DNA of 34,662 bases from contig NVTF01000064.1 of NCBI GenBank assembly GCA_002401485.1, forward strand, positions 1-34,662, given 5' to 3'. Position 1 is the stretch's first letter. Each line of letters begins with the position of its first letter. The position numbers and the translations under genes are program-made. Shown here piece after piece: positions 1 through 34,662 of the stretch. Under the pieces are notes generated by a model. The model was given only the letters and a program-made list of their open reading frames with translations. It was not told the DNA's origin and searched no databases. The stretch is from Elusimicrobiota bacterium (lineage in GTDB: Bacteria > Elusimicrobiota > Elusimicrobia > UBA1565).

Positions 1-2
1 GG

Positions 3-3000
3 CTTCTTGCGCTGCCCGCGCTCACCACCCTCGCATTCTTTTTGGGGCGCATCATTGTGTCGGCGGAATCCGGGCGTCCTTTTTCGGTTCCCGGGTCGAT
101 GAAGAAAATTCGCTTTCCCGCCTACACCTGGGTGATGACGGGCGTTGTATTCGCGTTGTTGACTGGATACGCTCCCGTTTGGACAAACGTCGCTTTCGGT
201 CTGTGGATGTTCCTGGGGAAAACAAGAGTCTTCAATTTGTTGTGGGGGGGCTTGGGACTGTGGGCCGCGTTCACCGGTTTCTCCGCTCCCGTGACCTTTC
301 TTTTCTTGGCGTTTGCGCCGGAGCGTGCCGCGATGGGCATGGAGTGGGTTCTAGGCAAGCTGCTCAAGCGCGGTCAGCCCGCGCCGTCGACGCGGGTGAA
401 GCCGATGACGGACCAGATTGAGAAGTCCGAACGATGGCCGAAATTTAATTATTGGCTGAAAACGGGAATCGCTCTGGGTTCGTTGGCGGCCTTGGGATTT
501 GTTTTAAGTGAGGCGGTGCTTGGCGTGTTCGCGCTCGGGTCGTTGGGTGTGAACCTGGCGATTGCCGCCGGATTGGCGTTTATTCCGTTTTGGTTTTCCA
601 AGTGGCTCATCAAAAAAATGATGCGGGCCGAACCGATGAGCGAAGAAGAGGATCCTGAGGTGTATGGGATCATGCGCGAACTGCGCGAAGAGATCAACGA
701 ATCGCTGAAGGCCAAGGGCAAGAAACAAATCCCGATGCCCGAAATGGTCAACGTGCCGATGCCGGTCCCCAACGCCTTCGCCACCGGACGCAGTCCTCAT
801 AGCGCGATGGTAGGCATCACGATGGAAATGAAGGACATGACGCTGAACCCGGAACGTGTGCGCGAGGGGCTGATTCGCCTTGTGAAGGCGACCGATGGCA
901 GCAGCAAGTCGTTTGCAGTGTTTCGCCGCGCGGTACGTGGCTCACTTCCGGATCTCGCGGAGGATGCCGCTCCGGTTGATGTGATCGCGGCGCTGGAAAA
1001 TGCGGATCGCCAGGATCTGAAGAAACTCGGCGTTCGCGCCTTGCGCGGAGTGATGGGTCACGAATTTAATCATGTCATGCACCGGGACATGCTGCTTGGC
1101 GCAATCACCGGTACTATTTCGCAGGGCATCGCCTTCTCGGCCTATGGTGTTTTGTGGGCGGTGGGTCATGCCCAGGCGATTTTTACGCGGTTGTGGAACG
1201 CGGCCTTGCGGCGCGGTAAAGACGCTGGCGAAGCCGTGCGCATCCAGGAGAAGCCTGAGACCCGGGGTGCCGGTAAATCGGGCCGCAGCATCGATCTTGA
1301 AGCGGCGGGTGTGGAAATCGATCCCTATCAGCGTCAAGCCGAACGGGTTCGGCCGCAGGTTTTTGAACCGATCACGACCAGTGCGGCGGCAACGGGGATC
1401 TTAAGCCTCGTCAAAATTCTGGTTGCGCTTTGGGCGCCCGTGATCGCTACCCTGATATCGATGTCTTCGTCGCGAACCCGGGAAGGTCACGCCGATGAAG
1501 GCGGGGCGATCCTGACGAAGGATCCGGAGGCGCTGGCGTTGGGGCTTGGCTTGCTTACTTCCTGGCGGCCTCCAACCGGTTTTGTGGCGCATACACGAAT
1601 CCTGCCGCTTGTCGCCGCGCAGGCGCACATCATGACGGTTAATCCGATCGAACAGTTGAAGGAGGCCGACGCGCTTCCCGAGCCGTCGCGCATCGTTCAG
1701 TTGGCCGTCGGTAAGGAAGACAACTTCCTCTTTAATTTATTTATTACCCATCCCGATACCACCCAGCGCATTGAACGCCTGTACGACATGGCCGAGGCTA
1801 TGGCGGCGCAGCGGCGCTTAGCGGAGGATAAGCAGCCGGGAAACAATGACGGCCCGTCCGATCCCTCGACGGGATCGCTACGGGCCGCCTCTGGAAACGA
1901 GGGCTCCACGTCCAGAGTTGACCCGACGTCGCGGGCGGCTCTCAGTACGCCGGGAATCGACGCGCGCTTGAAGCCGATTGTGACGGTCATGGCCAAAACC
2001 ATTGAGAGCACTCCTGAAAAATACGAGGAGCTCGGCTATCTCAATTGGGCGCTTGAGCGGTTCCTTGCCGAGGGCGGCATTGTCCGGTACGCGCGCCCTT
2101 CCGGAAGAGAGGGGCTGACTCCGGTCTACTTCGATCCGGCCAGCAAGGCCCTCTTTATTCACGAAATGATGAAGCGTGTGAATCCGAAGCTCCAGGCAGG
2201 ACTCTTGGCGTCTGTGCTGCGCCAGGTCTATGATTATCAGAAGAATCGCGATCTCGATACGCGTGACGCTCAGGTGGACCAAATTCTTGCAGAAGATGCG
2301 TTTTTTGAAGGCGAGGATATGACGGCGCTGGCGGGAGAGATCGATCTCTCCAATCCTATTGAAGTTGATTTGTTCGAGACGTCCCTGCAAAACCGGACGT
2401 GGGCGGCGTCGGGCATTGAGTTGTTGAACGAGGTGTTCGACGATTATGATTCCGCGGAGCAGGCCTTGCAGCGCGGACAGGATCAGCTGTCCCTGCTGAA
2501 AAAGCAGTTGGCCGACAACGAACGGTATTTAGGAGACGTGAACAACGCTCTTGAAGCAGCCTCCGAGGACGCTTCGCTGCAGCGTCAAAAGCGCGTGCTT
2601 GAGTCGAAAACGGGCATTATGCGGGGGCAGACGTCTGTGCTGACGGCGCAGCTCTCGATGCTGGAAAACAAAGCAAATGGCCGCGAGCGATCCCGGCTTG
2701 ATTTTGACTCTTTGAATGTCATTGATGCCCTTGAAGCTCCGCGCGTGGATAAAAATCTGAAACCTGTGATCGAATTGATGAAGAAAACAATTCGAGTGGA
2801 TAAAAAATCCGACCGTGCAGGCTTGGAGTATTTGATTACCGCATACGAAACGCTCCTGGCGCGAGGCGGGCGTGTTCTGTATGCTCCTCCCGGTGATACG
2901 GCGGCCGCCTATTTTAATCCGATTTCCCTCGACATCGTGATTGGGCGCGAATTCGCAAACGCCCAACCGGAATTGGTCGCGGCCCTGCTTGTGCATGAAT

Positions 3001-3644
3001 TAACCCACGCCGCGGACTACTTTGGAGTGCCGCGCCGGGGTGAGGTCGAGTGGATCCCCCGCGCGATGACGCTTGAAACCGAGCGCAATGCGTTTACCAA
3101 CGAGGCGATTTTTGCCGGTGCGTTTGATCCCCAAGAACTGGGAAAACGCGTCGACCCGCGAAATCCCATGGAAGCTGCCGTGCTTGATCTCGTCTACCAC
3201 GCGCGTCAAGCGTATGTGGAAGGCAACACGAGTCTTATGGGTATGATTTCAAATTCCTATACGGATCTCTTCGGAACCCATTTCGAGGGCCTTGAAACTG
3301 CAAGCCATCTCCTCGAAAAAATTGAGGTTCAGAAAGCCGCGCCGATTCGAAAGGCTTATGAAGACATGAAACAGCGCGCCGAACTTGTCGCCGGCGCGAT
3401 TAAGGCTGGTGAAAGTCATCGTCGTCCCGAATTGGACCGCCTTTTAAAGACCCTCACGATGCATGAAGCCTCTTTGACTCTATTTGCCCGCCAGATTGAG
3501 CAGCTTGCGACGGCCGCGGAAGAGGAGACGTTGGAGGATGCCTACGCGGATGTGCCGGCCCCGGTCGCCTCGAAAACGCGCCGACCTGGTTCCGGCGGCG
3601 TACCTATTCGCAACAACTCATTTTTCGGTCCTGATCATGGATAA
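3..3644 (+). CDS. Membrane M48 (HtpX-like) peptidase fused to two zincin-like repeats, 5' truncated by window edge
   Basis: The frame is open to the left edge and hydrophobic from the first codon, so the start lies outside the window; the TTG at 42 is internal. Residues are counted from that TTG. The N-terminal ~190 residues hold several membrane segments. An M48 catalytic motif HEFNH lies at 340-344, followed by a hydrophobic hairpin and the third-ligand motif SRTREGHAD (E481), as in HtpX. A tandem repeat follows, at ~643-800 and ~906-1090. Both units share an LKPxxxxMxKTI opening, a long helix ending in GG-R/I-V, and a YFxP strand. The second unit carries an intact HELTH (985-989, followed by AADY). 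In the first, the aligned stretch reads SVLRQ, so it cannot bind zinc that way. A coiled coil (~805-885) separates the units. M48 membrane peptidases degrade damaged membrane proteins; the role of the extra zincin module is unknown. Confidence 0.9.
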   Translation, partial: LLALPALTTLAFFLGRIIVSAESGRPFSVPGSMKKIRFPAYTWVMTGVVFALLTGYAPVWTNVAFGLWMFLGKTRVFNLLWGGLGLWAAFTGFSAPVTFLFLAFAPERAAMGMEWVLGKLLKRGQPAPSTRVKPMTDQIEKSERWPKFNYWLKTGIALGSLAALGFVLSEAVLGVFALGSLGVNLAIAAGLAFIPFWFSKWLIKKMMRAEPMSEEEDPEVYGIMRELREEINESLKAKGKKQIPMPEMVNVPMPVPNAFATGRSPHSAMVGITMEMKDMTLNPERVREGLIRLVKATDGSSKSFAVFRRAVRGSLPDLAEDAAPVDVIAALENADRQDLKKLGVRALRGVMGHEFNHVMHRDMLLGAITGTISQGIAFSAYGVLWAVGHAQAIFTRLWNAALRRGKDAGEAVRIQEKPETRGAGKSGRSIDLEAAGVEIDPYQRQAERVRPQVFEPITTSAAATGILSLVKILVALWAPVIATLISMSSSRTREGHADEGGAILTKDPEALALGLGLLTSWRPPTGFVAHTRILPLVAAQAHIMTVNPIEQLKEADALPEPSRIVQLAVGKEDNFLFNLFITHPDTTQRIERLYDMAEAMAAQRRLAEDKQPGNNDGPSDPSTGSLRAASGNEGSTSRVDPTSRAALSTPGIDARLKPIVTVMAKTIESTPEKYEELGYLNWALERFLAEGGIVRYARPSGREGLTPVYFDPASKALFIHEMMKRVNPKLQAGLLASVLRQVYDYQKNRDLDTRDAQVDQILAEDAFFEGEDMTALAGEIDLSNPIEVDLFETSLQNRTWAASGIELLNEVFDDYDSAEQALQRGQDQLSLLKKQLADNERYLGDVNNALEAASEDASLQRQKRVLESKTGIMRGQTSVLTAQLSMLENKANGRERSRLDFDSLNVIDALEAPRVDKNLKPVIELMKKTIRVDKKSDRAGLEYLITAYETLLARGGRVLYAPPGDTAAAYFNPISLDIVIGREFANAQPELVAALLVHELTHAADYFGVPRRGEVEWIPRAMTLETERNAFTNEAIFAGAFDPQELGKRVDPRNPMEAAVLDLVYHARQAYVEGNTSLMGMISNSYTDLFGTHFEGLETASHLLEKIEVQKAAPIRKAYEDMKQRAELVAGAIKAGESHRRPELDRLLKTLTMHEASLTLFARQIEQLATAAEEETLEDAYADVPAPVASKTRRPGSGGVPIRNNSFFGPDHG

Positions 3645-3725
3645 ATAAGTCTATAGGGAAGCGGATTCTGCAAAAATTGTTGTAGAGCCTTCTTTTTTTA
3701 TAGCATAACCTGCATTTACAGACCC

Positions 3726-4109
3726 ATGACTTCGTCCAAAAAAATACAGGTTCTCGTTATCGATGATGACGAAGCGATGATCGAATTGCTGGAAGGCTGC
3801 CTTTCAAAAATTGGGTATGAGGTCACTACCGCTCCCGATGGCCTCAAAGGCATCAATGCTGCAGAAAAAATGAAGCCGGATCTCGTTATTCTCGATCTGT
3901 TGATGCCGGGCATGCACGGTTTTGATGTCTGCCAAAAAATGCGCGAAAATCCGAATTTGTTGGACACAAAAATCCTTATTTCCTCCGGAAAAGGGTATGC
4001 CGTGGATGTTAAGGCCGCGAAACTCTTAGGGGCCGATGACTACATCGTAAAACCCTATGAGATTCAAATACTTTTTGATCAAGTGGAAGCGCTGGTCGGT
4101 AAACCATGA
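3726..4109 (+). CDS. Single-domain response regulator (CheY-like receiver)
   Basis: This 127-residue protein is a lone receiver domain with no output domain. The acidic pocket is D13-D14-D15, the phospho-acceptor is D57 in ILDLLMPGMHG, the switch Ser is S86/S87 in ISSGKG, and the conserved Lys is K109 in VKPY. All phosphorylation residues are present, so it should accept phosphate from an unlinked histidine kinase. No kinase is encoded nearby. The stop overlaps the next start (ATGA, 4106-4109), so it is translationally coupled to the metallo-hydrolase and, through it, to the sdh genes. No clear Shine-Dalgarno sequence precedes the ATG. What it signals to cannot be read from sequence. Confidence 0.93.
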   Translation: MTSSKKIQVLVIDDDEAMIELLEGCLSKIGYEVTTAPDGLKGINAAEKMKPDLVILDLLMPGMHGFDVCQKMRENPNLLDTKILISSGKGYAVDVKAAKLLGADDYIVKPYEIQILFDQVEALVGKP

Positions 4110-4978
4110 CGCCGCTTTCCGTCCGATTTTGGGGCACACGCGGCTCTATTCCCGCTCCGGGGCGTTCCACGCTCAAATACGGCGGCAACACCTCCTGTGT
4201 AGAGGTCCGTTTTGGCGATGAAGTGTTTATTTTTGACAGCGGTACCGGCATTCGGGAGCTTGGACTGGATTTGATAAAACGCGCCGACGGCGCCGCTCAA
4301 AGGGGGCATGTCTTTATCGGTCACACCCATTGGGATCATATCCAAGGGTTTCCGTTTTTTGTGCCGGCTTATCTCCCGAAAAATAAATACACGATTCACA
4401 GCGTGAAGAGCATTGGGGAGAGTTTTGAGACTATCTTCCGCCGTCAAATGGGAATTAACTATTTCCCCGTTGAGGTCGGCGACATGTCCTCCCAGCTTGA
4501 TTTTAATCATATCGACACGAGTCCTTTTGAAATCGGGGACGTGAAGGTAAAGACCTCCTTCACGAACCATCCTGGGGTTAATCTCGCCTATCGGTTGGAT
4601 TTTGAGGGCTCCCGCAGTGTTGTTTACCTGACCGATCATGAGAATCACGCGTCTTTTTCGGGAGACAGTGAATTGGCACGTCGGCAGGATCGTGCTATTG
4701 AGGATTTTTGCCGAGGCGCGGATCTGGTTATTGTGGATTCACAATACACCGAAGAAGAGTACGAGCTCAAAAAAGGATGGGGCCACAGCCGCTGGAAAGA
4801 CAGCGTTGCTTTAGGCGTCGCCGCGGAAGTGAAAAATCTGGCGTTGTTTCATCATGATCCGACGCGTACCGATGATGCACTGGATGCGATCTCTTCCGAA
4901 GCCCAGAAAATCGCGACAGCGGCGGGGTCTTCCGCCAAAGTGTTTTGCGCCCAGGAGTCGAAGGAACACGTGTTATGA
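4106..4978 (+). CDS. MBL-fold metallo-hydrolase (GTRGSIP family)
   Basis: The 290-residue protein opens with FWGTRGSIPAPG and KYGGNTSC, typical of a branch of metallo-beta-lactamase-fold hydrolases related to RNase Z/PhnP-type phosphodiesterases. The zinc motif HTHWDH is at 73-78 (H73, H75, D77, H78). Later candidate ligands are the His in TNHPG, the Asp in YLTDHENH and the FHHDP motif near the C terminus. The substrate cannot be assigned; relatives cleave phosphodiesters. It overlaps the receiver gene upstream and sdhC downstream by four bases each (ATGA), so all are probably made from one mRNA. An SD-like GAAGGA lies near its 3' end ahead of sdhC. Confidence 0.9.
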   Translation: MTPLSVRFWGTRGSIPAPGRSTLKYGGNTSCVEVRFGDEVFIFDSGTGIRELGLDLIKRADGAAQRGHVFIGHTHWDHIQGFPFFVPAYLPKNKYTIHSVKSIGESFETIFRRQMGINYFPVEVGDMSSQLDFNHIDTSPFEIGDVKVKTSFTNHPGVNLAYRLDFEGSRSVVYLTDHENHASFSGDSELARRQDRAIEDFCRGADLVIVDSQYTEEEYELKKGWGHSRWKDSVALGVAAEVKNLALFHHDPTRTDDALDAISSEAQKIATAAGSSAKVFCAQESKEHVL

Positions 4979-5622
4979 GATTAATTAAATATGCGGTGGG
5001 AAGTTCGATCGGGCGCAAGCAGGTTGTCGCGCTGACAGGACTTCTCTTGGTGGGTTTTCTGGCGTCGCATTTATCCGGGAATCTGTTGATTTTATTCGGC
5101 CCCGAGGCGTTCGATTCCTACGCCGAATTTTTAGCGGCCCATCCGCTGTTGATCCCGGCGGAAATCGGTCTTGCGGCTGTTTTTATCACGCACATCGTGT
5201 GGGGGTTGTGGGTTTCTTTCCAAAACCGTGCCGCACGTCCTGATCGCTACGAAGTGAATGAAAACGAAGGAGGGCGAACGCCCGGCTCCGCGACGATGAA
5301 GTATACCGGGGTCATGACCCTGATTTATCTTCTCATTCACATCTACACCATGAAGATTCAGCATGTGGCGGGGACCAGCCTTTGGAACCATGCGGTCAAT
5401 TGGTTCGAAATCGCGCCGTATACCCTTTTCTATTTGTTCGCCATGGTCGGGCTCGGCCTGCATTTAAGCCATGGGCTTAAGAGCGCCGCCCAAACGTTTG
5501 GGATCAATCATCCCCGGTATACCCCGGTCATCGAAATCGTGGGTTTTGTTCTTGCGGTTGGCTTTGGGGTTGGATTTGGAATTCTGCCCATTTGGAGTCT
5601 AACCGTGGGGAGTCAGCTATGA
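4975..5622 (+). CDS. sdhC: Succinate dehydrogenase/fumarate reductase cytochrome b subunit (b558 type)
   Basis: A 215-residue integral membrane protein that anchors the SdhAB dimer and passes electrons to or from quinone. I chose the ATG at 4975, in an ATGA overlap with the preceding stop, with GAAGGA upstream. An open frame extends 30 bases further but lacks these signals. About five membrane helices are visible. Candidate heme-axial histidines H32, H73, H122 and H163 (or H166) have spacing like the diheme cytochrome b of Wolinella-type fumarate reductases, and there is no separate sdhD. This places the complex in the type-B group. The stop overlaps sdhA by four bases. Confidence 0.93.
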
Positions 5623-7532
5623 TTTTGGACTCGCACGTTCCCGACGGGCCCCTTTCGGAAAAGTGGGAAAAGCATAAATTCGATTTGAAGCTGGTCAATC
5701 CCGCAAATAAGCGCAAATACACCGTCATTGTGGTCGGAACGGGCCTGGCGGGCGGGGCTGCGGCGGCTTCCCTTTCGGAACTCGGATACGACGTGTTGAA
5801 TTTTTGCATTCAGGATTCGCCTCGCCGGGCGCATTCAATTGCGGCTCAGGGCGGCATTAACGCGGCGAAGAATTATCCCAATGACGGTGACAGCGCGCAC
5901 CGCCTCTTTTACGATACGATCAAAGGCGGCGATTACCGCTCCCGCGAGGCGAATGTGCACCGCCTGGCCGAAGTGTCCAATAATATTATCGATCAATGCG
6001 TCGCGCAGGGCGTTCCCTTTGCCCGCGAATACGGCGGCAATCTGGCGAATCGTTCCTTTGGCGGCGCGCAGGTATCGAGAACCTTTTATGCCCGCGGTCA
6101 GACAGGGCAGCAGCTGTTGTTGGGCGCTTATGGGGCGCTCATGAAGCAGGTGGATGCGGGCAAGGTAAAAATGATGCCGCGACGCGAAATGCTCGAGCTG
6201 GTTTTGGTCGACGGCAAAGCCAAGGGCATTGTGGTTCGAAATCTTGTGACGGGTGAAATTGAGCGTTATTCGGGTCACGCGGTTGTTATTGCGACCGGCG
6301 GCTATGGAAACGTGTTTTATCTGTCGACAAACGCGGCTAATAGCAATGTGACGGCGAGCTACCGCGCTTATAAGCGGGGGGCCTTTTTCGCGAACCCGTG
6401 TTATACCCAAATTCATCCGACCTGTATTCCTGTTAAAGGGGATCTGCAGTCGAAGCTGACGCTGATGTCGGAAAGTCTGCGCAACGACGGCCGCGTCTGG
6501 GTGCCCAAAAAATCCGGGGATGCGCGTTCTCCCAACGATATCCCCGATGATGAGCGCGACTACTATCTCGAACGCCGTTATCCGGCTTTCGGAAATCTTG
6601 TGCCGCGCGACGTGGCCTCGCGTGCCGCAAAAAAGGCATGTGATGAAGGGCTCGGCGTCGGAGAGACGAAGCTCGCGGTGTACCTCGATTTTCGCGACGC
6701 TATCAAACGCGAAGGAGAAGCCGCAATCCGGGCTAAATACGGAAACCTGTTCGATATGTACGAGCACATTACCGATGAGAATCCGTACAAGGTCCCGATG
6801 CGCATCTTCCCGGCGGTTCATTACACGATGGGCGGCTTGTGGGTCGACTACAATCTTATGTCGACGATCCCCGGGCTGTTTGTTCTTGGGGAGGCAAATT
6901 TTTCGGATCACGGAGCCAACCGCCTGGGCGCCAGCGCGCTGATGCAGGGTTTGGCTGACGGTTATTTTGTTCTGCCCGCGACCATCGGCGGCTATCTCTC
7001 CAGCGTCAGTCATAAAGACCGCCCTGAGACGACTGTCGCGGAGTTTGATGCAGCGGAGAAGGCGGCCTCGGACCGCATTGAGAAATTGTTGGGAGTCAAC
7101 GGTACGCGGACTGCGGTGTCGTTTCATCGCGCGCTTGGAAAAATCATGTGGGAGCATTGCGGCATGGCGCGCAACATGGAAGGCTTAGCCAGGGCCATTT
7201 CCGAGATTGCAGCTTTGCGTGAAGAGTTTTGGAAGGATCTTAAAGTCGTGGGCGGCGCTGACGAATTTAGCCAAGGGCTTGAGCGCGCCGGTCGTGTTGC
7301 CGATTTTATGGAGTTCGCGGAATTGATGTGCCGCGATGCGTTGGAGCGTGAGGAAAGCTGCGGCGGGCATTTCCGCGATGAGCACCAAACCGAGGACAAT
7401 GAAGCCAAGCGTGATGACGAAGAGTTTGCTCATGTTGCGGCTTGGGAATATAAAGAAGGCGCCGACCCTGTCCGCCATAAAGAAGAACTGAATTTTGAGA
7501 ACGTGAAGTTGACGCAGCGGAGCTACAAATGA
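5619..7532 (+). CDS. sdhA: Succinate dehydrogenase/fumarate reductase flavoprotein subunit
   Basis: A 637-residue flavoprotein that interconverts succinate and fumarate. The Rossmann GxGxxG is VVGTGLAGG (G40, G42, G45). H72 in [10 protein letters not shown] is the expected covalent FAD attachment residue. HPTCIPVKG, the Arg-containing [20 protein letters not shown] and [21 protein letters not shown] are the conserved substrate and FAD elements, and the [10 protein letters not shown] form is usual in type-B enzymes. The ATG at 5619 overlaps the sdhC stop (ATGA) and has a GGGGAG ribosome site; an in-frame TTG 27 bases upstream is less likely. The direction of the reaction in vivo cannot be decided from sequence. 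Confidence 0.96.
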
Positions 7533-8278
7533 ACCTGACCTTGCGCGTGTGGCGCCAAAAAGACGCGTCGTCGGAGGGTCAGTTTGAGACCTACGAGGCC
7601 CAGGATATTTCTCCCGACCAAAGTTTTCTGGAAATGCTGGATGCGGTCAACGAAGATTTAATCGTGGCGGGAAAGGCGCCCATCGCCTTTGACCATGATT
7701 GCCGTGAAGGTATTTGCGGAACCTGTTCCTTGGTGATCGACGGCCGTGCGCACGGGCCGGATTCCGGTAAAACTACTTGTTCGCTTCATATGCGCCGTTT
7801 CTCGGATGGGGACAATATTGTGATCGAACCCTTCCGGGCCAAGGCCTTCCCGGTGGTTCGCGATCTCGTGACGGATCGATCTTCTTTTGACCGCATCATT
7901 CAGTCGGGCGGTTATATTTCGGTCAAGACCGGATCGGCGGTCGAAGCCAATGCCATGCCGGTGCCTAAAGAAAATTCGGATCTTGCGATGGACGCCGCTG
8001 CGTGCATCGGCTGCGGCGCCTGTGTGGCAGCGTGTCCAAACGCGTCCGCGATGCTTTTTATAGGGGCGAAAGTTTCCCAGATGGCGCTCTTGCCTCAGGG
8101 GCAGCCGGAGCGTGAGCAGCGCGTGTTAAAGATGGTTGATACCCACGACGCAGAGGGATTTGGCAATTGCACCAACGAATACGAGTGCATGAAGGCCTGT
8201 CCCAAAGAAATCGATGTCGCTAATATCGCGCGCCTCAATCGCGAATACTTGAAGGCGACGATTACGACCCGAGATTGA
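7529..8278 (+). CDS. sdhB: Succinate dehydrogenase/fumarate reductase iron-sulfur subunit
   Basis: A 249-residue electron-transfer subunit linking SdhA to the cytochrome b. The [2Fe-2S] ligands are C58, C63 and C66 ([10 protein letters not shown]) plus the Cys of TTCSLHMR. The ferredoxin-like C-terminal domain has [12 protein letters not shown] and the later [12 protein letters not shown] for the [4Fe-4S] and [3Fe-4S] clusters. It starts in an ATGA overlap with sdhA, completing the order C-A-B. Its last 17 bases overlap the 3' end of the convergent MOSC gene, leaving no room for a terminator hairpin between them. Confidence 0.96.
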
Positions 8279-8741
8279 TCGGGTCGCCGGGTTTTAGCGT
8301 TCCTTCCTCGATTATTTCCGCGCGCAGGCCGCCGCGATGGATCAACGCGTTAAGAACGCCTGGGGCTGTGAGTTTCTCTAGATGCATGCAGGGTTCGCAT
8401 AAATCCAAGCCGCGCAGGCGGGCACTGCCGACGGAGAATTCGGCGCCGATTAAATCATTGAGTGGGACGCCGCGTGTGACGAGATTGCGCCGGGATTGCT
8501 GCGCGGTAACGGCAACCCCCGCCTCGGCGGCGAGTGACAAGGCTTCTTCAGCAATGAGCGTCACCTGACGATCGGGGCGGTTGGGATCTTTCTTCTTGGT
8601 GAACGTGCCTTGTTTTAAGAAATAGCGGTCTCCCTTGAGACCAAATCCGGGTACCGCTTGCACCGTTTCCACTGCCTGCATATCGGCGGCGGCTTTCGGG
8701 GAAATATAGATCGCGACGAGTTCACCTTTAAAATTGAGCAT
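8262..8741 (-). CDS. MOSC-domain protein
   Basis: A 159-residue stand-alone MOSC domain. Diagnostic stretches are FGLKGDRY (~34-40), [25 protein letters not shown] (~83-99) and the conserved cysteine in LCEPCMHLE (C115, C118). MOSC proteins bind molybdenum cofactor or use a sulfur-carrying Cys; YiiM-type members detoxify N-hydroxylated compounds. A molybdenum enzyme is encoded at 28.5-33.3 kb, but no direct link is shown. The first nine codons and the region before them lie inside the 90-bp repeat. An extended -10 (TGTTATAAT) ends 5 bases before the ATG, implying a leaderless mRNA. The original upstream neighbour was probably the 410-residue gene now ending at 11751. Confidence 0.88.
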
Positions 8742-8803
8742 GGTTCATTATAACAGAGCGGGCTAGACTTCCCGCACTGCGTGACCGAAATGCAGCCGCA
8801 GCC
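8714..8803. repeat. 90-bp direct repeat, copy 1
   Basis: Identical at all 90 positions to 11702-11791, offset 2988 bp. It contains, on the minus strand, the last codons of the upstream 410-residue gene, the MOSC promoter box and the first nine MOSC codons. This copy serves the intact MOSC gene; the piece of the 410-residue gene it carries is only a remnant. Confidence 0.97.
8747..8755 (-). promoter_or_regulatory. Extended -10 promoter of the MOSC gene (leaderless geometry)
   Basis: Reads TGTTATAAT on the minus strand, with TATAAT at 8747-8752 and five bases before the ATG. No convincing -35 is seen; the TG extension may compensate. An identical copy lies at 11735-11743, ahead of the inserted genes. 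Confidence 0.6.
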
Positions 8804-8826
8804 GGCGTTCTTGTATTCAATTAAAC

Positions 8827-10518
8827 TTAGTTCCAATGAGTGCAGTTGTCAGGCCAACAGTCGTTTATTTTGGGTTTTTCTCGCTTGGGCGTGGGTTCTA
8901 ATTCAGGTTCTGAATATGGGACTTGTTGGACAGGCGCTGGACGTTTTCGCGGTGCGGGTTTGTTTTGCCGCCTATTTTTCGCCCGCTCCTCTGAAAGCAT
9001 GCGGTTAAGCTGTTCTTGAGATTTCTTTCTTCTATCACTCGCCACACTGTCTCTAATGCTATCGTTTACTGCTTTCCTTTTTTGGGCTTTTTCTGTCCAT
9101 ATTTTTTGAGCCCAGGCGGAATTAACTATTATTCCGTTAGCGTTAGGATAATCTGGTAGGGCATCAATAAGTCTTAGGGCGCAACCAAAGGAACTCGACT
9201 CCCGGTTAAAGCTTCGGTATCCTTCCCCTCTCAAATCTGACCGGAAATCGGGATAATTCTTAATGACGCGATTGAATGTAGCTGAGATTTCATGGGGTTT
9301 CCTTTTTTCACATGCTGCGGTGAGCCATGTAAGAATTCTTTTTACATCTTCTTGTAGTTGTTCTTGCTTAGTGTTTTCTGCGAGACGCTGTTCTGTCTGC
9401 AGCCGTTTCTTCTCTCTCTCTAGTTGCCGTCTTTTCCTGCCTTCCTCATTCCGTTCCTGAATTCGACTGACGAGTTCCGCTGTTTCGTTAGTCATCGATA
9501 AAACGAAACGTTCTTGGCCCGATATTTTTAATATTTCTATCGGATGAAAATTGGGATCGCTTTCCCTCGATTCAGGGTTTTCATGAAGCGTGTCTGATCG
9601 GCGCAATCGAGGAGGCAATTGATGTTCCATGGGGGGATCGCCCAATTCATCCCTAATTTCGATCCCGAATTTTTCCTCTTGTGCTGATTTTTCCTCGAAG
9701 TACTGAATTTGGTCTTGTGAAAATAAGGTCCGACCTGTTTGTTTATATTCATCCTCGTTCATTAATTTTAAAAAATCCGCCTGAGCTTTATACGACCTTG
9801 CTTCCATGAAGCGTCTACTTGAGGGTTTGTCGACGTCGAAAGATCCGTACGCGTCTTTCGCATGAACTCGATATGCCCAATGATGGGTCTCATGGAGAAT
9901 GGTCAGTGCCAGTCGGTCGGGACCACCATCGATCATTGTCTTTCGTTGCTCGTGGGTCAGTTTCTCGAGAAACGGTCGAGGGAATATTTTTATATCGGAT
10001 TTTCGGGTCGAGCCATATGACATTTTATTCAAGGGGGAAATCGTCCAACGACCATCCGCTCCCTTTTTTTCTTCCACGCTGAAATGTGGATTCCAATCTG
10101 ATGGATCGGAGGAGCTTTTGGAATCAGATTTGAATCGTTCAGGTGTTAAGTCATATGCTGCAATCGTCAAGTCGATGGCTGCATCAAAGGCAACGAATGC
10201 TTTAGCCTTCTCATTAGTCAGAACTTTCTCTTGTGATGTCCTTTTCTGCTCCAGTGAACTACATTCTGACCAAAATGCTGTATAAACCCATCGAGCCAAA
10301 CCTGGAGAGCCGCATTCCCGAGCAAGTTCTTTATTCATCTTATTGATCTGAGCATCCGCTTTTTTAGTTGCATCCACAGCTTGAGCAGCAACCGCTATTT
10401 TTTCGCGGATCAATCGATGTTCTTCTGGAGTGGCTCGCTTCGGCGTAGGGTAGAGATCTTGTTTATACGTAATGGCACCGATTGATCTAGGGGATAAGCA
10501 AACCACTAGGATCAACAA
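8827..10518 (-). CDS. Secreted putative HExxH metallopeptidase of unknown family
   Basis: About 563 residues from a TTG start five bases after the previous stop. The start is uncertain because no clear ribosome site is seen. The first ~14 residues resemble a short export signal. A zincin motif is H209-E210-T-H-H213 in ILHETHHWAYR. About 25 residues later RRFMEARSYKAQAD supplies a possible glutamate third ligand, as in gluzincins. A charged Arg/Glu/Lys-rich coiled coil spans ~365-410, and the C terminus is Pro/Lys/Arg-rich before ending in a Cys-containing tail. I do not recognise the family. It lies inside the repeat-bounded insert and is more A+T-rich than its neighbours, so acquisition by transfer is likely. 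Confidence 0.7.
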   Translation of the reverse strand: MLILVVCLSPRSIGAITYKQDLYPTPKRATPEEHRLIREKIAVAAQAVDATKKADAQINKMNKELARECGSPGLARWVYTAFWSECSSLEQKRTSQEKVLTNEKAKAFVAFDAAIDLTIAAYDLTPERFKSDSKSSSDPSDWNPHFSVEEKKGADGRWTISPLNKMSYGSTRKSDIKIFPRPFLEKLTHEQRKTMIDGGPDRLALTILHETHHWAYRVHAKDAYGSFDVDKPSSRRFMEARSYKAQADFLKLMNEDEYKQTGRTLFSQDQIQYFEEKSAQEEKFGIEIRDELGDPPMEHQLPPRLRRSDTLHENPESRESDPNFHPIEILKISGQERFVLSMTNETAELVSRIQERNEEGRKRRQLEREKKRLQTEQRLAENTKQEQLQEDVKRILTWLTAACEKRKPHEISATFNRVIKNYPDFRSDLRGEGYRSFNRESSSFGCALRLIDALPDYPNANGIIVNSAWAQKIWTEKAQKRKAVNDSIRDSVASDRRKKSQEQLNRMLSEERAKNRRQNKPAPRKRPAPVQQVPYSEPELEPTPKREKPKINDCWPDNCTHWN

Positions 10519-10523
10519 TCGGA

Positions 10524-11438
10524 TTAAGGTTTAACCTCGAATTCGAGGATCCCCGTTGATTGTTCCACTTCTACTTCTTTGAACATTCTTTCTGGAATTA
10601 ATCCATGGCGGCGCAGTATAAGTTTTGCCATCAAATCCAACGGAAAGGTTAGTTTTTGGTCCCAATTGGAAGCTCGCGAAACAAAGGCATTGTCTTTCAG
10701 TTTCGCTTGAATGCGGTACTTCCCTGGATGCTTGAAAATGAAACCCTCCAAGACCCGATATCCTGGCATTGAATCACGCAACTTAAAGGACTTAAGAGCT
10801 TTCTGAATTCTTGCTGCGCGTTGCTTTTTTAAGCTTGCGCGAATGCCTCGGTTTGAAGCTCCTGGAAGTTCCTCATCAATATCAGGTCTGTTGTGTGGTT
10901 TCGCTTCGCTTGGCCGGAAGACCGAAGGTGTTGATAGCAGGTATTCGCCTGGCGCGAATTCGTGAGAAGCAATCGAATTCCCGAAATCACTGACCTTCAC
11001 CGAAATTTGGGAGTAGCGAGGATCCGATTTTTTTTCAAATGCATATGCCTGGACTCGTTCTTCATGCGGAAGAGGTGGGGTCCAGGAAACTTGTTTACCA
11101 TCGGGTCCCCAGATTTTGATTTCGAGAGCGGTTAGGGGCCAATCCTGGACAAGAAAAACTGAATCGAGAGACAACCTATCACAACATGTGTTTTTTAACC
11201 CAATTCGGTACCAAAGGCTATACCCTGTATTGGTGCGGGCGATCGCGTCCCCTAATTCAAGCGTTAACTCGATCGGGACGCAGTCGTTATCACCTGCAAG
11301 CAGGCTGCAGTTTTGAGGGCACGCGGGGACTCCCCGAACAAGGACGTAGCAGTAGAATCCTCCAAAAAGGATCAAGAGCACTGCGATGAATCCCGTGATG
11401 CGTTTCAATTGTTTTCTCAATTTTTCGCTCAAATCCAT
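10524..11438 (-). CDS. Membrane-anchored protein of unknown function (insert cargo)
   Basis: A 304-residue protein with a basic cytoplasmic start and a single membrane segment at ~16-34. The remainder is a soluble, probably beta-rich exported domain with cysteines near the membrane (CPQNC, then C52 and a CC pair at ~84-85). The C-terminal half contains KHPGKYRIQAKLKDN, resembling an immunoglobulin-like or carbohydrate-binding strand pattern, but no family is recognised. It is the first gene of the insert and is followed five bases later by the HExxH gene, so the two probably form an operon. Unlike most unit-heading genes here, it lacks a -10 box just before its start. Transcription more likely begins far upstream, possibly from the promoter copy at 11735. 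Confidence 0.68.
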   Translation of the reverse strand: MDLSEKLRKQLKRITGFIAVLLILFGGFYCYVLVRGVPACPQNCSLLAGDNDCVPIELTLELGDAIARTNTGYSLWYRIGLKNTCCDRLSLDSVFLVQDWPLTALEIKIWGPDGKQVSWTPPLPHEERVQAYAFEKKSDPRYSQISVKVSDFGNSIASHEFAPGEYLLSTPSVFRPSEAKPHNRPDIDEELPGASNRGIRASLKKQRAARIQKALKSFKLRDSMPGYRVLEGFIFKHPGKYRIQAKLKDNAFVSRASNWDQKLTFPLDLMAKLILRRHGLIPERMFKEVEVEQSTGILEFEVKP

Positions 11439-11439
11439 G

Positions 11440-11701
11440 CTCTTAAACCCTAATAAAATAATGAAGGAAGCAGGACTCGCGTTGGAGTCGGTGCTTCCCT
11501 GGACTCATCCGGTTTCGGCCGGATCGTGGATACCCCAGGGCCTATTCCCCAGGCTACAGAGTGTTACTTAAGAATAACGATCCCTATGGACCTCACCCAG
11601 GGTCTATCGGCACATTGTAGGCTGGGTCTTATGACTGTTTGCCATGGATTTTAGGTGACGGTCCTGAGCCCTCACATAAATGTATCACGTCAGGCCGACC
11701 T
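11440..11701 (-). other. Non-coding leader region rich in possible RNA stems
   Basis: No gene fits here. Pairings seen: 11466-11472 with 11492-11498 (7 bp) continuing as 11474-11478 with 11485-11489; 11507-11512 with 11519-11524 around a six-base loop; 11497-11502 with 11535-11540 enclosing that hairpin; 11595-11600 with 11632-11637. The first stem overlaps the third by two bases, so they could be alternatives. Read on the minus strand, the 11466-11498 hairpin is followed by a T-rich run just before the ATG at 11438, which would suit attenuation. It does not match tmRNA, SRP RNA, RNase P or a riboswitch that I can recall. Confidence 0.35.
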
Positions 11702-11791
11702 CGACGAGTTCACCTTTAAAATTGAGCATGGTTCATTATAACAGAGCGGGCTAGACTTCCCGCACTGCGTGACCGAAATGCAGCCGCAGCC
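11702..11791. repeat. 90-bp direct repeat, copy 2
   Basis: Identical to 8714-8803. On the minus strand it holds the true 3' end and stop of the 410-residue gene, then the MOSC-type promoter box (11735-11740) and nine orphan MOSC codons that run into the insert. This copy would give the inserted genes a promoter. Confidence 0.97.
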
Positions 11792-12983
11792 AACGCAAAT
11801 CCCGGGGGGACGGGCACCAAACGGTGCCGGTTTCGAGGTTGTTTTTCCTCTGCCGCGAAAAGGGGACCGAGCCCAGGCGATCCTGTGTTGCCCGAACCTC
11901 GCGCAGGCTCGCGGTGCCTCCATCAGGCATGAGTAATAACGGAACTGTTTCTATCCATTCATTGCTTCCCAAAAGATTCGCCGCGCATTGATGAAGCCAG
12001 TCCGCGATGATGCCGGCGCGCGCGAGAGGTCTTTCTTTTAGCGGTGTGGAGGACCAGCCTTCCGGCGTGCTCAGGATATTTTGCCAGGAGCCGCGCGATG
12101 ACCAGGCTTGCCTCGACGCTGTCCCCGTCAACTGTTGCGGGATGTCAGCAAAATTATTTTTCTGCTCCTTAAGAAACGGCTCCAGTAGAGAAATCTGTTC
12201 GCGGGCAAGCAGTCTGAGCAATTTCTCCCAGCGCTGATTGCGGATAATGCCCGTTTGGGATGCATTTAGTTTTAGTTTGGCGTCCGACACCAGGGCGAGT
12301 ACCGGTAGGGGCAGTTTCGCGCTCAATTCTTGGACCAATACGCCGTGGCGATAAATCCAGAGACGGCTTTCTCCGTCTTCGCTGAACGGCCACGGGCAAA
12401 CCCAGCCGTTCGCCTCTCCTTTTTGAATGTTCAGGGAGTCCTGTGAGGGTGGGAGCCGCTGCAGTTGGGATTCCTCAATCCATACCGGACACGGCGTTAA
12501 CGCGCAAACCCGCTCGGCCGTCAGGGGGGTGCGCCAATCCGGCGATTGGGATTTCCACCACACCGAGATTGCTGTTTCGTCATGGTCTCCAGAGGTGGGG
12601 GAGATTGTTTCTTTTCCCACCTCGGATACCTCCAGCCGGGTTCCCCCGGAGCGAAGCGTGATTTTCCGGGGGGTGGATCGCAGCGCCGTCAGGACGCCGA
12701 GCCCCAATTCCTTGAGCCGATCGTTTCTTTGTTGGCCTAATAATCCGTCGTAGAGATGTTCGAGTTCCGAGCGCGTAAACGACTTTCCCTTAAATTTTAT
12801 ATTGAATTCGGATTTGTCCCCGGATATGTGGATGGATTGTGCGTCGGCGGCAACAGCGCACCGCACCCAGGACGCGGCAAAATAGCCCGCATCAGGCACC
12901 TGATATTTCTGAAGAATCTCAAGGGCCCGTGTTTTATCAACCCGGATGTCCCCCGACCCAACGAAGATCCCCTCGTCTTCCAT
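11751..12983 (-). CDS. Protein of unknown function, possible degenerate GHKL-type ATPase N-terminal region
   Basis: A 410-residue soluble protein. The stretch FKGKSFTRSELEHLYDGLL (~64-82), followed by RNDRLKELGLGVLTALRSTP and an ITLRSGGTRLEV strand, resembles the helix-strand pattern of HSP90/GyrB-type ATPase-like domains. I see no clear N-box or G1/G2 motif, so this is a weak guess. The rest is rich in Trp, Arg and Leu with no recognised domain. The ATG is preceded by TATGAT (12990-12995) and six bases. It diverges from the SPFH pair across a 66-bp shared promoter region. Its last codons lie within the 90-bp repeat, and its stop remains intact. Confidence 0.7.
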   Translation of the reverse strand: MEDEGIFVGSGDIRVDKTRALEILQKYQVPDAGYFAASWVRCAVAADAQSIHISGDKSEFNIKFKGKSFTRSELEHLYDGLLGQQRNDRLKELGLGVLTALRSTPRKITLRSGGTRLEVSEVGKETISPTSGDHDETAISVWWKSQSPDWRTPLTAERVCALTPCPVWIEESQLQRLPPSQDSLNIQKGEANGWVCPWPFSEDGESRLWIYRHGVLVQELSAKLPLPVLALVSDAKLKLNASQTGIIRNQRWEKLLRLLAREQISLLEPFLKEQKNNFADIPQQLTGTASRQAWSSRGSWQNILSTPEGWSSTPLKERPLARAGIIADWLHQCAANLLGSNEWIETVPLLLMPDGGTASLREVRATQDRLGSVPFSRQRKNNLETGTVWCPSPRDLRWLRLHFGHAVREV

Positions 12984-12989
12984 GTCCCC

Positions 12990-12995
12990 ATCATA
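12990..12995 (-). promoter_or_regulatory. -10 box of the 410-residue gene
   Basis: TATGAT on the minus strand, six bases before the ATG at 12983; leaderless spacing. It shares the intergenic space with the divergent SPFH promoter. Confidence 0.55.
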
Positions 12996-13013
12996 GGAAA
13001 GAATTTCTTTCTA

Positions 13014-13042
13014 TTGACAACGGAAAAGGTGCGGCTTAGACT
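13014..13042 (+). promoter_or_regulatory. Sigma70-type promoter of the SPFH pair
   Basis: A consensus TTGACA (13014-13019), a 17-bp spacer and TAGACT (13037-13042). The -10 ends seven bases before the ATG at 13050, so transcription should begin at or next to the start codon. Confidence 0.7.
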
Positions 13043-13049
13043 AACCCCT

Positions 13050-14027
13050 ATGACTATATTTGTCGGATGTATCGCAGGATTTATCGCCTGGTTCCTCGTC
13101 AACTATCTCGTCGCCGGATTTTACACGGTGAACCAGAACGAACGAGCTGTGAAGACCTCGTTTGGGCGCGCTATGCGCATTGAGGGAAAGTCCACCCTCG
13201 ACGACCCGATGGCAGAGAGCCTCCGCGAAGATGAGCGGCAGCGGTATGCGTATCCCGCCGTTGAGGTCATTCAACCCGGGGGCCCCTACTTTAAGTGGCC
13301 TTGGCAAAAAATCCACAAGGTGGTGGTGGCTACCCAGACGATGAACATGGCCCAGGATCTGGAGAACCATTCCGCCAACAAAAACGGAACCGAGCTGGAG
13401 GCGGTTACCAAGGATCAGCTGAACGTAGGTCTGACCGGCGATATCCGTTTTCGAATCTCCGATCGCAACATGTATGCCTATCTCTTTGCCGTGAAGAATC
13501 CGATCGTGCATGTCATGGGTTACTTTGTCGCCATTCTTCGAGAACGCATCGCCAACTTCGAGGTTCCGCAGGCCAAGGGTGGCGACGAGACCGGCGCTGA
13601 GGCCGCGGGAATATCGATCAACGATCTCCGCAAGAACCTTCGTGCGATTAATGACCATATGGAATCGGAATGCGCTTCGGCCGAGGCGCGCTACGGCATC
13701 GTATTTGAGGCCTCGCTCATTACCGGGATTGATCCGCCCCCTGAGGTGGATTCGGCGCTCGCTGCGATCAATACGGCGCACAACGAAGTCTCCTCGGAGA
13801 TCAGTCTCGCACGTGCCGCAGCCGACCAGCGCATCGTGGAATCCAAACGCGCTGTCGAGATCGAGACCCTCAAGGCGCAGGCCGAGGTGGAACCGCTCAA
13901 CTCTATGGCGGCGCAGCTCCTTGAGTTTAAGCAAACCGGGGGGGATACACTCATGCTGTATCTAAGAAACCTCAGACTGGCGCTGTATTCAAAGGCGCAG
14001 GTTGTTGTTGTGGAGCCAAAATCATGA
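13050..14027 (+). CDS. SPFH/band 7 membrane protein (first of a pair)
   Basis: A 325-residue protein with one N-terminal membrane segment (~5-25), then a band 7 domain beginning YTVNQNERAVKTSFGRAMR. An acidic insertion (~50-65) and an IQPGGPYFKWPW loop follow, then a long helical C-terminal region (SLARAAADQRIVESKRAVEIETLKAQAEVEP) of the type that oligomerises. It resembles HflK/stomatin-like scaffold proteins that build cages around membrane proteases or microdomains. The frame is open for 98 codons further upstream, but that region runs antisense into the divergent gene. The promoter and ATG at 13050 fix the start. The stop overlaps the next gene (ATGA). Confidence 0.88.
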   Translation: MTIFVGCIAGFIAWFLVNYLVAGFYTVNQNERAVKTSFGRAMRIEGKSTLDDPMAESLREDERQRYAYPAVEVIQPGGPYFKWPWQKIHKVVVATQTMNMAQDLENHSANKNGTELEAVTKDQLNVGLTGDIRFRISDRNMYAYLFAVKNPIVHVMGYFVAILRERIANFEVPQAKGGDETGAEAAGISINDLRKNLRAINDHMESECASAEARYGIVFEASLITGIDPPPEVDSALAAINTAHNEVSSEISLARAAADQRIVESKRAVEIETLKAQAEVEPLNSMAAQLLEFKQTGGDTLMLYLRNLRLALYSKAQVVVVEPKS

Positions 14028-14953
14028 ACCCGTTTATTGCCGCCATCGCGACTTTCTTCGCCTGTTTTATCGTGGTACCGTTGGGATTTGGCATTCTGCG
14101 AATGTTCGGGGTCTACGTCGTCGTCCGAGAACGGGAGTGTAAGGTGTTTATGCTGTTTGGAAAAGTCGTCGGCAAAATAGACGAGCCGGGCCTGCACTTC
14201 CCGTGGCTGGAACTCGGGTGGAAGGGACTGTTTGTAAATACGCTGGGTTCGATTCGCGTGGTTGACATGCGGGTGGATCAGCAGTATTTGCGCAGTCGTC
14301 CGGTGAACTCCGAGGAAGGCGCGCCGATGGGCATCGGTGTGTGGTATGAGATGTTTGTGAGCGACCCGGTTCCGTTTCTGTTTAGAAACACCGATCCGCG
14401 AGGGTCTCTCGCTTCAAACGTCACGAGCACGGTGGTGCGCTGCCTCAGCAACATGCCCCTGGACCAGATGCTGGAAGACCGCCATGCCATGAGTCAAACG
14501 GTTCGAGCCGAGGTGAGCCCTAAATCCCACGAGTGGGGCTACAAATTGGGTTCGACCTATATCCGCAAGGTGCACTTCCGCGACCAGGGCATGATTAACC
14601 AAATCGAAGAAAAGGTTGTGAACCGCCTGCGCCAGGTAACCTCGGCGATTAAGCAGGACGGAACGAATCAGGTACAGGTTATTACCTCCGCCGCTGAGCG
14701 AAAGGCCGCCGTTGCCTTCGCCCAGGCCTCCGCGATTCGCCCGCAGCTCGTCGGGGCTGCCCTGCGTGAGATTGGAAAAGACCCCTCGATCGCAGAAGCC
14801 TTGTTCGAGATCCTCGAAATTGAAACCTTGAGCACCAGTAATACCAACCTGCTCATTGTCCCGCCCGGTAATGAATTGCTGCGCAGTCAGCTAATCGCAG
14901 ACACCCAAAAAGTCCCCGCGCTGCCCCCTCCAAAACCCACCAACGGCAATTAG
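14024..14953 (+). CDS. SPFH/band 7 membrane protein (second of a pair)
   Basis: A 309-residue protein with an N-terminal membrane segment (~4-30), then VVVRERECKVFMLFGKVVGKIDEPGLHFPW, a typical band 7 entry. It continues through a VRCLSNMPLDQMLEDRHAM helix and an RKVHFRDQGMINQIEEKVVNRLRQV stretch, and the tail is Pro-rich. It overlaps its partner by four bases; paired SPFH genes often form hetero-oligomers, as HflK and HflC do. No protease gene is adjacent, although an M48 membrane peptidase lies at the left edge of the window. Partner and substrate are unknown. Confidence 0.88.
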   Translation: MNPFIAAIATFFACFIVVPLGFGILRMFGVYVVVRERECKVFMLFGKVVGKIDEPGLHFPWLELGWKGLFVNTLGSIRVVDMRVDQQYLRSRPVNSEEGAPMGIGVWYEMFVSDPVPFLFRNTDPRGSLASNVTSTVVRCLSNMPLDQMLEDRHAMSQTVRAEVSPKSHEWGYKLGSTYIRKVHFRDQGMINQIEEKVVNRLRQVTSAIKQDGTNQVQVITSAAERKAAVAFAQASAIRPQLVGAALREIGKDPSIAEALFEILEIETLSTSNTNLLIVPPGNELLRSQLIADTQKVPALPPPKPTNGN

Positions 14954-14956
14954 TTT

Positions 14957-15003
14957 GGGGCCGTACGTTGAGTTGTTGAAGTTATTCGTTTACGAATTTT
15001 TTT
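14957..15003. repeat. Palindromic repeat, degenerate half copy (a), ending in a T-run
   Basis: The left arm matches copy (c) at 16773 with one base changed early and one in the middle. The apex ATTCG-TTTA-CGAAT is kept, then the right arm is replaced by a run of Ts (14997-15003). It lies between the convergent 3' ends of the second SPFH gene and the small membrane gene. With the T-run it could act as a plus-strand terminator, though the remaining stem is only five bp. Confidence 0.75.
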
Positions 15004-15514
15004 AATCCCGAGCGAGATTTTGCCGCTTTTCGGCTGCGGCTTCGGCGGCGCCGCGAAGGCCATCTTCGATGGCGTCGATGGAAGCGGACGCTCCGGTGTT
15101 TTTATCTTTGAAGGATTCCCAGCAATTCACCATGGCGATGCCGTGTTTCTGCGCGAGCGCCCCAATGGCGGCATTGGCGAAGATGAAGAAGGCTCCGGCA
15201 TCCGCGAGGATGAGCGGTTTCAGCGTCGAACGGTGAAAGGCCAGGCCCCATACGAACCAGATGCCGATGCCTGCCCAAAAAAGGAATGCATTTCGCCGTT
15301 CCTTATTTTCCGATTCACCGAAACTCATGAAAATCGAAAAGAAAAGCTGGCTCGCGATCAGGAGTGCGATCCAGATGGAACGACAATAGACTGCTTGGGC
15401 AGAACCTTGAAGGACATTGCCAAACAAGAGTCTGTCGAAACCGAAGTGGGCGGCGGTTCCGGCCAGCAGATTTACGCCGAGTAGAATAAGGGTCGAGCCG
15501 AGTGCGTTGGACAT
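15002..15514 (-). CDS. Small integral membrane protein of unknown function
   Basis: A 170-residue protein with about four membrane helices (~5-24, ~44-64, ~76-94, ~103-122) and a hydrophilic Ala/Glu/Lys-rich C-terminal tail. No family recognised. The start is fixed by a promoter at 15520-15548 whose -10 ends five bases before the ATG. The promoter and first ~35 codons lie within a 143-bp repeat, copied at 16081-16223. This is the complete copy of the gene; the other is a 37-codon stub. Confidence 0.75.
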   Translation of the reverse strand: MSNALGSTLILLGVNLLAGTAAHFGFDRLLFGNVLQGSAQAVYCRSIWIALLIASQLFFSIFMSFGESENKERRNAFLFWAGIGIWFVWGLAFHRSTLKPLILADAGAFFIFANAAIGALAQKHGIAMVNCWESFKDKNTGASASIDAIEDGLRGAAEAAAEKRQNLARD

Positions 15515-15552
15515 GCCGTACTATAGCGAATCCTGGGGATTGGACCAAGGGC
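15410..15552. repeat. 143-bp direct repeat, copy 1
   Basis: Aligns without gaps to 16081-16223 with 11 mismatches (about 92% identity). It covers the promoter and first ~35 codons of the 170-residue membrane gene and ends at the base of palindrome (b). Confidence 0.95.
15520..15548 (-). promoter_or_regulatory. Promoter of the 170-residue membrane gene
   Basis: On the minus strand: TTGGTC (15543-15548), 17-bp spacer, TATAGT (15520-15525), five bases, ATG. Leaderless geometry. The duplicated version at 16191-16219 has a better -35 (TTGGCA). Confidence 0.6.
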
Positions 15553-15612
15553 CGTTCGTTGAGTTGTTGAGTTATTCGTAACCGAATAACTCAACAACTC
15601 AACGAACGGCCC
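15549..15612. repeat. Palindromic repeat, copy (b): perfect 30-bp stem, 4-base loop
   Basis: Arms 15549-15578 and 15583-15612 are exact reverse complements around TAAC. It lies just after the DUF985 gene stop and just before the promoter of the membrane gene, at the edge of direct-repeat copy 1. No T-run follows the stem, so it is not a classical terminator, although a stem this long would still block or stabilise RNA 3' ends. Confidence 0.95.
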
Positions 15613-15619
15613 CGATGAC

Positions 15620-16075
15620 TTATGAAAGTTTTTGGATCCAGGTTGAGGCTGTTGGGAATTTCTTGAGGAGGGCCTCGCGTTCTCCCATTTCGAAATCAGA
15701 AAAATCGAATCCGGGTGCTACCGTGCATCCGACGAAGCTGTATTCTGATTCCGGTTCGGGGAGAGCCCCAAACCATGATCCGGCCGGTACGCAAGCCTGT
15801 GGATTTTCGGGACTAAGAAGAGTTTCAACGAGAGTCCCATTCGGACGAATCTCGATGATACGCAGCGGCCCGCCCCCGTAGAAGTGCCATAGTTCATCGG
15901 CCTTGATGCGGTGTAGTCGTGACAGTGTTCCTTTTGGAAGAAGAAAGTAGATTGCGGTTGACGTGCTGCGTGTTCCTCGCGCGGTTTCAAAAGTTTCGTT
16001 GGACCGATAGGTCTCTTTGTAGAAGCCGCCTTCCGGATGGGGTTCAAGGCCGAGTTTTTCGATGAGCGGGTTCAT
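15620..16075 (-). CDS. DUF985 cupin-fold protein
   Basis: A 151-residue single-domain cupin of the DUF985 type. It begins MNPLIEKLGLEPHPEGGFYKETYRS and has TAIYFLLPKGTLSRLHRIKADELWHF with the expected metal/ligand His and Glu, GGGPLRIIEI, and an end with VAPGFDFSDFE. The function of this family is not well defined. The ATG at 16075 sits in an ATGA overlap with the stop of a 37-codon stub of the neighbouring membrane gene, so it is probably expressed by translational coupling from the duplicated promoter. The frame stays open upstream but is antisense noise there. The gene lies between the two 143-bp repeats. Confidence 0.9.
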   Translation of the reverse strand: MNPLIEKLGLEPHPEGGFYKETYRSNETFETARGTRSTSTAIYFLLPKGTLSRLHRIKADELWHFYGGGPLRIIEIRPNGTLVETLLSPENPQACVPAGSWFGALPEPESEYSFVGCTVAPGFDFSDFEMGEREALLKKFPTASTWIQKLS

Positions 16076-16185
16076 GCGGAAAGGACATTTCCAAACAAGA
16101 GTCTGTCGAAACCGAAGTGGGCGGCGGTTCCGGCCAGCAGATTGACATCGAGTAGAATTAGAGTAGAGCCCAGTGCGTTGGACAT
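16072..16185 (-). pseudogene. 37-codon stub of the 170-residue membrane gene, now upstream of the cupin gene
   Basis: Encodes 35 residues matching the N terminus of the protein at 15002-15514, with Gly13 changed to Asp, then Ser-Ala and a TGA that overlaps the cupin ATG. It keeps a full promoter. It may now act as a translated leader for the cupin gene; the single membrane helix it encodes could be a by-product. Confidence 0.8.
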
Positions 16186-16223
16186 GCCGTACTATAGTGA
16201 ATCCTGGGGATTGTGCCAAGGGC
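16081..16223. repeat. 143-bp direct repeat, copy 2
   Basis: Pairs with 15410-15552 at offset 671. Includes the duplicated promoter and truncated reading frame ahead of the cupin gene. Confidence 0.95.
16191..16219 (-). promoter_or_regulatory. Duplicated promoter driving the stub and cupin gene
   Basis: TTGGCA (16214-16219), 17-bp spacer, TATAGT (16191-16196), five bases to the stub ATG at 16185. The -35 is closer to consensus than in the other copy. Confidence 0.6.
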
Positions 16224-16293
16224 GGATCTTTATAGGTCCTGAGTGCCGTCGAGAGTCAGACGGGAGGCCCCTGATGATGGCTCCATCCGGGCT

Positions 16294-16299
16294 TATAAT
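16294..16299 (+). promoter_or_regulatory. -10 box of the secreted glycine-zipper gene
   Basis: A perfect TATAAT seven bases before the ATG at 16307. The -35 region is weak. Confidence 0.55.
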
Positions 16300-16306
16300 A
16301 ATGAGG

Positions 16307-16771
16307 ATGGTACCCTTGAGCTTGCTGTTTTCCTTGACGTTTGCCGCCAATGCCGGACCCTCCGTTGATCAGCTCCGTTCGATCCATGCGACGGGGTCCA
16401 ATCGTCAGATTTATAATGGCGGAAAACACTCGCCCTCCCTCGCGGTTCGTCTGGGCAACAAGCGCCCGGGGATAAGGACCTATCCCGCCTTCGCCAAATC
16501 GGGTCCAGGGGCAGGCCAAAAACGGGGCGCCATTCAACAGGTTCCAACCGTGCATGCGGCTAAGAAGCTGAATCTCCCGAAGGGGACCTACGGTGCCGCT
16601 CCTCCGCCTCATTTAAGTTGGAGTTATGATCGTACGCTCTATGCCGCCGGGTATGCCCTCGCCGGCGCTACGTTGGGATTTATGATGGGCGGCCCGATCG
16701 GCGCCGCCGTCGGATTCATTGGCGGATTTTTCCTCGGCGCCCTAATAGGAAAAGCCACCGGCGTCGGATAA
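16307..16771 (+). CDS. Secreted protein with C-terminal glycine-zipper membrane segment
   Basis: A 154-residue protein with a clear signal peptide (~1-16, ending AANA), a basic, Gly/Pro/His-containing middle and a C-terminal glycine-zipper stretch, GATLGFMMGGPIGAAVGF continuing to the end. Glycine-zipper segments insert into or associate with membranes. No family is recognised. I chose 16307 over the ATG six bases earlier because TATAAT sits at the leaderless distance from 16307. The long open frame upstream is antisense to the cupin gene. It converges on gpsA, with palindrome (c) filling the gap. Confidence 0.65.
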   Translation: MVPLSLLFSLTFAANAGPSVDQLRSIHATGSNRQIYNGGKHSPSLAVRLGNKRPGIRTYPAFAKSGPGAGQKRGAIQQVPTVHAAKKLNLPKGTYGAAPPPHLSWSYDRTLYAAGYALAGATLGFMMGGPIGAAVGFIGGFFLGALIGKATGVG

Positions 16772-16772
16772 T

Positions 16773-16840
16773 GGGGCCGTTCGTTGAGTTATTGAAGTTA
16801 TTCGTTTACGAATAACTTCAATAACTCAACGAACGGCCCC
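16773..16840. repeat. Palindromic repeat, copy (c): perfect 32-bp stem, 4-base loop
   Basis: Arms 16773-16804 and 16809-16840 are exact reverse complements around TTTA. It fills the whole gap between the convergent stops at 16771 and 16841. It has the same outer sequence as copies (a) and (b), but differs inside the arm in ways matched on both sides, so the stem is preserved. Confidence 0.95.
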
Positions 16841-17851
16841 TTAGTGTTCGGGATGGATGGGGCGGGTCATCAGTGTTGTTAACGCATCGATGGGCTTTTT
16901 TCTTTCGAAAAGGACGGCATGCACTTGATCGGTAATCGGCATTTCAATCCCGAGCTTATTGGCGATGGCTTTGACTGATCGCGTGGTCGGAACACCCTCG
17001 GCTACCTGGCCGAGACGTTCCAAGGCCTCTTCCATCGAAATTCCTTCAGCGAGCATCACGCCAAGGCGGCGATTTCGACTGAGTCCCCCAGTGCATGTCA
17101 AAACGAGATCGCCCACACCGGCCAGCCCGAGAAAGGTCATGGGGTCGGCTCCCAGCGCCACGCCAAACCGAGTGATTTCGGCGAGGCCTCGAGTTATGAG
17201 TGCTGAACGTGCGTTGGTCCCTAGGGCGAGGCCGTCTGTCGCCCCTGCCGCAAGGGCGATTACGTTTTTGACCGCACCTGCGACCTCAACACCGATAATG
17301 TCCACGCCGGGATAGGCTCGGGTTGTGGGGGTGAAAAAAAGGTGTGCCCACTCGGTGGCGCGTTCCAGCGAGGTGTTGGCGAATACCAATGCGGTGGGGA
17401 CCCCGTTGGCGGTTTCTTCCGCGAAAGAAGGGCCGGAAAGCACATAAAGATCATCGGAGGACGGGCGTCCGAGCGTTTCTTGGATGATTGCCGTGGGAAA
17501 CCGGTGCGTCTTTGTGCAGATTCCCTTCGAGGTGCTCACGACGGGGATGGAGGCTGGAAGAATCTTTTTGAGCGGAGCGAGTGCGTCCGCGAGAGCTTGG
17601 GTAGGCAGCGCAACGATGACGACATCAGCATCTCCGACGGCTTCGGCAAGATCAAGCGTCGCTCCTACGCGTGGATCGATTGGAACTTCCGGTAGATAAT
17701 GACCGTTTCTTTTGGTTTCGTTGATGGATCGAACCGTGGTGGCGTCGCGGCCCCAAATGAGTACGCGGTCCGCGTGATGAACAACAACGGAGGCAAGGGC
17801 GGTTCCCCAACTGCCTAGTCCGAGGACGGCGGCTTTTTTAATTTTTTTCAT
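16841..17851 (-). CDS. gpsA: Glycerol-3-phosphate dehydrogenase [NAD(P)+]
   Basis: A 336-residue cytoplasmic enzyme reducing dihydroxyacetone phosphate to glycerol 3-phosphate for phospholipid synthesis. The nucleotide fold is GLGSWGTALA (11-20). STSKGI (K109), SGPSFAEE, the catalytic-region Lys in VAGAVKNVIALAAG (K195) and GLAGVGDLVLTC are all present, and length is normal. The ATG overlaps the stop of the TVP38 gene upstream (ATGA), a pairing that suits joint control in membrane biogenesis. It ends one base from palindrome (c). Confidence 0.97.
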   Translation of the reverse strand: MKKIKKAAVLGLGSWGTALASVVVHHADRVLIWGRDATTVRSINETKRNGHYLPEVPIDPRVGATLDLAEAVGDADVVIVALPTQALADALAPLKKILPASIPVVSTSKGICTKTHRFPTAIIQETLGRPSSDDLYVLSGPSFAEETANGVPTALVFANTSLERATEWAHLFFTPTTRAYPGVDIIGVEVAGAVKNVIALAAGATDGLALGTNARSALITRGLAEITRFGVALGADPMTFLGLAGVGDLVLTCTGGLSRNRRLGVMLAEGISMEEALERLGQVAEGVPTTRSVKAIANKLGIEMPITDQVHAVLFERKKPIDALTTLMTRPIHPEH

Positions 17852-18537
17852 ATTGCCTCCACGTCAACGTCATCAATCAGCTTCCGTCCGTAACGGGAAT
17901 TTTTAACAACCTTCGCCAACAAAAAACTGCCGGCGAATAGAATTCCCGAGACAGCAAGATTGCGAGGTTCGCTCCACGCACTTCCGAATAGAACGAAGAT
18001 GAATGCGCCGGGAATAATTCCAAAGAAGGTCCCAATGGCGAAGTCGGTATAGCGCATTTTTGTCAGTCCGCAGGCAAAATTGAGAAGGTCGAAGGGAACG
18101 AAGACGAGTCGCAAAATGAGCACAGTCATGAAGCCGTCTTTGAGGAGGCGGCGATCCACGCGACGGATCATTGGGTGGTCTCGAACTCCGATGAGCCATT
18201 CCTGGCCGAGGAAACGGGCGAGATAAAATCCGGTTGCCGCGCTGAGGTTTTCTCCGATGAGGGTAAAGACCATGCCCCAGATGGGTCCCCACATGAGCCC
18301 GGCCGCCGCCGTTGGAATTGAGGCCGGGAGCAGCGTGAAGGGTCTTAAGGCGTAGGCGATGATGAAAAGAATCGGCCCCCAGTGTCCGGTTGTCGCGATC
18401 CAGTCGCGAATTGTTTTGGGAACTTCCGAGAGCCCGATGCCGGAGCGGTTGTACCAGAACAGGGCTGCACCGAGCAGGATTGCCCAGATCAGTAGAATCG
18501 CAATTTTAATTGCTTTTGATGGACCGTTTGGCTTCAT
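17848..18537 (-). CDS. TVP38/TMEM64-type (VTT/DedA superfamily) membrane protein
   Basis: A 229-residue membrane protein with about five to six helices and the VTT core: RPFTLLPASIPTAAAGLMWG, then NLSAATGFYLARFLG with the conserved Ala-Arg-x-x-Gly, and a later GIIPGAFIFVLFG. Relatives are implicated in lipid scrambling or transport across the membrane. It overlaps gpsA by four bases and is translated first. No leaderless -10 box precedes its ATG, and only 52 bases separate it from the cyclase gene upstream, so it may be transcribed from that gene's promoter. Confidence 0.9.
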   Translation of the reverse strand: MKPNGPSKAIKIAILLIWAILLGAALFWYNRSGIGLSEVPKTIRDWIATTGHWGPILFIIAYALRPFTLLPASIPTAAAGLMWGPIWGMVFTLIGENLSAATGFYLARFLGQEWLIGVRDHPMIRRVDRRLLKDGFMTVLILRLVFVPFDLLNFACGLTKMRYTDFAIGTFFGIIPGAFIFVLFGSAWSEPRNLAVSGILFAGSFLLAKVVKNSRYGRKLIDDVDVEAI

Positions 18538-18589
18538 TTTTGCGGTGGAGCAATGAGGGAAACAATGAGGAAAGAAATACCCGCATCAC

Positions 18590-19936
18590 TTACTTAAGAA
18601 TGACGCGAGTTTTTGCGATCAAATCGTGGACTGTTTGCCCTTCCTTGTTGAAGGCTCCCCAGATAAATCCGAGCATCATGAAGGAACCCGAGAAAAAAGA
18701 GATGAATGATCGGATGGCGGAGGTTTCCCAGTCCAATGGCGCTGCGGCAGGAGATTTGAGGCTGATGACACTCAGTCCTAAGAATTTCTTTCCCGGAGTC
18801 GCACCCCAGATTGTGAGAAAAAAGGTCCCGTAAATAATCCAGAGAAACGGGAACGCTAATTTGTTTTGCCTCGCTTTTTTATTTCTCACCCTTATTCTCT
18901 TACGGACTTTTTTGGCAGGTTTTTGGATGGAATATTTTTCTTTGTTGGTTTTCTGCCGATTGCGCTGCTTGGCGCTTTTTTCGGTTTCAATATCGATGAT
19001 GCCGGGGACCTTGATGCGTTCTTCGGAGACTTCAATTCCTCCGAAAACGATGCTGTCATCGGTAATTTCGAAGTTGTATTTACCGACCTTTCCCTTAATC
19101 CCGTCCTCCTTCGGTTTGCTGTCGAACTTTCCGGTGATTTTCTTGTTGCGCCGTATGGTCCCCTTGGAAACTTTTCGCGATCGTTTATGGATGGATTTTT
19201 GCGAGCGGTTGAAGACGGTTTTGGGTAATTCTACTTTGAAAAATATCCCGAAGATCGTGGCGCAGATTAAAAAATCAACTCCAAGCGCGATGGCCCGCCG
19301 CAGAACGCTCGGCGTTCGCGGCGCCGTCGCCGCGTTAAGCGGAGTCTCTTTTTCTTTCGGTGCCATCGGCGGGACAGCGGCAACAGGCTCTTCAGACGGC
19401 AATTCTTCAACGGGACGTTCGCGTTTTACCTTGTAGAGTTTAATTTCATCCGAGATTCCCTTCAGCTTGCGAAATCCGATCTCGCTGGTTGGAACCTCTT
19501 TCTTATTCATGGCGAGATACACCGCCTCCGAGAAATAAACCTCACCGGCTTGCGCGAGGGCTTCAATGCGTGAGGTGATATTGACGGGTTCTCCGTAGAT
19601 ATCGTTCTTGGTAACGCTTACCTCGCCAACGTTGATGGCAATGCGAACATCAAGACGATCGTCTCCCGTTTTGCCCTCGTTGTATTTCAGGAGGGCCTCC
19701 TGTACTTCGACGCCCGAAAGCACGGCATCGGTGGGGCTTTCAAACGTCATGAGAAAGGCGTCGCCAATGGTTTTTACAAGGACGCCGCCGCGCGCCACAA
19801 GTACCGGGAGGACTATTTCCTCATGTTTTTCAAGCATGGAAAGAACTTCCGCGCGGGACTTGCGTGAGGTTTTCTCGGTGAACCCCTGCAGATCGGTGAG
19901 GAGAATCGTTAGATTTCGGGTTCTTGCGGTGCTCAT
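18590..19936 (-). CDS. Class III adenylate cyclase fused to an RDD membrane domain with a large basic insert
   Basis: A 448-residue fusion. The cyclase domain (1-170) has metal-binding D15 (LTDLQGFT) and D59 (IGDAF), adenine-specifying K55, and the transition-state pair N119 and R123 (VNITSR), so it looks active and ATP-specific. A Pro/Glu/Ala linker follows. The RDD domain begins VLRRAIALGVDF (~211-232). It is interrupted by ~120 highly basic residues (~235-358) with IDIETEK-type segments, and resumes at LAFPFLWIIYG with TPGKKFLGL and HDLIAKTRVI. RDD proteins are small membrane proteins, some linked to transport. The soluble cyclase is N-terminal to the membrane part. TATGAT lies six bases before the ATG. 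Confidence 0.88.
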   Translation of the reverse strand: MSTARTRNLTILLTDLQGFTEKTSRKSRAEVLSMLEKHEEIVLPVLVARGGVLVKTIGDAFLMTFESPTDAVLSGVEVQEALLKYNEGKTGDDRLDVRIAINVGEVSVTKNDIYGEPVNITSRIEALAQAGEVYFSEAVYLAMNKKEVPTSEIGFRKLKGISDEIKLYKVKRERPVEELPSEEPVAAVPPMAPKEKETPLNAATAPRTPSVLRRAIALGVDFLICATIFGIFFKVELPKTVFNRSQKSIHKRSRKVSKGTIRRNKKITGKFDSKPKEDGIKGKVGKYNFEITDDSIVFGGIEVSEERIKVPGIIDIETEKSAKQRNRQKTNKEKYSIQKPAKKVRKRIRVRNKKARQNKLAFPFLWIIYGTFFLTIWGATPGKKFLGLSVISLKSPAAAPLDWETSAIRSFISFFSGSFMMLGFIWGAFNKEGQTVHDLIAKTRVILK

Positions 19937-19942
19937 ACACTC

Positions 19943-19948
19943 ATCATA
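19943..19948 (-). promoter_or_regulatory. -10 box of the cyclase-RDD gene
   Basis: TATGAT on the minus strand, six bases before the ATG at 19936; no clear -35. Confidence 0.5.
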
Positions 19949-20050
19949 GCAAAGGCACGTCGCAAGATAGTTATTGAGAATAAAGGATTATTCTTTAGAG
20001 TATGCGAATTCGACCGCCCGTGATTTTCCTGTACATATTTAATTTCGAAT

Positions 20051-21007
20051 TTATCCAGCACGGCTCGGTTTTTCAGCGATCAGTTCAAAATCGTAGCCGA
20101 AGTCGGTCCCCGAAAGACGCCAAAGGCGTCTGTATAATGATTTTAAACGATACAGCGACCAATTTGGCGGTTCTCCTATCCGTTTTTTAAGTTCTTCCAG
20201 AGCCATGGATTCTGACCTATCCGCCTGTATCACCGGAAGATCGGATTCGAATAGTTTCCAAGCTCCGGGTTTCAGTCCTCGTGCCTTGAGTCCGGACTGG
20301 AAATGAAAGTTGCGAAATGAGAGTATGCGCAGGCCCACACGGCGCAGCAGTTTTTCCAACGAGCGTCTGGATAGGAAAAAAAGATGACCGCCATGGCGGG
20401 TCACACGGGGTTTCCCGTCTTTCGCGAAAAGTGCGCGTGTTGGGTATAGATCAACGGGACCGTTGGGAATTGTCAGGTGGAGACGACCTCCCGGTTTAAG
20501 GCGTGTGAACGCGGCCTCGAGTGCCCCTGCTGGATCCGCCTCGTGTTCTAGAACGTTGTTCATGTGGATGTAGTCAAGGCTTTCGGGCTGAACTGGGCAT
20601 TTCCCCAGCGAACCCGCATGAATCTCCACCCCGTTAAGTTCCGAACCCGCGCGGGCGGCGGGGGCGGAAAACTCGACGCCTACAACGCTCCAGTCGCTAT
20701 AGTCGAGCACTCCCTTGAGGAGAGAGCCTAGAGCGCATCCCACATCGAGAAAACGACCGGTGGGTTTCCACGCGGTCAGCGACTCCGCTAAGAAACGGCC
20801 CTTATAGATATCTTTCCAATATTGACTGAAAAAATCGCAGAAATAGGCATGAGGGTAACACTGGGCAATTTCTTCCCAGGCCGGGATGGGATCATAATAG
20901 GCGGCCTGGCAGGACGGGCACTGCACGAGATTCATGGTTTTCCCAGGATAGAGTTGGGCCTCACAGAGAAAGGCCGGGGTTCCATTCCCGCAAATCAAAC
21001 AGGCCAT
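20051..21007 (-). CDS. Class I SAM-dependent methyltransferase with N-terminal zinc-ribbon-like motif
   Basis: A 318-residue protein. C3-x2-C6 and C30-x2-C33 form a probable zinc site at the N terminus. The SAM-binding motif I is FLDVGCALGSLL (87-98), with GVEFS as the acidic strand, IHMNNVLEH as the post-motif and LKPGGRLHLTIPN as motif III. This arrangement is common in methyltransferases of sugar, polysaccharide or natural-product modification; the substrate cannot be named. TATGAT lies six bases before the ATG. It diverges from nth over 65 bases. Confidence 0.88.
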   Translation of the reverse strand: MACLICGNGTPAFLCEAQLYPGKTMNLVQCPSCQAAYYDPIPAWEEIAQCYPHAYFCDFFSQYWKDIYKGRFLAESLTAWKPTGRFLDVGCALGSLLKGVLDYSDWSVVGVEFSAPAARAGSELNGVEIHAGSLGKCPVQPESLDYIHMNNVLEHEADPAGALEAAFTRLKPGGRLHLTIPNGPVDLYPTRALFAKDGKPRVTRHGGHLFFLSRRSLEKLLRRVGLRILSFRNFHFQSGLKARGLKPGAWKLFESDLPVIQADRSESMALEELKKRIGEPPNWSLYRLKSLYRRLWRLSGTDFGYDFELIAEKPSRAG

Positions 21008-21013
21008 GCAGGC

Positions 21014-21019
21014 ATCATA
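21014..21019 (-). promoter_or_regulatory. -10 box of the methyltransferase gene
   Basis: TATGAT on the minus strand, six bases before the ATG at 21007. Confidence 0.5.
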
Positions 21020-21072
21020 GATATCTATGGCGGACGGAGGGAGGTCCAGTTACCCTTTCGACGAAGGCCGAA

Positions 21073-21735
21073 GTGAAAAATACTGATATCCCTAAGGCGG
21101 TTTTAATTCTTCGCCGCGAGATTAAGCGGTGGAAGGAGTCCGCTTTGGGTGTGGTGCAGCATTCCACCCAAACGCCCGATCCGTTTTTAATCCTGATCTC
21201 CTGCGTCATCAGTCTTCGAACCAAGGACGCGGTTACGATGGCGGCCTCAAACCGCCTGTTTCGGCTCGCGAAGACGCCCAAAACTCTCGCGGCGTTATCT
21301 CCCGCAAAAATTGCAAAGGCAATCTATCCGGCGAGTTTTTTTCGCGTGAAATCGCATTCTCTAAAGGGAATCGCGACGGATATTGTCCGGAAGTACGATG
21401 GAAAGACGCCTGATGAAATCGACGAACTCTTAACGCTGAAAGGGGTTGGCCGAAAAACGGCGAATCTCGTCGTGACGCTCGGATTCAATAAACCCGGAAT
21501 TTGCGTTGATATCCATGTCCACCGGATCTCCAATCGGTGGGGCTACATTAAGACGAAAACTCCGGAAGAAAGTGAAATTGCGTTGCGCAAGAAACTTCCG
21601 AAGCGGTACTGGATTGAATACAACGACCTGCTGGTTCCGTATGGGCAGCATCTCTGTGCGCCTGTTTCACCCCGGTGTTCGGAGTGCAAGTTGAGCCGGT
21701 ATTGCGATCGCGTCGGTGTGACGAAAAGTCGTTAG
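21073..21735 (+). CDS. nth: Endonuclease III (base-excision DNA glycosylase/AP lyase)
   Basis: A 220-residue enzyme that removes oxidised pyrimidines and nicks abasic DNA. The helix-hairpin-helix is LLTLKGVGRKTANLVV with catalytic K128, and the catalytic Asp is D146 in CVDIHVHRISNR. The C-terminal [4Fe-4S] loop has C195, C202, C205 and C211 (C-x6-C-x2-C-x5-C), the standard spacing. The GTG start at 21073 has GAAGG five bases upstream, a conventional ribosome site, unlike many neighbours with leaderless starts. The ceramidase-like gene begins 16 bases after its stop. Confidence 0.95.
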   Translation: MKNTDIPKAVLILRREIKRWKESALGVVQHSTQTPDPFLILISCVISLRTKDAVTMAASNRLFRLAKTPKTLAALSPAKIAKAIYPASFFRVKSHSLKGIATDIVRKYDGKTPDEIDELLTLKGVGRKTANLVVTLGFNKPGICVDIHVHRISNRWGYIKTKTPEESEIALRKKLPKRYWIEYNDLLVPYGQHLCAPVSPRCSECKLSRYCDRVGVTKSR

Positions 21736-21739
21736 TTGC

Positions 21740-21745
21740 TAAAGT
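21740..21745 (+). promoter_or_regulatory. Possible -10 box of the ceramidase-like gene
   Basis: TAAAGT, six bases before the ATG at 21752. A GTGACG element 16 bases upstream could be a weak -35. Read-through from nth is also possible. Confidence 0.4.
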
Positions 21746-21751
21746 AGGTTT

Positions 21752-23107
21752 ATGCGGGGTTTCGCACTTCTATTCCTATTGACTGTTCCTGCCGAGGCCG
21801 GTTTTTTCGCCGCGGCTGGCAAGGTCGACATCACTCCCGATCCGGCGGCGGGGAATGTGTATTTAGCCGGGTATGGCGCATTCGGTAAGAAGGCCGTGGG
21901 TGTTCGCGACCCGCTGTACGCGCGCGTATTGATCGTCTCCGATGGCACAAGCACGGTGGCCCTGGTGTCGGTTGATCTCATCGGTTTCTACCGCAATGAT
22001 GTGCTGGATCTGCGCCGTCGGGTTAAGGTCCCCGTTTTTCTAACCGCGACTCATACCCATTCGGGACCCGACACCTTGGGTATGTGGGGGCGGTTTCTTG
22101 GCTTTTCGGGCGTCGACGATGTTTACCAAGAACGGGTGAAGACGGCGATTGCGTCGCTGATTGGGGATTTGTTGAAGACGCTGGAGCCTGCTGAATTGAG
22201 CGCGGCAAGCGAGATCGTGAACACGGGTGATTGGCTCTATGACCGTCGGGATCCGGAGATCATCGATTCCGAGTTGAACACTTTGTCCGTCCGGGACGCT
22301 CGGGGCAAGACGATCGCAACCGGCATTCGATTTTCCTGCCATGCGACGTTATACGGTCGCGACCGCGACAGGATCAGCGCCGACTACCCGGGTCGATGGT
22401 GCGATGAAGTTGAAAAGAAAAACGGCGGGACATGCCTGTTCTTCCCGGGGTCGATTGGGGGACATACCGTGCCCAAGCCGGGGATTTTGGAATTTCCCCT
22501 GCCTGAAATAAAAGGCCCGTTGGATGCCATTAAGCCCGGACCGGTTCGTTTTTCCCATCGGGACGTGTTTATTCCGATTGAAAATCCCCTCTTCCTGGCG
22601 TTGCTGCCAAGGCTTGCCTTTGGACACGATCTCTTTGAGTCTGATCAGACCCCGCTTGCGTCATGGAAACATTGGTGGCTGCCGTTGCGGCACCTGGTAG
22701 CCTTCCCCTTGCCCGAAGCCGCTCGTCCGTGGGTCTGGACCGAGGTTTCCCTGGTTGAGTTGGGTGCCCTTAAAATCCTCGGCATCCCCGGCGAGTCCTT
22801 CCCGGAGCAGGCGATCGGCGGATATGCGGGCGCTTCTATTGGGAGCGATAATCCGAATCCTCCGAAACTTGTGGACGCGCCGAAAGGGCCTTATCTCCGC
22901 GCGCGCCTGGCTGCAAAACACGCGTGGATTGTGAATCTGGCCAATGATGAGATTGGGTATACGATTCCCAGCTATGACTTCCAGATAACCCAGGCACGTC
23001 TGATGAAGCCGCGCCCGCAGGGAACTCATTACGGGGAGACCAATTCAATCGGCAAACGGTCGACCGATTTAATTATGGACGCCGCTCGGGAGTTGATCGC
23101 TCGGTGA
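21752..23107 (+). CDS. Secreted neutral/alkaline ceramidase-like hydrolase
   Basis: A 451-residue protein with a signal peptide (~1-16), then the start of the neutral ceramidase catalytic domain (AAAGKVDITPDP, YLAGYGAFG). Likely zinc ligands are H101 and H103 in TATHTHSGPD and H197 in FSCHATLYG. S234 in FFPGSIGGHT is a candidate for the catalytic serine position. The family hydrolyses the amide bond of ceramides or related N-acyl lipids. At 451 residues it is shorter than typical neutral ceramidases and seems to lack their C-terminal domain, so its substrate may differ. The stop overlaps the GH84 start (GTGA). Confidence 0.85.
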   Translation: MRGFALLFLLTVPAEAGFFAAAGKVDITPDPAAGNVYLAGYGAFGKKAVGVRDPLYARVLIVSDGTSTVALVSVDLIGFYRNDVLDLRRRVKVPVFLTATHTHSGPDTLGMWGRFLGFSGVDDVYQERVKTAIASLIGDLLKTLEPAELSAASEIVNTGDWLYDRRDPEIIDSELNTLSVRDARGKTIATGIRFSCHATLYGRDRDRISADYPGRWCDEVEKKNGGTCLFFPGSIGGHTVPKPGILEFPLPEIKGPLDAIKPGPVRFSHRDVFIPIENPLFLALLPRLAFGHDLFESDQTPLASWKHWWLPLRHLVAFPLPEAARPWVWTEVSLVELGALKILGIPGESFPEQAIGGYAGASIGSDNPNPPKLVDAPKGPYLRARLAAKHAWIVNLANDEIGYTIPSYDFQITQARLMKPRPQGTHYGETNSIGKRSTDLIMDAARELIAR

Positions 23108-25230
23108 GGGAAATTCTGTTTCTGCTGTTGATGCTGGGGACGGGAGCCGAGGCCGCTCAAACGAATCGAGGGGTTCTGGAAGGATTCTACGGCAGGCCTT
23201 GGAGTTGGTCGGCACGACGCTCCATGGTCCGGTGGATGGGGAAGAATGGTTTTAACCTGTTCGTTCTTGCGCCGAAGGACGATTGGGCTCATCGACTTCG
23301 TTGGCGCGATCCGTTGACGCGGGAATATTTCGAGGGTTTATCTTCCCTGATGGCCGAAGCAAAAATCGCCGGCGTGCGTGTTGCGTGGGGGCTCCAGCCC
23401 CGCGGGGCGGGGTGGGAAAAGGGAATTGAGGTTCGCGCGGCGGTCAATAAAATTGTCGGCGTGGTTGACCACGGTGTCGATGAGATTGTCTTGGCCTTTG
23501 ACGACTTGGAGCCGAATCGTAAACATTTCCTTTTTGCCAATCGTGTGCGCGAGGCATTAATGGCGCGAACGGACCGCCCGCTCCAATGGACCTTTGTGCC
23601 CGCTGTTTATTGGGGGGAGGGGGTTGGCGGAAAATATTGGGAGGACTTAAAGCGGGATCTCCATCCCTCCTTTCGAGTCGCCTGGACCGGTCCTCAGATA
23701 TTATCCCGCAGTATTTCCGAGCGGGACGCGCTTGTATTTTCTAAGCGCGCCGAACGGAGTGTGGTGATGGGAGATAATTTTCCCGTGCAGGATCGACTTA
23801 TCGACGGCGGGCGATTGTTTTTGGGTCCCGTTTCTGGACGGGAGGGAGGCGCCATCGGAGTTCACACGGCCTGGGTTTCGAATGCAACGCCGCTGGCTGA
23901 GGCGTCCAAGGCATCTCTTTATTCGGTCGGCGAGTTTCTGCGCGATCCGGACGCATACGATCCGTGCGCCGTCATGCGCCGGTCTGCGCATCGCTTAGGC
24001 GGAAAACGCGCGGCAAATCGATTGGGAATTTTCATTCGTGAGAATGCGGCGTCGTGGCTCGCCGGGGGGGCGGATCCCGGTTGCGGTAAACGTCTTGCCG
24101 ATGTGCTGCGTCCGTATCGGCCGGGGCGTGATGCCTCTGAGGTTCTAAAACGTCTGCGCGAGGCGGCACAGTTGCCAACGCGGCTTCGACAGGATCTTCG
24201 GTTTCAGCCAGCGTTGCGCCGGGAATTGGCTCCCTGGCTTCGTAAATTCGGAGATGAGGCGACCGCGGCTGCGGCAGCGGTCGAATTGTTCAATGAAGGT
24301 GTGAGTCAGCGCAGAAAAGCCTTGCTGGAGCGACGGTTTCGACTGTCGAAACATCGTGCCGATAATAATCGTGCGATTGTCGCCGATCAGGAGATCACGC
24401 GTTTCTTGAGTCGTTTGGATGCCTACAAACGTGGTGAGCAGCCCCAATCCGTTGTCCCTCTAAACGAACGGCTGCGCGCGGCGGCGGCGGGCGAAATCGG
24501 ATCACCCCTTCTATCGGTCGCGTTGGGCCAATACGAGGGACTTGCGCGGCATGAATTAGTACCTTGGCTGGAAGCTCTGGAGATGGAGGTGGGCCGCGTG
24601 CGGGCACGTCTTGAACGCCGTCGCGGTCTGTCGGATCGTCGCTGGCGTTGGAAAATTCGCTGGGGCTTTCTACCCTTGATTGCCTCCAAGACATTGATGG
24701 ACGCACATTTCGCCGAAGCGGAGAAAGGGTGGGTGGCGCGACCGCAGCAGGCGAGGGTTCCTTTTATTCTCAAGATCTGGTTGTTGTGGCGCTCGTGGAC
24801 TCAGCCCCAATCGTTGACAGCACGTTTGTGGGGTTCGCTGGCCCGTTACGGGCAAACAGGGGATGCTTCGGATTTAAAACGAGTGTTTAATGAGTTGTCG
24901 GTTCTTCCGCTAGTGATGAGGGAACGCCACCGAGGCCGTATTCCTGTCGAGGTGCTTCCGTGGATTGATCGCGTCGGGGACTACGGGCTTTTGGGATTGA
25001 AGTCGATTCGTCTCGCGGCCCTTTACCGGCAAGGCATCGGGGCGCATTGGGTGGAGCGGAGGGACTGGGCTTTGCTTCGCGAGCGCGTCGCTTCCGGCAA
25101 CGGGCTGGAGATGGCTCTTGAAACGAAGCATCATCTGGATGCGTTCGGACGCTGGGCGCTGACGCCCGCTGCCGACAGGAGCGCGCGATTGGACCTGACG
25201 CTCCCGGTGAATCCGGCTGATGTTCTTTAG
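23104..25230 (+). CDS. Secreted GH84-type beta-N-acetylglucosaminidase
   Basis: A 708-residue protein starting with GTG in a GTGA overlap, with a signal peptide (~1-18). The GH84 catalytic domain begins RGVLEGFYGRPWSW and includes LAPKDDWAHRLRWRDP. The catalytic pair is D133-D134 in VLAFDDLEPN, and MGDNFPVQD matches the substrate-binding Asn loop of bacterial O-GlcNAcase/hyaluronidase-type enzymes. These remove terminal beta-linked GlcNAc by substrate-assisted catalysis. The remaining ~400 residues are Arg-rich, helical and unrecognised. Coupling to a ceramidase-like enzyme suggests joint degradation of a glycolipid or glycoconjugate outside the cytoplasm; this is inference. The 3' end overlaps fabI by four bases (convergent). 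Confidence 0.88.
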   Translation: MREILFLLLMLGTGAEAAQTNRGVLEGFYGRPWSWSARRSMVRWMGKNGFNLFVLAPKDDWAHRLRWRDPLTREYFEGLSSLMAEAKIAGVRVAWGLQPRGAGWEKGIEVRAAVNKIVGVVDHGVDEIVLAFDDLEPNRKHFLFANRVREALMARTDRPLQWTFVPAVYWGEGVGGKYWEDLKRDLHPSFRVAWTGPQILSRSISERDALVFSKRAERSVVMGDNFPVQDRLIDGGRLFLGPVSGREGGAIGVHTAWVSNATPLAEASKASLYSVGEFLRDPDAYDPCAVMRRSAHRLGGKRAANRLGIFIRENAASWLAGGADPGCGKRLADVLRPYRPGRDASEVLKRLREAAQLPTRLRQDLRFQPALRRELAPWLRKFGDEATAAAAAVELFNEGVSQRRKALLERRFRLSKHRADNNRAIVADQEITRFLSRLDAYKRGEQPQSVVPLNERLRAAAAGEIGSPLLSVALGQYEGLARHELVPWLEALEMEVGRVRARLERRRGLSDRRWRWKIRWGFLPLIASKTLMDAHFAEAEKGWVARPQQARVPFILKIWLLWRSWTQPQSLTARLWGSLARYGQTGDASDLKRVFNELSVLPLVMRERHRGRIPVEVLPWIDRVGDYGLLGLKSIRLAALYRQGIGAHWVERRDWALLRERVASGNGLEMALETKHHLDAFGRWALTPAADRSARLDLTLPVNPADVL

Positions 25231-26009
25231 CCTAAACTGGGCACGCCGATAATACTGTATCCGCCGTCGACGTAAATCGTCTGTCCTGTAATCATCTTGG
25301 AGTCGTCGGAAGAGAGGAATGCGGCGGTGGTTGCGACGTCGTGCTGCGTGACGTTTTTGCGCATCGGAGCAACGGCCTTGTTGTAATCAAGCATGAGTTC
25401 GAAATCGGGGATACCCGAAGCGGCAAGCGTGTTGATCGGGCCGGGTGAAATGGCATTGACGCGGATGCCGTCCGGGCCTAGGTCGGCGGCGAGTTCCCGT
25501 ACATAGGCTTCCAGCGCGGCTTTTGCGACACCCATGAGTTTGTAGTTCTGGGAAACACGGACTCCTCCAAGATAGGTGAGCGCCATGACCGATCCGCCGT
25601 TGGGCATATGGTCCTTCGCCTTATTCATAAACTTCGCCAGGGAGTGAGCCGAAACCGAAAGAGCGAGGGAGAAGTCGTCCTGGCTGGTTTCAACAAGGCG
25701 TCCGGCGAACGCGGTTTGGGGGGCGAAGGCAATCGCGTGTACAACGATATCGATCGGCGTTTTTACTTCCCCAAAGAATTTATCGAGTTCCTCATCTTTC
25801 ATGATGTCGCAGCGGTGAAACCCGATGAGATTGGGAAGGGTCGGGGCGAGGTCCTTGATCCGACTGTGATAGCGGAATTGATAGCCGAGCAGAATGTTGG
25901 CCCCGCGTTTGGCTAGTTCTTGGGCGATGGCCCATGCAATCGAGGTGTCGCTTGCCACGCCTAAAATCACGGCGGTTTTTCCTTTTAAGGGGGTTCCGTT
26001 GTCGCTCAT
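25227..26009 (-). CDS. fabI: Enoyl-[acyl-carrier-protein] reductase (NADH)
   Basis: A 260-residue short-chain dehydrogenase for the last step of fatty-acid elongation. It shows LGVASDTSIAWAIA (cofactor loop of FabI), Y146, Y156 and K163 (NYKLMGVAKAALEA) at the same numbers as in E. coli FabI, ALSVSAHSLAKF, and the C-terminal MITGQTIYVDGGYSI. The start at 26009 overlaps the stop of the FIST gene (ATGA). An open frame 63 codons longer would run through the FIST gene and is rejected. The conserved Tyr-x6-Lys motif marks it as FabI, not FabK or FabV. Confidence 0.96.
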   Translation of the reverse strand: MSDNGTPLKGKTAVILGVASDTSIAWAIAQELAKRGANILLGYQFRYHSRIKDLAPTLPNLIGFHRCDIMKDEELDKFFGEVKTPIDIVVHAIAFAPQTAFAGRLVETSQDDFSLALSVSAHSLAKFMNKAKDHMPNGGSVMALTYLGGVRVSQNYKLMGVAKAALEAYVRELAADLGPDGIRVNAISPGPINTLAASGIPDFELMLDYNKAVAPMRKNVTQHDVATTAAFLSSDDSKMITGQTIYVDGGYSIIGVPSLG

Positions 26010-27205
26010 GTGTTCGTCTCCATCGGACGGAAAATCCCGAAGCACGACGTGAATCCATGTAAATACGTGTTCCCATCGACCGGCCCGATTTCTCCGTTGC
26101 AGAAGAAACCTCCCACCGGGATTTTTCCGAATTCTTCGAGAAACATGTTCGTGTCGTGGTTGGGTTCTAAATAAAGGTGTTCCCCGCGCCCGAGGCATGA
26201 AAACAGGAGGGCGCCTTGGGGCTGGGCGGGTTGGTCGCGTTCGTGGTAGCGCGCAAGCCTTTCGCGCAGATCCTTCGCGGATGTTTTCCGATCTCGTAAA
26301 TGGAATTGGATGGTTTGCCCCGGCCGGACCTCGGCCCCGATGGCCAGAACCCCGCTCTTGGGGTCAAGCCCGACGAGATTTCGGATCAAGTAGTCGCGTT
26401 TTGATTCCCCCGAACGAGCGGAGTCCTTAATCACGCCGATGAACAAGGATGTCTTCGCCAGTTCCTGATCTTCGAGCGGAAGGCTTTCGATCAGAGTCTC
26501 GAGAACATCCAGGGTTTTCTTATTGTCGAGCTCGATTAAAAGATTGCGCTCGCTTCTTGTAATGCGCAGAGGTTTCCCGATCGGGCGGCATCCCTGTGCG
26601 ACGATGGGATCAATGACCACGTTGCCGGATAATGCGACGCCGACCGCGCCGCGGTCGTAGCGACGTCCGTTTGCAAAAAGGGCGTTGCCGCCGGGCTGCA
26701 TCGCTCCGCTGGCGAGGCCGCCGACCTTGACCGCCCCCGGATAGGCGAAGTCGAGTCCTTGGGTGAAATCTTCCGTGTTGAGGCTGAAGGGATCGGATAG
26801 GAGAAGGAAATCCGGAATAGAGTCGGGAGAGTTCACTGGAACGCCCATCCACTCCCTCCACGCCTTGGGGGGAGCGTCCGGGCCGGGCATGTTTTCTTGA
26901 GTGACGTGAAAGGGCTTCAGGGTCACGTCCGGGAGCCAGGCGCCGATGAGTGCGAGGGCGCGCCGGTGTTCCACTTCTTGCCCGCCTCCGATAATCCCGC
27001 CGCCCGAACATCCGACCAGGGTCGAGGCTCCGATCTCTTTTTTCAGCAATCCCGGAATTTTATCGTAGTCGTCGGCGTGATGAGGGCTTGGGAACGCGAA
27101 CAAGAGATCGGGAGGTGATTCTTGGGATTCACGAATCTTCGCCGCACATTCGCGGACGGCTTTGTGAAAATCTGCTTTTTCGGAAAGGACGGAGACCCAA
27201 CGCAT
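26006..27205 (-). CDS. FIST-domain sensory protein
   Basis: A 399-residue soluble protein with FIST_N features (STLVGCSGGGIIGGGQEVE, then a DPF SL motif in LLLSDPFSLN) and a FIST_C end (ALLFSCLGRG, GGFFCNGEIGPVDGNTYLHGFTS). FIST domains are thought to bind small ligands such as amino acids and usually sit with signalling modules. Here there is none: it stands alone and is translationally coupled to fabI. The ATG is fixed by TAGAAT six bases upstream (27212-27217). Confidence 0.88.
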   Translation of the reverse strand: MRWVSVLSEKADFHKAVRECAAKIRESQESPPDLLFAFPSPHHADDYDKIPGLLKKEIGASTLVGCSGGGIIGGGQEVEHRRALALIGAWLPDVTLKPFHVTQENMPGPDAPPKAWREWMGVPVNSPDSIPDFLLLSDPFSLNTEDFTQGLDFAYPGAVKVGGLASGAMQPGGNALFANGRRYDRGAVGVALSGNVVIDPIVAQGCRPIGKPLRITRSERNLLIELDNKKTLDVLETLIESLPLEDQELAKTSLFIGVIKDSARSGESKRDYLIRNLVGLDPKSGVLAIGAEVRPGQTIQFHLRDRKTSAKDLRERLARYHERDQPAQPQGALLFSCLGRGEHLYLEPNHDTNMFLEEFGKIPVGGFFCNGEIGPVDGNTYLHGFTSCFGIFRPMETNT

Positions 27206-27211
27206 CGGGGA

Positions 27212-27217
27212 ATTCTA
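27212..27217 (-). promoter_or_regulatory. -10 box of the FIST-fabI operon
   Basis: TAGAAT on the minus strand, six bases before the ATG at 27205; no clear -35. As fabI overlaps the FIST gene, this would also drive fabI. Confidence 0.55.
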
Positions 27218-27453
27218 CCAGATCAGCGAGGGTGCGTTGGGGGACGTTATGCACAGGGGTTGATTGAAATTTGACATGTTTGGCTTTACGAGACTGGAAG
27301 CGAAGGATCCAGCATTGCCCAATGAGCCTCTTCAAATAGCTTGCGGAAGGGAAAGGCGAAAAGGAGTTGTTTGACGCATGCGCTTGGGCGCGCGTTTTGT
27401 GAAAATAGCCGCCTCATTGAGCCCTCGTTCAATCCGAGCCGACCGTTTATGTA

Positions 27454-27512
27454 GTGATCCCATTCCCTATGGCGATAACATATTTAACTATGTTATCGCC
27501 GTACAGGATCAC
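27454..27512. repeat. Nested inverted repeat
   Basis: Inner stem GGCGATAACATA (27471-27482) with its exact complement at 27489-27500 around TTTAAC; outer GTGATCC/GGATCAC at 27454-27460 and 27506-27512. No T-run follows. It could be a structured RNA or the remnant of a small mobile repeat. Confidence 0.75.
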
Positions 27513-27644
27513 AACCCTTAACCGGCAGCACTCTTTTAGACCCATAAAATCCGGCAAGACCAAAGAACGGCAACTTTCCGCCCTTTCGTGGGCGACTTAA
27601 ACCCGAATCTTCGCGGTAAGTCACGCGTTTTTCGATCGTGAAAA

Positions 27645-27685
27645 ATAATTGGGTGACTCACCCAATTATCTCACCATTTTGGTGA
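27645..27685. promoter_or_regulatory. Adjacent operator-like palindromes
   Basis: Arms 27645-27656 and 27658-27669 are exact complements around one central base, giving a TGACTCA core. One base later, TCACCA and TGGTGA (27671-27676, 27680-27685) form a second dyad with the same TCACC half-site. Such paired dyads usually bind dimeric regulators. They lie downstream of the secreted-protein gene, so a terminator role is possible for the first. Confidence 0.5.
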
Positions 27686-27730
27686 AAGGCTTCTCGATGG
27701 GAAACGACCTTTAGCGGATTTTCTGGGTTC

Positions 27731-28363
27731 TTATTTGATCGATTTTTTGTCTTTTCTGTAAAACTTCTTCATGGATGGATCGAGATTGTTCTTGAGCGAT
27801 TTGTGGTATTTATCCATCCTTTTCTGGAGCGTCTTTCCGGGAGCGAGCATGCTCTCCATCTTGTGTTTTTGGAGATTGAGACCGTTTTTCTGAGCGGCGT
27901 CGGTGATGACTTTTAACGACCGTGCGGCTTCAAGATCGGCAGCGGTGGGGTTGCCGATTCGCTTGGAACCACCGCTCATTCCCATCATTGATTTCATTTT
28001 CCCAGCGTACTTCCCGAGATAACTCATAAGAGTTGCCATGATGTAGGAGGATTTATTTTCGCCCTTCGCCGGGGGCTCGATTTCCTCGGTGGCCATCGAA
28101 GCCTTGTGCGGATATTTGGCGAGAAATTCACGGACCTTTGAGCGATGTTGGTCTTCTATTTTTTCACGCAGCCAGATCGGGGCGGGCTTTTTTTGCTGCT
28201 TTTCGTAGGCGGCCATGACGAGTTTTTTGCCATTTTTTTGGCAGGCGCGAACGACAGCAAGGTCGGGAACCGCGCCCGCCTTATCCGGTTTGATGCAGCT
28301 GGGCATTTTCCCAGCGTGGGCCGGGGCTGCGACGAGCACGGCCAATAGGGCTGAGAGCATCAT
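27731..28363 (-). CDS. Small secreted basic protein of unknown function
   Basis: About 210 residues from the ATG at 28363. MMLSALLAVLVAAPAHA is a clean signal peptide, with cleavage after AHA. The mature part is rich in Lys and Met, with a YLGKYAGKMKSMMGMSGGSKR stretch and a very basic C terminus (KKFYRKDKKSIK). Only two cysteines follow the signal peptide (~C21, C39). No family recognised. The frame is open to a TTG at 28447, which would bury the signal peptide 29 residues in; I prefer the ATG, though neither start has a strong ribosome site. Confidence 0.6.
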   Translation of the reverse strand: MMLSALLAVLVAAPAHAGKMPSCIKPDKAGAVPDLAVVRACQKNGKKLVMAAYEKQQKKPAPIWLREKIEDQHRSKVREFLAKYPHKASMATEEIEPPAKGENKSSYIMATLMSYLGKYAGKMKSMMGMSGGSKRIGNPTAADLEAARSLKVITDAAQKNGLNLQKHKMESMLAPGKTLQKRMDKYHKSLKNNLDPSMKKFYRKDKKSIK

Positions 28364-28447
28364 CGATTTAGTATGGGCTGGGATGTGAGCATTTTCAACC
28401 AATGAAACCGCGCTCGTTTGGATCTGGTCGTTTTTGTTCGAATTCAA

Positions 28448-28525
28448 TTGCTCTTTTTAGGAGAAGGGGAATGCCCTTGGTCAAAAGCGAAATGCACCTG
28501 ACCCGACCCCATTACCGTAGTCGAA
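28448..28525. other. Short intergenic stretch with a REP-like sequence
   Basis: On the minus strand, TGGGGTCGGGTCAGGTGC followed by TTTTGACC resembles GGGGTCAGGT-type intergenic repeats found near REP-associated transposases in several phyla. Recognition is by memory only; there is no second copy in the window. Confidence 0.25.
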
Positions 28526-29791
28526 TTAAAGAAGCAGCAGCAGCGCGGAAACCCCAGCCAAGGTCCACATCGCCGGATGCACTTCTTTCCGGCGTCCGGC
28601 AACGGTGAAGAGCACGGCGTGGCTGAGAAAGCCCCAAAGAATTCCTTGCGTGATCGAAAAGGTCAGCGGGATCAGGATCACGGTAAGAAAGGGGGGGACC
28701 GATTCCTCAAGTTTCTCACGCGGCAATTGAGCGGCACCGCGAAACATAAATGACCCGACCAGAATGAGGACCGGCGCGGTGGCGAACGCGGGGATGGCAC
28801 CGGCCAGCGGGGCGAGGAATAGGCACGGAAGAAAACACGCGGCGGTTGCAAGCGCCGTGCGGCCGGTGCGTCCTCCCATCTCGACGCCAGCGGTGCTTTC
28901 TATATAGGTCGTGGCGGGTGATGTCCCCGCAATTGCGGAAAATGTGGTTGCGGCCGCGTCAACAATCAGGGCTTCCTTGAGGCGTACGGGTTGTCCGTCT
29001 TTATCGATCATCTTTGCCGCCTGGGCAACGCCGAGCAGCGTGGAAAGCGAATCAAAAAGATCGGTGATGGTGAGCGTGAGCAGGGCGGGGATGAGCGCCA
29101 ACTGCAGGGCGCCTTTCACATCCATTTGTCCGAAGAGAGAAAAATCGGGAGCGCTTACGAAGCGGGTCGGCATGGAAACAATTCCTGCCGCCGTCCCCGC
29201 CGCGGTTGCGGCGGCAATGGATACGAGGAATGCGAACGGGTTTTTGCGGCGCATGAGCCATACCGCGACGGTTCCCCCGAATAAGGCGGAAACAGCCTCT
29301 ACGCCAAGCGGTCCGGGCTTTACTAAGGTAATCGGATCGGCGACGACAAAACCCGCGTTTTTTAAACCGATGAATGTCAAAAATAATCCGATGCCCGCGG
29401 CGGCCGCGGCTCTTAATGCCGTTGGAATAGCACGGGCGATCCAAAGTCGGGCGGGTGTGACCGACATCGCGAGAAAAAGAAGGCCGGATAGAAAGACGAG
29501 ACCGAGTGCGGTTTGCCAGGGCACGCCGCGTCCCAGAATGAGGGAATAGGTGAAAAACGCGTTGAGTCCCATGCCGGGGGCCAAGGCGTAGGGAAGGTCT
29601 GCGTAGAGACCCATTGCCAGGGTGGCGAGCAGGGCCGTGACAACCGTCGCGGTCATCGCGGCGGCAAATGGAATTCCGGTTCCATCGGCGGAGAGAATTG
29701 AAGGATTAACCACCACGATATAGGCGGTCGTCAGAAAGGTTGTGAAGCCGGCGGCGATTTCGGTGCGAAGCGGCGGGCGCTCAGCGAGCAT
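28526..29791 (-). CDS. NCS2-family purine permease (AzgA/PbuG type)
   Basis: A 421-residue membrane transporter with about 12-14 helices. The start region ERPPLRTEIAAGFTTFLTTAYIVVVNP and the DLPYALAPGMGLNAFFTYS motif (~65-83) are typical of the adenine/guanine/hypoxanthine branch. The conserved TSPATTYIESTAGVE is present as GTSPATTYIESTAGVEMGGR. I chose ATG 29791, which overlaps the FAD-subunit stop by 11 bases; an open frame 23 codons longer lies inside that gene. As last gene of the xanthine-dehydrogenase-type operon it probably imports the substrate. Confidence 0.92.
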   Translation of the reverse strand: MLAERPPLRTEIAAGFTTFLTTAYIVVVNPSILSADGTGIPFAAAMTATVVTALLATLAMGLYADLPYALAPGMGLNAFFTYSLILGRGVPWQTALGLVFLSGLLFLAMSVTPARLWIARAIPTALRAAAAAGIGLFLTFIGLKNAGFVVADPITLVKPGPLGVEAVSALFGGTVAVWLMRRKNPFAFLVSIAAATAAGTAAGIVSMPTRFVSAPDFSLFGQMDVKGALQLALIPALLTLTITDLFDSLSTLLGVAQAAKMIDKDGQPVRLKEALIVDAAATTFSAIAGTSPATTYIESTAGVEMGGRTGRTALATAACFLPCLFLAPLAGAIPAFATAPVLILVGSFMFRGAAQLPREKLEESVPPFLTVILIPLTFSITQGILWGFLSHAVLFTVAGRRKEVHPAMWTLAGVSALLLLL

Positions 29792-30641
29792 TAAGAAATG
29801 ATGTGATGAGGTTTCGCGAGACGAGCATCCGGTAATCCCGCGTCGAACGAATATCATCAATGGGGTGGATGTCCCGAGAGAGAAGGTTGAGGGCCCGGGT
29901 GATCGCTTTGGGGTCCAGTTTTTGGCCCGTCAAACTTGTTTCAATGTGCTCGAGGCGGCGCACGCTGGTCGCGACGCTGCCTAGCGCCAGGCGGATGTCG
30001 TCCACCGTTCGGTCTTTGTTGAGCCAAAGCAGTCCGGCAAAAACGGTTTTTGAAATGGCCTGCGCCGCGCGTGTGCCGACCTTGCGAAAACCTTGACGAC
30101 AGGGTTCTGTTGAGGGCGTGGTCAGTTCGACGCCTTCGATGAGTTCGCCTTTCTGCAAGGTTGTCTGTTTGACGCCTGCGAATATTTCTGAAAAGGGCAC
30201 GACGCGTCGTCCGGCATCGGAAACGGTATGGATCTTCGCTTCATAAACAGCGAGGGCGGGAAAGGTGTCTCCGGCCGGGGAAGCGTTTGCGATATTGCCG
30301 CCGAGTGTTCCTTGGTTCTGAATTTGACGACCGCCGATGGTTTCGGAGGACTCGGCAAGCAGCGGAAATCGGCTTTTCACCGCGGGGTGAACGCGGATCG
30401 CGGTATGGGTTGCGAGTGCGCCGATCCAGACCCCCATCGGTGTTTCGCGAATTCGCGCCCAGTCTTTGAGGCGCGACAAGTCGAGGATGGTCTTTCCATT
30501 CAGGCGCCCGGTATTCCAACCGACCATGAGGTCGGTTCCGCCCGCGAGGGGCAGTGCCTCCGGGTAGCGTTTGTAGAGGCGCAGCGCTTCTCGTTCGTCG
30601 CGTGCGGTGAGCAGCTTCATGGAGCGTGCGTCGCCTCTCAT
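29781..30641 (-). CDS. Xanthine-dehydrogenase-type FAD-binding subunit
   Basis: A 286-residue protein of the CO dehydrogenase/xanthine dehydrogenase medium-subunit family, passing electrons from the iron-sulfur clusters to FAD and then NAD+ or another acceptor. The FAD-binding motifs are PLAGGTDLMV (31-40) and GGRQIQNQGTLGGNIANASP (103-122). The ATG sits in an ATGA overlap with the 2Fe-2S subunit stop. An internal ATG at codon 8 is possible but less well coupled. Confidence 0.93.
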   Translation of the reverse strand: MRGDARSMKLLTARDEREALRLYKRYPEALPLAGGTDLMVGWNTGRLNGKTILDLSRLKDWARIRETPMGVWIGALATHTAIRVHPAVKSRFPLLAESSETIGGRQIQNQGTLGGNIANASPAGDTFPALAVYEAKIHTVSDAGRRVVPFSEIFAGVKQTTLQKGELIEGVELTTPSTEPCRQGFRKVGTRAAQAISKTVFAGLLWLNKDRTVDDIRLALGSVATSVRRLEHIETSLTGQKLDPKAITRALNLLSRDIHPIDDIRSTRDYRMLVSRNLITSFLNAR

Positions 30642-31096
30642 TTCTTATTTTCCGATAACGCCTTCGCGACGGAGTTGATGATATGCTGGTAGCCTGTGCA
30701 CCGGCACAGGTTCCCGGCGAGTTCTTCCCGGATGGCGTCCGGGGAAGGGTCGCCTCCGGCCTTGAGATACGCCGCTGCCGTCATGAGCATGCCGGGCGTG
30801 CATATGCCGCATTGCGCGCCGCCTTCACGAAGAAAGGACTCTTGAAGGGGGTGAAGTTTTTCCGGAAGGCCGAGCGACTCGACGGTTTCGATAGCCGCTC
30901 CTTCCACCTGGCAGATCGATATCAAGCAGCTATTCACGGGTTTTCCGTCCAGGAGAACGGTGCAGGCGCCGCATTCTCCTTCGGAGCATCCTTCTTTTGT
31001 GCCGGTGAGACCGAAATCCTCACGCAGTACATCGATCAGGCGTTTGAACGGGGTTCCGTTGAAAGAACGGTTCTTATTGTTTATCTTGACCTGCAT
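30638..31096 (-). CDS. Xanthine-dehydrogenase-type 2Fe-2S subunit
   Basis: A 152-residue protein with two [2Fe-2S] clusters. The plant-ferredoxin-type cluster has C37, C42, C45 and C57 (EGCSEGECGAC). The helical C-terminal cluster has C96, C99, C131 and C133 (QCGICTPG, CRCTGY). The start at 31096 shares one base with the stop of the molybdenum subunit (TGATG). A longer frame upstream lies inside that gene and is rejected. Confidence 0.95.
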   Translation of the reverse strand: MQVKINNKNRSFNGTPFKRLIDVLREDFGLTGTKEGCSEGECGACTVLLDGKPVNSCLISICQVEGAAIETVESLGLPEKLHPLQESFLREGGAQCGICTPGMLMTAAAYLKAGGDPSPDAIREELAGNLCRCTGYQHIINSVAKALSENKK

Positions 31097-33288
31097 CAGC
31101 CCTTCCTCGCTATGCCTGCGGCAATCATTTCGGGCGTGACCGGAATCTCCGGAAAGAACAAGCCGGTCGCTTGTTTGATCGCAGCACAAACCGCCGGGGC
31201 GGGGATATCCATTGGCATCTCCCCGACACCCTTTGCGCCAAAGGGGCCCCGCGAATACGGTTCCTCAATGATGACGACGTCCATCGGGGGCGTGTCTAAG
31301 GCGGTTGGAATGATGTAGTTTGTGAACTCGGCATTTTGCATCACGCCGTTTTTGTAAATGGGTTTTTCGAAAACCGCCCAGCCGAGCGCTTGTGTTGTGC
31401 CGCCGATAATTTGTCCCTCAACGATTAGCGGGTTAATGGCCTTGCCGATGTCTTGGGCAGTCCAAATCTTGTTGAGCTTTATCTCATACGTCGTGCGGTC
31501 CACTTCAAGGTCAACTGCAATTGCCGCGTAACCGTAAGAGCCGTAGGCGTCGCCCTTGTAGGTCGTATCGTCAAATTCGATGTCTGCCGGTTTCTCATAC
31601 TCCGTCGTAATGCGAAAGACGCTTTTTTTCCCGGCGAGTTTCTTGGCAACCTCCTTCAAGACTGCCGGCGTTGTTGGGATTTTTTTAGCCTTCTCTTCGA
31701 TTGCGGCCTTAAGCTGCTTCGCGGCGCGGTACAGCAATCCACCCACAATCATGCAGGTTCGTGAGGCGACCGTGGGGCCGCTGTCGGGCACGCGGCTGGT
31801 GTCGTTTGCTTCGAGCTCCACCCATTCGTAGGGAACACCGAGTGCGTCCGAGACAATCTGACAAAGGGTGCTCATGGAGCCTTGTCCGATTTCGGAGGAA
31901 GCGGTTTCGATGACAAAACGGCCGCTTTTTGTCAGGGTAACCGACGCCTTGCTCTTGAGGAAAACTTCCCCGTTGCCGGTAAATCCGGAACCGTGGTGCA
32001 CGGATGCAAATCCCACGCCTCTCCAGGTGGGGGACGTCTTTTTCTTATTCCACTTGTCGTGGTCGCGGCGCAACGCCGTAAAACGACTGCGTTTGAGAAC
32101 GGTATCCACGCATTTTTTTAGGCCGACCGATTCTTTAAGGATTTGCCCGGTCGATAATTCTGAACCGATTTTCACGAGGTTTCGCTCGCGCAATTTAACG
32201 GCGTCGATTTTTGAAGCGTCAGCCAGCTTTTCCCATTGCAGCTCCGCTGCAAACAGGGTTTGGGGCGCGCCGAAGCCGCGATAGGCTCCGTTGGGGGGAG
32301 TGTTGGTTTGCACAATCGAAGCGTGGATATTGACGTTGGGGCACTCGTAGGGGCCCGACGCGTGAAGAATTCCTCGTGATAAAACCACCGGCGAAAGCGT
32401 GACATAAGCGCCCGCATCCATCACGATGTCTATATCGAGCGCGACCAGCCGTCCTTTTTTGTCGATGCCCGCTTTGTGCTTGATGACTGCCGGATGCCGC
32501 TTGGTCGTCGCCGACATATCTTCGTGACGGTCATAGATCATTTTAATCGGACGTTTCGCTTTTTTGGCCAGCAGGGCGGCGTGCCCGGAGATGATATTCG
32601 GGTATTCTTCTTTTCCGCCGAATCCGCCTCCCGTCACCGCCTGAATGACGCGGATTTTTTCCTCGGGAAGTTTGAAAATCGGCTTCATCGCCTTCACGAT
32701 GTAATAGGGACATTGCAGGGAGCCCTGAAGAACGAGCGTCCCGTCCGGCTCAAACCACGCCATCATGCCGTTGTTTTCAATATACGCCTGTTCTTGGTGC
32801 GGAACCCGGAAGGTGGTGTCGACTTTTTTCCAGGCTTTTTTCATCGCTTTTTTTGCATCGCCTTTCTTGATGGAAAAAGTCTTTAGGATCTTTTTGCTTT
32901 TTTCAAAATCGAGGACAGAGGGCAGTGGTTCGTAGTTGATTTCAACGAAATTGAGCGCGTTGTAGGCGGTCGCGCGATCGGGATGGGCGATGAGCGCAAC
33001 GGGTTCCAGGGCGTGGCGCGTGATGCCGTCAGCAAGCAGGGGTTGGTCGTCCTCGATGAGGTGCACGCAGTTTTCACCCGGGATATCCTTTGCGGTCACA
33101 ACAACCGCTTGTCTCCAGGGGAATCCTTTTAAGAAACGAATGCCCTTGATCTTCGCGTGCGCAACGCTGGAGCGAACGGTGACGCCGTGCCAGATGCCTT
33201 TGACCGGGATGTCATCAACGTAAAGCGCGGTCCCCGTGAGTTTTTGGGGACCTTCTTTCCTTAATCGATCATGACCGACGGTAGGCAC
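31096..33288 (-). CDS. Xanthine-dehydrogenase-type molybdopterin-binding subunit
   Basis: A 730-residue large subunit of a three-part molybdenum hydroxylase. Moco-binding motifs are GGGFGGKEEYP (~219), NGAYRGFGAPQ (~332) and EIGQGSMST, and the catalytic Glu is about E690 in GPFGAKGVGE. Neighbouring FAD, 2Fe-2S and purine-permease genes point to xanthine/hypoxanthine as substrate, but relatives oxidise many heterocycles and aldehydes. GTG is the start, fixed by TAGAAT six bases upstream. No Moco-insertion chaperone (XdhC) is encoded in this run. Confidence 0.93.
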   Translation of the reverse strand: MPTVGHDRLRKEGPQKLTGTALYVDDIPVKGIWHGVTVRSSVAHAKIKGIRFLKGFPWRQAVVVTAKDIPGENCVHLIEDDQPLLADGITRHALEPVALIAHPDRATAYNALNFVEINYEPLPSVLDFEKSKKILKTFSIKKGDAKKAMKKAWKKVDTTFRVPHQEQAYIENNGMMAWFEPDGTLVLQGSLQCPYYIVKAMKPIFKLPEEKIRVIQAVTGGGFGGKEEYPNIISGHAALLAKKAKRPIKMIYDRHEDMSATTKRHPAVIKHKAGIDKKGRLVALDIDIVMDAGAYVTLSPVVLSRGILHASGPYECPNVNIHASIVQTNTPPNGAYRGFGAPQTLFAAELQWEKLADASKIDAVKLRERNLVKIGSELSTGQILKESVGLKKCVDTVLKRSRFTALRRDHDKWNKKKTSPTWRGVGFASVHHGSGFTGNGEVFLKSKASVTLTKSGRFVIETASSEIGQGSMSTLCQIVSDALGVPYEWVELEANDTSRVPDSGPTVASRTCMIVGGLLYRAAKQLKAAIEEKAKKIPTTPAVLKEVAKKLAGKKSVFRITTEYEKPADIEFDDTTYKGDAYGSYGYAAIAVDLEVDRTTYEIKLNKIWTAQDIGKAINPLIVEGQIIGGTTQALGWAVFEKPIYKNGVMQNAEFTNYIIPTALDTPPMDVVIIEEPYSRGPFGAKGVGEMPMDIPAPAVCAAIKQATGLFFPEIPVTPEMIAAGIARKG

Positions 33289-33294
33289 TCGGCG

Positions 33295-33314
33295 ATTCTA
33301 TCCTATTGAATAGG
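33295..33314 (-). promoter_or_regulatory. Promoter and operator-like dyad of the xanthine-dehydrogenase-type operon
   Basis: TAGAAT (33295-33300) lies six bases before the GTG. Directly upstream, CCTATT-G-AATAGG (33302-33314) is a 13-bp dyad in the -10/-35 spacer, where a bound regulator would block polymerase. The regulator gene is not in view. Confidence 0.5.
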
Positions 33315-33315
33315 C

Positions 33316-34572
33316 TTAGGGAAGGCTGGGATTAGGGGCGGCGGAGGCCGAGGCGAAAACGGCTTTTGGGGTACAGGCGGCTGAAGCCTGCATTTGGCTG
33401 TAGTCCGGCTGGATCAGCCGGTCGTCGTTCCCTTTGCCCGAGGTGAAGAAACCCGATGATATGGGGAGGTGATCGGACACATAAACCTCGTTTTCTTCTT
33501 CGATGGATTGGAGCAGGCCGGGGTTCATCGCTCCGGCGGATCCCGGGACGTATTCTTCCAGATAGGTGTCTGCGGTCATAATAAAGTGGTCGTAATTGTT
33601 TTTTGGGACCCCGCGTGAGCGGGACGTGGGCTCGCTGACCAGCGTGACCATGGTTGTTGGAGTTGCGACAGGCTGACCGTTTTCATCGAAGTTGTAACGG
33701 AATTGGGGCCATTGTTGGAGGGCGGCGTGCAGCGTCGCGCTGTTGAGATTAAAATCGCCCGTGATGATGACGTCGGGATCGCTGTTGGGATCGGTGAAAT
33801 AATTCGTCAGCCAAGCGAGAACCTGGTTGAACTCCCGGAGGGAGGCGTTTGCGTCGCCCTTGGCGAACGTCAAATGGAGATTGATGAGCGTAAAATCGAA
33901 ATTACCCACTTTCATGTGGGAGACTCGCACGGGGTGTCGGATGCGGTCCGGGTCTGAGCGCCAACGGCCATCTTCGCCGATTTTTGCGTACATGAATTGT
34001 TCGCAGTCGACCTGGACTTGGTGCTGGGTGAAAAATCCGTTGTCCTGGGCGTCGTTGGTGTTCTGAAAGGATGGATTCCAGCGGTCGGATCCGCCCGGGA
34101 GATTCTCCGCGAAGATGTCCCGGCCTTCATCGTTGGCGATTTCTTGGAGGGCGAGAACCTTGGAGGACCGGGATCTCGAAAACATGTGATCCAGCAGCTG
34201 GCCGTAGGCCCGTTCCCGGGCTGGAGCGATATTGCCCCCGAAGGTTTGCACGTTCCAGCTGATCAGGCGGAAGATATTACGCCGTGTCAGCGGCTTGAAC
34301 TGCGCGGCAGTGCCCTTAATGGACGCCGCATCCGCCTTGGTTTTATTATTAAGCGCGCTGAACGATTCGTTCAGATTGACCGTTGCTTGGCTTAACCCAA
34401 CAGCTATCGCAAGAACGGCTGCTATTTTCCTGTATTTTAAATAAACAGATTGTATTTCTTTAAAGATCCGGATATTAGCAGCCACATAAAAAATGAGTAC
34501 CAATGCAGAAAAGCAAAATGCTAAATACACGGATTTGGTGTCCAAATACCAAATCATTATTGTATAAAACAT
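33316..34572 (-). CDS. Membrane-anchored endonuclease/exonuclease/phosphatase-fold protein
   Basis: A 418-residue protein with two membrane segments (~17-33, ~49-63), then a DNase I-like domain. Active-site residues are N107 (SWNVQTF), E144 (ALQEI), H233 (INLHLTF), D273 and N275 (TGDFNLN), the Asp-His of NYDHFI and D367-H368 (SDHLPIS): a complete set. The family cleaves phosphodiesters in DNA, RNA, lipids or phosphoinositides; an exported or membrane-facing nuclease or sphingomyelinase-like role is possible. The C-terminal 40 residues are Ala/Ser-rich. The first ~60 codons are more A+T-rich than the rest, so the N-terminal start is less certain. Confidence 0.85.
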   Translation of the reverse strand: MFYTIMIWYLDTKSVYLAFCFSALVLIFYVAANIRIFKEIQSVYLKYRKIAAVLAIAVGLSQATVNLNESFSALNNKTKADAASIKGTAAQFKPLTRRNIFRLISWNVQTFGGNIAPARERAYGQLLDHMFSRSRSSKVLALQEIANDEGRDIFAENLPGGSDRWNPSFQNTNDAQDNGFFTQHQVQVDCEQFMYAKIGEDGRWRSDPDRIRHPVRVSHMKVGNFDFTLINLHLTFAKGDANASLREFNQVLAWLTNYFTDPNSDPDVIITGDFNLNSATLHAALQQWPQFRYNFDENGQPVATPTTMVTLVSEPTSRSRGVPKNNYDHFIMTADTYLEEYVPGSAGAMNPGLLQSIEEENEVYVSDHLPISSGFFTSGKGNDDRLIQPDYSQMQASAACTPKAVFASASAAPNPSLP

Positions 34573-34662
34573 AATGTTAAAAACGGATAGTACTTTCTGA
34601 AAAGATGTCTCAGAAACAGAGAATGAATAAATGGAACAAGGCAGATAAAAAGAACACTATCA
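34573..34662. other. Right-edge AT-rich sequence
   Basis: Ninety A+T-rich bases upstream of the phosphodiesterase gene. No gene, hairpin or clear promoter is seen. Confidence 0.5.

Follow-up and report, generated by a model that had tools for sequence, protein, structure and literature searches.

Gene capture between duplicated pieces of resident sequence has been described in E. coli, where linear fragments offered for homology-facilitated illegitimate recombination were mostly circularised instead and entered by a single crossing-over, generating duplications of 109-950 bp (PMC3240628). The product of such Campbell-type integration is a foreign segment between chromosomal direct repeats of ~100-950 bp with one illegitimate junction, and the locus reported here shares this architecture. 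It differs in that the process is read back from one natural locus, and in a repeat that is 8% diverged and covers exactly a promoter and a gene start. T6SS effector-immunity arrays and Rhs loci (PMC5361080) offer a further likeness, since there too a homologous 5' segment anchors an unrelated newcomer and the old parts are kept nearby; here, in contrast, it is the 5' stump that was left behind, the resident gene is whole and neither a toxin nor an immunity gene is present. The locus also carries palindromes that resemble REP/RAYT systems, whose hallmark is a transposase gene flanked by inverted arms (PMC2817692).

The window, a stretch of 34,662 nt, is the entire contig C31 of a 2.91-Mb metagenome assembly (191 contigs, 78% complete) of an uncultured Elusimicrobiota bacterium. 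A repeat search recovered direct repeats of 151 nt at 15410-15560 and 16081-16231 (91% identity, start-to-start distance 671 nt), and blastn aligned the pair with E=5e-55. The 143-nt core, 15410-15552 against 16081-16223, aligns with 11 differences and zero gaps (92.3%), in agreement with the initial annotation, which had reported an ungapped pair at ~92%; the pair is unique within the 2.91-Mb assembly. Read along the minus strand, the locus begins with copy 2 (16223-16081) and continues with a cupin gene (16075-15620), a palindrome (15613-15549) and copy 1 (15552-15410), which runs into the membrane protein gene X. Each copy comprises a sigma-70-like -35/-10 pair with 17-nt spacing followed by codons 1-35 of the 170-aa ORF at 15514-15002. 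In copy 1 (TTGGTC-N17-TATAGT) these codons begin the intact X, whereas copy 2 lies beside the original intergenic region between X and its neighbor Y, with which it is continuous and unaltered. The anatomy proposed earlier is thereby upheld: the repeated block holds the promoter and first ~35 codons of the membrane gene, the cupin gene sits between the copies behind the duplicated promoter, and the intact membrane gene follows the other copy.

The resulting homology-insert-homology structure contains a single illegitimate junction, which is crisp and places X codon 35 against position -6 of the cupin gene. The insert consists of the cupin gene and one palindrome and nothing else. It holds no transposase or integrase, nothing recognisable as left from X codons 36-170, and no ends seen to be shared with the inserts of look-alike loci in this genome. 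A transposon or integron cassette was considered and rejected on this content and on the 143-nt length of the duplication, and a tRNA-targeted integrative element was rejected because the window contains no tRNA genes. Two details had escaped the initial annotation: an ATGA overlap between the X stump and the cupin gene, and a palindrome family at the outer edge of the repeat.

The captured gene (15620-16075, minus strand) encodes an intact 151-aa cupin of the DUF985/Cupin_5 family (PF06172, E=1.3e-46), scoring 158.5 bits against a curated cut-off of 25 and covering profile positions 3-138 of 139. Like the solved members 1yud, 1znp and 3loi, it is a full-length domain that aligns end to end, and compared with these members its genomic placement alone is unusual; as a gene it is a common small one. 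It clusters with Elusimicrobiota cupins in a tree that poorly resolves branching within that group, and its GC content is 0.522 versus 0.550. X (15002-15514, minus strand) encodes an orphan membrane protein of 170 aa with ~4 hydrophobic segments, for which no convincing relative emerged from 57 near genomes, 341 genomes of the phylum, pattern scans of GTDB r220, viral contigs or plasmids; a second full-length X was not found anywhere in this genome. Divergent from copy 2, Y (16307-16771, plus strand) encodes a small secreted glycine-zipper-like protein, with a weak match to the glycine zipper (E=0.064) and a TATAAT that marks its start.

The palindrome behind the cupin stop codon (15549-15613) forms a 65-nt perfect hairpin (-59 kcal/mol, z -13.6), and it ends where copy 1 has its outer edge, the two sharing a GGGC. 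The same family provides a complete palindrome between Y and gpsA (16773-16840) and a half palindrome directly past the X stop codon (14957-14997). This half is fused to the stop codon, as if one arm had been lost or X had been joined into a palindrome. Across 2.14 Mb the family occupies ~38 places, most of them only a few nt away from a stop codon, and changes in one arm are matched in the other; the palindromes after the cupin gene and after X carry differing arms (GTAC and GTTC, respectively). On another contig (C34:17218-18179), a gene for a PF01797 Y1 (IS200-like) transposase (E=2e-11) is located between matched inverted palindrome arms. Judged by its dispersed palindromes and flanked transposase gene, the family would qualify as a REP/RAYT-like system in Elusimicrobiota. 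It shares with REP/RAYT (PMC2817692) the dispersed intergenic perfect palindromes, the matched arm changes and the PF01797 gene between inverted arms; it differs in having arms of ~29 nt rather than whole REPs of 20-40 nt and fewer copies, and the GT(A/G)G head was not established in flanks inspected by eye.

The promoter of copy 2 (16191-16219, minus strand; TTGGCA-N17-TATAGT) has a better -35 box than that of copy 1 (TTGGTC), with an ATG 5 nt past its -10 box. It is the only promoter-like match between 14900 and 16900 (10/12, with 1.4 expected by chance). The predicted promoter of both copies is of the leaderless type, with the ATG 5 nt past the -10 box (the type calls for ~5-7 nt) and no SD motif. 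Genome-wide, -10-like boxes upstream of 1055 genes show a sharp maximum at 6 nt before the ATG (42 versus ~3 per position), and an SD-like motif occurs in only 1 of the 75 genes with a box at this leaderless peak position. Leaderless-type promoters are therefore numerous in this genome, with SD motifs nearly excluded at them.

Past codon 35, copy 2 continues for two extra codons, completing a 37-codon leader ORF (16072-16185, minus strand; MSNALGSTLILLDVNLLAGTAAHFGFDRLLFGNVLSA, then a stop) whose TGA (16074-16072) overlaps the cupin ATG (16075-16073) as ATGA. The cupin gene retains 6 nt of its own leader, and its immediate upstream sequence contains no SD-like motif. Given a leaderless promoter and a cupin gene that lacks an SD of its own, translation would most likely start at the X stump and be handed to the cupin through the ATGA. 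The cupin gene may be regarded as the second cistron of a translationally coupled pair, with the stump as the first, and such coupling is the simplest route to its translation, as far as the sequence tells. With the junction 6 nt before the ATG, such an overlap arises by accident with a chance of ~1/3, so on its own it provides no evidence of selection. A genome-wide search for a leader ORF, ATGA coupling and a leaderless promoter together returned 8 loose matches among 1042 candidates, indicating no common device. The stump might nonetheless be a one-helix membrane leader of 37 residues that protein-level selection has retained, serving as an ATGA-coupled landing pad for captured genes, a view that we consider doubtful. 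If it were true, bacteria with leaderless mRNAs could use a leaderless promoter to express a gene that has no ribosome entry of its own.

The two copies differ in a pattern that bears directly on their history. The copies differ at 8 of the 105 coding positions; 7 of these differences fall at third codon positions and are synonymous, and one changes an amino acid (G13D), giving dS 0.30 and dN 0.013. Had the copies started out identical and the stump drifted, at most one nonsynonymous change in 8 would have P 0.005-0.026, the range reflecting kappa of 1-4 and an intact-copy constraint (omega) of 0.05-0.3. The pattern is a poor fit to a duplication after which the stump decayed neutrally and fits the divergence of functional alleles before they were joined. 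Either the sequences diverged as functional genes before joining, or the stump itself has been selected, and in both cases the repeat divergence is no clock for the insertion. Its use as a date, which the initial annotation had suggested, does not hold for differences that are nearly all synonymous and of which many probably predate the joining or accrued under selection, and for the same reason the claim that this event is older than the one at 8.7-11.8 kb does not follow.

The best reading of the locus, which we hold tentatively, is the single-crossover integration of a circularised donor fragment from a related cell. The donor would have carried in a row a cupin gene, a palindrome, the promoter of its own X (X') and the X' start. 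A piece reaching from cupin position -6 through X' codon 35 would have been released, and its ends, joined into a circle, would have created the sole illegitimate junction, codon 35 beside cupin -6. One crossover between this circle and the resident X start would yield X start, cupin, palindrome, X start and the rest of X, leaving X unbroken. The cupin gene, severed from its own promoter, would now be transcribed from copy 2. What we infer here (donor, circle and crossover) accounts for the one sharp junction, for a repeat edge at the palindrome, for the intact X and for the synonymous divergence. The insert is located between direct repeats of resident sequence. A donor and a recipient that were unlike upstream of X would produce a repeat whose outer edge lies right at the palindrome, and this is where it lies. 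The repeats also differ as donor and recipient alleles would, although the differences are few and a selected leader would look alike. A close donor for the cupin gene is plausible, because the protein clusters with Elusimicrobiota cupins and its GC is ordinary. Against the single crossover, RecA would have had 143 nt of homology at 8% mismatch to work with, which is short, the eight coding differences make a small sample, and a selected leader could give the identical pattern after any type of insertion. Neither an empty site nor the supposed donor order is seen in any of the relatives compared, which are too distant for a close comparison, the sole same-genus genome having only 48% gpsA identity. 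Across 10 relatives the gene order of gpsA, the SPFH pair and the cupin is not conserved, and mapping the relatives' cupin neighbors onto this genome located no empty ancestral cupin site.

Among the alternatives, the nearly synonymous-only divergence is also accounted for if X, its promoter and a 3' palindrome were duplicated, the paralogues co-existed for a long time and codons 36-170 of one were then replaced by the cupin gene. The related half palindrome after the intact X agrees with such a duplication, but the arms of the two palindromes differ (GTAC versus GTTC), more events are required, and neither a remnant of codons 36-170 in the insert nor a second full X in the genome is found; this history is possible but unlikely. 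That same missing remnant, expected after simple decay of a whole-gene duplicate, upholds the proposed link between the repeats and the cupin gene. Flanking direct repeats would instead arise in one event if a 143-nt staggered break at the X start had been filled around a captured cupin-palindrome fragment, the identical copies diverging later, and comparable structures of 60-90 nt exist at 8.7-11.8 kb and on contigs C30, C43 and C185. This is also unlikely, a shade more so: it demands later protein-level selection on the 37-codon stump, or chance (P 0.005-0.026), and the insert brings neither transposase or integrase nor shared ends. A Ku gene, as used in the end-joining route, was not found in this 78% complete assembly, which counts against the staggered break and in favor of the circularised fragment.

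The position of the palindrome exactly at the repeat edge, the half palindromes flanking X and other genes, and the Y1 transposase gene between matched arms (C34:17218-18179) raise the prospect that the REP-like palindrome and its transposase drove the rearrangement with the cupin gene as cargo. A causal role for the palindrome is nevertheless unlikely because the four other look-alike events lack edge palindromes; in addition, IS200/IS605-type transposases produce no sizeable target duplications (PMC2817692), and the palindrome may itself postdate the event, making this account improbable overall. An assembly artefact might be suspected in a metagenome assembly of 191 contigs, but is highly improbable given the 11 point differences, 7 of the 8 coding ones synonymous, and junction sides that are coding and in order. 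Together with the unrelated flanks, the differences bear out the initial annotation's view that the pair is no assembly duplicate.

The circularised donor fragment thus remains our preferred reading for the cupin locus, which has counterparts of similar design. A gene start or junction duplicated around an unrelated gene is also present at 8.7-11.8 kb, whose resemblance to the cupin locus had been pointed out before and stands as far as anatomy goes, and at three further loci on C30 (20314-20373 and 22020-22079), C43 (16796-16868 and 18682-18754) and C185 (10305-10379 and 11171-11245). In these three, direct repeats of 60-75 nt (91-93%) cover a neighbor gene's start, with an inserted gene between. 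Scans covering 2.14 of the 2.91 Mb returned 14 direct pairs and 1 inverted pair of similar local repeats in 2.1 Mb, compared with 17 direct pairs (in 7 loci) and 8 inverted pairs under the same filter in 0.63 Mb of a rough control comprising 80 short loci around other cupins in other bacteria. A special genome- or family-wide mechanism was set aside, there being no repeat excess here relative to the control loci.

Of the other repeat pairs found in this genome, several derive from tRNAs (C7, C29) or are internal repeats; at C29 30631-33732 and C7 3448-4230, direct repeats that by eye resemble parts of tRNAs surround small inserts, as expected for tRNA-targeted integration. In two Bacteroidota control loci (L080 303-653 and L100 2358-2600), small genes that by eye appear GIY-YIG nuclease-like are flanked by direct repeats, 58 and 153 nt long, respectively. 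The sole RNA match from an Rfam search of the window is a 2'-dG-II purine riboswitch away from the repeats (11494-11564, minus strand; RF03165, 73.6 bits, gathering 60). It lies within the 8.7-11.8 kb insert, ~56 nt upstream of a gene at 11438-10524, and is followed by two function-unassigned genes, the second with an HExxH-like motif (HETHHW).

The event represents a known route of gene gain, here very compact and with an unusually neat expression arrangement. It provides a compact natural example of a gene gained without breaking the neighbor and supplied at once with a working promoter, and it illustrates that an insertion is not necessarily dated by the divergence of the repeats on its flanks. 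Where leaderless genes are many, as in this genome, a promoter and gene start copied together would be the smallest unit able to express a captured gene.
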